Source: Lachnospiraceae bacterium (lineage in GTDB: Bacteria > Bacillota > Clostridia > Lachnospirales > Lachnospiraceae). Taken from it: a stretch of 64,000 bases of DNA. Every line of letters starts with the position of its first letter. The first letter of the stretch is position 1. Shown in pieces: positions 1 to 64,000 of this stretch. The notes beneath the pieces were generated by a model, which was given only the letters and a program-made list of their open reading frames with translations, searched no databases and was not told the DNA's origin. The position numbers and the translations under genes were made by a program. The DNA lies in contig FUZG01000001.1 in the NCBI GenBank assembly GCA_900168235.1, positions 186,001 to 250,000 on the forward strand, read 5' to 3'.

Positions 1-2
1 GC

Positions 3-224
3 GCCATGGAAGGATGCGGTTCCGCTCTGCTGGTGCTCTGCTGCGGTATCGTAGAGTTTGTCGCCAGATGCGCTGTCGCCTTTATCTCAATGCAGGTAAA
101 GAGCTACTTGCTTGCAGTTGCCTGTGATCCTGCGGCATGGTTCGCAGCAGCCGTCTTCTCACTCTTTGCATTTAACCATGTAATGAAGGGTGTTGCAGCA
201 CGGCTCGGCAGTGTTAAAAAATAA
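3..224 (+). CDS. MATE family efflux transporter, C-terminal fragment (cut by window edge)
   Basis: The reading frame is open from the left edge and ends at a TAA at 222-224. The 74 visible residues contain two hydrophobic segments, one rich in Cys/Val/Ala and one ending in PAAWFAAAVFSLFAFNHVM, followed by a short basic tail. This matches the last two membrane helices of MATE (NorM/DinF-type) Na+- or H+-coupled multidrug exporters, where a PAAW-like motif precedes the final helix. The match is by recognition only, since most of the protein lies outside the window. A terminator follows 18 bases later, so it is the last gene of its transcript. Confidence 0.7.
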   Translation, partial: AMEGCGSALLVLCCGIVEFVARCAVAFISMQVKSYLLAVACDPAAWFAAAVFSLFAFNHVMKGVAARLGSVKK

Positions 225-242
225 AATAAATACAATACGCAT

Positions 243-279
243 AAAACGAGGGTGATTGATCTAAATTGCCCTCGTTTTT
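243..279 (+). terminator. Rho-independent terminator after MATE gene
   Basis: A 10-bp perfect stem (AAAACGAGGG at 243-252 with CCCTCGTTTT at 269-278) encloses a 16-base loop and merges into a T run. It closes the rightward MATE transcript. Confidence 0.85.
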
Positions 280-718
280 CTCTGCTCTGATATGTTATTT
301 TTTATTCACGTATTTATTTATTCTCTGTGATATCTTAACAGCTTTTAGATTTCGTGTGTTACGTGCAAAATCATGATTTCACGTTTCACTTCCGCCATCC
401 TGCCGGCTTACCATTTCAAAAAATGCAGTATTTATCGTATATATCACGCATGAGTTCTTAATAGGCGGCATCGTCCGACAGCCTTTGAAAACATATGTTA
501 CTATTTATATTTTGAGACATTTTATCCACTGTTTTACGCTCAAAAATCACCCACGGATTTTCAATCCGCAAAGATTTCAAAAATCCTGTCTCTCACATGT
601 TATCCATCATTGTATTGATCTATATTAAACCAAAAAATCTATTTTTCTCTTCCGATCCATGCTCGTCACACACTAAACATACTGTTTTTTAATAATGGGA
701 TTACGTTGGATTTACATT
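280..718. other. Gene-free AT-rich spacer with one imperfect palindrome
   Basis: No supportable gene is seen in about 440 bases. The clearest structure is an imperfect inverted repeat at 361-384 centred on the perfect 12-mer AAATCATGATTT, with outer ACGTG / CACGT arms. Its role is unknown; it is not adjacent to an obvious start codon. Confidence 0.5.
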
Positions 719-748
719 AAAAGATCGGAGACCAAAAGCCTCCGATCC
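719..748 (-). terminator. Rho-independent terminator of small membrane-protein gene
   Basis: GATCGGAG (723-730) pairs perfectly with CTCCGATC (740-747) around a 9-base loop. On the minus strand the stem is followed by TTTTAATG. It lies about 35 bases past the stop of the leftward 48-residue protein. Confidence 0.7.
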
Positions 749-781
749 ATAAAACCATTATATAATTTTCAAATACTCCCA

Positions 782-928
782 TCACCTGATATGAAATAAC
801 CCGTTCCCGGCACTCCTGTTTTTACGATAGCGGTTCTCTCCGGGGAGCTCGCTCATCATTGCCTTGATAAATAATCTGAGCAACAGTGCTTCTATAATAA
901 ATCCTATTACGATAATACCTGTGATCAT
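782..928 (-). CDS. Small single-pass membrane protein (48 aa), possible K+-system accessory
   Basis: The start at 928 is chosen because a GGAGGAG Shine-Dalgarno sits a few bases upstream on the minus strand; longer in-frame starts lack one. Residues 1-24 form one hydrophobic helix (MITGIIVIGFIIEALLLRLF...) followed by a basic, Arg-rich tail. Size and topology recall KdpF, the stabilising peptide of the Kdp ATPase, but no kdpABC genes are nearby, so this is only a resemblance. It follows the KdpE-like regulator gene and has an upstream direct repeat matching the one in front of the Ktr operon, so it may be controlled by the same two-component system. Function unknown. Confidence 0.55.
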   Translation of the reverse strand: MITGIIVIGFIIEALLLRLFIKAMMSELPGENRYRKNRSAGNGLFHIR

Positions 929-1037
929 ATGCTCCTCCTGTCCGGCGCGATCCCTGGGACCACGCTCACGAATCAACCTTTTCTTAACTATAGTATGCAG
1001 CATATGAAGTAAAACAGGTATAAAGATACAGGCATTG

Positions 1038-1057
1038 ACATTAAGATTGCGTTAAGG
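1038..1057 (-). promoter_or_regulatory. Candidate KdpE-type direct-repeat operator
   Basis: On the minus strand CTTAAC (1056-1051) and CTTAAT (1045-1040) are spaced exactly 11 bp start to start. The same pair with the same spacing lies at 5344-5360 before ktrB. OmpR/PhoB-family regulators bind direct repeats with one-turn spacing, and the adjacent KdpE-like protein is such a regulator; the assignment is an inference. Confidence 0.5.
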
Positions 1058-1063
1058 CGAAAC

Positions 1064-1765
1064 TCACAGTCTGTTCATGCGGTAACCTATACCCACATGG
1101 GTCTGGATATATGCAGGTTTTGACGGATCCTTCTCAATCTTTTTACGAAGTGACACCATAAAAACTCTTAATGTCGCAACATCACTTTCCAGAGAATTAC
1201 CCCAGATATGATCCGTGATATACGTATGAGTCAGAACCTTTCCCACATTTCCCGCAAGCAGGCACAGCAGTTTATACTCGATCGGTGTGAGCTGAAGCTC
1301 TTTACCATCTAAAAGCACACATCCCGACGTATAGTTGATCTCCAGATCTCCATTCGTGAAAACCTGCTTTGTATCTTCACTGTGGGGCATGACTGCGAGA
1401 CGCCTCTGTGCCACACGTATCCTTGCCAGCAGTTCATTAACAGAAAAAGGCTTTGTCAGATAATCATCAGCTCCTGCATCCAGCGCTTCGATCTTGTCCG
1501 AGTCATCGCTTCTGGCACTGACAACGATTATCGGGATCTGACTCCAGCTTCTTACAGTACTTATTATCTCCATACCATCCATGTCGGGAAGACCCAGATC
1601 AAGCAGCAAAATATCCGGCTGGTTGGAAGTAAGCTCAAGTTCTGCCTCATTTCCGGTAGAAGCTGTCCGAAAAGTATATCCATTCGCTTTTAATGTAGTT
1701 GTCATGAGTTTACGGATCGGAGGGTCATCCTCAACAATCAATATCCTGCATTCGCTGTTGTTCAT
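1064..1765 (-). CDS. KdpE-like OmpR-family response regulator
   Basis: This is a cytoplasmic DNA-binding response regulator of 233 residues. The receiver domain spans about 1-120 (acidic EDD near residue 12, phospho-acceptor Asp in LLLDLGLPDMDG, conserved Lys in YLTKPF). A winged-helix OmpR-type DNA-binding domain spans about 135-230, including LTPIEYKLLCLL and the GIGYRM wing. The start lies inside the 3' end of the kinase gene (35-bp overlap), indicating translational coupling. The overall sequence resembles KdpE, and the upstream partner is KdpD-like, but the operon partners are Ktr/Trk K+ transport genes rather than kdpFABC. It probably controls this K+ uptake operon and the downstream small peptide gene. 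Confidence 0.88.
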   Translation of the reverse strand: MNNSECRILIVEDDPPIRKLMTTTLKANGYTFRTASTGNEAELELTSNQPDILLLDLGLPDMDGMEIISTVRSWSQIPIIVVSARSDDSDKIEALDAGADDYLTKPFSVNELLARIRVAQRRLAVMPHSEDTKQVFTNGDLEINYTSGCVLLDGKELQLTPIEYKLLCLLAGNVGKVLTHTYITDHIWGNSLESDVATLRVFMVSLRKKIEKDPSKPAYIQTHVGIGYRMNRL

Positions 1766-3293
1766 TGATCTCTATCTCCCTCACCGGAACAGAAAAAGTG
1801 ATCACCGTACCATGCGGATCGTTATCAGTTACAAGTATAGCTCCCTTATGGGCTTTTACGATCGACTGACAGAGTGAAAGTCCCAGACCGATACTGCGCC
1901 TGCTGTCAGCGATCTTCTTATTTCCATTGTAAAACATTTCAAAGATATGTGGTTTATCTTCTGCAGATATTCCCGGACCGTCATCACTTATCTTTATATA
2001 TGCCATACTTTTCTTTTTCCATGATGAAATGACTATCGATGACCCTGCAGGTGAATATTTTATGGAATTATTCACAATATTAATGATCACCTGGACTATC
2101 AGATGAACATCTATCTGCACGAGGATCAGATCCTCCGACGGTTCTATCTTTATATTATAATCCTTACTCCTGCGGTCAATATGCTGCATCGCTTCATTTA
2201 TCACATCATCAAGAAGCTCTGTTGTGATACGCAGGTTCATATGTCCGTCTTCCACACGGCTTATTGCCAGGATATTTTCTACGAGATTATCAAGCCATAC
2301 GGAATCGTCATAAATATCAAGATACATCTGCTCTCTGGTCTTATTATCAAAACTTTCGCCGGACTGTAAGAGATTGCTGGCATTTCCTGATATAGACGTA
2401 AGCGGAGTCCTTAGATCATGAGAGATCGAACGAAGAAGATTTGCCCTGAACTGTTCATTCTTTGCCTTGAGCTTCTCTTCCTCTTTTTCCATAGTGATCC
2501 GCATATTTTCAAGCATAAGCGCCGATTCCTCGAGCACCGATTCGAGCATGTCGAGATTATCCTTAGAAAGCTTTGCCCCGCCTGTCATTATCCCAACAAC
2601 GCCATAAATATATCCGTTGATAGACACGGGAAAGTACTGTCCCGAAGCTCCGGAGTAGACTTCCGTAAATGCTCCCGATTCTTTTCTGGTCTGATAAGTC
2701 CACCGTATCGCTTCCTGCTCTAAAGGTGCCTGAAACATCCCCTCAGAAGATGCCGGATAGCAAAAGCGAAATACAGAATCCTTTTCAGGCATTTCAAACA
2801 TCACGCTCCTGTCGAGTAGCTTATGCATCTGACTACCCGTAAGCGCTGCCACTTCACTGCGTCCTCTTGCTTTATTCAGCATACGGCTGGTGTCCAGCAG
2901 TACCTGCGTATGAGCTGATGAACGCGCGGCATCATCCGCAGTATTTTTCAATCTCTCAGCAAGCGTTCCTACCACAAAAGAAATGACAAACATTACGATA
3001 AACGTCACGGGATAGTCCTGATCATACGCAAAAAGCGTATACTTCGGATCGATAAAAAAGAAGTTATACACGATGACGCTCGCAAAAGACATGATGATAT
3101 TATTTATCCTGTCAGGTGCAAAAAGAGCCGATATCAGTACACCTAAGATATAAACAGACATGATGGCAGCCGCAGAAAGCCCCGAATGGCGGAGCACTAC
3201 TCCCGCTGCCGTCTCGATCGCAAGGATCCATGCACTTATAACGATACCTTTAAGCGGTGACGGTATCTTTGAAATACAATCATTTACTTTCAT
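1731..3293 (-). CDS. Short KdpD-like sensor histidine kinase (no N-terminal KdpD/USP region)
   Basis: This membrane sensor kinase has 520 residues, far shorter than the roughly 900 of classical KdpD. It starts directly at the four-helix DUF4118 membrane domain (helices about 16-33, 41-59, 64-81, 93-114). A GAF-like region follows (about 130-265), then HisKA with the phospho-acceptor His292 in SISHDLRTP, and an ATPase domain with N-box, DDGPGIS and GLGLSL motifs to about 505. The N-terminal Walker/USP sensor halves of KdpD are absent. It lies 12 bases after ktrA and overlaps the regulator gene. It presumably senses K+ or turgor state and phosphorylates the downstream KdpE-like protein; the stimulus is not visible in sequence. 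Confidence 0.88.
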   Translation of the reverse strand: MKVNDCISKIPSPLKGIVISAWILAIETAAGVVLRHSGLSAAAIMSVYILGVLISALFAPDRINNIIMSFASVIVYNFFFIDPKYTLFAYDQDYPVTFIVMFVISFVVGTLAERLKNTADDAARSSAHTQVLLDTSRMLNKARGRSEVAALTGSQMHKLLDRSVMFEMPEKDSVFRFCYPASSEGMFQAPLEQEAIRWTYQTRKESGAFTEVYSGASGQYFPVSINGYIYGVVGIMTGGAKLSKDNLDMLESVLEESALMLENMRITMEKEEEKLKAKNEQFRANLLRSISHDLRTPLTSISGNASNLLQSGESFDNKTREQMYLDIYDDSVWLDNLVENILAISRVEDGHMNLRITTELLDDVINEAMQHIDRRSKDYNIKIEPSEDLILVQIDVHLIVQVIINIVNNSIKYSPAGSSIVISSWKKKSMAYIKISDDGPGISAEDKPHIFEMFYNGNKKIADSRRSIGLGLSLCQSIVKAHKGAILVTDNDPHGTVITFSVPVREIEINEQQRMQDIDC

Positions 3294-3305
3294 ATATTAA
3301 GCCGG

Positions 3306-3953
3306 TCATCTTTCCAGTGATTTTTGTACATGCTGCTCTTTTCCGAGAACAAGCAGCGTCTCATCGCCGTTAAATACCGTATCCGGAAGTATCTGCATAT
3401 TAAGCCTTCCATTTCGGCGAACAGCCAGGATATTTATCTGATATTTTTTACGTATATCGAGTTCACTTATGGTGCGTCCGATCCATGATGCAGGCATCTG
3501 TATCTCCATCACAGCATAGCCTTCTCCCATGGAAAAATAGTCAAGTATCAGGTCTGAGCTGTATCTGTCTGCTGACCACTCTGCAACCTGCTTCTCAGGG
3601 TAGACCACCTGATCTGCTCCATTTCGGAGCAGGAACTTTGCATGAACGTCACGGCTCGCTCTGGATATCACCTTTTTTGCCCCGAGTTCCTTCAATAAAG
3701 AAGTTGTCTCAAGAGAACTCTGAAAATCATCGCCGATAGCGACAAAGCACAGATCATAGTCCGAAACGCCAAGAGACTGCACGAAATCTGCCCTCGTACT
3801 GTCACCGATAAGTACATTTGTAACATAGGGTATTATCTCCTGAACACGTCTCTCATTTATATCGACTGCCATTATCTGATGCCCGAGTTCATGAAGCCTT
3901 ATCGCGCAGTGACGTCCAAATCTTCCAAGTCCTATCAATAGTACCGTTTTCAT
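3306..3953 (-). CDS. ktrA: KtrA/TrkA-type K+ uptake gating protein (RCK)
   Basis: This is the cytoplasmic regulatory ring subunit for the adjacent K+ channel protein. The start at 3953 (MKTVLLIGLG) is preferred over an upstream in-frame start because GGAG lies just upstream. The 215 residues comprise an RCK_N Rossmann domain with GLGRFG dinucleotide motif near residue 7 and acidic AVD at the end of the second strand, then an RCK_C/TrkA_C domain (about 135-215). One-RCK length (about 220 aa) fits KtrA rather than the double-length TrkA of Proteobacteria. It sits between ktrB and the sensor kinase in one leftward operon. Confidence 0.88.
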   Translation of the reverse strand: MKTVLLIGLGRFGRHCAIRLHELGHQIMAVDINERRVQEIIPYVTNVLIGDSTRADFVQSLGVSDYDLCFVAIGDDFQSSLETTSLLKELGAKKVISRASRDVHAKFLLRNGADQVVYPEKQVAEWSADRYSSDLILDYFSMGEGYAVMEIQMPASWIGRTISELDIRKKYQINILAVRRNGRLNMQILPDTVFNGDETLLVLGKEQHVQKSLER

Positions 3954-3972
3954 ATTTAATAACTCCTTTATA

Positions 3973-5307
3973 TCATCCAACTGCAATCTCTTCACTCGGA
4001 TACTTCACAACTTCATATCTCGTTCCGACTGCAGCATATATTACAGTGAGCCCTCCTACTCTGCCGAAGAACATGAGAAAGATAAGGATACACTGAGAAA
4101 AGATCCCGAGCTTTGACGTAATCCCGAGAGTAAGCCCAACCGTTGCAATGGCAGACGCTGTTTCAAACATACATGTAAGTATCGGCAGCTTTTCAATATT
4201 GCTTATGATCATTGCCGACAGCAGAAAGAGCGACAAATACATGAGAAAGACCGCTGCCGCCTTTCTGATAACAGATTCCGGTATCCCTCTGTGAAAAACA
4301 TGCGTGAATCTGCGGTTTCTAAAACAACTCACACATACAGCGAGAAGGACCGCAAATGTGGTGACTTTCATTCCTCCTGCAGTAGAACCCGATGAACCTC
4401 CGATCAGCATGAGTATCACCATCATCATTTTCCCTGTGTCACTAAATTTTGTGATATCCGTAGTATTAAATCCTGCGGTCCTCGTAGTCACGGACTGGAA
4501 AAGAGATGCCAAAACCCGCTCTCCCGCCGGAAGATCCCTGTACTCTGTAAAGAAAAACAGGATCGCAGGAACAAATATCAGAAACGCCGTGGTAAATAAA
4601 ACTATCTTTGTCTGTAATCTGTATCTCCGTGCATGAAGACCATTTTTATGAATATCATCCCATGTAAGAAAACCTATTCCGCCAGTAATGATAAGGATCA
4701 TTATCACAATATTTATGACCGGATCTGCTGCATATCCTACAAGCGACGGGTACGGATCTCGCTGTGTTCCGAGAATGTCAAAACCTGCATTGCAGAATGC
4801 TGACACCGAATGAAAAAGCGAGACAAATACTCCCTTTCCGCTTCCGAAAGCCCTGCTGTAAACCGGAAACATTAAAGCAGCCCCGATCAGCTCAAATGCA
4901 GCCGTGACCTTCAGAATGAAAAGCGTAAGCCGTACGACTCCTCCAAGCTGCGCCGCCGACATCGATTCCTGAAGAACACTTCTCTGCATGAGATCTATCC
5001 GTCGACCGGAAAAAATGGTGATCGACACAGCTGTCGTAACTACACCGAGACCACCAATCTGAATGAGCATTAAGATCAAAAATTTGCCCAGCGTTGACCA
5101 CGTACTTCCCGTATCCACGACCACGAGCCCTGTCACACACACAGCAGATGTAGCGGTAAAAAGAGCTTCTGAAAAGGGTGTAAAACTCCCGTCCGCCGAA
5201 GCACACGGGAGAGTGAGAAGCAATGCACCTAAAAGGATAACCCCTGCAAAGCCTAAAAAAATTATCTGAAAAAACGATATATGAAGTTTCCTTAGAAATG
5301 AAAACAT
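3973..5307 (-). CDS. ktrB: KtrB/TrkH-type K+ channel subunit
   Basis: This is the integral membrane K+ uptake protein, 444 residues. All four degenerate selectivity-filter loops are recognisable: AVCVTGLV, AFCNAGFD, TRTAGFNT and AIATVGLT, each between hydrophobic helices. The C-terminus ends with the GRVGGLTV helix followed by a short hydrophilic tail typical of KtrB. It is the first gene of the leftward operon, with ktrA, the sensor kinase and the response regulator following closely. An AGGAG Shine-Dalgarno precedes the ATG, and the promoter region carries a CTTAAC/CTTAAT direct repeat. Confidence 0.92.
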   Translation of the reverse strand: MFSFLRKLHISFFQIIFLGFAGVILLGALLLTLPCASADGSFTPFSEALFTATSAVCVTGLVVVDTGSTWSTLGKFLILMLIQIGGLGVVTTAVSITIFSGRRIDLMQRSVLQESMSAAQLGGVVRLTLFILKVTAAFELIGAALMFPVYSRAFGSGKGVFVSLFHSVSAFCNAGFDILGTQRDPYPSLVGYAADPVINIVIMILIITGGIGFLTWDDIHKNGLHARRYRLQTKIVLFTTAFLIFVPAILFFFTEYRDLPAGERVLASLFQSVTTRTAGFNTTDITKFSDTGKMMMVILMLIGGSSGSTAGGMKVTTFAVLLAVCVSCFRNRRFTHVFHRGIPESVIRKAAAVFLMYLSLFLLSAMIISNIEKLPILTCMFETASAIATVGLTLGITSKLGIFSQCILIFLMFFGRVGGLTVIYAAVGTRYEVVKYPSEEIAVG

Positions 5308-5362
5308 AGTACTCCTTTCTATAACAATTTTGTCACAAGTCGCATTAAGATAGTGTTAAGAT
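5308..5362 (-). promoter_or_regulatory. Ktr operon promoter region with 11-bp-spaced direct repeat
   Basis: On the minus strand CTTAAC (5360-5355) and CTTAAT (5349-5344) are 11 bp apart, followed by a possible -10 TTATAG about 18 bp beyond TTAATG. An AGGAG ribosome site precedes the ktrB ATG at 5307. The repeat pair is identical in sequence and spacing to the one at 1040-1056. Confidence 0.5.
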
Positions 5363-5510
5363 TGCAAAACCTTCATTCACACGTACAATCTGCGCCATTG
5401 TACCCCCATATAAACATGCCTCACCCATGCTCCTGTGATAGAATTAGTACAACTTCAATTCATTTAACAGCTGCTGAGGGGAGCGCTGTCACTATAGCAG
5501 GAGGGGTTCT

Positions 5511-6218
5511 ATGGGGACGATTTATTACGCGATAGCAGACGGATTTGATGAGGGGATTGTTCTGATAAGAGCACGGCGATGCAACGAAAATGAGCAGTAT
5601 GATCTCTCTGAATTTTACAGAGAATATGCACTTTTTCCTGAAGGGCATCCAACGCCGATGCAGTTTCTTAATTCGGAAGACCTTCCGGACCGACCGGAAG
5701 ACGGCACATTTCTGGATCTGAATAACCATGTATGGATACTTGATGAAAACGAGCTCCAGCGATATATCAATCTTAATACTTCAAGATCTGATGCTGTAGA
5801 CGAGGCAAAGAAACAGGAAAAGCTTGCCGCTGCCCAAAAGAAAGCGCGTCACGACAAGCAGATGCTCTCTCTCCTTTCAAACATCGAAGGATGGCATGTA
5901 CGGAGCGAGCAGGTCATCGACGAAGGCGGTCACACTACCATCTATCATCACAAGATCACAATACACGGTCAGACTCTTAATTTCCTGGAACAGAACGTTT
6001 ACAATTTCGGCAGGGTTGTAAATCCTGAATATGCACTTTCTGAAACTATCCATGGCGGCGGTCTGCAGATGGATTACCGGGGTAAAGCCTTTTGGTACAC
6101 CCTCGATGATCACAATAAATGGAAGCCTGTAAGGGCGCTCACAGAAGACGAAAAACTGGCAACGACCCTTATCGAAAACTACGGTAAAGGCGTTCATGAC
6201 AAGATACGTCAGAGATAA
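5511..6218 (+). CDS. Hypothetical cytoplasmic protein (235 aa)
   Basis: I do not recognise this family. It has a strong GGAGGGG ribosome site a few bases before the ATG, good codon continuity and its own terminator, so it is a real gene. There is no signal peptide or membrane segment. The N-terminal 90 residues are acidic and aromatic; residues about 95-125 form a Lys/Ala/Gln-rich stretch likely to be a helix or coiled coil; the C-terminal 110 residues look like a mixed alpha/beta domain rich in His, Tyr and Gly. It is divergent from the Ktr operon, with about 200 bases of shared upstream DNA. No function is proposed. Confidence 0.75.
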   Translation: MGTIYYAIADGFDEGIVLIRARRCNENEQYDLSEFYREYALFPEGHPTPMQFLNSEDLPDRPEDGTFLDLNNHVWILDENELQRYINLNTSRSDAVDEAKKQEKLAAAQKKARHDKQMLSLLSNIEGWHVRSEQVIDEGGHTTIYHHKITIHGQTLNFLEQNVYNFGRVVNPEYALSETIHGGGLQMDYRGKAFWYTLDDHNKWKPVRALTEDEKLATTLIENYGKGVHDKIRQR

Positions 6219-6239
6219 ACATGATAATGAAGCATTACT

Positions 6240-6272
6240 CAGCCGGCAAATTTTTGCCGGCTGTTTTTTTTT
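6240..6272 (+). terminator. Rho-independent terminator
   Basis: CAGCCGGCAAA pairs with TTTGCCGGCTG (6240-6263), and nine Ts follow. It ends the hypothetical gene transcript; a dispersed repeat unit begins right after the T run. Confidence 0.9.
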
Positions 6273-6415
6273 CGGAGCACTTAGCGAGGTATTTTCGAGC
6301 TTATGGCTGAAATAGCAAATCTATTGATTTGCGTGATTGAAGCTATGCAGAGCTGTGCGTGTTATGCAAGTTCGCTTGGCGAGGTTTTGTCGAGCCTAGC
6401 GTAACTTGCTTGCAT
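6273..6415. repeat. Dispersed terminator-adjacent repeat, copy 1 (two half units)
   Basis: Two related half units occur: CGGAGCACTTAGCGAGGT...TCGAGC at 6273-6300 and TTGGCGAGGTTTTGTCGAGCC...CTTGCAT at 6376-6415. Close relatives are at 14448-14488 and, in the opposite orientation, 61236-61366; a fragment occurs at 31828-31848. No open reading frame is contained. The copy starts immediately after the T run of a terminator. Confidence 0.75.
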
Positions 6416-6573
6416 ATCATTTCCATCATAATCATTTTTCTGCCCCGCAAATCTATTGAAAACCCTTTATTTTACCGAAATATCCAATAAGTAATACTGT
6501 CAATTTTTTTTACATCATCACATATTTTTGATGGTGTCAGAGTCAATTATCTTCAATGGGGGAGGCAATCATC

Positions 6574-7938
6574 ATGAAATGGAAATTTGCGGCTGCGGCA
6601 CTTGCATCTGTCATAACAATTTCGCTTATTTTAGGCGGATGTGGTAAGAATGTCTCACCCTCAGAAAGTGGGGAGGGTTCCCCCACAGAAGAAACGGAAG
6701 ACACATCTATCACTCTCATAAACAACAAAAACGAGGTGGCTGAACAGATAAATCAGCTGGCTTCTGCCTACAAATCGGAAACAGGGGTAACCGTGAATGT
6801 CAAAAATATCCCATCCGGTGTAGATGCACAGGCTACGGTCACAGGTCTGTATCTATCAGACCAGATGCCGGATATCATCGTGTGCGAAGCCGCCGCTTTT
6901 TCAAACTGGGACGGACTTCTGACTGACATGAGCGGTGAAGACTGGACTAAAAGGACCGATGCGGCATATATCGACAAGACCTACGGCACTATCGGTTTCC
7001 CCTTTACAACAGAAGCGATAGGGCTCACGTATAACGCAGATATCTTGGAAAAAGCGGATGTGGATCCTGCCACGCTCACGAGTCCTGAAGCATACCGAGA
7101 AGCCTTTGAAGCCATTGATTCCAAAAAAGACGAGCTGGGACTTACCGCAGTCGTCGGATACTGCACTGAACCTGAAAATATGGGCTGGTCCGCAGGAAAT
7201 CATATATTCGGCGCCTACCTCGATTCCGGTCTGGACCGCGCAGACACAAAATACATCGATCTCCTGAATAACGGCGCCCAGTTCGATGATGAACGTTTAC
7301 ATGCTTTTGCAGAGTTTATAGGACTCCTGCAGAAGTATTCGGATCCGGCACTCCTCACTACAGGAACATATGACGATCAGGTCCGTCATTTCGCCTGCGG
7401 CAAGTACGCCTTTGTCACACAGGGCTCATGGATCGGTGCAACTCTCATCGGCGCATACGCTGAGGATTACGCCATCGCAGGAAATTTTGCTGTAGGAATG
7501 GCGCCCTACGCTTTTGAAGACGGAATAGATACCATTCTCACGAATCCGCCTTCATGGTGGGCTGTTCCGAAAGAAGGAAATGCAGAAGCTGCAAAGGCTT
7601 TTCTCCAGTGGTGCTCCGGTGATTCTGCCCAAAATATACTTGTAAAACAGGCAGGATTCATCAGTCCTTTCTCAGACTGTAAATATATCGCAGACGATCC
7701 TTTTGCACCTGTAATTTCCTCATATCTGAGCTCCGGCAAGACCAGCAGCTGGCACTGGATGGACATGAAGGAAGGTCTCGGAACAAAGGCTCTCTGCTAC
7801 GCATTTAATGCATACGCAGAAGGCGAAACTGACGCGGATGGTTTTGTAGAGGATGTTAAGCAAAAAACTGCTGTTTATATGGGTGTGATCACTGAGGAAA
7901 GCGAAACAGTTGAAGATGACACAGAAAGGACGGAATGA
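6574..7938 (+). CDS. Extracellular solute-binding lipoprotein (family 1, sugar-type)
   Basis: This is an extracytoplasmic binding protein anchored by a lipid. The start at 6574 is set by GGGGGAGG at 6558-6564; the upstream ATG at 6556 overlaps that ribosome site. The N-terminus has a basic start, a hydrophobic core and the lipobox LGGC. An acidic Ser/Thr/Glu linker follows, then the two-lobed SBP_bac_1 fold with an internal [10 protein letters not shown] motif typical of carbohydrate binders. No ABC permease or ATPase gene is next to it. Instead the next gene, one base after the stop, is a methyl-accepting chemotaxis protein, suggesting the binding protein presents a ligand to the chemoreceptor. 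Ligand unknown. Confidence 0.85.
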
Positions 7939-7939
7939 T

Positions 7940-9697
7940 ATGAATAAAGACAACGTAAAAAAGCCCTCTCTGGTCCACTCCATCATGTTTCAGGTTTCCG
8001 TTCTGAATATTACAATGCTGGCAGCCTTCATAACTGTGATGATCGTGATCATATCTGCCATGAACAGCTCTACCTCAGCAAGCATTGATATGTTTAACTA
8101 CATGATGTCACTCACCACTTCTGAAGCATCACTAAAGTCCGACATCATGAACCTGTACGATCAGACCACCGGCTATGTAGCTGCTGATGCACCTGAAACA
8201 CGCGAGACCCTGAAACCTCAGATAGATGCTGCTAAGTCTTCTATCACAACCGGGATAAGCGAGCTAAAAAACGAATTTTCAGATAATCCTGATATTCTTT
8301 TAGAGATCGACGAGATTTCAGGACAGTATGGCAGGATGAGCGCACTTATCGACCAGGCAATGGCAAGCGCCGATGCCGGAAATAAGGATGAAGCATATAA
8401 GCTTCTTTTCAACAAGGCAGAGATACAAAAGATCGCCATCTTCCATTCAGCAAGATCCATTGATAAGGCGATCAATGCCAGCGCAGACGATACTACCGCA
8501 AAAATGCATTATAATCTGTCCCACGGCATGAATATGGCGGTTATCGGTCTAATAGTCATCATCCTTCTGATCCTCATTAATTTCGCTGTGAACTATCTCA
8601 CGGTCATCAGAAAGATCAGCCGGATATCAGATGAAGTCATAGCGATAATAAGCAATATACGCGCCGGAAAGGGTGATCTAACCGAGCGCATCCGCACAAA
8701 GACAAGATCCGAGCTCATTTATCTCGTAAACGGCATCAACCATTTCATCGAAACACTGCAGCTCATAATGAAGGATGTGAAGAATGGTACGAATGTCCTG
8801 TCCGAAGCATCAGAAAACGTTTCTTCCAGACTGCATCTCGCTAATGACAGCGTGGCAAATACCTCTGCTGCACTTCAGGAGATCTCATCAGGAATGGACA
8901 ACATGACTGAGACCATCACCCACATTTCAGGTCAGGCGAAGGATGTTCACTCAGCTGCGGACGAGATTTCAACCGAAGCACGTAACGGAAGTCTCACTGC
9001 AAACAGGATCAAAAAACAGGCTGATGAGATCAAGACTCAGGCTTCCCACAAGAAGGAAGAGACCGGAACAAAGATGCGCGATCTGTCAGCAGTACTGGAG
9101 CAGTCAGTTAAGGATGCCGAGCAGGTAAACCGCATTAACGAGCTTACGAAGGTCATCCTTGATATTTCCGCCCAGACTAATCTCCTGGCTCTGAACGCTT
9201 CCATCGAAGCCGCGAGAGCAGGCGTTGCAGGACGCGGATTCGCCGTTGTTGCAACTGAGATCAGCTCTCTTGCCGCTAATTCCAGAGAGACCGCAGGCAA
9301 CATCCAGAATATAAGCTCCGAAGTAACAAAAGCGGTTACAAACCTCTCTGAAAGCGCACAGGCGGTACTTGATTTTATCAACACCACTGTCATAGCAGAC
9401 TATGATGACTTTGTTGATACCGGAGTTAAATACGAGCAGACAGCGGACACTATGAATGAGATATTGTCCATGTTTGATGAAAAGGCTGAACACCTGAAAA
9501 ATATCATGGCAGAAATGGTTGAATCGGTTGGTATGATAAATGAATCGATCCAGCAAAGCTCGTCAGCGATCACTATTTCCGCCAGAAATTCTACGGAGCT
9601 TGTTGATACCTTTGCAGAAATCTCCGGCGCAATGGACAACAACACAAGCGTATCCGAACAGCTGTCAGCAACCGCCGACAAGTTTACGTCGGTATAA
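7940..9697 (+). CDS. Methyl-accepting chemotaxis protein
   Basis: This is a transmembrane chemoreceptor of 585 residues. The start at 7940 follows a GAAAGGA ribosome site and nearly touches the stop of the binding-protein gene. A first helix (about 13-40) leads to an extracellular four-helix-bundle-like domain (about 45-190). The second helix (about 198-220) is followed by HAMP and a long coiled-coil signalling domain whose hairpin tip contains [18 protein letters not shown], the CheA/CheW contact motif. The tip has a Val-Ala insertion-type variant ([12 protein letters not shown]) instead of the usual Glu. The operon with a lone solute-binding lipoprotein points to indirect, binding-protein-mediated sensing. 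Confidence 0.93.
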
Positions 9698-9722
9698 GAA
9701 CAGATTGAATCGTGTGCGATAT

Positions 9723-9762
9723 AAAAGGGCTGGTGCAGTTTTTTGCACCAGCCCTTTTAGTT
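9723..9762. terminator. Bidirectional terminator between MCP gene and ispD
   Basis: A near-perfect stem AAAAGGGCTGGTGCA / TGCACCAGCCCTTTT closes over TTTTT-containing loop bases and has A/T runs on both sides, so it can serve both convergent genes. Its core GGTGCAGTTTTTTGCACC recurs at 10527-10561. Confidence 0.88.
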
Positions 9763-9772
9763 TTTGTCAGGA

Positions 9773-10462
9773 TTATTTATACCCTGCTCTTAATCTTTCG
9801 AGATCTGCCATCGTAGTGACTTTATAATTATTCTCGTCGCCTTCTACCATCACAATGTCCATTCCTGCCATGACAGCAGGTTCTGTCGCTCCATTTATGG
9901 CTAGGATCTTATGGGGCAGAAGCGCCCTGTTCGCATCAAAGTATTTTCCAAGCTTAAATGCCTCGGGTGCCTGCCCTGCAAATATCTTTTCTCTCTGCAA
10001 AAGCTCTGACACCGCCTTGCCGTCCTCACTGAAGTACACAGTGTCTTTCATCGGCAGTACCGGCATAGCACCGTCGTGCTGCTCCGCTCCTGTGAGGATT
10101 CGTGTTATCAATTCTTCCGATACATTTGGACGGGCGGCATCATGTACCAGAATGATATCATCCGCCGCTGCATAGCTTTTACAGCTCTCGATCCCGGACA
10201 GTATGGACAACTGCCTGTTTTCTCCCGGTTCTGAAAAACCTCGGAATTTATCGCTGTTTTCCAGACCGTCAATTTCTATTTTTATGGCATCACGCCATTC
10301 ATCCGACGCAACGATCTGAACAGCATCTATCTTAGGATGCTTAAGCATGGCTTCTATGCTGTATGATATGATCTTTTTCCCGTTTACTTCCAGATACTGT
10401 TTCGGTATCGATGCTCCGAGTCTCGTGCCTGTACCGCCTGAAAGTATAAGCGCTATATTCAT
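9773..10462 (-). CDS. ispD: 2-C-methyl-D-erythritol 4-phosphate cytidylyltransferase
   Basis: This enzyme transfers CMP from CTP to methylerythritol phosphate in the MEP isoprenoid pathway. The 229 residues match the family length. The CTP-binding loop LSGGTGTRLGASIPKQY is at residues 7-23, the central VHDAARPNVS near 105-114, and a C-terminal GATEPAVMAG...EGDENNYKVTT segment corresponds to the substrate loop. The ribitol-5-phosphate cytidylyltransferase TarI is a close relative; the VHDAARP motif favours IspD, but no neighbouring teichoic-acid or MEP gene settles it. A GGAG ribosome site precedes the ATG. It stands alone between two similar hairpins. Confidence 0.8.
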   Translation of the reverse strand: MNIALILSGGTGTRLGASIPKQYLEVNGKKIISYSIEAMLKHPKIDAVQIVASDEWRDAIKIEIDGLENSDKFRGFSEPGENRQLSILSGIESCKSYAAADDIILVHDAARPNVSEELITRILTGAEQHDGAMPVLPMKDTVYFSEDGKAVSELLQREKIFAGQAPEAFKLGKYFDANRALLPHKILAINGATEPAVMAGMDIVMVEGDENNYKVTTMADLERLRAGYK

Positions 10463-10526
10463 CTATAAAACTCCTTTTTCGGATTTTAGGAATCTATAAC
10501 CTTATATGATCTATTTTATCACAGCA

Positions 10527-10561
10527 CAAAGGCCGGTGCAGTTTTTTGCACCGACCTTCGT
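10527..10561. terminator. Hairpin nearly identical to the terminator at 9723
   Basis: AAGGCCGGTGCA / TGCACCGACCTT forms a stem around TTTTT. The core GGTGCAGTTTTTTGCACC is shared exactly with the hairpin at 9723-9762. It lies upstream of both ispD (leftward) and the zinc operon (rightward), where a terminator is not needed for either. Confidence 0.6.
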
Positions 10562-10613
10562 TATTGACAATATCTTATCTTTAGTTTTTATCCTGACGGC
10601 GCAATCAGGGACA

Positions 10614-10642
10614 TTGACATTCTGTCTTTATTACGCTAAAAT
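10614..10642 (+). promoter_or_regulatory. Sigma-70-type promoter of the zinc operon
   Basis: A consensus TTGACA (10614-10619) is followed after exactly 17 bp by TAAAAT (10637-10642). The first gene starts at 10686 behind GGAAGGAGG. No convincing Zur box was seen by eye. Confidence 0.75.
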
Positions 10643-10685
10643 GCTGAATCGATTTCAGAGCATTATTTAGGAAGGAGGATGACAT

Positions 10686-11006
10686 ATGACGATCAATGCG
10701 CGTGATAATAAATTGTCCGTCAGGATCTTTTCTGCCGTTCTTTGTCTTGCACTCATCCTGACTCTTTTCTGCTCTATCCTGTTTATTACAAATGAAAGAG
10801 ATCACGACTGCTCCGGCGCAGATTGTCCTATCTGTTCCTGCATGCAGCAGTGCGCTGAGACACTCCACCTCATGGGGGATGGAACTGCGTCCGTGCTCTT
10901 TGCATTTCTTTTCTTTATTTCATCTGTCACTGCCATAAATGCGGTACAGCCGGAGACTCTTATCCCCTGCACCCTTGTCAGGCAGAAAGTCCGATTAAAT
11001 AATTAA
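10686..11006 (+). CDS. Small Cys-rich membrane protein heading the zinc uptake operon
   Basis: This 106-residue protein has a strong GGAAGGAGG ribosome site and an upstream consensus promoter. A hydrophobic helix (about 13-34) is followed by a short external loop, HDCSGADCPICSCMQQC (residues 40-56), with five Cys and one His, and then a second hydrophobic segment (about 66-85). The Cys/His cluster looks like a metal-binding loop, and the position directly before znuA suggests a role in zinc capture, sensing or delivery. I do not recognise a named family. The role is inferred from context only. Confidence 0.75.
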   Translation: MTINARDNKLSVRIFSAVLCLALILTLFCSILFITNERDHDCSGADCPICSCMQQCAETLHLMGDGTASVLFAFLFFISSVTAINAVQPETLIPCTLVRQKVRLNN

Positions 11007-11090
11007 ATTCTTCCAAAATTCTTTTTCAACACTCAAAGTCTGCGTTCTACACACAGATTCAGTTAGTATATACAAATTTTGGAGGCAAAC

Positions 11091-12134
11091 ATGAAAAACA
11101 GAATATTCTCAATCGCTATTGCTGTAATTACCGCAGCTTCTCTTTCTGCATGCGGAAAGACCGCGCCGAGCACCGCTGCCGCTGCAACAGACACTGCTGC
11201 AGATACAGCTGCATCAGATACAGCTTCTCCGTCTGAAGCTTCCTCTGAGCCAGAGACCGCCGACGCATCAGATCGTCTGTCCATCGTAGTTACAAATTTC
11301 CCTGAGTACGACTTTGCGCGTCAGATCGCAGGTGATAAAGCTGATGTGACCATGCTCTTAAAGCCCGGCGCAGAGAGCCATACTTATGACCCTACTCCGG
11401 AAGACATCATCACGATCCAGAACAGCGACATGTTCGTGTACGTAGGCGGAGATTCCGATGAATGGGTGGATGACGTCCTTGCATCCATGGATCAGAGCAA
11501 CATGAACGTATTCCGCCTGATGGATGCCGTGGACACCGTTGAGGAAGAGCTTGTAGAAGGCATGGAAGAAGAGGAGGAAGAGGACGAAGGCGAAGGTGAA
11601 GAGCCTGAGCTCGACGAACACGTATGGACTTCACCCGCAAATGCCATGACTATCGTTAGAAAGATGGCAGACACCATCGAAACTCTTGATCCCGAAAATA
11701 AAGACGCTTACGAAGAAAACACAAATGGCTATATCGCTCAGATCTCCGATCTTGATAAAGCTTTTCATGAAGTGATCGATAACGCTGCGCGCCGCGAGAT
11801 CATTGTTGGAGACCGTTTTCCCTTCCGCTATTTCTGCGATGAATATGGTCTCACATATTACGCAGCTTTCCCGGGATGCTCTACTGACACTCAGGCATCA
11901 GCAAAGACCGTAGCTTTCCTTATCGACAAGGTAAAGAACGATCAGATACCAGTTGTTTTCCATATCGAGCTTTCCAATGAAGAAATGTGCAGCAGCATTG
12001 CGGAGGCGACCGGAGCAAAGAGCGAGCTCCTGAACGCCGTACACAATGTTTCTGACGAAGATTTCAAGGCAGGCGTGACCTACGTGAGCCTTATGCAGCA
12101 CAATGTGGAAGTACTTAAGGAGGCACTTAACTAA
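11091..12134 (+). CDS. znuA: Zinc/manganese ABC transporter substrate-binding lipoprotein (ZnuA-like)
   Basis: This is the extracytoplasmic metal receptor of the ABC importer. GGAGG at 11081-11085 fixes the start at 11091. A signal peptide ends in the lipobox LSAC (Cys21), followed by an Ala/Thr/Ser-rich linker. The TroA-type fold shows ESHTYDPTP with ligand His98 and DEHVWTSP with ligand His177. The flexible loop that is His-rich in most ZnuA proteins is here almost purely Glu/Asp (about 151-176), an unusual variant. The gene is followed without a gap by the ATPase and permease. Metal preference for zinc is inferred from the family and neighbours; manganese is the alternative. Confidence 0.88.
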   Translation: MKNRIFSIAIAVITAASLSACGKTAPSTAAAATDTAADTAASDTASPSEASSEPETADASDRLSIVVTNFPEYDFARQIAGDKADVTMLLKPGAESHTYDPTPEDIITIQNSDMFVYVGGDSDEWVDDVLASMDQSNMNVFRLMDAVDTVEEELVEGMEEEEEEDEGEGEEPELDEHVWTSPANAMTIVRKMADTIETLDPENKDAYEENTNGYIAQISDLDKAFHEVIDNAARREIIVGDRFPFRYFCDEYGLTYYAAFPGCSTDTQASAKTVAFLIDKVKNDQIPVVFHIELSNEEMCSSIAEATGAKSELLNAVHNVSDEDFKAGVTYVSLMQHNVEVLKEALN

Positions 12135-12842
12135 ATGAGCCTTATCAGATGCAATAATGTGAGCTTCGCCTATGGCGGAAAAGACGCTGTGACACAGGTT
12201 GATTTTGAAGTAAATACCGGTGATTATCTCTGCATCATAGGAGAAAACGGGGCCGGAAAAAGCACGCTGATAAAGGGGCTTCTTCGTCTGAAGAAGCCTT
12301 CTTCCGGCGTCATCACTTACGGTGACGGTCTGAAACCTGATGAGATAGGTTATCTCCCTCAGCAGACTGAGTCCCAGAAGGATTTCCCCGCAAGCGTGTA
12401 CGAGGTGGTTCTTTCCGGATGCTTAAACCGTCTTGGCTTCAGATTTTTTTATTCAAAAGAAGAACGCAGACTTGCTCATGAAAATATGGAGCTCCTCGGG
12501 ATCACTGACCTCTCCAACCGCTGCTACCGCGACCTGTCAGGGGGCCAGCAGCAGAGAGTCCTTCTCGCAAGGGCACTCTGCGCCACCAAAAAGCTCCTGC
12601 TCCTAGATGAGCCTGTCACCGGACTCGACCCTGTGATCGCAGGCGAAATGTACCGTATCATCCGTGAACTTCGGGATAAAAAAGGCATCACGATCATAAT
12701 GGTGTCACATGATGTTCATGGCGCCGTCCGCGAAGCTGATCACATCCTGCATCTGGATCACCGCCAGAAATTCTGCGGTCCTACAGTAAGATATATAAAT
12801 GACCCTGTCGGTGTCGCGTTCCTTGGAGGTGCCGTGTCATGA
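12135..12842 (+). CDS. znuC: Zinc ABC transporter ATP-binding protein (ZnuC-like)
   Basis: This is the cytoplasmic ATPase powering metal import, 235 residues. Walker A is GENGAGKST near residue 39, the Q-loop is YLPQQTES, the signature is LSGGQQQR and Walker B is LLLLDEPVTGLD, followed by the switch His in MVSHD. The start codon immediately follows the znuA stop codon and the 3' end overlaps the permease start by four bases (ATGA), so translation is tightly coupled. Confidence 0.92.
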   Translation: MSLIRCNNVSFAYGGKDAVTQVDFEVNTGDYLCIIGENGAGKSTLIKGLLRLKKPSSGVITYGDGLKPDEIGYLPQQTESQKDFPASVYEVVLSGCLNRLGFRFFYSKEERRLAHENMELLGITDLSNRCYRDLSGGQQQRVLLARALCATKKLLLLDEPVTGLDPVIAGEMYRIIRELRDKKGITIIMVSHDVHGAVREADHILHLDHRQKFCGPTVRYINDPVGVAFLGGAVS

Positions 12843-13654
12843 ATACATTTTTTGAAATGATGTCATACCCTTTTCTTGTTCGTGCCTTTGTGGTGGGTAT
12901 ACTCGTGTCACTCTGCGCTTCACTCCTTGGAACAAGTCTGGTGCTGAAGCGATACTCCATGATAGGTGACGGTCTGTCACACGTTGGATTCGCGGCGCTT
13001 GCCATCGCCTATCCCCTTGGCATATCACCGCTGTGGTTATCGATACCTGTCTGCATCGTCACTGCCTTTCTCCTATTGCAGATACGCGAAAGCTCCCGTA
13101 TACGCGGTGACGCCGCTACGGCTCTCCTCCTCAGCGGTGCTCTTGCAATAGGAGTCATGACGGTGTCACTCACTACAGGCATGAATACCGATGTGTGCAA
13201 TTATATGTTCGGAAGTATACTTGCCATGAGTAAAAATGACCTGTATATATCTGTCATTTTAAGCATCGCGGTACTGATACTTTACATTCTTTTTTATAAC
13301 CGCATATTTGCTGTGACCTTTGACGAGACCTTCACTACAGCCACAGGAACACGCGCTCAGAGCTACAACATGATCATAGCCGTTTTAACCGCTGTTACCA
13401 TAGTGCTCGGCATGCGAATGATGGGAACGCTCCTCATATCAAGTCTCATTGTTTTCCCGTCTCTCACCGCCATGCGGATATGCCGCCGGTTCCTCAGCAC
13501 TGTTGTCATGTCCGCACTGCTTGCTGTTACATGCTTTGCAATAGGACTTATCCTCTCCTACCTTTACTCCATCCCTACAGGCGCCAGCATAGTGGTGACA
13601 GACATTGTTGTGTTTTTCCTGTTTCTCCTCATCGAAAGGATAAGAGAACACTGA
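12839..13654 (+). CDS. znuB: Zinc ABC transporter permease (ZnuB-like)
   Basis: This is an integral membrane subunit of the ABC-3 family, 271 residues with about eight hydrophobic helices. The early motif KRYSMIGDGLSHVGFAALAIAYPLG is characteristic of ZnuB/MntB permeases, as is the MMGTLLISSLIVFPSLTA segment near residue 195. It overlaps the ATPase gene by ATGA and is followed 15 bases later by an associated lipoprotein gene. Confidence 0.92.
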   Translation: MNTFFEMMSYPFLVRAFVVGILVSLCASLLGTSLVLKRYSMIGDGLSHVGFAALAIAYPLGISPLWLSIPVCIVTAFLLLQIRESSRIRGDAATALLLSGALAIGVMTVSLTTGMNTDVCNYMFGSILAMSKNDLYISVILSIAVLILYILFYNRIFAVTFDETFTTATGTRAQSYNMIIAVLTAVTIVLGMRMMGTLLISSLIVFPSLTAMRICRRFLSTVVMSALLAVTCFAIGLILSYLYSIPTGASIVVTDIVVFFLFLLIERIREH

Positions 13655-13669
13655 AAGGAGCTTTGAACC

Positions 13670-14389
13670 ATGCAAAAAATTGTACAAAAGATGTCCGTGC
13701 TCATTCCAGCCGTGCTCCTTACCGCAGTGCTTTTCTCAGGATGCGGTCCGAAGCTTGCGAATCACCGTGCGCCCACCACTCCGGTTCCGAGCCGTACAGT
13801 CACAGACGATTCCGGAGAACTCAGTCAGTCCGCTCCGGACCCTCTGTTTGAAGTCTCAGAAAGCACAGAAGAAAATGATGTGAGCGAATCTGCTGAGACC
13901 GATCCTTCCCTCATGCAGGCGTTGGCAGATGCTGCCGCTCCGAGCGAAGTCGCTACCATCTCCTACAACGAATATCCTTATCACATATCAGAGGACCGTA
14001 AAACCTTCCGCGATAAGGCCCCTGACATTGTCGTAGGCGACTCTCACTACATGACACAGATAAACGACTGGTACATTAATTTCGATGACTATGCAGGAAA
14101 GCTGGTTCAGATTGAAGGACTGTATCTTTTCTTTGACAACGGTTATAAATTCATCGGTCGGAACGGTCCGTCCTGCCCTTACTGCACAGGTGGATACGTG
14201 GACTTTGAATTTCAGTCCGATGAAGACCTGTCATCATATGTACCCGGTGAGACCTGGCTCTCCGTAACAGGAGTACTCCGTGAAGGAAACGCTGTTATGA
14301 CCGACGAGTCAAATATCCCTTTTTATTACATCGAAGCCCTCTCTGTAAAAGAGCTTGATACTCCCGGTGTAAATCCTATTTCAGACTGA
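13670..14389 (+). CDS. Zinc-operon lipoprotein with CxxC-containing C-terminal domain
   Basis: This 239-residue protein has a signal peptide with lipobox FSGC and a long Ser/Glu/Pro-rich linker to about residue 85. The C-terminal domain (about 90-235) has an alternating beta pattern with YAGKLVQIEGLYLFF, then SCPYCTGGYVDFEF, then WLSVTGVL, reminiscent of an OB-like barrel. The CPYC pair may bind metal. It lies 15 bases after the permease gene, before the operon terminator, so it probably assists zinc capture or delivery at the membrane surface. The family resembles uncharacterised C-terminal domains (DUF1980/TIGR03943 type), but I am not sure of that. Confidence 0.75.
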   Translation: MQKIVQKMSVLIPAVLLTAVLFSGCGPKLANHRAPTTPVPSRTVTDDSGELSQSAPDPLFEVSESTEENDVSESAETDPSLMQALADAAAPSEVATISYNEYPYHISEDRKTFRDKAPDIVVGDSHYMTQINDWYINFDDYAGKLVQIEGLYLFFDNGYKFIGRNGPSCPYCTGGYVDFEFQSDEDLSSYVPGETWLSVTGVLREGNAVMTDESNIPFYYIEALSVKELDTPGVNPISD

Positions 14390-14394
14390 CATGA

Positions 14395-14445
14395 AAAAAG
14401 ATCCGAAAGAACCGCTTTCACGATTCTTCCGGATCTTCTTTTATT
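14395..14445. terminator. Terminator of zinc operon overlapping the end of the antiterminator gene
   Basis: AAGATCCG...AAGAA pairs with TTCTT-CCGGATCTT (about 14398-14440) and ends in TTTTATTTT. On the minus strand the same stem encodes the last residues of the BglG/LicT protein. A dispersed repeat unit begins immediately after it. Confidence 0.75.
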
Positions 14446-15338
14446 TTCGGAGCACTTAGCGAGGTCTTGTCGAGCCTAGCGTAACTTGTTTTCTCGACGG
14501 AACTTGTTTCTTCCACTCTGTGGATCTGTATGATGAGGTAAAGCACCTCCTGACGTGTAAGCTCCAGTGAGAACTTTGTTTTTACGAAATTATTGATCTT
14601 TTCAATACATGGCAGATACTGTGGATACGCTGCTGTTATCTCATTATATAAAAAGTCCTGTCCTTCATCACGCACGAGCTCGCCCTTTACCAGACGCTCT
14701 GCAAGGAACTTCACATGAGTATAAAGCCTCACGTATGAGGTATTCTGCCTGTCCGTTATACGACTCCTGTTATAACGGATAATATCCATTATGCTGTGCG
14801 CCGTATCCATTACGGACTGCTCATAGCTTTCATTCTGATTTTCCGTCTGGCCGCTTATAAAGTGAAATGCTATATAACCTATCTCACCAAGGGGTATATC
14901 CCTTCCTGTGGCTTTGCACAGAAGCTCACGGCAATATCTGCCAACATCGTACTCATTAGGATTAAAGATACGAAGCTCTTCCATATAGACATTATGCATG
15001 CCTTTTCCCGCATCAAAACGCATTACCGCTGATGCGAGGTGGTCTGTGAGGGACAGGTATATATGATCATGCAGTACCATTCCGTACTTTTCTTTTGCAT
15101 AATCTATAGCACTCTTTGCAACCTCAAAATAGCTTGCATCTATTTCAGACGCAAGCCTAATGATATTTTGTAATGCGGAACGCTCTTTTAAGACAAAGGT
15201 TTTCTGTATCTCGTCATCGCGGATCTCACAGCCTGCCTTTTTTCCGAAGCCTATTCCCTTACCCATTACAATAACCTCCTGGCCGGAGTCATTCACGACC
15301 AGGAGGACTGAATTATTCAGTACTTTTATCAGTCTCAT
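14418..15338 (-). CDS. licT: BglG/LicT-family transcription antiterminator
   Basis: This RNA-binding antiterminator controls the beta-glucoside operon. The ATG at 15338 overlaps the bglA stop (ATGA type), and the encoded N-terminus MRLIKVLNNSVLLVV matches the CAT RNA-binding domain (1-55). PRD1 (about 70-165) contains HDHIYLSLTDHL and RIFNPNEYDVG; PRD2 (about 175-275) contains HVKFLAERL and EVLYLIIQIHR. Conserved His residues for PTS phosphorylation are present. LicT proteins are about 277 residues; this one has 306, and the extra tail is encoded by a dispersed repeat and the zinc-operon terminator stem. The RAT target is upstream of the PTS gene. Confidence 0.9.
   Translation of the reverse strand: MRLIKVLNNSVLLVVNDSGQEVIVMGKGIGFGKKAGCEIRDDEIQKTFVLKERSALQNIIRLASEIDASYFEVAKSAIDYAKEKYGMVLHDHIYLSLTDHLASAVMRFDAGKGMHNVYMEELRIFNPNEYDVGRYCRELLCKATGRDIPLGEIGYIAFHFISGQTENQNESYEQSVMDTAHSIMDIIRYNRSRITDRQNTSYVRLYTHVKFLAERLVKGELVRDEGQDFLYNEITAAYPQYLPCIEKINNFVKTKFSLELTRQEVLYLIIQIHRVEETSSVEKTSYARLDKTSLSAPKIKEDPEES
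14448..14488. repeat. Dispersed terminator-adjacent repeat, copy 2 (single fused unit)
   Basis: It begins CGGAGCACTTAGCGAGGT and continues with CTTGTCGAGCCTAGCGTAACTTG, as if the outer parts of the two half units of copy 1 were joined. It lies directly after the T run of the zinc-operon terminator and inside the 3' end of the antiterminator reading frame. Confidence 0.8.
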
Positions 15339-16750
15339 AAATCTTTTCCGTTTGTGCGAATCACGCCCTGATACCAGTAATAGCTGTCCTTTGGTATCCG
15401 CTTCAGATCCTTCAGATCCATATCGGTACGGTTTACGTAGACAAGACCATAGCGCTTCTTGAATCCCTGATGCGAGCTCAGGAGATCGATCACAGACCAC
15501 GGGCAGTAGCCGAATACCTCTACACCGTCTGAAATGCTGTCAGCGATAGCCTTGATATGCTTTCTCATGTAGTCGATACGGTACTCGTCGTGGATCTTCC
15601 CGTCATCCGTAAGCTCATCTGCCGTACCAAGTCCGTTCTCAGTGATGATAAGAGGCAGGTGATAGCGGTTCCAGTAGTCATTAAGCGCGATACGAAGACC
15701 TGTGGGATCTATCTGTGCACCATATTCTGTGGCTTTCAGATTCTCATTTTTCTCAATCTGAAAATATCCGTACATATTGTAATCGACTTCATTCATACCT
15801 TCAAGCCTGAGACCTGCGGGATGCTCTGCATCTGCCGGAAGATATCTGGCTGTGAGCGTACGATAGTAATTCATCGCGATGAAATCGTTTTTCGCAGACT
15901 TAAGGATCTCTGCATCACCAGGCTCCATCACAGGTACTGTGTCCTGAGACTTAAGGTACTCCATATAATATCCCGGATATTCGCCGTTTACATGCACATC
16001 CAGACAGTAATCTGTCTTCATGCGGTTATTCATCAGTGCTGCCCACACGTCCTCCGGCTTATTTGTCAGAGGATAGGTTACAGTTGATGATACCGCAGGA
16101 CCGACCTTTCCGTCAGGAATGATTTCATGGCACTTGTTTACAGCGAGGGCATGTGCCAGGAACATATGATAATCCATCTGGGCACGGACCTTTTCCTTGG
16201 TATGAAGATCCTCGATCTCGAGATTCATACGCTCATCTACGCGCATCATGAGATTCTGCTCGTTATGTACCTGCCAGTACTTTACTCTATCTCCGAAAGC
16301 TTTGAAGCATACTTCCGCATATCTTTCAAAAGCCTTCGCACATGCTCTGTTTTCCCATCCGTTGTACTTCTCTACAAGGGCGTAGGGCAGATCAAAGTGA
16401 TATAGGGTTATGAGAGGCGTTATCCCTGCCGCGATCAGGTTGTCGATGACCTTATTATAAAAATCAATACCTGCCTGATTTACCGCTCCGTCACCATCCG
16501 GAATGATCCTTGACCACGCAACAGAGAAGCGGTAAGCCTTCATGCCAAGTTCTTTCATCAGGGCTATATCGTCTTCTACATGATGATAGAAATCGCTCGC
16601 AACCTTGCTGTCTGCCTGTATCTCAGATCTTTTGAATGAATTTCTGTCTGCGACGGTCATTCCTTTGCCGTCCTCATCCCAACCGCCTTCTATCTGGAAG
16701 GCGGAGGAAGAAGCACCCCATAAAAATGATGCAGGGAAATCGTTACTCAT
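15335..16750 (-). CDS. bglA: 6-phospho-beta-glucosidase (GH1)
   Basis: This cytoplasmic enzyme hydrolyses phosphorylated beta-glucosides delivered by the adjacent PTS. The 471 residues show the GH1 N-terminal FLWGASSSAFQIEGGWDEDGKG, acid/base Glu in the VHNEQN motif, nucleophile in LIITENGLG, and the substrate-phosphate-type C-terminal region KRYGLVYVNR. The overall length matches the family (about 470). It lies 19 bases after the PTS gene and overlaps the antiterminator start. Confidence 0.93.
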   Translation of the reverse strand: MSNDFPASFLWGASSSAFQIEGGWDEDGKGMTVADRNSFKRSEIQADSKVASDFYHHVEDDIALMKELGMKAYRFSVAWSRIIPDGDGAVNQAGIDFYNKVIDNLIAAGITPLITLYHFDLPYALVEKYNGWENRACAKAFERYAEVCFKAFGDRVKYWQVHNEQNLMMRVDERMNLEIEDLHTKEKVRAQMDYHMFLAHALAVNKCHEIIPDGKVGPAVSSTVTYPLTNKPEDVWAALMNNRMKTDYCLDVHVNGEYPGYYMEYLKSQDTVPVMEPGDAEILKSAKNDFIAMNYYRTLTARYLPADAEHPAGLRLEGMNEVDYNMYGYFQIEKNENLKATEYGAQIDPTGLRIALNDYWNRYHLPLIITENGLGTADELTDDGKIHDEYRIDYMRKHIKAIADSISDGVEVFGYCPWSVIDLLSSHQGFKKRYGLVYVNRTDMDLKDLKRIPKDSYYWYQGVIRTNGKDL

Positions 16751-16769
16751 ATATTGTCCTCCATTTTAG

Positions 16770-18671
16770 TTATCGAATCATCTCGATCACTTCTGTGCTT
16801 TCATTTACGTCTGTACCCGGAATGATGCGGATATCTCTGAACTGGTCAACGTTTGATACGATGACCGGAGTAATGAGGTCATAGCCCTCTTTTTTGATGG
16901 CATCAATATCAAAGGATACGATAGGATCACCCTTTTTGAGCTTGTCGCCTGTCTTTGCATGCTGCTCAAAGTGCTTACCCTGAAGCTCTACTGTATTGAG
17001 ACCGATGTGGATCATTACCTCTGCGCCGTTATTAAGGAGCAGTCCTACTGCATGCTTTGTCGGGAATACGAGAGACACTGAGCAGTCTTCCGGCGCACGG
17101 ACGATGCCTTCTGTAGGATTTACGGCAAATCCCTTTCCAAGTGACTCTGATGAAAATACTTCGTCATTTACTTCTTTGATATCGGCAAACTTTCCAAGAA
17201 CGGGAGAAGTCATTGTGTGAGTCTCACCGCCAAGAACAGGCTTCTGCTCCTCAACTGCTGCAGGAGTTTCTGCTGTATCAGCCTTGTCATCTTCAAATCC
17301 AACGATGTATGTAAGTGCTGCTGCGCCGAAGAACGCTACTGCGATACCGAGAAGGTATGCAGCGAACTGTCCGAGAGATGTTCCCTCTCCGTAGTAGGAC
17401 ATGATAGTAAGGATACCGTTATTTGCGAATCCTGTGTTTACTGCGTGTCCGAGACCCATTACCGCACCACCGCAGGCACCTGCGATAACTGCACAGATCA
17501 TCGGCTTCTTGAGTCTAAGGTTACATCCGTAGATCGCAGGCTCTGTGATACCTACAAGAAATGCGGATATAGTAGCTGCACCGGCTACCTGCTTTGTGTT
17601 GTTGTTTCTGGACTTCAGCATTACGCCGAGTGCTGCACCTGCCTGTGAGAAGTTTGCAGAACCTGCAAAGCACATAAGTGTATTTGTTCCGCTGATAGCC
17701 ACGTCGTTAAGTCCGATGGGAAGGAGCGCACGGTGTGCACCAAAGATAACACATACTCCCCAAAGACCGCCGACTACGATACCGCCGAGAAGCGGGCTGA
17801 ATCCGTAAAGTGCTGTGTAGAGCCACTGGATAGCATAACCGATGTATATACCTACAGGTCCTACAACTACAAGTGTTATCGGAAGCATAACGATAAGGCT
17901 AACACCCGGTACGAGGATAACCTGAAGTATCTCAGGAACCACCTTTTTCAGGGCTTTCTCAAGGAAGTGAAGAACAATAACAGCCAGTATTATAGGAATA
18001 ACCGACTCTGTATAGCTGAAAACCTTTGTAGATTCACCGATCGTGAACGCCTTTTTTATAACAGGCAGTCCAAAAATGGATGAAGGGTTCTCTACGTCCT
18101 GGATCAGGGCATCGATGACCGGATGGCAGAGGAATCCGCCGAGTACCATGGCGATGACCTGGTTGCACTTGATAGCCTTTGTTGCTGTATATGCCAGGAA
18201 TATAGGCATAAAGTAGAAAATAATGTTGCTGGCTGTATTTAAGATTATATATGTACTTGCCTCTGCGTCTACCCAGCCAAGTCTGGATGCTGCAGAAAGG
18301 AGACCCTTTATAAGGCCTGCCGCAGCGATTGCGGGTACGATCGGTGTGAAGATCTTTGAAATGGTCTGCAGTACAACGTTGATGAATGAGCCGTTCTCAA
18401 CGGAGATATCGCTTCCCTCTTCTCCTACAGGCACCATCTTGATCATTTCGTCATAGACTTTATTGACCTTGCTTCCAAGTACAACCTGGAACTGTCCTCC
18501 TGCCTCAACGACCTGAATAACGCCTTCTCTTCTCTCTACCTTTGCCTTATCAGCCTTTGAGCTGTCCTTCAGGACAAATCTCAGACGGGTAAAGCAATGT
18601 GTCAGATCTTTTACATTTTCTTTTCCGCCGACATCTTTCAGGATTTCAGCTGCGATCTTGTTGTAATCCAT
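16770..18671 (-). CDS. bglP: Beta-glucoside-specific PTS enzyme IIBCA
   Basis: This membrane permease phosphorylates its sugar during uptake. It has 633 residues in the order EIIB (about 1-85, phospho-Cys26 in THCFTRLRF), EIIC (about 105-460, ten or so helices with GITEPAIYG), and EIIA (about 480-630, active His in VMIHIGLNTVEL). The BCA order and length match BglF/BglP. It is the first gene of the leftward operon; a RAT/terminator switch occupies its leader. Regulation by the operon's own LicT-type antiterminator and by PTS phosphorylation is expected from the family. Confidence 0.93.
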   Translation of the reverse strand: MDYNKIAAEILKDVGGKENVKDLTHCFTRLRFVLKDSSKADKAKVERREGVIQVVEAGGQFQVVLGSKVNKVYDEMIKMVPVGEEGSDISVENGSFINVVLQTISKIFTPIVPAIAAAGLIKGLLSAASRLGWVDAEASTYIILNTASNIIFYFMPIFLAYTATKAIKCNQVIAMVLGGFLCHPVIDALIQDVENPSSIFGLPVIKKAFTIGESTKVFSYTESVIPIILAVIVLHFLEKALKKVVPEILQVILVPGVSLIVMLPITLVVVGPVGIYIGYAIQWLYTALYGFSPLLGGIVVGGLWGVCVIFGAHRALLPIGLNDVAISGTNTLMCFAGSANFSQAGAALGVMLKSRNNNTKQVAGAATISAFLVGITEPAIYGCNLRLKKPMICAVIAGACGGAVMGLGHAVNTGFANNGILTIMSYYGEGTSLGQFAAYLLGIAVAFFGAAALTYIVGFEDDKADTAETPAAVEEQKPVLGGETHTMTSPVLGKFADIKEVNDEVFSSESLGKGFAVNPTEGIVRAPEDCSVSLVFPTKHAVGLLLNNGAEVMIHIGLNTVELQGKHFEQHAKTGDKLKKGDPIVSFDIDAIKKEGYDLITPVIVSNVDQFRDIRIIPGTDVNESTEVIEMIR

Positions 18672-18727
18672 ATCTTCCTCCCAATGATATACATTCCCCG
18701 GACGTGTAAAGGAAATTAGGAAATAAA

Positions 18728-18796
18728 AAAAGACCTGAAAGAAAATACCTGAACCGCTCCTATGGAGCCATCCACGTTAATTCGATCAGATCTTGC
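18728..18796 (-). terminator. Leader terminator of the bgl operon, overlapping the RAT
   Basis: On the minus strand AAGATCTGA (18794-18786) pairs over nine positions, one a G-U, with TCAGGTCTT (18738-18730), followed by seven Ts. The 5' arm lies within the 3' end of the RAT, so the two structures are mutually exclusive. A small inner hairpin (GCTCC/GGAGC) lies between the arms. Confidence 0.85.
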
Positions 18797-18820
18797 CTGC
18801 ATTACCAGTAACACGTCCTT
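18788..18820 (-). promoter_or_regulatory. Ribonucleic antiterminator (RAT) target of LicT
   Basis: On the minus strand the leader contains GGACGTGTTACTGGTAATGC followed by AGGCAAGAT. This matches the BglG/LicT RAT pattern of GGAT-type, GTTACTG and GCAGGCAAGA blocks. Binding by LicT would stabilise this hairpin and prevent the overlapping terminator. Confidence 0.85.
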
Positions 18821-19038
18821 AATATTTTGTTAGCAAAGACATCTTATCATGTGTTTTAAATATATACAACGATTAACGATCATTTAATGTCTTTTTGTTA
18901 CGGTTTGACAGATTATGTTTCGTATATTTGTGTATTTTTTCGCACTTTCAGACAATATATGAATGTTTTACGATCGTTTTCGTTGTGACATGATTTTTTA
19001 TATAGTTAAATATTTAAGTGCATCATCTCTGTTCATAA
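18821..19038. other. AT-rich promoter region of the bgl operon
   Basis: No gene is seen. On the minus strand a GATAAGAT-type -10 sequence lies about 30 bases before the RAT, with AT-rich DNA upstream. No clear catabolite-repression site was identified by eye. Confidence 0.4.
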
Positions 19039-19039
19039 G

Positions 19040-19076
19040 AAAAAAGGTGTGATGAAATTTTCACCACACCTAAAAA
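19040..19076 (-). terminator. Terminator of the PilZ gene
   Basis: AGGTGTGATGAAA and TTTCACCACACCT form a stem with one or two mismatches; on the minus strand the stem is followed by TTTTTTCTT. It lies just past the PilZ stop codon. Confidence 0.75.
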
Positions 19077-19078
19077 AT

Positions 19079-19747
19079 TTATCCGTATATTTTTAACCTG
19101 TGAGCCTGTTTCCTGTTTATATATCCGGAAACCATTGTCGATGACCGCGTGAGCCTGCATCCTGCAAGTATCTCACCGTTTTCCATCTCCATAGTCCTGA
19201 TGCACACAGCCCTGAGCTTAAAATTCTCACCGTTCTCATCATCCTTAAATACGATGGTAAATTTCTCGCCCTTAGCCTTTTCAGGGTCTAAAACCTCTAT
19301 TCTCGGGAATGTAAATGCAATACCTGTTGCGGAGATGTCTCTCATACGTCCTGTGACCTTGCCTTCGCCATTAAAGAATGATGATGAAAGTGTACAGGGA
19401 GAGTAAACAGGTACACGGAAAGCACCGCGTCTTGTTGCCATCACGCTCTCAGCCATACAGATTATTACATACATTCTTTCAGGTTTCCTCATGTAGACCA
19501 ATGTAACATTCGGCCAGGAAACACATTTTTCTTCTTTATCCTTATGAAGATATATAGTAAAGCTCTTGTCGGGGCAGTTCATATTTACGATCTTGTCTTC
19601 CCACTCCGACGCTGTCACCATTGCATATATCCTTCCGGACTTTGTAACTCCGGTACGGATAACATTAGAATAGAGATCAACCTGTCTTTCTCCATCGGTT
19701 GCACGGATCATTATTTCTGCATTTTCTTCTAGTTCATTTAAGTACAT
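19079..19747 (-). CDS. PilZ-domain c-di-GMP receptor (YcgR-like)
   Basis: This is a cytoplasmic protein of 222 residues. The ATG at 19747 is preferred over a GTG nine bases upstream because AGAGGG is correctly spaced only for the ATG. The N-terminal half (about 1-100) resembles the YcgR N-terminal beta domain. The C-terminal PilZ domain begins with TRRGAFRVPV (the RxxxR c-di-GMP motif) and continues with DISATGIAF (the D/NxSxxG motif), so ligand binding should be intact. It stands alone with its own terminator. Function is probably control of motility or surface behaviour; a diguanylate cyclase gene is at 39.2-41.2 kb. Confidence 0.88.
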   Translation of the reverse strand: MYLNELEENAEIMIRATDGERQVDLYSNVIRTGVTKSGRIYAMVTASEWEDKIVNMNCPDKSFTIYLHKDKEEKCVSWPNVTLVYMRKPERMYVIICMAESVMATRRGAFRVPVYSPCTLSSSFFNGEGKVTGRMRDISATGIAFTFPRIEVLDPEKAKGEKFTIVFKDDENGENFKLRAVCIRTMEMENGEILAGCRLTRSSTMVSGYINRKQAHRLKIYG

Positions 19748-19898
19748 AATCTGCACACCCTCTGCCGAAACAAACGGCTAAAAATACTACGAACTCTCAG
19801 CACATTTCTCAGATAGGTCGTATTATACTAATTTTGTATACAGTGTGCAAGGTTGTTTTTAATGTTTTTTTTATTGTGCGTTAATTTTTTAACCCGGG

Positions 19899-20921
19899 TT
19901 ACGGAGCCAGCTCTTTTACCGAACTTCCTTCTATCAGATGAGTATTAAGGATTATGTTTACGAAATCCTTTTCCTCGTCTGAAACAGGCTTCTTTTTCTC
20001 ATGTATACGCTTCATCAGGATCTCTACTCCCTTTACTCCAAAACGTTCCATGGGCTGTTCTACCGCTGTGAGGCTGGTCTTTAAAACCTGCGAAAGGATG
20101 AGATTATCGAAACCTACAACAGAGATCTCATCAGGATATATGATCTTTGCCTCGTTCATTGCCATCACTACACCGAGATTTAGCTCATAATTTGCGGAAA
20201 ATACGGCTGTAGGACGATCTTTCATGCGGATTATCTCATTCATGGCTTTATAGCCGTATTCCATACTGAGCTCACCTACAAACGAGTAATCACTTCTGAT
20301 TTCAAGCCCGGCGTCTTCCATGGCATCTCTATAGCCTTTTAAGCGCTCATTTGAAGTATATGACGAATTTGATCCGATCATCGCGATCTTTGTATGACCG
20401 TGGCGGATAAGATAGCCTACAGCAAGCGCTGCGGACTCACGGTTATTTATCGTTACGCTGTCAAAGGTCCTGTCCTTAAACTTTCCGTCAAGGAGTACCG
20501 CAGGTATCTCAGCCTTTACAGCGTCCGCCAATACAGATGAATCCATGGACGAAGGCACCATGATGATACCGTCTACCTTCTTATTTACGAGGAAACGGAT
20601 ATTTGCCTTTTCTTTTTTTACATCATTTGCCGCATCCACTACCATCATTCCATAGCCGAACCGGCTAAGTTCACGCCCTATATGGTGGATAAGGATACCG
20701 TTAAACATATCTGCTATGTCATAAACACTGACTCCGATAGTCCTGGTGCTATTGGTCACAAGTCCCCTGGCGATCTCATTCACTTCATAATGAAGCTTAT
20801 TTATGGCGGCTTCGATCTTTTTCCTGTTTTCAGGCAGCACATTTCCGCCGTTTAGATACTTGGAAATGGTCGCAAGTGAAAGTCCGGTTTCTTCTTTTAT
20901 ATCTTTTATCGTTGCTGGCAT
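19899..20921 (-). CDS. LacI-family transcriptional regulator
   Basis: This 340-residue DNA-binding protein has a LacI helix-turn-helix at residues 4-26 (TIKDIKEETGLSLATISKYLNGG) and hinge, followed by a periplasmic-binding-protein-like effector domain with the C-terminal motif EISVVGFDN. GAGGGAAAT precedes the ATG. It lies downstream of the anion permease/ROK kinase operon, separated by a terminator, so it is a separate transcript but may regulate those genes. Effector unknown, probably a sugar or sugar phosphate. Confidence 0.92.
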   Translation of the reverse strand: MPATIKDIKEETGLSLATISKYLNGGNVLPENRKKIEAAINKLHYEVNEIARGLVTNSTRTIGVSVYDIADMFNGILIHHIGRELSRFGYGMMVVDAANDVKKEKANIRFLVNKKVDGIIMVPSSMDSSVLADAVKAEIPAVLLDGKFKDRTFDSVTINNRESAALAVGYLIRHGHTKIAMIGSNSSYTSNERLKGYRDAMEDAGLEIRSDYSFVGELSMEYGYKAMNEIIRMKDRPTAVFSANYELNLGVVMAMNEAKIIYPDEISVVGFDNLILSQVLKTSLTAVEQPMERFGVKGVEILMKRIHEKKKPVSDEEKDFVNIILNTHLIEGSSVKELAP

Positions 20922-20974
20922 TGATTTCCCTCATTTTTTAGCTTATAGGACTTCTAACAGGCTCTCCTATATTT

Positions 20975-21004
20975 AAAAAAGCAGCCGGCTTAATAAACCG
21001 GCCA
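20975..21004 (-). terminator. Terminator of the permease/ROK operon
   Basis: GCCGG (20984-20988) pairs with CCGGC (20998-21002) with flanking complementary bases; on the minus strand the stem is followed by TGCTTTTTTAAA. Confidence 0.75.
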
Positions 21005-21032
21005 CTCCCCATTAGCTGTCTTGTTTAAAATT

Positions 21033-22142
21033 TTATGCTATCACTGCATGAAGCGCAAGCATCACTATAAGAAAAATGACATTCATGCCTGTAAAGACCA
21101 TGAAATATCTGCCGGCTTTATCTTTATTTTCGCCGGTATATGCTTTATATGATATAAGACTCGCCATCGATGCGATCAGCGTTCCGAGACCGCCTACATT
21201 TACTCCTGTAAGCAATGCTTTCTGGTCATTTGCAAAGTCAGAAAGCATGAGGGTTGCCGGAACATTGCTTATGAACTGGCTGGTGAGAACCGCTACAGGA
21301 AATTCACTTCCGTCCATGACCGAACGGAGAAACACCCTGATCTCCGGTATCTTTCCCATATTTCCGGTAAAGATAAAGAAACCAATGAATGTGAGGAGCA
21401 GGATGTAATCTGCCTGCATGAGGATCTTGTAATCCATCCCCGCTACTACTATGAGAACCGCTGCCGCGAGTACATACCAGGGGATAACCCTCAACACCGT
21501 CAGCAGAGCTGCCAAAAAGAGCACAGAGTATATAATGATCTGTTTTGGACTGCCAAATGACTTTGTGACATTGAAATCATCCCCGATATTGATAGCCTCA
21601 TTCTTTTTCGGAAGTGCCGCGAGACTGACTGCCAATAGCACAAATGCTGCCGCAGTATATGGAAACATGGTTGATGCAAATTCCACTATACTCATACCTG
21701 TTAATCCGTACATATATAGATTCTGAGGATTTCCGATAGGAGTGAACATGCTTCCAAGGTTTGCGGCTATCGTCTGGAGCACCACCACCAGGATCATCAT
21801 GTCGTCCCTCTTGCAGCTATGCAGGATCATCATTGCAAACGGGACAAAGGTGATCAGTGCCACATCGTTTGTTATCAACATACTTCCGACAAAGCACATT
21901 AAAATGAGAACCGCTGCGAGCTGCCAGCCGGTCCTCACTTTTTTTAATAGTATTTCTGCTATTTTTTCAAAAACGGAGTTCTCTCTGAACCCCTGGATCA
22001 CTACCATGAGCGACCACAGTATTCCGAGAGAACGCCAGTCGATATATCCTGCATACTCTGCTGACGGCTTTACAAAAAATGCTGATATTGCTGCAAGGAT
22101 CCATGCCGCCGTGAGAACGGGATCTATCTTAATTTTTTTCAT
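21033..22142 (-). CDS. SLC13/ArsB-type (citrate/anion) permease
   Basis: This is a polytopic membrane protein of 369 residues with about ten hydrophobic helices. The motif MLITNDVALITFVPF and, further on, LGSMFTPIGNPQNLYMYG are the paired re-entrant SxxND and GNPQN loops characteristic of the ion transporter superfamily (CitMHS/ArsB/DASS), which moves di- or tricarboxylates or oxyanions. The pore repeats appear as TSQFISNVPATLM in the second half. It overlaps the ROK kinase gene by 14 bases, so both are translated from one leftward mRNA. Substrate cannot be told from sequence. Confidence 0.85.
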   Translation of the reverse strand: MKKIKIDPVLTAAWILAAISAFFVKPSAEYAGYIDWRSLGILWSLMVVIQGFRENSVFEKIAEILLKKVRTGWQLAAVLILMCFVGSMLITNDVALITFVPFAMMILHSCKRDDMMILVVVLQTIAANLGSMFTPIGNPQNLYMYGLTGMSIVEFASTMFPYTAAAFVLLAVSLAALPKKNEAINIGDDFNVTKSFGSPKQIIIYSVLFLAALLTVLRVIPWYVLAAAVLIVVAGMDYKILMQADYILLLTFIGFFIFTGNMGKIPEIRVFLRSVMDGSEFPVAVLTSQFISNVPATLMLSDFANDQKALLTGVNVGGLGTLIASMASLISYKAYTGENKDKAGRYFMVFTGMNVIFLIVMLALHAVIA

Positions 22143-23007
22143 ACGCTTTCTGACCTATTACTGCTGCGCCGAGAATACCCTGATTATCGTTAAGGCTCTG
22201 GCACACTATATATTTTTCCGGATCTTTTGTCTGCTCTGTCTGGATGTATCCGTTGTTTAATTCCTTAAACTGCTTCCAGACTTCCGGCAGGAGCACATCT
22301 GCCTGATGCATGACACCGCCGCCGAGGATTATAAGCTCGGGAGATACCACTGACATGATATTTATCATTGCCTGTGCGATGTAGTAACCCTGAAGCTCCC
22401 ACACTTCCTTACGGTCAACGAGCTCTTTTCCTCCTTTGCCCCATCTCTTTATAAGAGACGGACCGCAGCAGAGGCCCTCGAAACAATTCGGATGAGCAAA
22501 GCATACGCCCTGCTTCATTGGATCTTTCTCGCTCATGCTGAGGAGCATATGACCTGCCTCAGGATGGAGCATACCGTGAACCAGCTCGCCGTTTACCATG
22601 ATGCCGGCGCCGACACCTGTACCGATAGTGAAGTATACAACGTTTTTATAGTTCTTTCCAATACCAAATGTTGTCTCACCTATAAGTGAACCATTTACGT
22701 CTGTGTCAAAACCGATGGGAACATTTAACCCTTTGAAATAACCCGCAACATCGGCATTTCTCCACGGAACCTTCGGCGTCATGAGGACTTTTCCCCATGT
22801 AGGTGATCCTTCTCTCACATCGGCAGGTCCAAAGCACGCGATGCCGAGGCAGTCTATATTTTTCTTTTCAAAGTATTCGTAAAGCTTCGGCAGTGTTTCT
22901 TCCGGTGTGGTTGTGGGAAATGACTCCTGTTCAAGGACATTTCCGTTTTCATCACATACCGCACATACCATTTTTGTTCCGCCTGCTTCTAATGCACCAA
23001 GTCTCAT
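22129..23007 (-). CDS. ROK-family sugar kinase, fructokinase type
   Basis: This cytoplasmic kinase of 292 residues has the phosphate-binding LEAGGTK near residue 6, IGTGVGAGIMVNG near 128, and the ROK zinc site CFAHPNCFEGLCCGPS together with the HPEAGH motif. This pattern is shared with Bacillus YdhR/GmuE-type fructokinases, so ATP-dependent fructose or mannose phosphorylation is the likely activity. It is the first gene of the unit, followed by the overlapping permease. An imperfect palindrome GACAAATTGTGTC at 23043-23055 upstream could be an operator. The pairing of a sugar kinase with an anion permease is not an obvious pathway. Confidence 0.88.
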   Translation of the reverse strand: MRLGALEAGGTKMVCAVCDENGNVLEQESFPTTTPEETLPKLYEYFEKKNIDCLGIACFGPADVREGSPTWGKVLMTPKVPWRNADVAGYFKGLNVPIGFDTDVNGSLIGETTFGIGKNYKNVVYFTIGTGVGAGIMVNGELVHGMLHPEAGHMLLSMSEKDPMKQGVCFAHPNCFEGLCCGPSLIKRWGKGGKELVDRKEVWELQGYYIAQAMINIMSVVSPELIILGGGVMHQADVLLPEVWKQFKELNNGYIQTEQTKDPEKYIVCQSLNDNQGILGAAVIGQKAYEKN

Positions 23008-23081
23008 ATTTAACCTCCTCTATAAAACACTGATCTACACCTGACAAATTGTGTCGAATATCTGTTGTAAATTCTTTATTT

Positions 23082-23597
23082 TTACAGTTCTCTTACGATT
23101 TCTTCAAGCGGCTTCTTATTTGTGTGATTCGGAAGGGGTTCGAAACCGTCTGCTGCGTATCCGATAGGCATAAAGAGAACTACATGCTCATCCTCCGGCA
23201 GTCCGAATACTTCTTTTGCTTTTGATACGGACACCCTGTTTACCCAGCATGTGCTGAGCCCCTGCTCCAGCGCCTCATACATGATATGAGTTGCCACGAT
23301 AGCGCAGTCTTCTGCTCCGGAGTTGATACCGTCTTCCTCCGGATACGGATATGCTTCTTTTATATCATAGGAGAGCATCAGGCAGATCGGTGCTCCATAC
23401 ACGCAGGGTGTAAGTTCCTGTGCTTTTTTCATCGCATCTTCTGATTTCAGCACATATATACGTATGCACTGCGCATTTCTGGATGTCGGTGCCTTTCCCG
23501 CAACTTCCAGCACTTTCTGCAGTTTTTCCGGCTCTACCGCCTTATCGCTGAATTTCTTTACCGAAAAACGCGCTGCTGTCATTTCTTCAAATGTCAT
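23082..23597 (-). CDS. Nitroreductase-family FMN oxidoreductase
   Basis: This flavoenzyme has 171 residues, the compact length of many clostridial nitroreductases. The N-terminal FMN phosphate motif appears as ARFSVKKFSDKAV and the substrate/dimer region as APTSRNAQ. The central GAEDCAIVATHIMYEALEQGLSTCWV is the long family helix, and FMPIGYAAD is near the C-terminus. It stands alone; GGAGG-like bases precede the ATG. Physiological substrate unknown. Confidence 0.9.
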   Translation of the reverse strand: MTFEEMTAARFSVKKFSDKAVEPEKLQKVLEVAGKAPTSRNAQCIRIYVLKSEDAMKKAQELTPCVYGAPICLMLSYDIKEAYPYPEEDGINSGAEDCAIVATHIMYEALEQGLSTCWVNRVSVSKAKEVFGLPEDEHVVLFMPIGYAADGFEPLPNHTNKKPLEEIVREL

Positions 23598-23690
23598 TCT
23601 GATACCTCCCGAGTTTTTTATCTCAACTCATTGTACTACAATTACTTGCACATGTGCTTTACGATTTACGGCTTTTGTTATACTGTTATT

Positions 23691-23920
23691 AGGTTTCTGC
23701 TACTGTTCAATCAAAAAGTGACGGAAGTGGAGAGCGTTGTTTCCAACACATTGGAACCGACACGACAGTGAGCTAACTGCTGACTCCGACATAAGCACGC
23801 AGGACATTCGCTGTCGGAATAGCTATTGCCCTGCGTGCCAAGTCTCCGTAAGCAGTGGATCTCACCTGTGCGGTTCTTTAAGGGATGCTTATGGAAAGCA
23901 ACGCTCTCCACTTCCTGATA
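23691..23920 (+). ncRNA. ssrS: Candidate 6S RNA (ssrS)
   Basis: A single long imperfect hairpin covers 23723-23915 (193 nt). A 17-bp perfect closing stem pairs 23723-23739 with 23899-23915. Interrupted pairing continues inward (AACCG/CGGTT, ACTGCT/AGCAGT, GACT/AGTC), and a 9-bp apical stem pairs 23795-23803 with 23830-23838. Length and shape (closing stem, internal open region, apical stem) are those of bacterial 6S RNA, which mimics an open promoter and binds RNA polymerase. A TATACT box at 23679-23684 supports rightward transcription. No long coding frame makes sense here. Another structured RNA cannot be excluded. Confidence 0.6.
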
Positions 23921-24079
23921 TTCGTTAAACAGGCAACAGGCAGATGTATTATCATACTAAGCGGGTACTTGGCAGCCGAGGACAGAAGCGCGAGCATAGC
24001 TCAGGCGTGTGTAGCACTGTCTGATGCCGTCCGTTATACGCTAGCAATTAACACCTAATAATAGCCACGAGGATTTGCC

Positions 24080-24928
24080 ATGATAGAAATACACTCCGTT
24101 TCGGATCTTGATAAAAGCGAGTTTTTACCGTATACAAAGCTTAATGAGGCACAGCTCTTACATTTTTTTGAACCTGACGGCGGGATTTTCATTGCTGAAA
24201 GCCCGAAGGTCATAGAGCGTGCTCTGGATTTTGGGTGCCGTCCTATATCGGTTTTGATGGATGGCTCTCATGTTTCACAGCATGAAGAAGCAGCGATACT
24301 ATCGAAAATGTCTGATCTTGATGAGACGATTCCGATATATACCGCTGCCGAAGATATCCTTATGGGCATCACAGGCTTTCAGCTGACGCGGGGTATGCTC
24401 TGCGCCATGCACCGCCCTGCTCTGCCGGACCCGTGGGACATGATAAAAGACGCCTCACGGATCGCTGTTTTAGAAAATGTTGTAAATCCTACAAATATCG
24501 GTGCAATTTTCCGCTCAGCGGCGGCTCTCGGTATCGATGCCGTACTGCTGGCTCCGGGATGCTGTGACCCTCTTACACGCCGTGCTATCCGCGTGAGCAT
24601 GGGAAATGTCTTTCTCCTGCCCTGGACCTGGATCACCGACCCTAAAAATAAAGAAGGTCTCTGGCCTGCTCCGCTTCTGCAAAAACTCCGCGAAGAAGGC
24701 TTTGCATCTGCTGCCATGGCGCTTAAAGACGACTCCCTGCACCTTGATGATGCAAAACTAAAGGGTGAAAAAAAACTCGCTATCCTTCTCGGTAATGAAG
24801 GTAACGGGCTCAGCGATGAAACTATCGCTTCATGCGACTATTCTGTGATCATCCCCATGTCCCATGCCGTTGACTCACTGAACGTAGCCGCCGCAAGCGC
24901 GGTAGCTTTTTGGGAGCTTACAAGGTAA
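24080..24928 (+). CDS. SpoU/TrmH-family RNA 2'-O-methyltransferase
   Basis: This SAM-dependent RNA ribose methyltransferase has 282 residues. A substrate-binding N-terminal region (1-115) precedes the SPOUT knot domain, with motif 1 NVVNPTNIGAIFRSAAALG near 140, motif 2 ILLGNEGNGLS near 232, and motif 3 IPMSHAVDSLNVAAASAVAFWE at the end. Target RNA (rRNA or tRNA) is not deducible. An ACGAGG ribosome site precedes the ATG. It is convergent with the glutaredoxin-like gene, with only three bases between the stops. Confidence 0.92.
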   Translation: MIEIHSVSDLDKSEFLPYTKLNEAQLLHFFEPDGGIFIAESPKVIERALDFGCRPISVLMDGSHVSQHEEAAILSKMSDLDETIPIYTAAEDILMGITGFQLTRGMLCAMHRPALPDPWDMIKDASRIAVLENVVNPTNIGAIFRSAAALGIDAVLLAPGCCDPLTRRAIRVSMGNVFLLPWTWITDPKNKEGLWPAPLLQKLREEGFASAAMALKDDSLHLDDAKLKGEKKLAILLGNEGNGLSDETIASCDYSVIIPMSHAVDSLNVAAASAVAFWELTR

Positions 24929-24931
24929 ACC

Positions 24932-25249
24932 TCAGCAACCCTTTCCGTCAATACTGCATGATGCACCGTTTGACGCCATGCTGACAGGCTCTTTTCCGAG
25001 CTTTTTAAGATATGATTTCCAATCAAGGAATATCTGTCCGTCTTCATCTACACAGGCCGGGATACCGATCCCGCCTGTTCCCCTTATGGGATCAAAAACC
25101 GTATCTGTATCACGAATCTTCAGGAACGCTTTTAAATCAGCAAGTTCCTCTGTGATATCAGCAAATTCGTACTCTATCCCAAGTTCATTAAAATTCTTTT
25201 CGATCTCGGTGCAGTCAGGGCACTTCCTGCTTCCATATACCTTCAGCAT
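24932..25249 (-). CDS. Glutaredoxin-like thiol protein
   Basis: This 105-residue protein starts MLKVYGSRKCPDCTEIE, a thioredoxin-fold first strand with a CPDC redox motif at 10-13. A conserved cis-Pro loop appears as GIGIPACVDEDG. The C-terminal tail carries two further Cys (SCSIDGKGC), an addition beyond the normal glutaredoxin length that could form a second disulfide or bind a ligand. It follows the SpeE-like gene in the same direction, 41 bases downstream, and may belong to that operon. Confidence 0.82.
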   Translation of the reverse strand: MLKVYGSRKCPDCTEIEKNFNELGIEYEFADITEELADLKAFLKIRDTDTVFDPIRGTGGIGIPACVDEDGQIFLDWKSYLKKLGKEPVSMASNGASCSIDGKGC

Positions 25250-25290
25250 ATTTTTGTTCCTTTCTGAGACAATCCGAATCTCAAACAGCT

Positions 25291-26796
25291 TTAATTCCAG
25301 TTATCTACAGCTGTGTTGTAGTACTGCATGAGTACAGGTTTTGTAAGCTGGTTTATTGCAACCTTTTCTGAAATCTCGTCCTTTCCAAAAGTGAAAAGGC
25401 TCGCCATATTTTCATCAGTCAGATACTTCGTTTCAACATCTACGGAATAATCTCCATCAAGTTCCTGTCTGGATGCCATGTTGAATCCCCAGTCACCGAA
25501 AGCCGGTACCTCCAGATGATATGGCTTAACCTTCAGCCCTTCGCTGGCTATAGTCTTATTAATGCACCAGAAAGCATCCTTTGCATAGTAAGGTGATGTG
25601 GACTGAACGACCATCACGCCTTTTTCTGCAAGAGCACTTTTACAAAGTCTGTAAAAAACATTTGAATACAGCTTATTAAGCGACTCCGAATTTGGGTCCG
25701 GCAGGTCAACGATTATGAGGTCGTAGAGCTGTTTATTATTTTCAAGATATTCATACGCATCTTCCACATGAGCGTGAAGCTTCTCATTTAAGAGGCTTTT
25801 CTGATTGATGGAAGTGATCTTTTCATCAGTACTGCATATACGTATCATTTCCTGATCAAGATCTACGAGGTCGATGGACTTCACGTCCTGATATTTCAGC
25901 ACTTCGCGCACTGCCATACCGTCACCGCCGCCGAGTATCAGCACATTTTCCCTGTTCTGAACCCTGCTCATGGGAACATGGACAAGCGCCTCATGATACC
26001 TATACTCATCCGCCGTAGAAAACTGGCAGTTTCCGTCGATGTAGAGTCTCGTGTCATCCTTGTGTCTGGTCATCACTATCTTCTGATAAGGAGTCTGCTC
26101 GATGAGGATGATACGGTCTCTGTACAGACCGCCCTCGATAGCTCCGGAAATATTATCGGCGAAGACCATTCCGCTTATCATCAGTATTATCAGTCCGCCC
26201 GTAATGACCTTGTATATCTTCTCGTGCTCTATCCTGTCTGAAAATCTGAAAAGGATTATCGCCGCACATATGATATTCAGCAGTCCGCAAAGGAATGATG
26301 TGGCGAAATAACCGAGTTTTGGCAAAAGCAAAAGAGGAAACGCCACTGAGCCGATAAGTCCGCCTAAATAATCAAAACTGAAAATGGACGACAGAGTCAT
26401 TTTCAGATTCTGCTCGTCCGCTTCTATGATCCGCGTAAGTACCGGGATCTCTGCCCCTGCAAGTGTTCCGATCATGATGGTTATGAGATACATGACCACT
26501 GCATAGGCTTCTATGTAGATATTTGCCATGAAAAGGATCAGGGAGCTCAGACCTCCCACTATTCCGATCCCGATCTCGATAGTGATAAAGATATTAAAAA
26601 GCTTCTTCCCGAAATATCTCGATATATATGAGCCAAGTCCCAGTGCACACATGTAAAAACCGATGGTAGTGGAATACTGCATGGTACTGTTTCCGAGAAG
26701 ATAGGAACTGACTGCGCTTATGATCAGCTCATAGCACATGGAACAACCTGAGATGATAAGCGTAGTCAGCATTAAAACTCTGTATTTTCCGGACAT
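25291..26796 (-). CDS. Membrane-fused spermidine-synthase-like aminopropyltransferase
   Basis: This 501-residue protein has about seven membrane helices in the first 220 residues, then a spermidine-synthase-like Rossmann domain. The SAM-type glycine motif is ILGGGDG at 287-293, followed by the acidic DLVDLDQ. The catalytic-region motif reads VDLPDPNSESLNKLYS near 364, differing from the D-S-x-DP-x-G-P of soluble SpeE. The C-terminus GDWGFNMAS is typical of this membrane-bound subgroup. The start overlaps the DUF350 stop by one base (TAATG). Annotations call such proteins polyamine aminopropyltransferases, but their acceptor is not evident from sequence; a membrane-located acceptor is possible. 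Confidence 0.85.
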   Translation of the reverse strand: MSGKYRVLMLTTLIISGCSMCYELIISAVSSYLLGNSTMQYSTTIGFYMCALGLGSYISRYFGKKLFNIFITIEIGIGIVGGLSSLILFMANIYIEAYAVVMYLITIMIGTLAGAEIPVLTRIIEADEQNLKMTLSSIFSFDYLGGLIGSVAFPLLLLPKLGYFATSFLCGLLNIICAAIILFRFSDRIEHEKIYKVITGGLIILMISGMVFADNISGAIEGGLYRDRIILIEQTPYQKIVMTRHKDDTRLYIDGNCQFSTADEYRYHEALVHVPMSRVQNRENVLILGGGDGMAVREVLKYQDVKSIDLVDLDQEMIRICSTDEKITSINQKSLLNEKLHAHVEDAYEYLENNKQLYDLIIVDLPDPNSESLNKLYSNVFYRLCKSALAEKGVMVVQSTSPYYAKDAFWCINKTIASEGLKVKPYHLEVPAFGDWGFNMASRQELDGDYSVDVETKYLTDENMASLFTFGKDEISEKVAINQLTKPVLMQYYNTAVDNWN

Positions 26797-27221
26797 TACT
26801 GGATAACTCCGCTGATGATAAGTGCGATTCCGACGAAGATACCGAACACCATGATACCGGCAGCTTCGTTTTTCTTAGCGATCTCTACGTTGAAATTAAA
26901 TCTGCGGTTCACGAGATCGACGAGGAAATATGCCACCATGAAAAATACGATACCGAGAACAGCGTAGATAAGCGTGTCAACAACTCCTGTGATGAGCGCA
27001 AGCTCTTTTTCCGCCATAGTGATAGTGGACACAGAGGAACGTATCACCAGTCCGAGACCTATATAGATTCCTGCGGATACCCAGCCAATCGCCTTATTTC
27101 CTTCAGTGATCTCCTTCGGAAAATCAGCCGGGAGGATCAGATCGATAAGGGCATAACCTGCTATCATGATCACCAGACCCACTATTACATAAACTACCAG
27201 TTCCAAAATTGTGCTAAGCAT
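26796..27221 (-). CDS. DUF350 family membrane protein
   Basis: This 141-residue integral membrane protein has four hydrophobic helices arranged as two internal repeats. GYALIDLILPADFPKEITEGNKAIGW in the first half corresponds to AYFLVDLVNRRFNFNVEIAKKNEAAG in the second. Each loop ends with a small polar N-x-A-x-G motif, as in DUF350. It is translationally coupled to the SpeE-like gene and follows speD by 35 bases. DUF350 genes recur beside SpeD- and SpeE-like genes in other bacteria (general knowledge); the function is undetermined. Confidence 0.85.
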   Translation of the reverse strand: MLSTILELVVYVIVGLVIMIAGYALIDLILPADFPKEITEGNKAIGWVSAGIYIGLGLVIRSSVSTITMAEKELALITGVVDTLIYAVLGIVFFMVAYFLVDLVNRRFNFNVEIAKKNEAAGIMVFGIFVGIALIISGVIQ

Positions 27222-27256
27222 TTTTTACGTCTCCTTATATTTTCTGTATAAACTGA

Positions 27257-27619
27257 TTAAGCGCCTTTTTCTTTTTCCCCCAAGGGCGCCACCTTCCGTT
27301 CTATACGATTGATCTTTGTTTCCGAAGCTCCAAAGGCTTCTTTCAGGCTCTCCGTGAGTTTTTCCACAACAAATTCCCGGCATGAAAAAACATCAACCGC
27401 TGCATAACCATATTCGGGCCATGTATGAATGGAAAAATGTGATGTGCTGATAACTGCGAAATATGTGATACCGATAGGTTGAAATTTATGTACACACTCT
27501 TCTACGATCTCCGCACCTATAGAGGCTATCGCGCTTTTTGCTATCTCGCGGATTCTTTCTTCGTTATCAAGTACCGATCTGTCACAGCCATAAAGATCTG
27601 CTGTTACCTGTATTGCCAA
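27257..27619 (-). CDS. speD: S-adenosylmethionine decarboxylase proenzyme-like (SpeD), variant processing site
   Basis: This 120-residue protein is a pyruvoyl-dependent decarboxylase of the prokaryotic SpeD family. The signature block STSHFSIHTWPEYGYAAVDVFSC spans 58-80. Ser60 is the expected pyruvoyl precursor, with His65 and Cys80 at the usual catalytic and processing positions. The residue before Ser60 is Thr59, where family members normally have Glu at the cleavage bond, and Cys80 is followed by Arg rather than Gly. AdoMet decarboxylation would supply the aminopropyl donor for the SpeE-like protein. Some SpeD homologues have other substrates, so the activity needs testing. Confidence 0.82.
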   Translation of the reverse strand: MAIQVTADLYGCDRSVLDNEERIREIAKSAIASIGAEIVEECVHKFQPIGITYFAVISTSHFSIHTWPEYGYAAVDVFSCREFVVEKLTESLKEAFGASETKINRIERKVAPLGEKEKGA

Positions 27620-27635
27620 TTTTTACTCCTTAAAA

Positions 27636-27971
27636 CTATTCACGGCATCTATTTTCTTCATTCTTGATCTCCCAATGAATGAGAAGTGTGAGTGCCGCAC
27701 GCAAAGCGATTATCGCTCCAAGTATACCAAGTTCTGACCATTCACGCACTACTACCGTACGAAGAACCTCGCCGCCGAGCTTAAATTCCAGTGCAAGCGC
27801 GATTCCTTCCGCAAGGTCCAGACGTATGGACATGTCCTTTTTCAGCCACCTGAAAAAGCACTTAAGCGCCGTGTAGACCAATATGCAGATACCGAAAAAC
27901 TCCAGTCCGAGCGTAGAAAACTCTACCACATACCGCAGGATAAACTCTGCACTCTGATAAGCAGTCTCCAT
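27636..27971 (-). CDS. DUF1622 family membrane protein
   Basis: The start at 27971 is set by GGGAGAGG five bases upstream; an upstream TTG lacks a site. The 111 residues have three hydrophobic segments. The C-terminal half carries the family block LAEGIALALEFKLGGEVLRTVVVREWSELG...IALRAALTLLIHWEI, which I recognise as DUF1622. It is the first gene of the leftward DUF1622-speD-DUF350-speE unit. Function unknown; all partners except SpeD are membrane proteins. Confidence 0.8.
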   Translation of the reverse strand: METAYQSAEFILRYVVEFSTLGLEFFGICILVYTALKCFFRWLKKDMSIRLDLAEGIALALEFKLGGEVLRTVVVREWSELGILGAIIALRAALTLLIHWEIKNEENRCRE

Positions 27972-28063
27972 ATATTCCTCTCCCAAAGAAATCCATAAAA
28001 ACAGCTCATGATCATAATAACTTTACGAAATTAATCATACCACACAAACACTGTTTATACATT

Positions 28064-28102
28064 AAAGAAGCCGTGGCTTTTATATAAAACCACGGCTTTG
28101 GA
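28064..28102 (-). terminator. Terminator of the ABC exporter operon
   Basis: AAGCCGTGG pairs perfectly with CCACGGCTT around a loop of about 14 bases; on the minus strand the stem is followed by CTTTAATG. It lies shortly after the stop at 28127. Confidence 0.75.
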
Positions 28103-28126
28103 AAACTCTTTTCTTATTTCACTTAC

Positions 28127-29869
28127 TTAGATGCTCCATCCTGCGCTTACATTCTGGAGGGCTGCCATGCGGTGGAACAGGCTGTCTTCTTTACTGTAGA
28201 GTTCATCGGGTCTGCCTTCCTCGCTGACCTTGCCTTCATCCAGTACGATTATCCTGTCAGCGGCTTCGACGGTGCGCATGCGGTGGGCGATGACGAGAAC
28301 CGTTTTACCTGCGAGGAGACGGGACAGTGCGCCCTGAACCTTCGTCTCATTTTCAACATCGAGGGACGCTGTCGCTTCATCCAGAAGGACGATGGGCGCA
28401 TCCTTAAGGAGTGCTCTTGCTATGGATATACGCTGTCTCTCACCACCTGAGAGCTTCACACCATTTTCTCCTATAGGCGTATCGTACCCTTGCGGGAGCT
28501 TCTCCACGAACTCTTCACAGTTCGCGGCTCTGGCTGCTGCCATGACTTCCTCATCAGTAGCGCCGTGCTTTCCGAGCCTGATATTTTCCATCACAGTATC
28601 ATCGAAAAGTACCACATCCTGAAATACCATGGAATAATCACCAAGGAGCACCTCAGGGTCTACCGTCTTTATATCTACGCCGCCGACCCTGACTGTTCCT
28701 TCAAAGGCATCCCAAAGCCTTGCGGCGAGCTTCGCGCAGGTACTTTTTCCCGATCCCGAAGGACCTACAAGAGCTGTGACTTCACCCTCTTTTGCAGTGA
28801 AACTCACTCCGTGGAGCACTTCATTGTCATCGTATGCAAAACCCACATTTTCAAAACTGATATCGTGTCCAGCAGGAGAAAACTCCTCTGAGCACTCAGC
28901 AGGCTCAGAATCCTTTATCTCTGCAAGTCTCTGTGCCGAGATCTGGGACACAAACATCTCTGCGATGAGCGCCAGTGCCTGATCAAAGGGAGCATAGATA
29001 CGGGTAATAACAAGCATGAACATGAAAAACATCATGAAATCGATCTTACCCGCAAGGATCAGGTCTGTAGCTGTGAGGATCGTTGTAGCGACACCCAGCC
29101 TCATGATCACACTCGCGGCATTTACAAAGATTCCTACTGACAGCTCTCCTTTTATACTGGTTTTTTCAAATGCATCTATCTTCTCATATACAGAATCAAG
29201 AAAACGTTTTTCCTGGTTAGTTGCGTGGATCTCACGAATATTTTCAACAGTCTCCTGTATGCTGTCAGAAACTCTTATCCCGGCTTCTTTTGAGCGTTCA
29301 GAGCTCTTTTTTGTGATCTCTCTGCTCCCGAAAAGCAGGAGAAATGCCACAGGAACTCCCCACAGACAGGCTATCGCAAGTTTCCAGTTGTAGCAAAAAA
29401 GTATCACGGCAACGATAGCTGTTGAAATGTAGGAACCGTAAAGATAGCTTAAGCAGTGAGACCACACGTGCTCCAGACGGTTTACGTCACCCATGATAGT
29501 CTCGGTCAGATCTGCAAGATCACGCTTTCCGAAGTACCCGAGAGGGAGTTTCCTTAAGCGCTCCGCAAGACTTATCCTTGCATTTTTTACTTCTCCGTAT
29601 ACGAGTCCGTAAGTGCTCTCATACTGCTTCATATAGGCAAGAAGCGCGATCACGAGAAACACCGCTGTCATAGCAAAGTATATTCCGGCTTTCGGAAGCG
29701 GAGCTCCCTCAAGCATGGTGTCCATGTACATTTTCATCATCATATACAGGATACCCATACCACCCATCACGACCAGATTTACGATCACCGTCCAGATGAT
29801 TCCCGTGATCATATTTTTTACCCCTTTAGGGCTCAGTGCATATTTTCTCTGAAAATCCTTACCGAACAT
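28127..29869 (-). CDS. ABC exporter half-transporter, second gene of a heterodimeric pair
   Basis: This 580-residue protein has a six-helix type-IV exporter membrane domain (about 15-310) and a C-terminal ATPase. The ATPase carries Walker A GPSGSGKST, Q-loop MVFQDVVLF, signature LSGGERQR, Walker B IVLLDEATASLD and H-loop IAHRM. The start codon directly abuts the stop of the partner gene, so the two proteins are co-translated and likely pair. The sequence style resembles YbtP/YbtQ or IrtAB-type exporters-importers linked to siderophores, but also multidrug exporters; no substrate gene is adjacent. Confidence 0.9.
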   Translation of the reverse strand: MFGKDFQRKYALSPKGVKNMITGIIWTVIVNLVVMGGMGILYMMMKMYMDTMLEGAPLPKAGIYFAMTAVFLVIALLAYMKQYESTYGLVYGEVKNARISLAERLRKLPLGYFGKRDLADLTETIMGDVNRLEHVWSHCLSYLYGSYISTAIVAVILFCYNWKLAIACLWGVPVAFLLLFGSREITKKSSERSKEAGIRVSDSIQETVENIREIHATNQEKRFLDSVYEKIDAFEKTSIKGELSVGIFVNAASVIMRLGVATTILTATDLILAGKIDFMMFFMFMLVITRIYAPFDQALALIAEMFVSQISAQRLAEIKDSEPAECSEEFSPAGHDISFENVGFAYDDNEVLHGVSFTAKEGEVTALVGPSGSGKSTCAKLAARLWDAFEGTVRVGGVDIKTVDPEVLLGDYSMVFQDVVLFDDTVMENIRLGKHGATDEEVMAAARAANCEEFVEKLPQGYDTPIGENGVKLSGGERQRISIARALLKDAPIVLLDEATASLDVENETKVQGALSRLLAGKTVLVIAHRMRTVEAADRIIVLDEGKVSEEGRPDELYSKEDSLFHRMAALQNVSAGWSI

Positions 29870-31669
29870 TTACACCGCCTCCTCTGCTGAAATGCGCCAT
29901 TTCACTGCCTGGTTGTATTCCTTCCACATTCGGGAATAGAGTCCGCCGGATGACGCGAGTTCTTCATGTGTCCCCTCTTCTGCCACATGACCTGACTCCA
30001 GCACAAATATCTTGTCCGCACCCGTTACGGTAGAAAGACGGTGGGCGATCATTATGACTGTACGATTTTTTGTAAGCTCTGCAAAAGCTTTCTGTATCAG
30101 GACTTCATTTTCGGGATCAGCAAATGCAGTGGCTTCATCAAGAACAACTATCGGAGCATCTTTTAATATTGCTCTTGCAAGGGCGACTCTCTGCTGTTCA
30201 CCACCTGACAGGTATGTTCCATCCGTGCCGATGACTGTATCTATGCCATTCGACAGCTTTTCTATGATGTCATCACACTGCGCCGCATGCAGAGCTTTCA
30301 GCACTTCTTCACGGCTTGCCTCGGGTCTTGCGGCACGCACATTTTCAAGGATGGATGCCTTGAATAAATGGTCATTCTGAAAAACAAATGCGATCCTGTT
30401 CATGAGATCGCGAGGCGCAATTTTTCGTACATCGACACCTCCGACCTTTACAGTACCTTCGCTCACATCCCAAAATCTCGGAATGAGGCTCGCAGCTGTG
30501 GTCTTTCCTCCGCCGGAAGGTCCTACGAGCGCAACTGTCTGTCCGGGCTTTACAGTCATAGAGATATTTTCAAGTGCAGGTATGTCCGAACCGTCATATC
30601 TGAATGTGACATTTTCAAATTCGATACTGTTATCCTTCGGTGTTTCCGGAGAATCCGTTATATCGAGTGTGGGGGCATCCATTACTTCATTGATACGTCC
30701 CAGCGCAGTTTTTGCCAGCATCATACCGCTTGCTGCAAACATTATCCTTGCAAGTGCTGTTGAGATTATTGCCGAGAAAACGGCGTAGAAAGCAAAATTT
30801 GTTACAAAAGCCGCCATGTTTCCGCTTTTCAGCGCTCCTGGAGCAATGAGAACCGCTGCCGGCACCAGAAATACAAAAGCGCCTGTAGTAAATGTGAGAT
30901 TTAACGCCTGCGGAAATTTGCAGACATTTACTGCATAACGTTCAGCCTTATCGCTGTAATTTTCGATGGCTTCCTTAAATGCACGGAAGGAATAAACCGT
31001 CTGCTGAAAAACCTTTACAACGGGTATTCCGCGGACATACTCAGTCCCCGCCTTACTCATCTGGTCCTGTGCCGCCTGGTATTCTGCCATCAGAGCTGCA
31101 TTTTTTCCGCCCATCATGGAGCACATGGCTGCGACAGATACTACCGCTGCAATGAGGCACGCTGACCCCATCCGCCAGTCAAAAATAAGCATGAGTACCA
31201 GCATGGATATGAACATTGCGACCGTTCCTGCTATATCTGCAAGATTATGGGCAAGCAGCGTCTCTGTTTCTGCAACTGCTCCATCCATACGGTTCCTTAC
31301 AAGTCCCGATGCGTTTTCGTCAAAAAATCCCAGGGGTGTTTTCATCAGATGCTCAAGGCATCTCTTTCTGATATTTGACGCTGTCCTGAACGCTGCGAGA
31401 TGCGTACACATAAGTGCCGCGAAATACACGATTATACCCGCGACAGAATACGAAAATGCCATCCATCCGTAACGGGATATTCCTGCTGCCCGAGTCCAGT
31501 CCGGTGCCACAGCGATCAGCTCACGTGCTGCCAGCCATATGCATAAATATGGCACCATTCCAAGGACCATGGCAACTGCCGAAAGTCCCAGTCCCAGATA
31601 TGTCAGCATCCTGTAGTTCCCTGCATAGCCCAACAGGACAGCTACGTCACTTTGACTCTTTTCCTTCAT
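29870..31669 (-). CDS. ABC exporter half-transporter, first gene of a heterodimeric pair
   Basis: This 599-residue protein has a six-helix membrane domain (about 20-320) fused to an ATPase. The ATPase has Walker A GPSGGGKTT, Q-loop FVFQNDHLF, signature LSGGEQQR, Walker B IVVLDEATAFADPE and H-loop IAHRL. Walker B is followed by FADPE rather than the usual SLD, a feature also seen in YbtP/YbtQ-type subunits. Both subunits have catalytic Glu after Walker B, so neither site looks degenerate. It precedes and abuts its partner. Confidence 0.9.
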   Translation of the reverse strand: MKEKSQSDVAVLLGYAGNYRMLTYLGLGLSAVAMVLGMVPYLCIWLAARELIAVAPDWTRAAGISRYGWMAFSYSVAGIIVYFAALMCTHLAAFRTASNIRKRCLEHLMKTPLGFFDENASGLVRNRMDGAVAETETLLAHNLADIAGTVAMFISMLVLMLIFDWRMGSACLIAAVVSVAAMCSMMGGKNAALMAEYQAAQDQMSKAGTEYVRGIPVVKVFQQTVYSFRAFKEAIENYSDKAERYAVNVCKFPQALNLTFTTGAFVFLVPAAVLIAPGALKSGNMAAFVTNFAFYAVFSAIISTALARIMFAASGMMLAKTALGRINEVMDAPTLDITDSPETPKDNSIEFENVTFRYDGSDIPALENISMTVKPGQTVALVGPSGGGKTTAASLIPRFWDVSEGTVKVGGVDVRKIAPRDLMNRIAFVFQNDHLFKASILENVRAARPEASREEVLKALHAAQCDDIIEKLSNGIDTVIGTDGTYLSGGEQQRVALARAILKDAPIVVLDEATAFADPENEVLIQKAFAELTKNRTVIMIAHRLSTVTGADKIFVLESGHVAEEGTHEELASSGGLYSRMWKEYNQAVKWRISAEEAV

Positions 31670-31827
31670 ATACGTACTTCCTCCTCAATAAGATCATTTA
31701 TGGATCAATAGAGTTTCTGTAACCGTTTTATTAGTCACAGCTAACAATATAGCACTTAGAACACATTAATCAAGGAGGCCACCTGATAACAAATATCAAT
31801 AAGGATTTTAAAAAATCCCGCCAGGTT
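31670..31827. other. Spacer between ABC exporter operon and Nramp terminator
   Basis: No gene is visible. It must hold the leftward promoter of the exporter operon. A TAAGGAGG-like ribosome site directly precedes the exporter start; no clear operator was seen. Confidence 0.35.
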
Positions 31828-31848
31828 AATTTGCATGGCACGCACTAA
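31828..31848. repeat. Fragment of dispersed terminator-adjacent repeat, copy 3
   Basis: The 19-mer ATTTGCATGGCACGCACTA occurs here and exactly again at 61310-61329 inside the long repeat copy. As elsewhere, it abuts a Rho-independent terminator. Confidence 0.7.
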
Positions 31849-31880
31849 AAGGCTGGCCCCTTAAGGAGCCAGCCTTTAAC
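31848..31880 (-). terminator. Terminator of the Nramp-like/aldolase operon
   Basis: AAAGGCTGGC and GCCAGCCTTT form a near-perfect stem around CCCTTAAGGA; on the minus strand it is followed by TTAGTGC. It follows the Nramp-like stop by about 22 bases. Confidence 0.75.
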
Positions 31881-31901
31881 GTCAATCATTCAATTTAAGG
31901 G

Positions 31902-33209
31902 TCAACCACCAATAAAGGAGTTGATAAGATTTGGTATCTGGGTTCTTAATGCATTGATGGTCATAAATACTGCAAATACATAGCAGACAGTCATCAGCAC
32001 CTGAAGGACTCTCGGTGTCTTAACACCCACGAAAAGCTCCTTCTTCCAAAGTATCAGTACCATGAACAGTCCTGCAACAGGTGTTGCGATGGATGTTGCC
32101 ACATTTGCTATGAAGATAAGCTGTGTAGGTGATCCGCCGTATGTAAAGCAGATGATAGTTGCAACTGCAAGACATCCAAGGCAGATATACTTTACAGGCT
32201 TTGATTCAAGTCCTGTTTCTTTATCGAGACCTGCATTTAAGAGCACTACACCTCTCTGGGTATTTCCGAGAAGTGATGAAAATCCTGCGCCGATGATAGC
32301 GATACCCATTACAATGGGTGCAGCATTTCCGAGGAACGGACGGAGCAGATCACCAAGCTGTGCCGGTGCCTTGATAGCTGTTCCTGTAGGATTCAGCACA
32401 ATGGCACCTACGAGAACGATCGCTCCTGAAATGAGCACTACTGTCACGATATGTGTTATCGCATCAGCTCTCATTGCTCCGTTAAATAAGTCTTCTTTCT
32501 TCCACTTTTTCTCAAGTCCAAGATATGTACCGTAGATTCCGGCGGTTACAGCTGCGTTCGTACTGATGTAAGCAAGCGCCGTCGTAAATGAGCCTTCCGG
32601 AAATGCCGGTGTCACAAGTCCTTTTGCCATAGGTCCCCATGCAGGACCGCCTGTAGAAACAAGTGTCGCAAAAAATGCGATTATCATACCGATAATGCAT
32701 ATGGTGATGCCCTTCTCAACCTTGGAGTAAACGCCCTTTGTGAGATAGCAGAAAGCCAGTACTCCAAGCATGATGAGCGAACCGATCCTCCAGTCAAAGC
32801 CGAATATCAGATTCATTCCGGCTCCGGTTCCCGTGATATTTCCTAAGGTAAAGAAGAAACATGACAGGAACAATGCTATTCCGCAGAAAGCTGATGCTGC
32901 GCCGCCGTAATAGTGTCTGATAGCGTGTAGTATCGGCATCCCCGACATTATGGATATCCTGTAGGAAGTCATGGTGAAGGTGATTCCCATAATGATTATC
33001 GGGATCAGAAGCCACATCATCTGATAGCCATAGTTTGCCCCCATCATGGCTGATGTTGTGATGTTTCCGGGTCCGATAACGATTCCTGTAAGGATGATTC
33101 CGGGACCTACTTTTTTAAGTATTTCTCCAAACGAAAGTTTCTTTACATTATCAGGATCAAAGCCAAGTCTGTCCTTAGCCGATGCTGCCCCATTTGCGAT
33201 TATATCCAT
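31902..33209 (-). CDS. Nramp-fold transporter lacking the metal-binding motifs
   Basis: This 435-residue membrane protein has about eleven helices with the clear Nramp pattern VGPGIILTGIVIGPGNITTSAMMGANYGY at the start. The hallmark DPGN of helix 1 is GPGN here (46-49), so the metal-binding Asp is missing. In helix 6 the usual MPH is replaced by TAG (about 222-224, within AAVTAGIYG). Both direct metal ligand sets of Nramp/MntH are therefore absent, and Mn2+/Fe2+ transport is unlikely. It is cotranscribed downstream of a DapA-family aldolase gene, with a divergent LacI regulator, so an organic substrate linked to that aldolase is the better hypothesis. Confidence 0.85.
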   Translation of the reverse strand: MDIIANGAASAKDRLGFDPDNVKKLSFGEILKKVGPGIILTGIVIGPGNITTSAMMGANYGYQMMWLLIPIIIMGITFTMTSYRISIMSGMPILHAIRHYYGGAASAFCGIALFLSCFFFTLGNITGTGAGMNLIFGFDWRIGSLIMLGVLAFCYLTKGVYSKVEKGITICIIGMIIAFFATLVSTGGPAWGPMAKGLVTPAFPEGSFTTALAYISTNAAVTAGIYGTYLGLEKKWKKEDLFNGAMRADAITHIVTVVLISGAIVLVGAIVLNPTGTAIKAPAQLGDLLRPFLGNAAPIVMGIAIIGAGFSSLLGNTQRGVVLLNAGLDKETGLESKPVKYICLGCLAVATIICFTYGGSPTQLIFIANVATSIATPVAGLFMVLILWKKELFVGVKTPRVLQVLMTVCYVFAVFMTINALRTQIPNLINSFIGG

Positions 33210-33238
33210 ATACCCGTACCCCCGTGCGGTGTGATGTC

Positions 33239-34210
33239 TTATGCAAATTTGCTCATATCAACTTTTTCCAGACCGCTGTTCTTGATTCCCTGTGCGATCC
33301 AGTCCTTCTCTTCCTGATCAAGCGGCAGAACCGGCTTTCTCATAAGACCGCTGGAGAAGATGCCTCTCTGTACCAGAGTTTCCTTCAGACGAGCGTGAGC
33401 TTCACCGGAAGGCTGACCGCCGCCGTAAATAGCCTGGCTGATGTGATAGATCCTGTCGCTCCACTCCTGTGCTTCCTTAAGTGTATGCTTGTCAGGATTT
33501 GCAAATACTTCTCTTGCCGGGCAGATAAGTTCCGGTACGCATCCTGCAAAACCGATAAGTGCTCCGTCCATTCCCGGGAACCATGATACGCAAAGTGTTT
33601 CATCATGGCATGTGATAAGGCTGATATCCGGGCACTCCTTTCGAAGAAGTCTTACATCATGCTCGTAAATAGAAGTTACGCGGGTTCCCATCTTGATGCA
33701 CTTTACGTGATCGATTTCTTTGCACATCTTGATAAGTGTCTCTACCGGATAAAATGCTTTTGAAGTTGCCGGATAGAGATGGATGATGATATCGATGTCA
33801 GCACCCTCAGCTACGTCCTTTATGTACTCGAAAGGAGCCTTGGGGTTCATTCCGAATCTGAGCCACATATGAGGCGGCATAAGGAGGATCGCATCTGCTC
33901 CTGCTGCCTTTGCTTCTGCTGCCATCTCGATAGACTCGATAGTGTTCTCACAGTTTACACCGGAAACGATGGTCATCTTGTCACCGCACTCCTCTGCACA
34001 GATCTCGATGACTCTCTTTCTCTCTGCTCTTGAAAGACCTGTGATCTCACCTGTATGTCCGTTGCAGACAAGACCCTGAATACCCTGATCATAGAAGCTC
34101 TTGATCCAGCGAAGATATGCTCTGAACTCAGGCTCGTTGATCGTGTAATCATCGTTAAGAGGAACTGAAACTGCAGGGAAAATTGTCTTGAAATTCTTTG
34201 TCTTTGCCAT
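33239..34210 (-). CDS. DapA/N-acetylneuraminate-lyase family aldolase
   Basis: This cytoplasmic TIM-barrel class I aldolase has 323 residues. The Schiff-base Lys lies in VKCIKMGTR and the catalytic Tyr in IIIHLYPATSKAF. The pyruvate-binding loop reads NGHTGEITGLSRAER rather than the GTTGE of true dihydrodipicolinate synthase. This change and the operon (transporter, LacI regulator) argue against lysine biosynthesis and for breakdown or dehydration of a sugar acid or other 2-oxo acid-derived compound. It is the first gene of the leftward unit, 29 bases before the transporter gene. Substrate unknown. Confidence 0.88.
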   Translation of the reverse strand: MAKTKNFKTIFPAVSVPLNDDYTINEPEFRAYLRWIKSFYDQGIQGLVCNGHTGEITGLSRAERKRVIEICAEECGDKMTIVSGVNCENTIESIEMAAEAKAAGADAILLMPPHMWLRFGMNPKAPFEYIKDVAEGADIDIIIHLYPATSKAFYPVETLIKMCKEIDHVKCIKMGTRVTSIYEHDVRLLRKECPDISLITCHDETLCVSWFPGMDGALIGFAGCVPELICPAREVFANPDKHTLKEAQEWSDRIYHISQAIYGGGQPSGEAHARLKETLVQRGIFSSGLMRKPVLPLDQEEKDWIAQGIKNSGLEKVDMSKFA

Positions 34211-34290
34211 AATATTTACTCTCCTTTTTTTCTGGAAATAATAGTCGTTTTCTTTTTCTGATATACAAAGATGCGGCGCCGTTGTTTCTA

Positions 34291-34304
34291 TGCAATCGTT
34301 TGTA
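34291..34304. promoter_or_regulatory. LacI-type operator, aldolase-proximal
   Basis: TGCAATCGTTTGTA is an imperfect palindrome centred on CG, the classic LacI-family half-site layout. The first 13 bases recur exactly at 34499-34511. It lies about 80 bases upstream of the leftward aldolase start. Confidence 0.75.
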
Positions 34305-34498
34305 TTAACTATGGTCTATTTATAACACTTCACAAATCCATAGGCAATATTATGGCTTTCTTCTGCAATTTTTTGCATGCCCTCTGCATTTTATTGCACA
34401 AATTGTATATTTTCCACTACTATGATACATTGTAATTGTGCACATTTCAACTACACCTTGTTTTATGATCGTCGATGATCATTGTTCTCCATTTTTCA

Positions 34499-34512
34499 TG
34501 CAATCGTTTGTG
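34499..34512. promoter_or_regulatory. LacI-type operator, regulator-proximal
   Basis: TGCAATCGTTTGTG matches the 34291 site over 13 bases. The two are about 208 bp apart, near a whole number of helical turns, so looping between them is possible. This copy lies upstream of the rightward lacI-type gene, suggesting autoregulation. Confidence 0.75.
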
Positions 34513-34621
34513 CATCAGGTAAATAGCTGTTATTATGGTCATATAGATATATAAGCATTTCAATTTGAAACACCTTAACATCATATTTCAAGGAACTGTC
34601 TTAATTAAGGGGAGAAAGCTC

Positions 34622-35617
34622 ATGGCAACATTAAAGGACGTGGCTGCTCTTGCTCATGTGGATGTTTCTACAGTTTCAAGAGCGCTGAACAATACTTCAT
34701 ACGTACATCCGGACACTAAAGCAAGGATCATGGCAGCGGTAAAGGAACTGAGCTATAAGCCAAACATTTTGGCGCGGGGTTTACGTCAGGGAAAACTTAA
34801 TACTATCGCCGTTGTGATACCCAAGATTACCTTTTCTATTTTTTCCGAGATAGCATGCGGAATAGAAAAAGAAGCCAGAAAAAACGGCTATGCCACAATC
34901 ATGATCAATACGGGAAATGACGGAAATATCGAGAAAGACAGCCTGAATAAACTCCGAAACGGTTTTATAGACGGAATCATAATAGCTGCTACAGGAAATA
35001 ATAAGAGACTTATAAGAGATATAAATACCGAGATGCCTGTTATACAGGTAATAAGACAGTTTGACCACAGCCTCAGCAGTGTGGTTGTCGACTATGAAGA
35101 TATCGGATATGAATCCGTGCATCACCTTTATGATAAAGGATGCAGAAATATCGCGCTGATAAACGCTTCTATGTCACTCACGCCCTATGCAGACCGTTAT
35201 AAAGGTTATAAAAGGGCTGTAACTGAACTTGGACTTGAGGAAATGCTGACATCCGGAGAAGCTCTGATGCAGAGCACGGAATATGGTTACGACTGTACCC
35301 TCAATCTATTGGATGCTTACAATGATATAGATGCGATAATGGTCGCTAACGATTCACAGGGAATAGGTGCTATGAGAGCCCTGAAAGAACGCGGGATAAA
35401 AGTACCGGATCAGGTAAAAGTGCTCAGCATGACAGGTGTCCAGATCGGAAATATGCTGGAGACCTCTCTCACTTCCTTTGAACTTCCGGGCGAAGAGATC
35501 GGTTCTGAAGCTGCCGCCATGCTGATCCGTGCGGTCGAAGCCTCTTCAGGCTCCAAACCGCACACACAGCATCTGACTCTTTCAGCAACACTTTTTGAAA
35601 GAGAATCAACTTTATAA
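34622..35617 (+). CDS. LacI-family regulator of the aldolase/Nramp-like operon
   Basis: The start at 34622 is preferred because GGGGAGAAAG lies just upstream and the encoded MATLKDVAALAHVDVSTVSRALNN is the complete LacI helix-turn-helix. The 331-residue protein then has the hinge (KPNILARGLRQG) and an effector-binding core. It is divergent from the aldolase gene, and the shared 410-bp spacer has two copies of a LacI-type operator. It probably represses the leftward operon until the transported compound or a metabolite is present. Confidence 0.92.
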   Translation: MATLKDVAALAHVDVSTVSRALNNTSYVHPDTKARIMAAVKELSYKPNILARGLRQGKLNTIAVVIPKITFSIFSEIACGIEKEARKNGYATIMINTGNDGNIEKDSLNKLRNGFIDGIIIAATGNNKRLIRDINTEMPVIQVIRQFDHSLSSVVVDYEDIGYESVHHLYDKGCRNIALINASMSLTPYADRYKGYKRAVTELGLEEMLTSGEALMQSTEYGYDCTLNLLDAYNDIDAIMVANDSQGIGAMRALKERGIKVPDQVKVLSMTGVQIGNMLETSLTSFELPGEEIGSEAAAMLIRAVEASSGSKPHTQHLTLSATLFERESTL

Positions 35618-35631
35618 ACAAATGCTGATGA

Positions 35632-37974
35632 TCACAGAACAGCGTTCAAAATGATATGAACTATAAATGCCGCTGCCCATGCAATGGCGCACTGCCAGAT
35701 CACTACGCATAACGCCCATTTTTTACCAAGCTCCCGCTTGATGGATGCGATAGCTGCGACACATGGCGTATACAGCAGAGAGAATATGAGCAGTGCGGCT
35801 GCCGCTGCCGGCGCCATTACTGCCGCAACATTCTGTCCGTAAAGAACTTCCAGCGTAGATACAACGCTTTCCTTTGCCATGAAACCGCTGATAAGCGCTG
35901 TGCATATCCGCCAGTCTCCAAGTCCAACAGGAGCCATGAAAGGCGCGAGGAAACCTGCGATGACTGCAAGTATGCTATTCTGCTGATCTGCCGCAAGGTT
36001 CAGATGAACATCAAAACTCTGTAAAAGCCAGATCACTATCGTCGCCATAAAGATAACAGTAAATGCCCTTTGCAGGAAATCCTTTGCTTTCTCCCAGAGA
36101 AGCTGTCCTACATTTCTTGCACTGGGCATTCTGTAGTTTGGAAGCTCCATTACAAACGGAACTGCTTCACCCTTAAAAAGTGTTCCCTTAAAGAAAAGCG
36201 CTACAAGGATCGACATCAGGATTCCGGTGAGATACAGTCCCACTAAGATCAGCGCCTTGTGCTCCGGGAAGAACGCATCTACGAAGAAAGCGTAAATCGG
36301 CATCTTCGCGGTACAGCTCATAAATGGCGTTAAAAGTATGGTCATTTTTCTGTCACGTTCACTCGGAAGCGTACGTGTAGACATGACCGCCGGAACCGTA
36401 CATCCGAATCCTATGAGCATCGGCACGATACTTCTGCCGGAAAGGCCTATCTTTCTAAGAAGCTTATCCATAAAGAAAGCAACTCTTGCGATGTAGCCCG
36501 AATCTTCCATGAGGGACAGGAAAAAGAACAGAGTCACGATGATGGGAAGGAAACTCAAAACACTTCCAACACCTGCGAAGATACCGTCGATCACAAGACC
36601 TCGGAGCACTTCATTTACTCCTGCCGTAGTAAGTGCTGTATCAGTCAGTCCTGTTAAAGCATCAACCGCTGTTTCGAGCCATCCCTGCAGTGTTCCGCCT
36701 ATCACATCAAATGTGAGCCAGGACACGATGAACATTATAGCTATGAACAGAGGTATCGCCGTCCATTTACCTGTGAGCACGCGGTCCATCTTTTCACTAC
36801 GGATACGCTCTATACTCTTTTTAGGTGCAACTACACACGCTTCACAGATTTTTTCTATGAAGGAGTACCTCATATCCGCGATAGCAGCACTTCGGTCAAG
36901 TCCTCTCTCGTTTTCCATCTGGAGAACGATATGATCTATGGTCTCTATTTCGTTTTTGTCGAGCTTCAGCTGGTCCTTTACAAGGGTATCGCCTTCTATC
37001 ACCTTGCTGGCACTGAATCTGAGCGGGATGCCTGCATTTTTTGCATGATCCTCTATCAGATGGAGTACCGCATGGATACCTCTGTGAACCGCACCGTTAT
37101 GGTCATTTTCATCACAGAAATCCTGTCTCAGCGGGCGTTCCTGATATTTTGCGATATGAACGGCATGCTCTATGAGCTCTCTTATTCCCTGATTTTTTGC
37201 GGCAGAGATCGGTACTACCGGAACTCCGAGTGCAGCCTCCATCTCGTTTACATCAATGGTTCCGCCGTTTGTGGTGATCTCATCCATCATGTTCAGTGCA
37301 ACTACCATGGGAATATTCATCTCAAGAAGCTGCATTGTAAGATATAAATTTCGCTGGATGTTTGTGGCATCTACGATATTTATGATGGCTCTCGGTTTTT
37401 CGTTCATGACAAAATTCCGGGATACGATCTCCTCACTGCTGTAAGGAGACATGGAATAAATGCCGGGCAGATCCGTGACCAGCGTGTCCGGATGACCTTT
37501 TATCGCGCCATCTTTTCTGTCTACCGTTACTCCGGGGAAGTTTCCCACATGCTGATTTGATCCTGTGAGCTGGTTAAAAAGAGTAGTTTTTCCACTATTC
37601 TGATTACCCACAAGCGCAAATGTGAGAAGTGTTCCGTCAGGGAGCGGATCACCGCTGCCTTTTCTATGGAATTTTCCGCCTTCGCCAAGTCCCGGATGCA
37701 CTGAACTGTTCTTGTGCTTACCTTTCGGATCATCCTTGATCTTTTCCTCTGCAGGAACAACTTCGATCTTGTCTGCTTCCGAAAGTCTCAGCGTGAGCTG
37801 ATAACCGTGGATCATAAGCTCGATAGGGTCTCCCATCGGCGCATATTTTACTATTGTAACTTCCGCCCCCGGGATCACTCCCATATCGAGGAAGTGCTGG
37901 CGAAGCGCACCTTCACCGCCAACCTTTGTGACGATGCCGGTGCTGCCTATGTTCATTTTACTAAGCGTCATCAT
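35632..37974 (-). CDS. feoB: FeoA-FeoB fusion, ferrous iron transporter
   Basis: This 780-residue protein joins a FeoA SH3-like domain (1-75; LGMGVIPG-type turn) to a full FeoB. A His/Lys/Gly linker (80-113) leads to the G domain with G1 GNQNSGKT (123-130), G3 DLPGIYSM and G4 NMMD. A helical GDI-like domain is followed by two Gate motifs (SFLPIIVTLFFFLSLMEDSGYIARVAF and the matching C-terminal helix) with about eight to ten helices. It takes up Fe2+ under anaerobic conditions. It overlaps the preceding small membrane protein gene by ATGA, and two such genes precede it in the operon. Confidence 0.93.
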   Translation of the reverse strand: MMTLSKMNIGSTGIVTKVGGEGALRQHFLDMGVIPGAEVTIVKYAPMGDPIELMIHGYQLTLRLSEADKIEVVPAEEKIKDDPKGKHKNSSVHPGLGEGGKFHRKGSGDPLPDGTLLTFALVGNQNSGKTTLFNQLTGSNQHVGNFPGVTVDRKDGAIKGHPDTLVTDLPGIYSMSPYSSEEIVSRNFVMNEKPRAIINIVDATNIQRNLYLTMQLLEMNIPMVVALNMMDEITTNGGTIDVNEMEAALGVPVVPISAAKNQGIRELIEHAVHIAKYQERPLRQDFCDENDHNGAVHRGIHAVLHLIEDHAKNAGIPLRFSASKVIEGDTLVKDQLKLDKNEIETIDHIVLQMENERGLDRSAAIADMRYSFIEKICEACVVAPKKSIERIRSEKMDRVLTGKWTAIPLFIAIMFIVSWLTFDVIGGTLQGWLETAVDALTGLTDTALTTAGVNEVLRGLVIDGIFAGVGSVLSFLPIIVTLFFFLSLMEDSGYIARVAFFMDKLLRKIGLSGRSIVPMLIGFGCTVPAVMSTRTLPSERDRKMTILLTPFMSCTAKMPIYAFFVDAFFPEHKALILVGLYLTGILMSILVALFFKGTLFKGEAVPFVMELPNYRMPSARNVGQLLWEKAKDFLQRAFTVIFMATIVIWLLQSFDVHLNLAADQQNSILAVIAGFLAPFMAPVGLGDWRICTALISGFMAKESVVSTLEVLYGQNVAAVMAPAAAAALLIFSLLYTPCVAAIASIKRELGKKWALCVVIWQCAIAWAAAFIVHIILNAVL

Positions 37975-38288
37975 GCCGCATCTTTCTTATTTAATGCAAG
38001 TCTGACTGTTCCTTTCGGATCTGCGATGAGTAATCTCACGAGCCAGATCACCAGCGCAAGTGCAACTACTGACAGACCAAGAAATGCGTCATTAAGCATA
38101 TCTTCTGCAGCAGGTGTGAAATACTCTGACTTTAATTCCGCATATTCAAATATCGCGTCAACCAGCCACATGAGGGATGCTCCCCACAGCATGAGGCAAA
38201 GGCTGCCAAGTTTCATATCATCGTTTTGTCTGTTGTACCATTTTACGGAAAAAATGATCGCAGCAAACACAGTTATAAGAAGTGTCAT
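37971..38288 (-). CDS. Small membrane protein cotranscribed with feoAB (second gene)
   Basis: This 105-residue protein has an N-terminal helix (1-15), a second (about 28-50) and a third (about 68-90), then a short basic tail KKDAA. I do not recognise a named family. Its stop overlaps the feoAB start as ATGA, so translation is coupled. It follows a similar-sized membrane protein gene by 11 bases. An accessory role in iron uptake is inferred only from the operon. Confidence 0.75.
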   Translation of the reverse strand: MTLLITVFAAIIFSVKWYNRQNDDMKLGSLCLMLWGASLMWLVDAIFEYAELKSEYFTPAAEDMLNDAFLGLSVVALALVIWLVRLLIADPKGTVRLALNKKDAA

Positions 38289-38299
38289 GTTTTCCTCCC

Positions 38300-38701
38300 T
38301 TATGCCTCATTAACTTTTGCGTCATCCTGTGCAGCTCTTTTTACGACTACATCAGCAGCCTTGCACATAAGAGCCCATACAAATGTCACGAGAACTGCCA
38401 TTGATACGCCGACAGTTGCCATTTCGTGAAACATCTCCGCTGCATCAGCAGGATCGCTCATCGCTGTGAGGAACGGGAACCACGGAACAACTTCACCATG
38501 CCATACGTGCTCAAACATGAGCAGTACAGCGCCTCCGGAAAGAAGACTTCTGAGCCATTTCAGCTTTCTGCTGAAGGGGATCGAAACTTTCTCTGATGCT
38601 TCATTTCCGCTTTCAACTCTTGCACTTTCTTTCTTTTCCTCTGCCTTCTCTACAGCTGACACAACGACAGCCTCAGCAGCAGATACGATAAAACAAGCCA
38701 T
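38300..38701 (-). CDS. Small membrane protein heading the feoAB operon
   Basis: This 133-residue protein begins with a short hydrophobic helix (MACFIVSAAEAVVVSAVE). A charged Lys/Glu-rich segment (about 20-42) follows, then two membrane helices (about 50-70 and 94-115) separated by a His/Trp-containing loop (HVWHGEVVPWFPFL). The His pair near the membrane could bind metal, but that is speculation. GGAGG precedes the ATG. It is the first gene after an inverted-repeat operator, with two further membrane genes downstream. No named family recognised. Confidence 0.75.
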   Translation of the reverse strand: MACFIVSAAEAVVVSAVEKAEEKKESARVESGNEASEKVSIPFSRKLKWLRSLLSGGAVLLMFEHVWHGEVVPWFPFLTAMSDPADAAEMFHEMATVGVSMAVLVTFVWALMCKAADVVVKRAAQDDAKVNEA

Positions 38702-38726
38702 ATATACCTCCTAAAACACCTCTATG

Positions 38727-38760
38727 TATAACTTTGATGCAAAATATTTCAAAGTATATA
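38727..38760 (-). promoter_or_regulatory. Inverted-repeat operator over the feo promoter
   Basis: ACTTTGA (38731-38737) and TCAAAGT (38749-38755) form a perfect inverted repeat with an 11-base spacer and TATA-like flanks. On the minus strand it overlaps TTGAAA (-35) and TATACA (-10), 16 bases apart. A metal-responsive repressor is likely; the sequence is neither a classical Fur box nor a DtxR box that I recognise. Confidence 0.6.
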
Positions 38761-39165
38761 CTTCTTTATTTTAATTTACACAGACTAATTTGCAACATAT
38801 AATTCTGTATTTTACAGACAAATACTAACATTTTCATAGATCATCAGTCTTAAGATTCCTAAGACTATCAAATGCAATGGGTAGTATATATAGAAAAACC
38901 ACATGATCGATCGTCATAGCCAATATGGCTATAAGCTTTAAGTGATTTGAATTAAGTATTTTTTTGTCCATTCCCAATATTCCCCGAAATACTCTCTTTC
39001 TTCTTTTCTCCAATTATATAGTCTAACTCTCATAAGCCAAAATCCGCAATGTAACTCTGTAAAAGTACAAATTTTTCTACTATCTGAAAATAATTTGTGA
39101 TAAAAACAGCGTAATTGGACGATATAGATTTAAATTAATGTATACGTTGGGGGATACAAGGTCAC
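38761..39165. other. Gene-free spacer between feo and diguanylate cyclase genes
   Basis: About 400 AT-rich bases without a supportable gene. A small perfect hairpin AGTCTTA / TAAGACT lies near 38847-38870 without a T run. No riboswitch was recognised; in particular no GEMM c-di-GMP motif. Confidence 0.45.
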
Positions 39166-41172
39166 ATGTTATACTCTATGATTCCGGCATCAATGCTGAT
39201 AATAAATTTAATATTAAACTGGGAATCGCTCAAAAAATATGGCCTCTTCGAGAAAGGTCAGATCGATAAGAAACGCGTACCTGTACGGTACAACTATTTT
39301 ATCCTTTCTGCAGGCTGCTACTTTATCGTGGATATGACATGGGCGCTCTTATATGAACACCATGAAATACCGATACTTTTCCCTTTAATATATTCATTAA
39401 CTGTTTTTTATTTCCTGTTCATGCTCCTTACCATGCTGACATGGACCCGCTACTTGATCGCATACCTTGACAACAGCGGTCTAAACAGCTCTGTCCTGCT
39501 CAACGGAGTATGGGGTATGTTCACAGTCGGCATGATATGTCTGATACTCAACCAATTTTACCATTTCATATTTTGGTACAATGACGCTCATGAATATATT
39601 GGGGAAACGGGAAGGAACATCTCTTTTCTGCTCCAGATCCTGTTCTACATTGTGATCTCCGTTTATTTACTGCACGTTGCCCATAAAAGTATGGGGAGTC
39701 AAAAAATCAGATACATCGCAGTTGCAGTGACAAGTATAGCCTTATGCGTATTTCTCATACTCCAGATAACCTTTGCTCTGCTCCCTTCTTATGCCATTGG
39801 ACTTATGATCGGCATATGCCTGGTACATTCATTTGTTCAATCCGGTGAGCGGGAAAAGAATGAGATACACGACCATATTGCTTCAGTGATGGCGGAAGAT
39901 TATGAATCCATATCCTACATTGAGATAGAATCAGGGGAATATCTTGCGTTTTCTAAAAACCCTCACTATAAGTATCTGAATCTGCCTGAGGGCGGAAAAG
40001 ATTTCTTTAATGAGGTTCTTGAAAACATCGAAAACTACGTTTATCCCGATGATCAGGAATATGCAAGAAGTCTGTATGACAAAAATGAGATGCTGAATAA
40101 TCTTAAAGACAGACATTCATTTTCATTCAAATACAGACTTATGATAAATAATGAGCCACGGCATTTTCTATTCACCGTTATGCCTGATAATAACGGTAAA
40201 TATCTCATCTTTTACGCAAAAGACATAGAAGATGAACTCAACGCAGAAAAGCTTCATAAAGAAAATCAGCTGAAAACCGTCACATTCAGTCAGATAGCCG
40301 AAAGTCTTGCTTCCAACTACGACATAATCTACTACGTGAATATAGAGGACTCCACTTATGTCGGCTATGAGGTAAATAATCTCTACGGACAGTTAGAGAT
40401 CAATAACTCAGGAGAAAACTTCTTTAATGACTGCATTGAGAATATCCCACTGCTTGTTCATAAACATGATCGTGATCAGGTGACCGACTTCCTTGATAAA
40501 GACAATCTGATCTGCGCACTTGATAACCACAAAGACTATAGCCTTGATTACCGTATCTCATCAGGCGGAAAATACCGTTATACGAGGATGATCGTCAGAA
40601 AGACAAGCGACGGCTCACATTTTATCATTGGTGTCGAAGACATTGATGAGGAAGTTCAGCGTGAGAAACAGCAGCTCAGAGCACTGAATACAGAAAAAGA
40701 GCTGGCAAGGCGTGATGAACTTACCGGAATCAAAAACAAGACCGCATACAAGGAATTGGAAGAAGCTGCACAGGCAAATATAGACAGCGGTATGGATTAT
40801 CTGACGTTTGGTCTAGTCGTATGCGACGCTAACAACCTGAAGATAATAAACGACACTCAGGGACATGCCGCGGGGGATGAATATATCAAGGCATCTGCAC
40901 GTCTCTTGTGTGATATTTTCGTTCATAGTCCCGTCTTCAGAATCGGCGGAGATGAATTTGCAGTATTCCTTCAGGGAAACGATTACACTTCAAGGCACGA
41001 GCTTATGGATAAACTTCGCAGTCAGGTCCTCGAAAATAAGCGTACAGGTACCGGAGTGATCCTGGCTTCCGGAATGTCTGAGTACCAGCCCCAAACCGAC
41101 AGCTTCGTATCGGATATATTTGAAAGAGCTGACAAAAAAATGTACAAAAACAAGCAAAGTCTGAAAGCCTGA
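39166..41172 (+). CDS. Membrane diguanylate cyclase with duplicated sensory domain
   Basis: This 668-residue protein makes c-di-GMP. The first 225 residues hold about seven helices. Two clearly related PAS-like modules follow (about 240-365 and 375-500): both have the pattern YI/V-N/E-IE-x-G/S-x-Y, FFN-x-x-E-N-I, H/P-x-D, and end in I/V-x-D-I-D/E-E, showing an internal duplication. The GGDEF domain occupies 510-665 with active-site RIGGDEFAV intact. No RxxD inhibitory site is seen before the GGDEF, so product feedback may be absent. The signal is unknown. AAGG precedes the ATG. Confidence 0.93.
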   Translation: MLYSMIPASMLIINLILNWESLKKYGLFEKGQIDKKRVPVRYNYFILSAGCYFIVDMTWALLYEHHEIPILFPLIYSLTVFYFLFMLLTMLTWTRYLIAYLDNSGLNSSVLLNGVWGMFTVGMICLILNQFYHFIFWYNDAHEYIGETGRNISFLLQILFYIVISVYLLHVAHKSMGSQKIRYIAVAVTSIALCVFLILQITFALLPSYAIGLMIGICLVHSFVQSGEREKNEIHDHIASVMAEDYESISYIEIESGEYLAFSKNPHYKYLNLPEGGKDFFNEVLENIENYVYPDDQEYARSLYDKNEMLNNLKDRHSFSFKYRLMINNEPRHFLFTVMPDNNGKYLIFYAKDIEDELNAEKLHKENQLKTVTFSQIAESLASNYDIIYYVNIEDSTYVGYEVNNLYGQLEINNSGENFFNDCIENIPLLVHKHDRDQVTDFLDKDNLICALDNHKDYSLDYRISSGGKYRYTRMIVRKTSDGSHFIIGVEDIDEEVQREKQQLRALNTEKELARRDELTGIKNKTAYKELEEAAQANIDSGMDYLTFGLVVCDANNLKIINDTQGHAAGDEYIKASARLLCDIFVHSPVFRIGGDEFAVFLQGNDYTSRHELMDKLRSQVLENKRTGTGVILASGMSEYQPQTDSFVSDIFERADKKMYKNKQSLKA

Positions 41173-41176
41173 GCCT

Positions 41177-41213
41177 AAAAGGAGTGCGGTAATCTATCCC
41201 GCACTCCCTTTTC
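41177..41213. terminator. Bidirectional terminator between diguanylate cyclase and hcp genes
   Basis: AAAAGGAGTGCGG pairs with CCGCACTCCCTTTT around an 8- to 9-base loop, with A and T runs on either side, serving both converging genes. Confidence 0.85.
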
Positions 41214-41228
41214 ATGAATCTTCTATCT

Positions 41229-42866
41229 TCACTCACCGATCAGCAGTTTAATATCATCCTCTACATTTGTAATACCTGCTATGCCAAAATTCTCCACAAG
41301 TACATTCGCGACATTTGGCGATAAAAATGCCGGGAGTGTAGGTCCGAGATGGATATTCTTTACTCCAAGATATAACAGTGCAAGGAGAACGATCACCGCT
41401 TTCTGCTCATACCAGGATATGTTGTAAACTATAGGCAGTTCATTTACATCATCAAGCCCGAAAACTTCTTTAAGCTTTAACGCGATAAGTGCAAGTGAGT
41501 ATGAATCATTGCACTGTCCTGCATCCAAAACTCTGGGAATACCTCCGATATCACCCAGATCCAGCTTATTGTATTTATACTTAGCGCAGCCTGCCGTGAG
41601 AATTACGGTATCCTTGGGAAGGGCCTTTGCAAATTCTGTATAATAGCTTCTGCTCTTTGCCCTGCCGTCACACCCTGCCATAACTACGAATTTCTTTATC
41701 GCACCCGATTTCACCGCATCCACAACAGTATCTGCCAGCGCAAATACCTGCTCATGCGCAAAACCGCCCACTATAGATCCCGTCTCTATTTCTGTCGGAG
41801 ATGCACATTTTTTTGCCATATCAATGATTTCTGAGAAATCCTTAGTCTGTCCATATGGTGCATCGATATGTCTGCATCCCGGATAACCTGCCGCACCTGT
41901 AGTAAACATTCTGTCCTTATAGGTGTCTGACGGCGGAACTATGCAGTTTGTCGTCATGAGGATCGGGCCGTTAAACTTTTCAAATTCTTCCTTCTGCTTC
42001 CACCATGCATTACCATAGTTTCCGGCAAAATTCTCATACTTCTTAAAGAATGGATAATAATGCGCAGGAAGCATTTCTGAGTGAGTATACACATCTACTC
42101 CGGTCCCCCGGGTCTGATCCAAAAGCATCTCCAGGTCTCTCAAGTCATGTCCTGAAATAAGGATACCCGGGTTATTTCTGACACCGATATCTACAGTCGT
42201 AATTTCCGGATTTCCATAAGCGGATGTATTCGCTTCGTCCAAAAGCGCCATTCCTGCAACACCATATTTACCTGTTTCAAGCGTGAGCTGAACCAGATCA
42301 TCTATAGAAAGTGAATCATCCAGCGTACTTGCAAGCGCCTTCTGCAAAAATTCGTCAACTTCTTCATTGTCTTTAAGGAGCGCATTTGCATGCTTTGAAT
42401 AAGCCGCCAGTCCCTTAAGTCCGTATGTGATCAATTCCCTAAGAGAACGTATATCTTCATCCTTTGTTGAAAGGACACCAACCGTCCTGCCCTTTTTCAT
42501 AAAAATATCTTCGCTTCCTGACCATAACGCAGCCTCCGGAAGCCTGCTGTCATCATCACATTTACGAAGCAGCTCATCCTTCACAGCAAGAGTCTTTTTC
42601 ACCATCTCTGTTAATGCTTCCAGATCAAAATTCGCATTTGTGATCGTTGAAAAAAGATTAACTGACACAAGATGATTAACTTCTTCAGAAACTTCTTTTC
42701 CTTCACTTCTTAACTCGGTCGTTACTGCCGAAATTCCCTTTGTCACGTAAATAAGCAGATCCTGCATGATCGCAACCTCAGGTTTCTTTCCGCAAACACC
42801 GGACATAGTACATCCGGAACACCCCGCCGTTTCCTGACACTGATAGCAAAACATATTATTATCCAT
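41229..42866 (-). CDS. hcp: Hydroxylamine reductase / hybrid cluster protein
   Basis: This cytoplasmic Fe-S enzyme has 545 residues, the family length. It contains an N-terminal 4Fe-4S motif with Cys 7, 10, 19 and 25 (CX2CX8CX5C, the anaerobe type) and further Cys/Glu/His hybrid-cluster ligands in the downstream domains (for example around [21 protein letters not shown] and TAGCAKYK). Hcp reduces NO or hydroxylamine in nitrosative stress. It is divergent from a Crp/Fnr-type regulator, with a palindrome in the shared spacer, so it is probably under that regulator. Confidence 0.94.
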
Positions 42867-42936
42867 TACTTTGACTCCTTTGAAATATGTTTTTCGTTCC
42901 TGTCAGGTAATATAGCCCACCCTCAGATTTCAAGAT

Positions 42937-42950
42937 GTTGCAAATGCAAC
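42937..42950. promoter_or_regulatory. Palindrome in the hcp/regulator spacer
   Basis: GTTGCAAATGCAAC is a perfect 6-bp inverted repeat with a two-base centre. Crp/Fnr-family regulators bind such sites. It sits about 70 bases upstream of hcp and about 50 upstream of the regulator gene. Confidence 0.65.
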
Positions 42951-42997
42951 TTTTTTGAAATAAAATTTATCCACCAGATGATCAGGCGGTGACATAT

Positions 42998-43660
42998 ATG
43001 AAAAAAGAGATCAGCTATTCCAAAATCGATCTATTCGAAAAGATAAAAGAAGGTGATCTTAAAAACCTTCTTACCTGCATACGTTCATTTAAGAAGACCT
43101 TCAAAAAAGGTGAAACGATCTATATGGAAACAGATCATATTCCATACGTAGGAATTGTTTTGTCGGGCTCTGTTCACATGCTGAAATATGATATATGGGG
43201 CAACAGCTCATTATTCACATACTTTAGCCCCGGAGAGATTTTTGGCGAAAGCTATGCTGTCCAAAAGGACATCTCTTCCTCTGTTATTTTTACGTCAGCC
43301 GAAGAAACCACAGTTTTATTTTTAGCTGCCTCAAACATTATTCACTCCTGCCCTAACGCATGTGCTTTTCATGCCCAGATATCAACGAATCTGTTCCACC
43401 TGCTGGGCAGTAAAAATCAAAAGTTCATTAATAAAATAGAGATCTTATCCAAGGGAAGTATACGAGAAAAATTACTGGCTTATATTTCTCAGCTCGCTCA
43501 AGAGCAAGACTCAAAATATGTAAAAACTCCTCTCTCAAGAAAAGACCTTGCCGAGTATCTGACAGTTAATAGAAGTGCCATGATCCGAGAGCTTTCCAAA
43601 ATGAGAAATGAAGGCATTATAGATTTTGACAAGGATACATTTATTATTAAGGTGGAATAA
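42998..43660 (+). CDS. Crp/Fnr-family regulator, probable HcpR-type
   Basis: The start at 42998 follows AGGCGGTG; a GTG nine bases earlier overlaps that site. The 220 residues comprise a cyclic-nucleotide-fold sensor domain (about 15-140; FSPGEIFGESYAV) and a C-terminal winged helix-turn-helix (about 145-215; LSRKDLAEYLTVNRSAMIRELSKM). No N-terminal Cys cluster of the Fnr type is present. Divergence from hcp suggests it activates hcp in response to nitrosative stress. Confidence 0.87.
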   Translation: MKKEISYSKIDLFEKIKEGDLKNLLTCIRSFKKTFKKGETIYMETDHIPYVGIVLSGSVHMLKYDIWGNSSLFTYFSPGEIFGESYAVQKDISSSVIFTSAEETTVLFLAASNIIHSCPNACAFHAQISTNLFHLLGSKNQKFINKIEILSKGSIREKLLAYISQLAQEQDSKYVKTPLSRKDLAEYLTVNRSAMIRELSKMRNEGIIDFDKDTFIIKVE

Positions 43661-43796
43661 TTATCTCTTCGATAAAAACGATTTTTGTGATATCATAAAA
43701 AGCTATGATTACACGAAGCTCCCAGAGCGTTTGATATGTTTGTTTAAGTGCAGTTTTCATTGCATAAAACAACTGATTTTTAGACAGGTAATAGGT

Positions 43797-45251
43797 ATGA
43801 GAAACGATAAGAACGAAAGAAACGGCAAACCTGGTCGAAACAGATCTGATCAGAAAAAGCCTGTAAAAAAGCGGACTGGCGGAAGAAATTCTTCCTTCGG
43901 AAAGTTTGATGACAGAAAAAAGCATCACGGCAGACGTGCATCAGCTATGCTCGATGGTATGGTGATAGAAGTTCCTGAAGACGATCTCCTTTTTGACGGC
44001 GGAGATGATTTTGAGGAATTTGTCGAATTTGATAAACCGAAAAAAAAGAAAGAAAAGAGAAAGAAATCCCAGTCCAGATGTCCTGTATTCTCTCTCTGCG
44101 GTGCATGTAAGCATATCGATGTGCCTTACGAAGAACAGCTTGAAGAGAAGCACAGAAAGTTAAAAAAGCTTCTCGGCAGATTCGGAAAAGTAGAACCTGT
44201 AGTCGGCATGAGAGACCCGCACCACTATCGCTGTAAGGTCACAGCTACTTTTAAGCAGAAGTACGACGGAACTGTGGAAGCCGGAAATTTCTCCGAAGGC
44301 TCAAGAAAAGTTGTGCCTGTAAAGAAGTGCTATCTCGAAGATCCCACAGCTGACCGCATCATCCAGACAGTGGCAGATCTCATAAAAAGCTTTAAGATGA
44401 AGGTCTATAACGAAAATAACGGCTATGGACTGATCCGTTACTGCATGGTGCGAGTAGGAAAGGCTACAGGCGAGATCATGGTCATCATCGTGACACGATC
44501 TCCTGTTTTCCCTTCAAAAAATAACTTTGTAAAGGCTCTTAGAGAAAAGCATCCTGAGATCACTACGATCGTGCAGAACATTAACGACCGCACAGACTCA
44601 ATGATCCTCGGCCCGAGGGACAATGTCCTCTACGGAAAGGGCTACATCACCGACAAACTCTGCGGAAAGACTTTCAGACTGTCTCCCAGATCTTTCTATC
44701 AGGTGAATCCGATACAGACAGAGTTCCTGTATAAGAAGGCTGTTGAAGCTGCATGTCTCACAGGAAAAGAAACTGTTCTCGATGCTTACTGCGGAACAGG
44801 TACTATCGGTATCATCGCTGCAGATAACGCAGGAAAAGTAATCGGTGTCGAGTTATCAAAAGAAGCTGTTGCAGACGCCAGGATAAATATCCGTCAGAAC
44901 GATGTTCCGAGTCTCACCAACGGTAAACGCCCTGCAAAGGTCGAAGTTTATCAGGGTGATGCAGGTGAATTTCTCACGGAATACTATAAAGAAGGCGGAA
45001 AGGTGGATACAGTCATTATGGATCCGCCAAGAGCAGGCTCCTCTGACGAGTTCCTTTCGACGCTTCTCGAACTTCGTCCGAAGAACATCGTCTACGTGTC
45101 CTGCAACCCGCAGACACTCGCCCGCGACCTCGAGAAGCTCACAGAATATCAGCCCGGTAAAAAGGGCTATTTCGTAAAGTCCATAACACCATTTGATATG
45201 TTCCCGTTTACAGATCATGTTGAGTGTGTAGTTCAGCTGTCACGAGCGTAA
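43797..45251 (+). CDS. rlmD: 23S rRNA (uracil-5-)-methyltransferase, RumA/RlmD family
   Basis: This SAM-dependent methyltransferase forms 5-methyluridine in 23S rRNA. The start at 43797 gives a very basic Arg/Lys/Gly/Asn-rich N-terminus. The 484 residues contain a 4Fe-4S motif CPVFSLCGACKH near 100 with a further Cys in PVKKCYL. A central beta domain is followed by the Rossmann domain with VLDAYCGTGTIG, and then DPPRAGSSDEF and the catalytic VYVSCNPQTLARDL. There is a Lys-rich acidic N-terminal extension (about 1-85) beyond the usual enzyme that includes an EFDKPKKKKEK stretch. The exact target uridine is not deducible. Confidence 0.9.
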   Translation: MRNDKNERNGKPGRNRSDQKKPVKKRTGGRNSSFGKFDDRKKHHGRRASAMLDGMVIEVPEDDLLFDGGDDFEEFVEFDKPKKKKEKRKKSQSRCPVFSLCGACKHIDVPYEEQLEEKHRKLKKLLGRFGKVEPVVGMRDPHHYRCKVTATFKQKYDGTVEAGNFSEGSRKVVPVKKCYLEDPTADRIIQTVADLIKSFKMKVYNENNGYGLIRYCMVRVGKATGEIMVIIVTRSPVFPSKNNFVKALREKHPEITTIVQNINDRTDSMILGPRDNVLYGKGYITDKLCGKTFRLSPRSFYQVNPIQTEFLYKKAVEAACLTGKETVLDAYCGTGTIGIIAADNAGKVIGVELSKEAVADARINIRQNDVPSLTNGKRPAKVEVYQGDAGEFLTEYYKEGGKVDTVIMDPPRAGSSDEFLSTLLELRPKNIVYVSCNPQTLARDLEKLTEYQPGKKGYFVKSITPFDMFPFTDHVECVVQLSRA

Positions 45252-45391
45252 GCGAAGAGAGAGCTGATTACGGAACACTTACCCAGGGAGACTTAGCGAT
45301 TGGCAAGCACTGGGTGCGAAGCCAGAGCTTAGTCGAGTCGGGCGAGTGTGTCGTTTCGCTAGCTAAATAATAGCGAATCCCCCAAAAATAA
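45252..45391. repeat. Degenerate repeat-like spacer after rlmD
   Basis: No gene is seen. The stretch contains GGAACACTTA, ACTTAGCGA and GCTTAGTCGAGTCGGGCGAG, which resemble the half units of the terminator-adjacent repeat family but are too diverged for certainty. ACCCAG and CTGGGT could pair as a loose hairpin. Confidence 0.4.
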
Positions 45392-45466
45392 AATTTTAGC
45401 GAACAATGAGATTTATGGGCAGGTGTTTTATACATATCTGCCGACGATCTCATTGTTCGCTAAATT
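45392..45466. repeat. Long inverted repeat (18-bp perfect arms)
   Basis: TTTAGCGAACAATGAGAT at 45395-45412 is matched perfectly by its complement at 45447-45464, with a nested GGCAG/CTGCC hairpin inside. The right arm carries the stop codon of the recombinase remnant. T-rich DNA on both sides makes a terminator possible, but the arms are unusually long. It may also mark an element end. Confidence 0.75.
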
Positions 45467-46061
45467 ATTTTTACAATCTGTACACAAATCAGGAGATCAT
45501 AAATCATTTTAATTATATCCACTTCGTCCTCAGCTATGACAAGTTCACCATTTTCAAGTTTATATCCATATGGAGCAAAGCCGCCATTCCATTTTCCCTC
45601 ACGCGCCTTCTGTTCACGTCCTGCCATAGTCTGAACCCTGATATTCTCACGCTCCATTTCTGCAACAGCAGCCAGAATAGATATCAGAAGTTTTCCTGCC
45701 TCCTTTGAGCTATCTATTCCGTCCTCGACACATATAAGATTTACACCATAGTCCTGCATTAACTGGAGTGAGTTAAGTATATCGGCAGCATTTCTTCCAA
45801 AACGTGACAATTTGAAAACAAGGACGTATTTTACCTCGTCCTTGCAATCCTCAATATCATATAACATTTGCTGAAACTCACGCCTACCCTGTATGTTCTT
45901 ACCAGAAAAACCTTCATCAGAATACTCATGAGCAATCTCCATTTCCTGGTACTCTGCATATCTGCGAAGTTTTTCCTTCTGAGCATCAAGACTATAACCA
46001 TCGACCTGTATAGCTGTTGAAACACGAGTGTAGATATAACATTTAGCTTTTTTGTCTTCAT
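45460..46061 (-). pseudogene. Remnant of a large serine recombinase (resolvase/TnpX type)
   Basis: The frame encodes a serine recombinase catalytic domain, with CYIYTRVSTAIQVDGYSLDAQ (nucleophile Ser in TRVST), then SDEGFSGKNIQGRREFQ and the family helix SILAAVAEMERENI. Two defects are visible. First, GGAGGGG and an ATG at 46059-46061 are correctly spaced, but that ATG is out of frame with the catalytic domain by one base, which points to a frameshift at the second codon. Second, the protein ends about 30 residues after the start of the recombinase domain (GFAPYGYKLENGELV), at the long inverted repeat, whereas large serine recombinases continue for another 250 or more. It is probably an inactive relic of a mobile element. 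Confidence 0.8.
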
Positions 46062-46616
46062 AAAATAGTACCCCTCCAAATTTTTGTTGACAATTACAAC
46101 AAAGTTCTTTAAGATGAAAATTAAGAAATGGGTTTTTCACCGGGTAGGGCATCAGCCTGACAGGACTTGCTCGTTTCTTTTTTTATTTCCATAACATCGC
46201 AAAATATCTAGTACATTTGTATACAATTCTATTTCCATTAAAATACTATTAAGATCTATTTATTTTTTCAGATAAACCGTACTACTTGTATTCTAGCTCC
46301 GTCCAAAAAAATAAAGCCCACCACAATATGGTGAGCTCTCAATCCTTTTCATGTTCGCCAATATCTATGCTTTCTCTCGATACCTCTCCGCGGAGTTATC
46401 CGCTTCAAAAGCCATCAAGATACATCTTGGCGTACTATGTAAAATCCTTATAAATTTGCGTACAACAACATTGTCCGCAGATAGGTCTTTTTGCCTATCC
46501 CCCAAATGTACTTGTCCGCTAAAAGTACATAATTTTTGCTTCGATTTTAGTCGATTTGTTTCCTTGCAAATTACCCTCAAAGCCGCATGGTTATGCGTTG
46601 TCTTTGTCAGCAATAC
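46062..46616. other. Largely gene-free stretch with a leftward terminator
   Basis: No coding frame here has recognisable homology. A terminator lies at 46300-46340. Short frames on both strands across 46351-46644 lack ribosome binding sites and look like chance reading frames. Confidence 0.45.
46300..46340 (-). terminator. Rho-independent terminator in scarred region
   Basis: On the minus strand GCTCACCA pairs fully (with a G-U) with TGGTGGGC around TATTG, followed by TTTATTTTTTT. The gene it once served is not identifiable. Confidence 0.65.
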
Positions 46617-46620
46617 TACC

Positions 46621-46690
46621 GTCTCACCCGTACTTTTACTGTAAATTTCTCATTATATCCATCAAGGGGACAATATAGGTAACTTTGTAA
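46621..46690. repeat. Copy of the 3' end of the secreted-protein gene
   Basis: About 68 bases here match 48317-48386 closely. The leftward translation YCPLDGYNEKFTVKVRV corresponds to the final strand YIVPDGYNKKFTVKVRV of the secreted protein. It is a detached, probably non-functional copy just downstream of the GH25 gene. Confidence 0.75.
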
Positions 46691-46694
46691 TCTC

Positions 46695-47405
46695 CTAGTT
46701 TTCACATATTTGAATGTTTTTATATTCCGAATCCTTGATAACATCACGATCAATGTATATCTCATCACCATCGTATCCATCCATAACAGCTCGATCCGTA
46801 TACTGCCAGATCGTCCAGTTCTGGAAAGGGCTGAAATAAACGTTTCTGATCCAAATCGGGAAATCCAGCTTTTCGCCATAGAAATACTTAAAGTAATAAC
46901 TCTGAGTAGTGTACACAACAGGTTTTTGACCGTATTCCTGTTCAAAGAGAGAGACTATTTGGAAAAGAGTGCTCAAAACTGCTTCTTTTTCTGGAGGATT
47001 CTGTCTCTCGTCTCCATACCATTCAATATCAATCGCAGGAATTATATCCATATGATACTCACCCACAGCGGATTTGAAGTTCTCAATCTGTTTTTCAGGA
47101 GAACTCTCCAAGCTCAGGAAATGGTAAAAGCCATATTTCAAGCCAGTATTCTGTATTCCCTGATAGTTCTTATCAAGACAGGAATCCACATAACTACTGC
47201 CTTCCGTAGCTTTTATATAAGCAAAAGAGATTCCTTGTTCCTCCAACACATTCCAGGATATATCTCCTTGATAATGTGAAACATCTACGCCCTGTATAGC
47301 GTACTTAGAGCCTATGCTGGTCGCTATTTTCTGTGTTGAGATCAGTGTTGCTATGATAAGTGTCAAAATAGCCATTAACACTCCTAAAAATAAATATTTC
47401 CTCAT
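46695..47405 (-). CDS. GH25-family muramidase, membrane-anchored
   Basis: This is a cell-wall-cleaving lysozyme-type enzyme. The start at 47405 (MRKYLFLGVLMAIL) gives 236 residues with an N-terminal membrane anchor or signal helix (about 4-24). The GH25 barrel shows GVDVSHYQGDISW, FAYIKATEG, YGFYHFLS, the catalytic PAIDIEW, and late Trp-containing WIRNVYF and WTIWQYTDRA motifs. The domain is complete. It is followed at the 3' side by the detached repeat copy. It could be a prophage relic, but no phage genes surround it; a cell-wall remodelling role is as likely. Confidence 0.85.
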   Translation of the reverse strand: MRKYLFLGVLMAILTLIIATLISTQKIATSIGSKYAIQGVDVSHYQGDISWNVLEEQGISFAYIKATEGSSYVDSCLDKNYQGIQNTGLKYGFYHFLSLESSPEKQIENFKSAVGEYHMDIIPAIDIEWYGDERQNPPEKEAVLSTLFQIVSLFEQEYGQKPVVYTTQSYYFKYFYGEKLDFPIWIRNVYFSPFQNWTIWQYTDRAVMDGYDGDEIYIDRDVIKDSEYKNIQICEN

Positions 47406-47463
47406 CCTTATTATCGCCCCGATCTTGGATATACGATACCTGCAAATCCTTTGCAGCATAACA

Positions 47464-47555
47464 GGTATAGTCTTTCCCGTAATTATTATCAGCAATAAGT
47501 GTACATTTTTTTGAAAACATTTAATTTAAGATTTGTTTAATAATATGCTAAGATC
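47464..47555 (-). repeat. Shared 5' leader repeat, copy 1
   Basis: On the minus strand the segment AACAAATCTTAA...ATG followed by about 17 codons (MFSKKCTLIADNNYGKD) closely matches 61586-61662 (MSSKKCTIKADNDSGKD). Here it precedes the GH25 gene in a frame that does not continue into it. Confidence 0.75.
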
Positions 47556-47563
47556 ATCTACAC

Positions 47564-47860
47564 TCATTTCCCATCCGGAAAACTTATAAACGCTTCCCGT
47601 TCCTGTGACGACAATCTATATTTTTCTTTAGCATCCGCAAACGCCTTCATCATAAACGACATGTTCCTCGCAAGATTCCTCATTGTCTGAATACCTTCCA
47701 GATCCTTCTTCACATCTTCTGCCGTAAATCCGTGAACCTGATTCCAATATGTACTCGAAGCAACTGGCATGGAGCTGATTGTAAAATACTTATTCAAAAC
47801 ATCAAAGGAAGCCGTATTTCCGCATCTTCTACAACTTACTACTGCCGCACCGACTTTCAT
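47564..47860 (-). pseudogene. NADPH-dependent FMN reductase, N-terminally truncated
   Basis: The 98 residues correspond to the C-terminal half of flavodoxin-like NADPH-dependent FMN reductases. GAAVVSCRRCGNTASFDVLNK, YFTISSMPVASSTYWNQVHG and EGIQTMRNLARNM form the usual last strands and helices. The first half, with the nucleotide-binding GSPR-type loop and CxxC region, is missing. The ATG at 47860 is preceded by a repeat that also occurs at 52096-52124, so the truncation coincides with a repeat boundary. The remnant may still be transcribed but cannot form the whole fold. Confidence 0.8.
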
Positions 47861-47884
47861 CTGCCTGAACAGGGTCTCTTTTAG
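47856..47884. repeat. Repeat 'TTCATCTGCCTGAACAGGGT...', copy 1
   Basis: TTCATCTGCCTGAACAGGGT followed by CTCTTTT occurs here and at 52096-52124. This copy lacks the downstream TATAAT-containing part present in the other copy. It forms the breakpoint of the truncated FMN reductase gene. Confidence 0.75.
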
Positions 47885-48113
47885 AAAGTCATATGATGAT
47901 ATATTTTAGGATTAACATGTTTTTCGGGTGATGAATTCGGAACTATTTATGGATAGTATGTGCTTGAAATTGAGTATATTTAAATAGTTATGATGAAATA
48001 GTAGGATTTAGCTGATAAATAATAGGATTTATAGGTGTGCGCAAAAATCGAGTTATCGTTAAATTGTTCATTGACCAGTTTTCACGTGAAGTTTTAGCAT
48101 TTCAAGCATCTTT
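47885..48113. other. Gene-free spacer
   Basis: No gene is seen in about 230 AT-rich bases. A short direct repeat TAGGATTTA occurs near 48003 and 48027. Confidence 0.4.
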
Positions 48114-48311
48114 CTAATGCACTCTTCTCGTACTGTCCACTTCGTATGATATATACTCATGATCAAACTCATAACCAAGCTTTTCTGCAAAGCGTACTGA
48201 AGTTGTCGAGCTCTTATCCTTAACAGGCAGCTCGACAACCTGCCGATTTGAAATAAAACTGTAAATGTTATTGTAAAGCCTCATCCTCGTAGTAGAAAAG
48301 CGACAGGGCAA
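48114..48311 (-). pseudogene. GNAT acetyltransferase C-terminal fragment
   Basis: The leftward frame encodes VELPVKDKSSTTSVRFAEKLGYEFDHEYISYEV, which resembles the last strand-helix-strand of GNAT N-acetyltransferases (the S-x-R-x-A-E-K-L-G-Y motif). The acetyl-CoA-binding core is missing and there is no ribosome site; the frame starts in the stop region of the upstream secreted-protein gene. It is a fragment. Confidence 0.55.
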
Positions 48312-49364
48312 TCACTCTGTCACCCTAACTTTTACTGTAAATTTCTTATTATATCCATCGGGGACAATATAAGTAACTTTGTATATTCCCCTTTTTTTAG
48401 GCACAAAAGATGTAATGTTTCCAAATCTATTATATGTAGGCTCTATATTCTTCATCTTGTTTACCCGAGTCATATAAGCTCCCTTTCTTATGTTGCTGAT
48501 GAGCTCGCTCGGTCTGTTATCCGACCTATTTAAAAATGGTGTCTCCGGTATTGCCCAATACATATAAGTATACCCATTTGATGATACATTTTTTTCTCTG
48601 TCATACAGGTAGTAAACCGCAGTTTCTTTTGTTGCACCTACAAGTTTTTGTACATTTTCAATGTCTATGGTATCTCCAACTCGATAATTACATGAAGCAG
48701 TTGCCTTCGTTACAAATTTCCCGTTTATAAATCTTCCAATATACTTTGTCGGATGCGTTATTAGCATCATAGACATTGAAGTCATCCCATTATATCTTGC
48801 AAAAATAATTACCCTATTGTAAAGTTCATCACTACATTCTATTGTTCCATCATGAACCGAAATGCTTTCCGGTTCTTTAATAATGTCTTGCTCTGCCGGT
48901 TTATATAAATATGTTCTCCACCACACATCACTCTTTTTCAGTCCCTTAACTTTATTTCCATTTACATCCACAACAGAATATTTAACCTTTCCATTCTGTA
49001 CGATATAGCCATAATTTTCTTCTGAAACTGAACCATAATTGGCCTTTAGTCTATATTTATTATTAGAAAGCGTACTGTCTATAAGACCAATGAACTCTAA
49101 TCCATCTTCCCAACTAACCATTGTATGATCCATTGATTTCAAATTTGCAGAAACCTGATTTCGGATTTCCATTATTTCCTGTGCATCATCAATTTCTTTA
49201 AATCTTACACGCTCATTATCAATGCTCTCGTCGACATTAACCAGATAATCGTCACCCACACAGTCAACGTTATCTCCTCTTACCTCCGCTGCCGATACCG
49301 GTGCTACTGTATTTAAAACTAACGCTGCGCAAAGTAAAACTGCTATTCTTTTATGAAACCGCAT
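48312..49364 (-). CDS. Secreted protein of unknown function with C-terminal Ig-like strand
   Basis: This 350-residue protein has a clear Sec signal peptide (basic start, hydrophobic core, VSAAE cleavage region near residue 25). The mature part is hydrophilic with many Asn, Tyr and Asp residues and no membrane segment. The C-terminal 35 residues (RGIYKVTYIVPDGYNKKFTVKVRV) look like the final strands of an Ig-like or bacterial surface domain. A copy of that last part is found at 46621-46690. No family recognised. It is a complete gene, directly upstream of the GNAT fragment. Confidence 0.75.
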   Translation of the reverse strand: MRFHKRIAVLLCAALVLNTVAPVSAAEVRGDNVDCVGDDYLVNVDESIDNERVRFKEIDDAQEIMEIRNQVSANLKSMDHTMVSWEDGLEFIGLIDSTLSNNKYRLKANYGSVSEENYGYIVQNGKVKYSVVDVNGNKVKGLKKSDVWWRTYLYKPAEQDIIKEPESISVHDGTIECSDELYNRVIIFARYNGMTSMSMMLITHPTKYIGRFINGKFVTKATASCNYRVGDTIDIENVQKLVGATKETAVYYLYDREKNVSSNGYTYMYWAIPETPFLNRSDNRPSELISNIRKGAYMTRVNKMKNIEPTYNRFGNITSFVPKKRGIYKVTYIVPDGYNKKFTVKVRVTE

Positions 49365-49485
49365 ATTTATCTTCCCTTTCTTTAACTGTTACTTTAGATA
49401 CTTTGTATCCTGTAACATGATTTCCAATACAGCATTGTAATCTTTTTTCGACAATAGTTATTTAAGATTCCCTTAAAAATATCAA

Positions 49486-49514
49486 AAACTCGGGTTTTTC
49501 TCCCGAGTTCCGAC
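49486..49514 (-). terminator. Terminator of the EFR1 gene
   Basis: AACTCGGG pairs with CCCGAGTT around TTTTTCT; on the minus strand it is followed by TTTTTGATATTTTT. It lies downstream of the stop at 49539. Confidence 0.8.
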
Positions 49515-49538
49515 ATTTTTTTGCACATCTTGAATTTA

Positions 49539-50297
49539 TTAAACATATTTCTCAAACCGGCATTGTTCTTTAACCGTATCACCCAAAAGAGTAATGGCCT
49601 TTTGCGGACATAAGCTAATACAACGGTAGCACATCGTACAACGATTTCCAGAAGTTGCCCGGTTGCCTTCCATCTGAATATTGTTCATCGGGCACTCTTT
49701 ACTGCATAAACCGCAGCCAATACACGAATTGCTGATTTTCATTTTATCCGTGTAGCCCTTCGTTTTACGATAGAACCATAGTCTCTGGCCAAACAATCCC
49801 TTAATATGAGCAATAACGGACAAACCTTCCCTGGGATATCTGCCTTCTCTCATCTGCCTTGCTGCTTCTTCCATGCGTCCATCCGCGCTCTTTACAATCT
49901 GTCTGTTCTCTTCAACGCTCTTTTTCAAAAGCTTGCTATCGCAAACGGAATCCGGCATCCTTATTTGCATGCCGCCAAGGATTTCCGCACCATGCTTCTT
50001 CAAAAGTCTTGCCGTACATCCGGTTCCATCGCCACTGAATAGTCCCATCGTATTGACGATAAACAGCTTCTTTCCTTTCCAAAGAGATGCTTTTTTATTA
50101 ATAAAATCACGCACCATAAAAGGGGCATTGGAAAATTGTGTCGGATATCCCAAAAAGATCATGCTCTCTTTTTCCAATAAAGATTCTATCTGAGGATCTT
50201 CCAATGGAACGCACTGTGCTGTGTCATCCATCAAATGTACCAACCTCTCGACACAGTGCTTCGTATTCCCGGTTCCGCTTAGATAAACCCCAATCAC
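49539..50297 (-). CDS. EFR1-type flavodoxin-ferredoxin protein
   Basis: This 252-residue electron carrier has an N-terminal flavodoxin-like domain (1-150), with FMN phosphate loop SGTGNTKHC at 7-15 and GYPTQFSNAPFMVRDFI. The C-terminal domain is a 2[4Fe-4S] ferredoxin (190-245): CIGCGLCSKECPMNN and CTMCYRCISLCPQKAI. The fusion order and length match EFR1-family ferredoxins of Clostridia. Electron partner unknown. It stands alone with its own terminator. Confidence 0.9.
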   Translation of the reverse strand: MIGVYLSGTGNTKHCVERLVHLMDDTAQCVPLEDPQIESLLEKESMIFLGYPTQFSNAPFMVRDFINKKASLWKGKKLFIVNTMGLFSGDGTGCTARLLKKHGAEILGGMQIRMPDSVCDSKLLKKSVEENRQIVKSADGRMEEAARQMREGRYPREGLSVIAHIKGLFGQRLWFYRKTKGYTDKMKISNSCIGCGLCSKECPMNNIQMEGNRATSGNRCTMCYRCISLCPQKAITLLGDTVKEQCRFEKYV

Positions 50298-50334
50298 TTA
50301 TATATTCCTCCTATAAATTGTAGTTTTCCTGACT

Positions 50335-50395
50335 TCTGAATGCAAACAGGATCTTTTTAATTATACATTTTTTTGTACAATACTGTATCAGCAAA
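50335..50395. repeat. Promoter-like repeat, copy 2
   Basis: The segment with AACAGGATCTTTTTAATTAT and TACATTTTTTTGTACAATACTGTAT aligns with 52098-52158. On the minus strand it contains TATAAT. It sits just upstream of the EFR1 gene, where it could act as its promoter. Confidence 0.65.
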
Positions 50396-50471
50396 GCAAA
50401 GAGATGATATACACCATCGTGCTTGCGATATACTCGCTTAACATCCTGCCTCCGTCCGGTCCGACACCTAT

Positions 50472-50516
50472 TAAAAAACAGGCATAGCCCATACACGGGT
50501 TTCTGCCTGTTTTTTC
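50472..50516. terminator. Terminator of the MFS gene
   Basis: AAAAAACAGGCA pairs with TGCCTGTTTTTT, with an inner CCC/GGG pairing, around about 18 bases. It serves the leftward MFS gene that ends at 50545. Confidence 0.85.
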
Positions 50517-50544
50517 ACTACATTGATTTTTATATCAGTTCAGA

Positions 50545-51822
50545 TCATTCAGCATATTTATATTTTTTCATAATCTGTCCCGATGTTATGCATAGGAAGG
50601 TTCCGGTTACTCCAAGTATAAACATCATCAGTGCTGCTCCTGAGCCCTTTCCGCTTCCAAAGAGAAATGTCCAAAATGCATTATCGCGTCTTAAAGTCAT
50701 AAACGGTTCGCAGATCTTGTCTACAAAAAAGCCGCCAAGAAACAGACCGATAGGAATGGTAAAAAACTGCAAAGTATTTCTGCAGGCATACACTCTTCCC
50801 TGAAGCTCGATCGGTATGACATTCCGCATTATTACATTCTGGTTAGCAGCCATAAGCGGTACGAACACCCATCCAATGATCTGACCAACACACCACCAAA
50901 CCGGGCTTCTTGAAAATGCTAACAAGAAGTTTTCTATTCCAAGAGCAAAAAGCATTGTCAGATATATGACCCTGACTCTGTCCTTTGGCTTCGGCAGAAC
51001 CATTGGCAAAAAGCTTCCTGCTACCATTGCAAGCCCTGAACAGGCTGTTACGATCCCATACACATTGTTGCCTTTTTGGGGGATAACAAGTGCCGGAAGT
51101 ACTGCATCAAAAGATGACGCCGTGAGATTAACCCCTGACATAAAAAGGATTACAGTAAGTATAAGCGGTGTTTCCCTAAGGAATCTGATCCCCTCTTTTG
51201 CCAGTTTGATCACGTTGTCGTTCTTAGCACCGTCACCCTGAATCTCAGGCAACCTGATAAAGAACAGCAGCGACACAAAAGCGACAGCAAAAGTCAGAAG
51301 GTCAACGGCTATTACCACATCCAACCCTGCCAGTCCATAAAGCGCTGCAGCGATGAGCGGATTTCCTATTGATATTAGTGAGCGTGACAACTGTTGAAAT
51401 CCACTGGTCTTCTGATAATGCTCCTTGGGAACTAAAAGTGTATATGCCACCTCTGAAGCCGGCTGCTGAACAGTATTCATAAGTCCCGAAAACGCATTGA
51501 TGGCATATAGATGCCACATTGTAAGTGTACCTGTTTTGTATAGCACAAATACAATGACCGTCATTAGTGCCGCCAAGAGGTCACATATTAGCATGGTCTT
51601 CTTTTTGTCGAATTTATCTGTAATAGCACCGGCAAAAATGCTCATGATAACGTATGGCGCATATGTGCAGATTGTTAGCGCTGCTGTGCTCAGTGCGGAT
51701 CCGGTCTTTTCATACATCCAGAGCGTCAGCGCAAACGATGTTATTGCACTTCCGAGCTGTGACAGACTCTGCGTACTCCAGATTATGTAAAAATCTCTTA
51801 ATTCCTTTATTCTGTTTTTCAT
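50545..51822 (-). CDS. MFS efflux transporter (macrolide-efflux/MFS_3 type)
   Basis: This 425-residue protein has twelve hydrophobic helices. The motif AGAITDKFDKKKTM between helices 2 and 3 is the MFS motif A, and the N-terminal FYIIWSTQSLSQLGSAITSFALTLW is typical of the MefA/MFS_3 subgroup of proton-driven drug exporters. GGAGG is upstream of the ATG. No drug-resistance or regulatory gene is adjacent, and the substrate is not deducible. Confidence 0.88.
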   Translation of the reverse strand: MKNRIKELRDFYIIWSTQSLSQLGSAITSFALTLWMYEKTGSALSTAALTICTYAPYVIMSIFAGAITDKFDKKKTMLICDLLAALMTVIVFVLYKTGTLTMWHLYAINAFSGLMNTVQQPASEVAYTLLVPKEHYQKTSGFQQLSRSLISIGNPLIAAALYGLAGLDVVIAVDLLTFAVAFVSLLFFIRLPEIQGDGAKNDNVIKLAKEGIRFLRETPLILTVILFMSGVNLTASSFDAVLPALVIPQKGNNVYGIVTACSGLAMVAGSFLPMVLPKPKDRVRVIYLTMLFALGIENFLLAFSRSPVWWCVGQIIGWVFVPLMAANQNVIMRNVIPIELQGRVYACRNTLQFFTIPIGLFLGGFFVDKICEPFMTLRRDNAFWTFLFGSGKGSGAALMMFILGVTGTFLCITSGQIMKKYKYAE

Positions 51823-52169
51823 TATAATTTAACCTCCATACAAATATGATTTCATTTGCATGGAGTATATACACTGCAATCGATCATGACCTTCCTCCTC
51901 TCTGATACTTTATCATTCAAAAAATCGTTTGTCATTCTTACACGGATATAGGTCTGTTTTACACTGCTAAATATTTTGCTGTATGTTCTGCCTTTTCCAA
52001 ATGCCCAATCCCCTTATCTCTCACTAAAAAATTCTACCTGCTCTCCCAATGGTCCATAGCAGAAAGCCATCCTTATCCTAATACTTATGCAACTACATTC
52101 ATCTGCCTGAACAGGGTCTCTTTTTTCATTATACATTTTTTTGTACTATACTGTATGCCTTCCCTTTCT
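51823..52169. other. Spacer with a repeat, between MFS gene and maltodextrin operon
   Basis: About 350 bases with no gene. It holds the leftward promoter of the MFS gene and the repeat at 52096-52158; no clear terminator was found for the maltodextrin operon. Confidence 0.45.
52096..52158. repeat. Promoter-like repeat with leader, copy 3 (fullest)
   Basis: On the minus strand this reads ATACAGTAT-AGTACAAAAAAATGTATAAT, then AAAAGAGACCCTGTTCAGGC-AGATG. The first part recurs at 50357-50389 and the second at 47856-47884. A TATAAT box lies in the middle. Here it is downstream of the maltodextrin permease, pointing leftward. Confidence 0.7.
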
Positions 52170-53024
52170 TTACCCTTTTACGCTTCCGGCTGTTAAGCCT
52201 TTTACAAAGAATCTCTGACAGGAAATGAATACAACCATTATCGGAATCAGGCTAAGTACTGATAATGCAAACACATATCCCCACTGCGTAAACTGATGCT
52301 GTCCAAAAAATCCGGAGATTGCGATCGGTAATGTTCTTTTTACATCATCATTGATCACCGTATTAGCCCACGGAAATTCCTCCCATGCTGTAAGGAAATT
52401 AAAGATAGAAACAGATGCGATACCCGGCTTTGCAAGCGGGATCATAACGTTTTTATACACTGTCCATACATCTCCGCCATCCATATATGTGGCTTCATCC
52501 AACTCTCTTGGAATATTTTCCACAAACCCCTTTATCATAAAGGTCGAGTAAGGGATCACCCATGCAACATAAAAAGGGATCAATCCGAAGATACTGTTGA
52601 TCGCATGTATTTTAACTGCCAGTTCATACTGCGGCACGATCATTGTTGTTCCCGGAATGATCATCGTCAGTATGATAAATCCAAAAAGTAACCTTCTTCC
52701 AAAAAAGCGAAATCTCGCGATCACGAATGCCAATGAAGATGATACTATCGCTGATAATGCGACTGTCACACCTGATACAAATATACTGTTTGCAAAATTG
52801 ACCAGGAACTTCTTCTGCTTAAGTATGTACAGATAATTCTCCGCTGTTATTTCCTTCAGATCCGGAAAAAATCTGGGGGGATATTCATACAGTGCTCCAT
52901 TTGGTTTTAATGAAGTACTGACCATATAGATCATAGGCAAGATCACGATCACTAACCCGGCTACAAGCAAAGCATATATTATTATCTGTACTACATTTTT
53001 CTTATGAATACCCAAACTTGTCAC
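52170..53024 (-). CDS. Maltodextrin ABC permease, MalG-type
   Basis: This inner-membrane permease has 284 residues with six hydrophobic segments. The EAA loop for ATPase contact is recognisable in EATYMDGGDVWTVYKNVMIPLAKPGIASV. The start overlaps the MalF-type gene by four bases. No ATPase gene is in the operon, so a shared MsmX-type ATPase encoded elsewhere is expected, as in many Firmicutes. Confidence 0.9.
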   Translation of the reverse strand: MTSLGIHKKNVVQIIIYALLVAGLVIVILPMIYMVSTSLKPNGALYEYPPRFFPDLKEITAENYLYILKQKKFLVNFANSIFVSGVTVALSAIVSSSLAFVIARFRFFGRRLLFGFIILTMIIPGTTMIVPQYELAVKIHAINSIFGLIPFYVAWVIPYSTFMIKGFVENIPRELDEATYMDGGDVWTVYKNVMIPLAKPGIASVSIFNFLTAWEEFPWANTVINDDVKRTLPIAISGFFGQHQFTQWGYVFALSVLSLIPIMVVFISCQRFFVKGLTAGSVKG

Positions 53025-53905
53025 CCCTCATCCTTCGTCTGCATTAATCTGAACTGTACTACTGCCAAAATTGCCAGAACGAATGCTATGATAAATGACA
53101 ACGCCGCTGAATAACCGAATTTTCCATTACTGAACGCTTTATAATACATCCAGGTCAGCACAACTTCCGTATCGTGTCCGGGTTTTCCTCCCGTGATCAG
53201 CTTCGTCGATGTATAGACATTAAATCCGCCTATTGTAAGCATTACGAGAGCAAACAGTATAGTCGATCGTATTCCCGGCAATGTAATGTGGACAAATTTC
53301 TGCAACCCACCTGCACCATCAAGCGAAGCACTTTCATATAGCTCGACCGGAACAGTCTGAAGTGCTGCCAAAAAAACGACCATGTTCCATCCTATTCCCT
53401 TCCAGATTCCAAGCAGCATGGCTACCGTCATTCCGCCCCATCTGTAGTCCAACCATCTAATATTCTGACTGGTCACATGCAGAACATTTACCAAAAAGTA
53501 ATTCAAAAGTCCTTCTGTATTAAAAACATACTTAAATACCAGTGATGCAATTACCCACGATGTTACAACCGGAAGGTAATACGCTACCCGAAATCCAATC
53601 TTTACGTGATTCACCGAGTTTATCAGCATGGCAACTGCCAATCCGATCAGCATCTGAGCCGGTACCGTTATCAATGTGTATAAAATGGTATTAGAAAACG
53701 CAATATGAAAATTATCATCCTGCAATACCGTTTTATAATTTTCCAGCCCTATAAAATCCTGCTCAAGGAAGGAACCAAAATCCCATTTATAAAAACTCAT
53801 CCAGAAAAGACGGACTATCGGATAAACCGTAAATATCCCAAATATCAGCAATCCCGGCAGCAACAACAGTGCTATCTGTAATTTGCTTTTTCTATCATAT
53901 TTCAT
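53021..53905 (-). CDS. Maltodextrin ABC permease, MalF-type
   Basis: This 294-residue permease has six hydrophobic segments and the EAA motif ESASLDGAGGLQKFVHITLPGIRST. It lacks the long periplasmic loop of enteric MalF, like other Firmicute sugar permeases. It is placed between the binding protein and the MalG-type permease, overlapping the latter by ATGA. Confidence 0.9.
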   Translation of the reverse strand: MKYDRKSKLQIALLLLPGLLIFGIFTVYPIVRLFWMSFYKWDFGSFLEQDFIGLENYKTVLQDDNFHIAFSNTILYTLITVPAQMLIGLAVAMLINSVNHVKIGFRVAYYLPVVTSWVIASLVFKYVFNTEGLLNYFLVNVLHVTSQNIRWLDYRWGGMTVAMLLGIWKGIGWNMVVFLAALQTVPVELYESASLDGAGGLQKFVHITLPGIRSTILFALVMLTIGGFNVYTSTKLITGGKPGHDTEVVLTWMYYKAFSNGKFGYSAALSFIIAFVLAILAVVQFRLMQTKDEG

Positions 53906-53987
53906 CTGCGTACACTCTGATCACTTACATTATTGTCTTTAATGCTTCGAATACCGTCTTAAACAGCACACCATTTGACATCATCCA

Positions 53988-55289
53988 TCATTCTGTAAGC
54001 AATTCATCCACCCTCTCTGCCAGTTCATCCATTGCTTCTTTTGCACTCTTGTCACCATTCACAACTTCTGTTACAGCAGATGCAAGTTCACTATCAATTT
54101 CCGACCAGCCGGCAACTGTAGGTCGTGACTTAGCGGTTTTAAGCTGCTCAATATACGGAGCAAAATCAGAACCCTTTACTGTGTCTGATTCCAGTGCTGC
54201 CTTGCTGCAAGGAATCTGACCGCATTTTGCCATTTCCTCCTGAGCAAATTCGCCTGTCATAAACTTCATGAACTTCCATGCGGCATCTTTATTCGCTGAA
54301 GAAAACATGGAAATATCTTCTCCGCCAAGTACAGAAATAGAACCACCTTCTCCTGCCGGTACAGGTGCCGTTGCATACTCAAAGTCAGGGTATGCTCCCG
54401 CAAGCTCTGCGACCTTCCACGGACCTTCCAGAAGCATTGCATATCTTCCTGTTCCAAAGCCATCTGTCATTGGGATATCACCGCTGTTCCAACCTGTTAT
54501 CTGTCCGTCTTTGTAGAGCTTGGCAAACATTTCAATAGCTGCCACAGTCTTATCGCTGTTCAGATAACCTGTTGCCTTTGTCTGCTCTTCATTTGTAATA
54601 CTTCCACCCATACTCCAGATAAACGGACACAAATTCCATCCGGAAAGACCGGGTTCATCATATGCCCATACCTGCTGTCCATTCTCATTTGTACCGGACA
54701 GGATCCCACAATCCTTTACAAACTCTTCCATTGTCTTAGGCGCTTCGATTCCTGCATCCTTGAACATTTTTACGTTGTAATACAAAATCTTTGTATTTGT
54801 ATTTAATGCCAGTCCATAGCTCTTTCCATCAATTTCCGCTGTTGACATAGCACTGTCCAGAAGTCCTGATGAAACATCCTGAAAATCAGACATTTCCTCA
54901 TTAAGGGGCACCAAAATTCCCATCTTCTGCAGTTCCGGAATCCATGCGCTATCCAGTCTTGCCACATCAGGAAGCGTGTCAGATTCGGCGCTTATCAGAA
55001 GTTTGTCATGCAGATCTGCCCATTCATGAGATACCGCATTGACCTTGATCCCAGGGTTCTCCTCCTCAAATTTAGGGATAAGGACATTATTAAGGGTTTC
55101 ATTTTCTGACGATTGTGCGCTATAATGATGCCAAAAGTTTATCGTCACTTCCTGTGATGATGTATCTGCTTCATCTACGCCAATATTTGAAGCAGCCTTT
55201 GCTGGCGCTGTATTCCCGCATCCTGTAACTGTTGCCACACAGATTGATGATATGGTGAGTACCGCCAGCATCTTTTTCATATTGCACAT
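53988..55289 (-). CDS. Maltodextrin-type solute-binding lipoprotein
   Basis: The 433-residue lipoprotein has a perfectly spaced AAGGAGG before the ATG at 55289 and a signal peptide with lipobox VTGC. The mature domain is SBP_bac_1: INFWHHYSAQSSENETLNNVL at the start, an interlobe region with WSMGGSI, and GKYAMLLEG/GGEDISMFSSA typical of oligosaccharide receptors. It delivers sugar to the two permeases downstream. The neighbouring GH13 enzyme points to maltodextrins. Confidence 0.92.
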   Translation of the reverse strand: MCNMKKMLAVLTISSICVATVTGCGNTAPAKAASNIGVDEADTSSQEVTINFWHHYSAQSSENETLNNVLIPKFEEENPGIKVNAVSHEWADLHDKLLISAESDTLPDVARLDSAWIPELQKMGILVPLNEEMSDFQDVSSGLLDSAMSTAEIDGKSYGLALNTNTKILYYNVKMFKDAGIEAPKTMEEFVKDCGILSGTNENGQQVWAYDEPGLSGWNLCPFIWSMGGSITNEEQTKATGYLNSDKTVAAIEMFAKLYKDGQITGWNSGDIPMTDGFGTGRYAMLLEGPWKVAELAGAYPDFEYATAPVPAGEGGSISVLGGEDISMFSSANKDAAWKFMKFMTGEFAQEEMAKCGQIPCSKAALESDTVKGSDFAPYIEQLKTAKSRPTVAGWSEIDSELASAVTEVVNGDKSAKEAMDELAERVDELLTE

Positions 55290-55310
55290 ATAAACCTCCT
55301 TATTATAAAG

Positions 55311-57035
55311 TCAGACCGTCTTGATCGCCTTTACAGAATATGGCTCAACATCGATAAAACCTGCTGTATCAGCAGCAATCATCTGTCCAGTGATCAGATT
55401 TATTCCGCTACCTTTTACTTTTACCGAAGCATCATTCCGTTTTCCCTTTCTGATGATCACTTGTATTTTTTCGTTCTCTTCCCTCCTTTCAAAACAAATG
55501 ATCTCATTCTCATCATCTATAAAGGTTGTCATGTAATCACCGGTTCTAACCGCCACATGATCTTTCCTTATTTTTATTAATTTTTTGTACCAATCCAGGA
55601 GTTCTCTGTTTTGCTCATCACCCCAGATCATACATTTTCTGCAATCCGGATCATTTTCACCGTTAATTCCAACTTCATCTCCATAATATATTGCAGGCGA
55701 TCCTATAAAGAGAAACTGAAACGCCACCGCAAGCTTCATCTTGTCCGTATCTCCTGAACAATAATTCAAAAAGCGTTCCGTATCATGGCTGTCCAAAAGG
55801 TTATATAAAACCTTACCGGTTTCATTTTTGTACAGTGAAAGCATAGTATTGATCCTGCTGTCAAACTCGTCTGTGCCTATTTTTTCATATCCGAAATAGT
55901 CCCTGACAGCATCCCTGAACATATAATTCATAACGCTGTCCAGCATTTTTCCATCGGTCAGTCTTCCACCATATCCCCATGTCTCACCCAACAGAAATAT
56001 ATCCGGATATCTCTGACGCAGCACCATACATGCTTCCTGCCATACATTGATATCAAGTTCATCTGCTACATCCAGCCTCCATCCATCAATTCCATACTCC
56101 CTGATCCAGTGATCCATCACATTTAGGATAAATTCTCTAACCTCCGGATTTGATGAATTAAGCTTAGGCATATATTTATAAGCCCCTACACATTCATAAT
56201 CCTTATGCGAAATTTTTATTTCATTCTCTTTTACAGGTAAAAACCAGTTATAATACCGGGAATCTCTTCCATTTTCCAGAACATCCCGGAACGGCTTAAA
56301 ATGAATCCCTGTATGATTAAACACCCCATCCAGTAAAATCCTGATACCGCTCTCATGGAGCTTATCCACCATTTCACGAAAATCATCATTGGTACCAAAG
56401 ATCGGATCTATACGGTAATAATCTGTTGTCGCATATTTATGATTAAAATCTGCATAAAATATAGGGTTCATATATATGGTTTCAATACCAAGTTCCTTTA
56501 GATACGGAATTTCTTCAATGATCCCTCTGATATCTCCTCCCATATAGTTTTCTCTCGTAGGAGTGCTGCCCCATTTCTCCGTCCCCGGTGGATCATTTTG
56601 TGTGTCTCCGTTTTTAAATCGCTCGGGAAAAATCTGATAGTAGATAGTTCCATAACTCCAATCCGGATGCCTGACAACATCATTTGGATTCGTATACAGA
56701 TATTCAAAAAAATCTTCCGGCTTTTCACTACTGAATCCTATGGGACAATAAAAAATCTCTTTTCCGTCATAGTCCGTCAATTTAAAATAATATTTCTGAT
56801 ACCGCGCAACTTTTGATGTATCAATATGACCATAATAATAGTCAAACAACGCATCAGACTGCTGTTTCTTTAGAACTGCGGATCGAACAGCATCCGGTTT
56901 TGTTCTGTCAAAATGTAGTAACAGGCACTCTTTGATATCACCTTTGGCTGTTCTTAGCTTTACCCTTAATCTGCTGCGTGAGACCGGATAAATATAATTC
57001 TCCGTGTTCAAGTGATATACGGCTTCTCGTTTCAC
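55311..57035 (-). CDS. Cyclomaltodextrinase/neopullulanase-type alpha-glycosidase (GH13)
   Basis: This cytoplasmic enzyme (no signal peptide) has 574 residues, the usual length for GH13_20. An N-terminal CBM34-like domain (1-120) precedes the barrel, with GVFNHTG, nucleophile in GWRLDVADE, acid/base Glu in LLGETWG, and transition-state Asp in LLDSHDTERF. It cleaves alpha-1,4 (and possibly alpha-1,6) bonds in imported maltodextrins, cyclodextrins or pullulan fragments. It lies 16 bases after the regulator gene and 21 bases before the binding-protein gene. Confidence 0.92.
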   Translation of the reverse strand: MKREAVYHLNTENYIYPVSRSRLRVKLRTAKGDIKECLLLHFDRTKPDAVRSAVLKKQQSDALFDYYYGHIDTSKVARYQKYYFKLTDYDGKEIFYCPIGFSSEKPEDFFEYLYTNPNDVVRHPDWSYGTIYYQIFPERFKNGDTQNDPPGTEKWGSTPTRENYMGGDIRGIIEEIPYLKELGIETIYMNPIFYADFNHKYATTDYYRIDPIFGTNDDFREMVDKLHESGIRILLDGVFNHTGIHFKPFRDVLENGRDSRYYNWFLPVKENEIKISHKDYECVGAYKYMPKLNSSNPEVREFILNVMDHWIREYGIDGWRLDVADELDINVWQEACMVLRQRYPDIFLLGETWGYGGRLTDGKMLDSVMNYMFRDAVRDYFGYEKIGTDEFDSRINTMLSLYKNETGKVLYNLLDSHDTERFLNYCSGDTDKMKLAVAFQFLFIGSPAIYYGDEVGINGENDPDCRKCMIWGDEQNRELLDWYKKLIKIRKDHVAVRTGDYMTTFIDDENEIICFERREENEKIQVIIRKGKRNDASVKVKGSGINLITGQMIAADTAGFIDVEPYSVKAIKTV

Positions 57036-57051
57036 CTTTTCCCCTTTCTAT

Positions 57052-58050
57052 CTATGATCTTGTCGATTCTCTGGCAATTAACTGTGTCGGTATCAGCCTG
57101 CTCTCTGTTTTCCTTTCCTTGTCTTTCATATTCTCAAACAATAATTCTGCTGCCTGCTCTCCCATCCGGTACGTGTCGATATCGATCACTGTAAGCGGCG
57201 GTTCCAGATATTCTGCCAACGGATAATTATCAAATGTGATAAGCCCTATTCTCTCCGGCACTTTAATCCAAACATTCTTAATTTCTTTCAGAATGTTATA
57301 AGCCACGATGTTATTAGCACAAATAAAACAATCTGTTTTATCAATTCCGCTTACGATATCTTCGAGAACTCTCCGTACATTTTCCTGACTATATGTGCAG
57401 ACCTTATAATCATCGATTCTTTTCTCTTTACACATATCAGAAAAGCCTTTTGTCCGCTTGCTTTCAAATATCGTTTTCTTATTTTCGACCCAGAGCATCG
57501 GCGTATGATATCCTGACTCTATGAGGTGTTCTACAGCCTGTCTGCTTCCCTGCTCATTGTCGACATCCACCCAGCACATCTTGCTCTTTTTCTTCTGGGG
57601 TTCACCCATCACCACAAAAGGAACTTTATTATCATCAAGCATTTTTACAAGTTCTTCATCCATACATTGAACCGGTAAAATTATGCCATCGACCTTTTTT
57701 TCCAATATAAACTTTTTTATGATGGTATTCTCAGACTGAAGATCGTTCGTGATCAATACACTGTATCCCTTCGCCTGTGCAACAGTTTCTATCGCTGATA
57801 CGCTCTGGATAAAAAAAGCATTTGAAAACGCGTCCTTATTTCCCGCATTGATCACCAGACCTATAGTGAAAGTACTTCCATTTGCAAGGCTTCGCGCAAA
57901 GCTATTCGGGTGATAATCCAACTCTGCCATAGCATCATATATACGTTTTTTTGTCTCCTCAGAAATACTGGCTGTTCCATTCATTACCCGCGAGACCGTG
58001 GACGGATTAACACCTACATATTTAGCTATATCCTTTATCGTTACTGACAT
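57052..58050 (-). CDS. LacI-family regulator of the maltodextrin operon (MalR-like)
   Basis: The start at 58050 follows GAGGT and gives MSVTIKDIAKYVGVNPSTVSRVMNG, a complete LacI helix-turn-helix. The 332 residues then have the hinge (HPNSFARSLANG) and a sugar-binding core. It is the first gene of the operon, so it is transcribed with its targets. Two strong LacI-type palindromes lie directly upstream, consistent with autoregulation and operon repression. The effector is probably a maltodextrin or maltose. Confidence 0.93.
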   Translation of the reverse strand: MSVTIKDIAKYVGVNPSTVSRVMNGTASISEETKKRIYDAMAELDYHPNSFARSLANGSTFTIGLVINAGNKDAFSNAFFIQSVSAIETVAQAKGYSVLITNDLQSENTIIKKFILEKKVDGIILPVQCMDEELVKMLDDNKVPFVVMGEPQKKKSKMCWVDVDNEQGSRQAVEHLIESGYHTPMLWVENKKTIFESKRTKGFSDMCKEKRIDDYKVCTYSQENVRRVLEDIVSGIDKTDCFICANNIVAYNILKEIKNVWIKVPERIGLITFDNYPLAEYLEPPLTVIDIDTYRMGEQAAELLFENMKDKERKTESRLIPTQLIARESTRS

Positions 58051-58060
58051 ATTTACCTCT

Positions 58061-58076
58061 GTGCAACCGCTTGCAC
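58061..58076. promoter_or_regulatory. LacI-type operator 1 of the maltodextrin operon
   Basis: GTGCAACCGCTTGCAC is a LacI-family palindrome with central CG, overlapping the 5' end of the mRNA ten bases upstream of the regulator start. Confidence 0.85.
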
Positions 58077-58089
58077 TAAACTTTTTTAT

Positions 58090-58119
58090 ATAAGCAGTGC
58101 AAGCGGTTGCACTGCTTAT
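58090..58119. promoter_or_regulatory. LacI-type operator 2, extended palindrome
   Basis: ATAAGCAGTGCAA and its exact complement flank a GCGG centre, 13-bp perfect arms. The inner GTGCAAGCGGTTGCAC mirrors operator 1. The centres are about 36 bases apart. Confidence 0.88.
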
Positions 58120-58123
58120 ATTT

Positions 58124-58152
58124 AATCTACATCGATGATTTCTAATTGTCAA
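58124..58152 (-). promoter_or_regulatory. Promoter of the maltodextrin operon
   Basis: On the minus strand TTGACA (58152-58147) and TAGATT (58129-58124) are separated by 17 bp. Operator 2 starts just downstream of the -10, so the bound repressor would block transcription. Confidence 0.75.
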
Positions 58153-58225
58153 TACAATTTTATTTGATTTACGATTGATTTACGATTATTGATGTTGTAT
58201 TTTGAACCGGCTGAATTTTTTTAGA

Positions 58226-60781
58226 TCATTCAGCCACACCTGCATACTCGTAGCCTGCTTCTTCTACTGCTGCTTTAATTGCAGCCTCATCAACATCACC
58301 GGATTTTGTGATCGACACCATATTCTCCTCGTGGGATGCTGCTGCGCTCTCGATTCCATCAAGTGCCTCAAGCGCCTTCTTTACATGAGCCTCACAATGT
58401 TCACACATCATTCCGTTTACTTTGATCTTCATTTCTTTATTCTCCTTTATTGTTTCATTATCTGTTTCTTGTTCTATTAAATTCCCTGAAACAGGGTTTT
58501 TAATCGGCTTATCTTTTTTGCTGTCATAGGGCGTTATCCAGTTAAGACGAAGTGCATTGGACACCACACAAAAGCTGGATAATCCCATAGCTGCCGCACC
58601 GAAAATGGGGTTAAGTTCCCATCCAAAAGCAGCTACATAGCAGCCGGCAGCCAACGGTATTCCCAAAATATTATAGAAAAACGCCCAGAAGAGATTCTCA
58701 TGTATATTCTTTAATGTACTTCTGGAAATCCTTATAGCGGCGGCTACATCTTTTATGCTGCTCTTCATAAGAACCACATCCGCAGCATCTATTGCCACAT
58801 CTGTTCCTGCACCGATGGCTATTCCAAGGTTCGCCGAGGTAAGCGCCGGAGCATCATTTATGCCATCACCCACCATGGTCACGACGCCATGTTCCATGAG
58901 TTTTCTGATGACAGCTTCCTTGCCATCGGGTTTTACAGAAGCCACCACTTCGTCTACGCCTGCCACACCGGCAATAGCCTTGGCAGTCACCTCGTTATCA
59001 CCTGTCAGCATTACTGTATGTATTCCAAGCCTCTTCAATTCTTTAATGGCTTCCGGCGAATCCTCTTTGATCACATCCGATACTCCGATGACTCCGAGGA
59101 GCTTATCGCTCTTAGTGAAAAGAACCGGTGTCTTTCCTTCCATTGCAAGGCGCTTTATAAGCGCCTCTGTCTCTTCACTTATTCCACCCAGAACGCTGCC
59201 GATATACTTCGAACTTCCGCCGCATATCTCATCATCGCCAAGTCGCGCCTTAAGTCCATTACCTGACAAGACTTCAAATTCGCTGGTTTCTTCAATGCTA
59301 ACCTGTTTTTCCCCGGCGTAATCCGTAACTGCCTTTGATATAGGATGCTCACTCTTAGACTCGAGCGCGTTTGCCACTGTGAGCAGCTCTTCAGCCGTAA
59401 CTCCTGTCACCGGATGTATGTCCGTAACCTTCATTTCTCCGGTCGTAATGGTTCCTGTCTTATCCAGTGCCACTATCTGAGTTTTTCCGGCCTGCTCCAG
59501 AGAAGCTGCGGTCTTGAACAAAATTCCGGTTTTAGCTGCGACACCGTTTCCTACCATTATCGCAACAGGAGTAGCTAGCCCCAGCGCACACGGACAGCTT
59601 ATTACAAGAACAGATACAGCCCTGGCTAAAGCGTATCCCACAGTCTGCCCCACCAGCAGCCACACGAAAAATGTTACAAGTGCAATGCCAATTACAACAG
59701 GTACGAACACGCCTGAAACCTTATCTGCGATCTTTGCAATAGGCGCTTTAGTTGCCGCTGCATCACTCACCATCCTGATAATAGCTGAAAGAGTCGTATC
59801 CTCGCCAACCCGCGAAGCCTCGCAAACCATATATCCGGAGGTATTTATAGTCGCCGCAGACACTGTATCTCCCACGTTCTTTTCCACCGGAACGCTCTCG
59901 CCTGTAAGAGCAGATTCATTAACGGCGCTCCCTCCTTCAGCAACAATACCATCCACAGGTATACTGTCTCCCGGCCTTACAACGAACCGGTCTCCGACCC
60001 TTACATTCTCTATCGGAACGGTCACTTCAGTCCCATCCCTCAGTATCACTGCCGTCTTTGGCGAAAGATCCATCAGACCCTTAAGGGCGCTTGTTGTCTT
60101 GCCCTTTGACCTGGTTTCCAGCATCTTACCCACGGTGATAAGTGTCAGGATCATGGCCGCAGCCTCGAAATAAAATTGATTCATGTAGTACATGATCCGC
60201 TCATCGTTACCATCTAGTACAGCTCCCGTCATTCCGAAAAGAGCTGATACACTGTAAGCATAAGATGCGGCAGAACCCAGAGCCACCAACGTATCCATGT
60301 TGGGAGATCTATGAATAAGCCCTTTAAAACCGCTTATGAAAAACTTCTGGTTGATCACCAGCACCATCCCCGATAACAGGAGCTGGTACAGTCCCATTGC
60401 CACATGGTTTCCATCCATAAATCCGGGTAATGGCCAGTCCCACAGCATATGCCCCATTGACACATACATAAGCGGGATCAAAAGAGCAATCGACGCTATA
60501 AGTCTCTTTTTCATTACCGGAGTCTCGGTGTCTTTTAAGGAATCATCAGCAGAGGATGTTCCTGTTCCGCTTTCGCTCCCTCCCTTAACACTGGCTCCAT
60601 AACCGGCAGCTTCAACAGCTGCAATAATATCTTCAGGACGAGCAGATCCCTCTACTCCCATGGAGTTTGTCAAAAGACTCACCGCGCAATTCTCAACACC
60701 GTCTACAGCGCTTACCGCCTTCTCAACTCTGGCCTGACAAGCAGCACAGCTCATTCCTGTCACTTTGTATTGTTCCATCAT
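58226..60781 (-). CDS. copA: Copper-exporting P1B-type ATPase with fused C-terminal CopZ-like domain
   Basis: This 851-residue ATPase pumps Cu+ out of the cytoplasm. The N-terminal HMA domain has GMSCAAC (Cys12, Cys15). The membrane core has about eight helices with the CPC motif (SCPCALGLA). The catalytic motifs are [20 protein letters not shown] and [11 protein letters not shown] second HMA domain with GMMCEHC is fused at the C-terminus (about 784-851), in the place where copZ often stands as a separate gene. Its first Met has its own AAAGGAG site nine bases upstream. The gene directly follows csoR. Confidence 0.94.
58430..58450 (-). promoter_or_regulatory. Possible internal ribosome site for a free CopZ-like peptide
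   Basis: On the minus strand AAAGGAG AATAAAGAA ATG lies in frame within copA; the ATG is at 58432-58430. Translation from it would give a 68-residue copper chaperone starting [13 protein letters not shown]. Confidence 0.5.
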
Positions 60782-60800
60782 GTCACCTTTATTCTTTTTA

Positions 60801-61139
60801 TCACTTCATCAACTTCTGCAATGTTGCAACAAGCTCATCTATTACTTCCTCGTTGCCCTGTCTGATGTTATCTGCAACGCAGGTTTTCACATGATTAGCC
60901 AAAAGCGCCTTGTTAAAGCTGTTAAGGGCACTTGTAATAGCTGAAACCTGTATCAGGATATCCGTACAGTAGATGTCGTTTTCCAACATCCTTTCGACGC
61001 CTCTTACCTGTCCTTCAATCCTCTTTAATCTGTTCATCAGATCCTTATACTCTTTTTCATCCCGCTCCTTATGTTTGCCTGAGCAGCAGCAAGAACAGGA
61101 TTCTTCCATATCTTCTACAGAGTTTGTATTTTCCGCCAT
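60801..61139 (-). CDS. csoR: CsoR-type copper-sensing repressor
   Basis: The start at 61139 follows AAAGGAG. The 112-residue protein has the CsoR helical fold with [15 protein letters not shown]. The Cu+ ligand set Cys, His, Cys lies in [20 protein letters not shown]..., NHVKTC. An added N-terminal tail has [11 protein letters not shown] (Cys at about 15, 17, 18, 19 and His 23), not part of the usual CsoR, which may bind metal. It heads the copA operon, with the operator in front. Confidence 0.92.
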
Positions 61140-61156
61140 ATTTAAATCTCCTTTAT

Positions 61157-61173
61157 ATACCCCGTAGGGGTAT
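61157..61173. promoter_or_regulatory. CsoR operator
   Basis: ATACCCCGTAGGGGTAT is an almost perfect palindrome with the TACCCC/GGGGTA arms typical of CsoR sites. It is 18 bases upstream of the csoR start and would give autoregulation. Confidence 0.92.
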
Positions 61174-61235
61174 CCTGTAAGCACATGGTAACTCCAACAA
61201 AGTGTGTTGTCAACCGGATCTTGAAGCACTTGATA

Positions 61236-61366
61236 CAGCGGCTCGAAAAACCTCACTAAGTGCTCCGCACAACAAATATCACTAGGCTCGATAAGACCTC
61301 GCCAAGTGAATTTGCATGGCACGCACTAAGCTCGAAAAAACCTCGCTAAGTGCTCCGCACAACAAA
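61236..61366. repeat. Dispersed terminator-adjacent repeat, copy 4 (two to three half units)
   Basis: Half units GGCTCGAAAAACCTCACTAA-GTGCTCCGCACAACA at about 61239-61275 and CTAGGCTCGATAAGACCTCGCC...GCACTAAGCTCGAAAAAACCTCGCTAAGTGCTCCG at 61282-61360 are present. They run in the reverse sense to copies 1 and 2. The last unit abuts a Rho-independent terminator. Confidence 0.8.
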
Positions 61367-61392
61367 AAAGCCGGCATACGCCGGCTTTTCAC
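61362..61392 (-). terminator. Rho-independent terminator, twin of 63505
   Basis: AAAAAGCCGGC and GCCGGCTTTT form a perfect stem. On the minus strand a T run follows. The stem and the next 20 bases are nearly the same as at 63505-63550. Confidence 0.85.
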
Positions 61393-61632
61393 TTATTTTA
61401 TATTGTCATTCTCATAGATACGATTCCATCTTTTATACCCTTTACCACGGTATTCGGGCTTGATAAATAATCTCTTTGCTTCGCATGTCTTATTATCGAG
61501 TTTCTTTACTTCTTCTGTTTCTTTGCAGTCTTTTACTTCAAAAATGCCAATAATCTGTTTCTCCTCATTATCAGCCCAAATGTCTTTCCCAGAATCATTA
61601 TCAGCCTTAATTGTACATTTTTTTGAAGACAT
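61393..61632 (-). pseudogene. Degenerate GNAT acetyltransferase with repeated leader
   Basis: The 79-residue frame reads MSSKKCTIKADNDSGKDIWADNEEKQIIGIFEVKDC, then CEAKRLFIKPEYRGKGYKRW. The latter is the acetyl-CoA-binding core (R/Q-x-x-G-x-G/A) of GNAT proteins. The protein ends right after this motif, so the rest of the domain is lost, and the N-terminal strands and helices are shortened. Its first 17 codons and upstream DNA are shared with 47464-47555. It is probably non-functional. Confidence 0.65.
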
Positions 61633-61662
61633 TTGGTTTAAGATTTGTTTAATAATACGCTT
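61586..61662 (-). repeat. Shared 5' leader repeat, copy 2
   Basis: On the minus strand AACAAATCTTAAACCAAATG and the following coding bases (MSSKKCTIKADN...) match the copy at 47464-47555 with only scattered changes. The downstream sequences differ, so the leader has been shuffled. Confidence 0.75.
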
Positions 61663-61673
61663 TGAGCATCAAC

Positions 61674-62117
61674 TTACATTTTATCCAGTTCTTCATCAAA
61701 GACTTTTAGAAACTGTACCATACTTTCCAGAGTCTCCTCCGGTATCTGGTCCATAATCGCCTCATACCTGGTTCCAATGGTTTCATGCATTTTGCGATGT
61801 TCATTTCTGGCTTTCTTACCCTGTTTTGTAAGATACAGGCACACAGCAGCATCCGAGTCCGGAGAAACTTTCTTTTCCACAAGTCCTTTATCTACAAGCT
61901 TATATACCATCTGTGAAACGCCGCCCTTGGTTATGCCGCGAATTTTGGCAAGGTTTGTGACATTGATGCCCTCATTTTCACCGATTATGGCGATGGTATG
62001 GATCTCCGGCTGTGTCAGCACTATATCTTTACCGTATTTCTGCGGTTTCTTTTCATACTGAACATATTTATGTATGATCCGTTCCATTAACCACGCAATT
62101 TCCTTATAGTCCTTCAT
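61674..62117 (-). CDS. MarR-family regulator of the MATE operon
   Basis: This 147-residue winged-helix regulator has INVTNLAKIRGITKGGVSQMVYKLVDKGLVEKK as the recognition helix and the DSDAAVCLYLTKQGKKA beta wing. Its start overlaps the MATE gene end by 14 bases, so it is cotranscribed with the exporter. It likely represses its own operon through the palindrome at 63462-63475. Confidence 0.9.
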   Translation of the reverse strand: MKDYKEIAWLMERIIHKYVQYEKKPQKYGKDIVLTQPEIHTIAIIGENEGINVTNLAKIRGITKGGVSQMVYKLVDKGLVEKKVSPDSDAAVCLYLTKQGKKARNEHRKMHETIGTRYEAIMDQIPEETLESMVQFLKVFDEELDKM

Positions 62118-63447
62118 ACAGTGATCCCCTTATGGTCTCTTGAGTTCTTTTGCTCAATAATACCATACCTGCCGCAACAATAAACGCCAGGATGTGACTA
62201 AAGAGGAATGCCATCCAGATTCCTTCGAGTCCAAACAAGCTCTTTAATATAACAGCTGCAGGAATCCTGAACACAATGTAATAGAGGATAAGAAGGATCA
62301 TTGCCATGGAAGGACGTCCAATACCCGTTAAATAACCCTGCATGCAGCTTGTAAGCATGTACAGGACATAACCTATACTGATTATTCTAAAGAAGTGCTC
62401 TACAACTGCTGCGGTATTTGCGCCCTGTCCAAAAATAGCTGTAAGCTGCCCCGAAATGATCACTACCACTATGCTCATTGCCGCTATGAGACATCCGCCA
62501 ACTAATTGTCCCGCTTTCAGATAATCATCTGCCCTGTCCGGCCTCTTTGCTCCCATGCACTGTCCAACGATCGCAGTTATCGCCATGTACATTCCTGTTG
62601 TTGGCATAAACATGACAAGTTCAAGGTTTCTCGCAACACCAAATCCTGCCATCGCATCTATTCCAAACGGGGTGATAAAAGAGATCATAACTGCCGAACT
62701 AAGCGGAGGCATGATCGACTGAATGGTTGTAGGCATTGAGAGCTTCAGCATTGTCCATGCATCCCTCATATTTACTTTCTTAAAATCGATGGAGAAGAAC
62801 TTATGCTTCTTATAATAGATAATGGCATAAACAAGACAAAGTATTTCAGAAGCCACAGTTACAATGGCTGCTCCGGGAAGTCCCCATATTTTGATAAACA
62901 CCGGATCAAGTACTGCGTTGAATATTGCTGTTAAAAACATTCCCTTCATCTGGAATGTTGGATCACCAAAGGCTCTGAGTATCGAAGTAAACTGCATATA
63001 TATGAAAAGAGCTGTGTTACCGACAAAGTAATACATCAGATATGTATATGCATCTGCAAAAACTTCCGAGGGGGTACCCATAAGCTTTAAGAGCGGTGAC
63101 GCCAGAATCTCACCTGCAATAAATATGATCATGGATATAACTGTTGACACTGAAAGAATTGTTGCTAATGCTCCCGGAATCTCATCTTTTTTTCCTGCTC
63201 CCACAAGATTTGCTGTCATAACAGATATTCCATTTCCCATACCCATGGCTATAGAGTCTAATATGATCACTATAGCCGTTCCCGCCGTAAGGGCCGACAT
63301 TCCATGCTCCCCAAGCAGATTCCCAACCCACAGACTGTCAACCATGCTGTAGACCATTGTAAGAGTCATTGCTGCAAAAATTGGCATGAACATTTTTATA
63401 AGTGCCTTTCCGGTATTTCCGTTTATAAAGTCTATTTTACTATTCAT
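62104..63447 (-). CDS. MATE-family efflux transporter
   Basis: This 447-residue membrane protein has twelve helices in two homologous halves (SMVDSLWVGNLLGEHGMSALTAGT in half one and the related segment after residue 230). It is of the DinF/NorM group, exporting drugs by Na+ or H+ antiport. GGAGG precedes the ATG. It is the first gene of a two-gene operon with a MarR regulator. Confidence 0.92.
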   Translation of the reverse strand: MNSKIDFINGNTGKALIKMFMPIFAAMTLTMVYSMVDSLWVGNLLGEHGMSALTAGTAIVIILDSIAMGMGNGISVMTANLVGAGKKDEIPGALATILSVSTVISMIIFIAGEILASPLLKLMGTPSEVFADAYTYLMYYFVGNTALFIYMQFTSILRAFGDPTFQMKGMFLTAIFNAVLDPVFIKIWGLPGAAIVTVASEILCLVYAIIYYKKHKFFSIDFKKVNMRDAWTMLKLSMPTTIQSIMPPLSSAVMISFITPFGIDAMAGFGVARNLELVMFMPTTGMYMAITAIVGQCMGAKRPDRADDYLKAGQLVGGCLIAAMSIVVVIISGQLTAIFGQGANTAAVVEHFFRIISIGYVLYMLTSCMQGYLTGIGRPSMAMILLILYYIVFRIPAAVILKSLFGLEGIWMAFLFSHILAFIVAAGMVLLSKRTQETIRGSLYEGL

Positions 63448-63461
63448 GATTTCCTCCTTAT

Positions 63462-63500
63462 GTATAGCAGCTATACTGTTTAATGACTATACTGTTATCA
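63462..63500. promoter_or_regulatory. Operator region of the MATE/MarR operon
   Basis: A perfect palindrome TATAGCAGCTATA at 63463-63475 is followed by two copies of CTATACTG (63471-63478 and 63487-63494). Such overlapping repeats over the promoter fit a MarR dimer site. Confidence 0.6.
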
Positions 63501-63504
63501 TAAA

Positions 63505-63533
63505 GAAAAAGCCGGCCTGCGCCGGCTTTTCAC
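63505..63533 (-). terminator. Rho-independent terminator of upstream ABC transcript
   Basis: AAAAAGCCGGCC pairs with GCGCCGGCTTTT. On the minus strand it is followed by a TTTTTCTTT run. The stem and following bases are almost the same as at 61362-61405. Confidence 0.82.
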
Positions 63534-63747
63534 TTATCTTATATTGTTTTACACGGAAATCTGCTTTTTATCCTCATATCCCTTGGCTATTAATAATATA
63601 ATACCCTTCCTGAATAGCTGCAAATGTTGCTATAGCACATACGATCACTGCGCTGTATCTAAAATCTACCATTCTTAAAGTCAACGGCAAAATAAATAAT
63701 ATCCCACCGGTTATCCTATTCATTGCAGAGTGGACTGTCACAAATTT
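63534..63747. other. Spacer, possible GNAT 3' remnant
   Basis: No gene is evident in about 210 bases. The first 25 bases after the terminator match those at the 3' end of the broken GNAT gene (61385-61408), so another remnant may lie here. Confidence 0.35.
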
Positions 63748-64000
63748 TTAGTTTCCGTCTTCTATAGATATCTCATCAAATCTCTCTGTGAGATCACGGA
63801 TACTTACTTTATTTTTCTCTTCACCCGAAACATCAAAAACGATATTTCCTCTATGCATCATAAAGAGCCTGTCGCCGTAGTCTGCGGCGAATTTCAGGTT
63901 GTGAGTGACCATAAGAGTCGTCACATGCTTTTCTTCCACCACGCGCTTTGTGAGCTCCATAACGATGGCTGCAGACTTCGGATCAAGAGCTGCTGTGTGC
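63748..64000 (-). CDS. ABC transporter ATP-binding protein, C-terminal part (cut by window edge)
   Basis: The leftward frame is open to the right edge. The visible 83 residues start within HTAALDPKSAAIVMEL, just after Walker B. The switch His lies in LMVTHNLKFAADYGDRLFMM, and the tail FDVSGEEKNKVSIRDLTERFDEI follows. The H-T-A-A-L-D-P-K variant after Walker B is typical of ATPases linked to ABC_sub_bind (PF04392-type) importers. Partner genes would lie beyond the edge. Confidence 0.8.
   Translation of the reverse strand, partial: HTAALDPKSAAIVMELTKRVVEEKHVTTLMVTHNLKFAADYGDRLFMMHRGNIVFDVSGEEKNKVSIRDLTERFDEISIEDGN

Follow-up and report, generated by a model that had tools for sequence, protein, structure and literature searches.

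According to PMC12803844 (with reference to Li et al. 2019, Biochem J 476:2579), experiments have shown that bacterial relatives of fungal fusions between a membrane domain and an aminopropyltransferase take no part in making spermidine or spermine; the statement rests on other members of the family and is taken via papers that cite Li et al. 2019. 7TM-SpdSyn, DUF350 and DUF4178 proteins are furthermore described in PspA operons, for which aminopropylation of other substrates has been suggested and linked to membrane stress (PMC11237479). The pair PA4773-PA4774 was considered as a further model and rejected, since PA4774 is a 349-aa thermospermine synthase (PMC11107197) and not a 500-aa membrane fusion. 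Within the window (i.e., the whole analysed stretch of 64,000 nt), SpeD, a membrane-fused SpdSyn-like protein and DUF350 are encoded together, which is the three-gene combination of the known system. Li et al. 2019 reportedly propose an acceptor other than putrescine and note DUF350.

The first-pass annotation described four compactly arranged genes at 25291-27971, which is borne out by coordinates, strand and family profiles. All four lie on the minus strand in the order DUF1622, SpeD, DUF350, membrane SpeE, with the following features.

28068-28098, minus strand: intrinsic-terminator-like hairpin of 13 pairs just upstream of the likely operon (pattern scan; consensus match only)
27636-27971, minus strand: first gene of the likely operon, encoding a small membrane protein of the DUF1622 family, 111 aa with ATG start (PF07784, 1.8e-19)
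27257-27619, minus strand: SpeD of the class 1b AdoMet decarboxylase family, 120 aa, TTG start (PF02675, 1.8e-36; TIGR03330, 108.6 bits)
27440-27445, minus strand: codons ACA and TCA of Thr59 and Ser60, between which cleavage is predicted, with Ser60 as the pyruvoyl-forming residue (sequence; alignment to T. maritima E62-S63)
26796-27221, minus strand: DUF350 (YjfL family) membrane protein, 141 aa (PF03994, 8.3e-29)
25291-26796, minus strand: membrane-fused aminopropyltransferase (SpeE), 501 aa (NF002956, 605.6 bits; hydropathy; AF2 model; structure matches)

Since the spacings are short (16 bp between DUF1622 and SpeD, 35 bp between SpeD and DUF350, and a 1-bp overlap, TAATG, between DUF350 and SpeE), the genes very likely form an operon. 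The SpeD TTG start is preceded by an AGGAG-like site, and the terminator-like hairpin (28098-28068) stands between the operon and upstream ABC transporter genes. A scan of the whole window at Rfam gathering scores returned no riboswitch or other known RNA upstream of the operon. A glutaredoxin-like gene of 105 aa (24932-25249, minus strand; CPDC motif, C-terminal CSIDGKGC) follows 41 bp after speE; it was rejected as a fifth member because it is absent from the other operon loci.

The window SpeD, the sole PF02675 protein of its 3.79-Mb Lachnospiraceae-type Clostridia genome, scores well above both family cut-offs (PF02675: 125 bits, cut-off 25; TIGR03330: 108.6 bits, cut-off 75.65), i.e., it matches the class 1b profile. 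Its AF2 model (pLDDT 91.5) finds T. maritima AdoMetDC TM0655 (1vr7/1tlu) as best PDB match with an rmsd of 1.5-1.6 A, such that the fold is shared. The sequence around the processing site reads ...FAVIS-T59-S60-HFSIHTWPEYGYAAVDVFSC80, where T59, S60, H65 and C80 align with E62, S63, H68 and C83 of the T. maritima enzyme. Ser63, His68 and Cys83 are essential for AdoMetDC processing and catalysis (PMC10407285), and all three are kept. Also conserved are F46, W67 and E69, the equivalents of T. maritima F49, W70 and E72; together with P48 and P68 they are invariant or nearly so in SpeDs with either Thr or Glu before the pyruvoyl-forming Ser (in the following, Thr-type and Glu-type). We take F49, W70 and E72 to be AdoMet-pocket residues in AdoMetDC structures, and F46, E69 and T52 correspond to Phe223, Glu247 and Ser229 of human AdoMetDC. 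Compared to TM0655, the window SpeD differs at E62 (T59), S55 (T52), G56 (Y53), V58 (A55) and T82 (S79). Since several of these positions near the scissile bond depart from canonical SpeDs, substrate or activity could have changed.

Glu at position -1 is usual in class 1b AdoMetDCs; it is not named as essential in PMC10407285 and we hence did not treat it as defining. In the window SpeD this feature is absent, i.e., the annotated replacement of Glu by Thr59 before the pyruvoyl Ser is confirmed by the alignment to T. maritima. We compared 101 SpeDs, comprising the closest relatives and their search neighbours, which were gathered irrespective of the residue at -1. Thr is found in 37 and Glu in 64 of them: Thr occurs in all 37 members of one Clostridia clade that is sited in this operon type, while all 64 other SpeDs carry Glu. 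Thr59 is thus a subgroup trait, which the annotation had proposed to check. The Thr-type SpeDs form a single clade in the maximum-likelihood tree, with moderate support (86/75) from few columns. Relative to T. maritima, the clade also shows S55 replaced by Thr (Ser in five members) and G56 by Tyr (Gly kept in one); Ala in place of V58, Ser in place of T82 and three differences in the N-terminal part are also fixed or nearly fixed. As all 37 clade members, which represent many genera, carry this Thr, we rejected chance or a sequencing oddity as its origin. Of 397 searched genomes from the window's family, 15 gave a SpeD hit with an E-value of 1e-15 or lower: the 13 Thr-type SpeDs each adjoin DUF4178 and/or DUF350, and neither of the two Glu-type SpeDs does. 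The phage search gave nothing but SpeDs of cyanophages and others, none of which reached 60% identity, and these were set aside. As far as could be checked, the window SpeD appears to belong to a separate sequence branch that has not been described so far.

Does the replacement change what SpeD does? Tandem SpeD homologues at four loci (L060, L067, L082, L085) read ETSLISGHF, i.e., they also carry Thr at -1, and resemble the SpeDC ornithine decarboxylases described in PMC10407285. At these loci, the SpeD and SpeDC-like genes stand in tandem and are followed by a soluble SpeE. Because SpeDC-class enzymes with Thr are processed and active (PMC10407285), Thr at -1 should in principle not block cleavage. 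The likeness also raises the possibility of a switch to ornithine or arginine (SpeDC/SpeDA-like), by which SpeD would supply putrescine or agmatine. In its favour, the window SpeD shares with the SpeDC-type homologues both Thr at -1 and the FSC motif with its Ser, and this Thr sits at one of the four positions diagnostic for ornithine decarboxylases (Gln, Thr, Phe, Tyr; PMC10407285), as mapped onto the window SpeD by alignment to the SpeDC-like homologues. The other three read A55, T66 and A74 in place of Gln, Phe and Tyr, such that only 1/4 diagnostics is found. Furthermore, the WPE and FxP motifs, which SpeDC lacks, are retained in the window SpeD (P48, W67, P68 and E69, whose equivalents are lost in SpeDC-like proteins); the two conserved Pro are thereby both kept, and one of them is presumably the marker that PMC10407285 uses to tell AdoMetDC from ADC. 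The ornithine-decarboxylase-like sequences also stand on a separate, very long tree branch, and the anomalous SpeDs of PMC10407285 come from genomes without SpeA/SpeC, whereas SpeA, AguA and AguB are present here. Judged by these residues, the window SpeD is not a SpeDC, and the first-pass idea of another decarboxylase activity, poorly backed by one matching diagnostic against three that differ and a retained AdoMet pocket, is improbable. We regard it as still more improbable that SpeD has lost its enzymatic role and acts as a regulatory or structural subunit. Several changes at the processing site, including the bulky Tyr53 for Gly56, would fit such a role; against it, the equivalents of S63, H68 and C83 are invariant in 37/37 clade members, and 18 positions are invariant across both the Thr-type and the Glu-type SpeDs.

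The membrane SpeE matches NF002956 (PRK03612) with 605.6 bits (cut-off 472) over residues 5-500, i.e., with the membrane part included. Seven TM helices are predicted (about 8-212), followed by a C-terminal SpeE-fold domain (about 228-480). Searching its AF2 model with Foldseek/VIA yields solved dcAdoMet-binding aminopropyltransferases, among them spermidine and thermospermine synthases, with Z of about 30-34; these matches concern the transferase domain, such that the membrane half is hardly tested by them. The motif D364-L-P-D367-P-N369 was annotated as a departure from D-S-x-D-P. The reading of the motif is correct, but it is not unusual: all 25 membrane SpeEs compared carry DLPDPN (among them four distant Bacillota at 38-46% identity to the window SpeE) and both catalytic Asp are kept, so the motif is ordinary for the family. 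Soluble relatives have DLxDP, too, and the corresponding motif of thermospermine synthase is DLADP; we therefore dismissed an anomaly. GGGDG, the Asp of LVDLD, DA and both Asp of DLPDP are likewise invariant or nearly so.

On which side of the membrane the transferase domain works can be approached via the charges of the loops. Averaged over the 25 SpeEs, the number of Lys+Arg is 2.5 for the N-terminus and 2.5, 2.3 and 3.7 for loops 2-3, 4-5 and 6-7, whereas loops 1-2, 3-4 and 5-6 average 0.04, 0 and 0.7; nine divergent relatives mostly show the same pattern. Given seven helices and an N-terminus placed inside by this strong positive-inside bias, the transferase domain would work outside the cell. 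In this arrangement, the membrane domain, perhaps together with DUF350, would carry the dcAdoMet of the Thr-type SpeD to the other side, where a lipid, wall polymer or surface protein would be aminopropylated. We consider this unlikely, since the argument is one of charge bias only, helices 5 and 6 form a single run in the AF2 model (overall pTM 0.59) and a cytosolic donor favours the inside.

The gene content of the loci informs about likely partners. Most Thr-type loci encode a zinc-ribbon protein, SpeD, DUF4178, DUF350 and membrane SpeE in that order. In the window's genus, DUF1622 precedes SpeD, and DUF4178 and the zinc ribbon are paired elsewhere; in the window genome, this pair stands alone about 190 kb from the operon on the same contig (L178:5538-6961; G000:C15:19537-20960). 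DUF1622 takes its operon place only in this genus, and its matches are confined to four genus genomes and one further locus (L058). At another Thr-type locus (L018), a band-7/flotillin gene lies upstream. A 595-aa frame (L173:1462-3246; G668:C57) carries a Glu-type SpeD at its C-terminal end, fused to an N-terminal part which, judged by eye, is similar to methyltransferase-fold aminopropyltransferases of the branched-polyamine type.

The operon module is accessory, being present in 4/37 genus genomes: SpeD, DUF350 and membrane SpeE each occur in G000, G009, G014 and G031 and in no other. The chance of two such four-genome sets coinciding is 1 in 66,045 if genomes are independent; since the genomes are related, the coincidence says only that these genes are acquired or lost together. 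The identical distribution suggests that SpeD is dedicated to the membrane SpeE. DUF4178 occurs in three of the four SpeD-bearing genomes, the fourth being 75% complete, and is a likely functional partner because it shows the same genome pattern although it is not adjacent. In distant Bacillota (L139-L147), the same SpeE is encoded in DUF4178-PspA-...-DUF350-SpeE operons without SpeD. Seven of these nine genomes carry a SpeD elsewhere, with best matches to the Glu type; in the other two, G099 (L141, 99% complete) and G334 (L139, 96% complete), which do have a membrane SpeE, no PF02675 SpeD was detected. A SpeD-made donor is thus not universal for the membrane SpeE family.

The window genome also carries a separate and complete SpeA-SpeE-CASDH-CASDC-AguA-AguB cluster (the last two genes named by eye from sequence resemblance), i.e., an AdoMet-independent route to spermidine which needs no dcAdoMet. 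Its soluble SpeE homologue has an NDCTDPLG motif (L121:7853-8710; G000:C14:77852-78709). This soluble SpeE is also found in G007, G012 and G033, all of which lack SpeD (the cluster itself was seen in G033); SpeD thus tracks the membrane SpeE, along with DUF350 and DUF4178, and not the spermidine cluster.

Taken together, we favour, with a probability of about 0.6, the reading that the operon is a dedicated membrane aminopropylation module, in which SpeD would make dcAdoMet and SpeE would aminopropylate a membrane-proximal, probably non-putrescine acceptor. The gene set and its conservation, the Thr fixed in the clade, the kept catalytic residues and the co-occurrence were observed directly, while SpeD cleavage, AdoMet as substrate and the function of the module are inferred. 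SpeD would autocleave between Thr59 and Ser60, whereby Ser60 would become the pyruvoyl group, and would then decarboxylate AdoMet to dcAdoMet. From this donor, the membrane-anchored SpeE would move the aminopropyl group to the acceptor, with DUF350 and DUF1622 as putative membrane partners and the DUF4178 and zinc-ribbon proteins, encoded elsewhere in the genome, as probably cytosolic ones. The alternative of ordinary polyamine synthesis, i.e., dcAdoMet from SpeD being used by the membrane or soluble SpeE to make spermidine, thermospermine or spermine, agrees with the NCBIfam naming of NF002956 as a polyamine aminopropyltransferase, with thermospermine synthase (DLADP at the same motif) as top structure match and with the presence of a soluble SpeE. 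We nevertheless think it unlikely, because CASDH/CASDC can supply spermidine in this genome, the soluble SpeE occurs in genomes without SpeD, and bacterial relatives of such fusions are not spermidine or spermine synthases according to PMC12803844. The same statement, the separate spermidine cluster and the co-occurrence of SpeD with membrane SpeE lend partial support to the first-pass proposal of a membrane product instead of free spermidine.

If the module reading is true, bacteria use dcAdoMet beyond polyamines. The Clostridia module would be useful for finding the acceptor, since it is accessory, stands apart from the spermidine pathway and has its own SpeD branch; spermidine should be unaffected by its loss, and the modified target should become apparent. 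Conservation of the Thr is furthermore relevant to the question of which residues preceding the Ser are required for AdoMet as compared to ornithine.

Compared to the clusters of Li et al. 2019, as far as they are portrayed in the papers citing them (ref. 32 in PMC12803844; ref. 89 in PMC11237479), the window shares SpeD, the membrane-fused aminopropyltransferase and DUF350 as well as a spermidine supply independent of them. It differs in the Thr at -1 and the other clade-fixed changes of SpeD and in DUF1622 standing where relatives have the zinc ribbon and/or DUF4178. With the PspA/CesT-linked operons (7TM-SpdSyn, DUF350 (YjfL), DUF4178, DUF4247, DUF2617; PMC11237479), the type seen in L139-L147, it has the 7TM-SpeE, DUF350 and DUF4178 families in common; in contrast to these, the window operon contains SpeD, has no PspA, lipoprotein or DUF2617, and leaves DUF4178 at its distant site. 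The overall system is of a known kind; what is new, as far as could be checked, is the clade of Thr-type SpeDs and the splitting of the operon.
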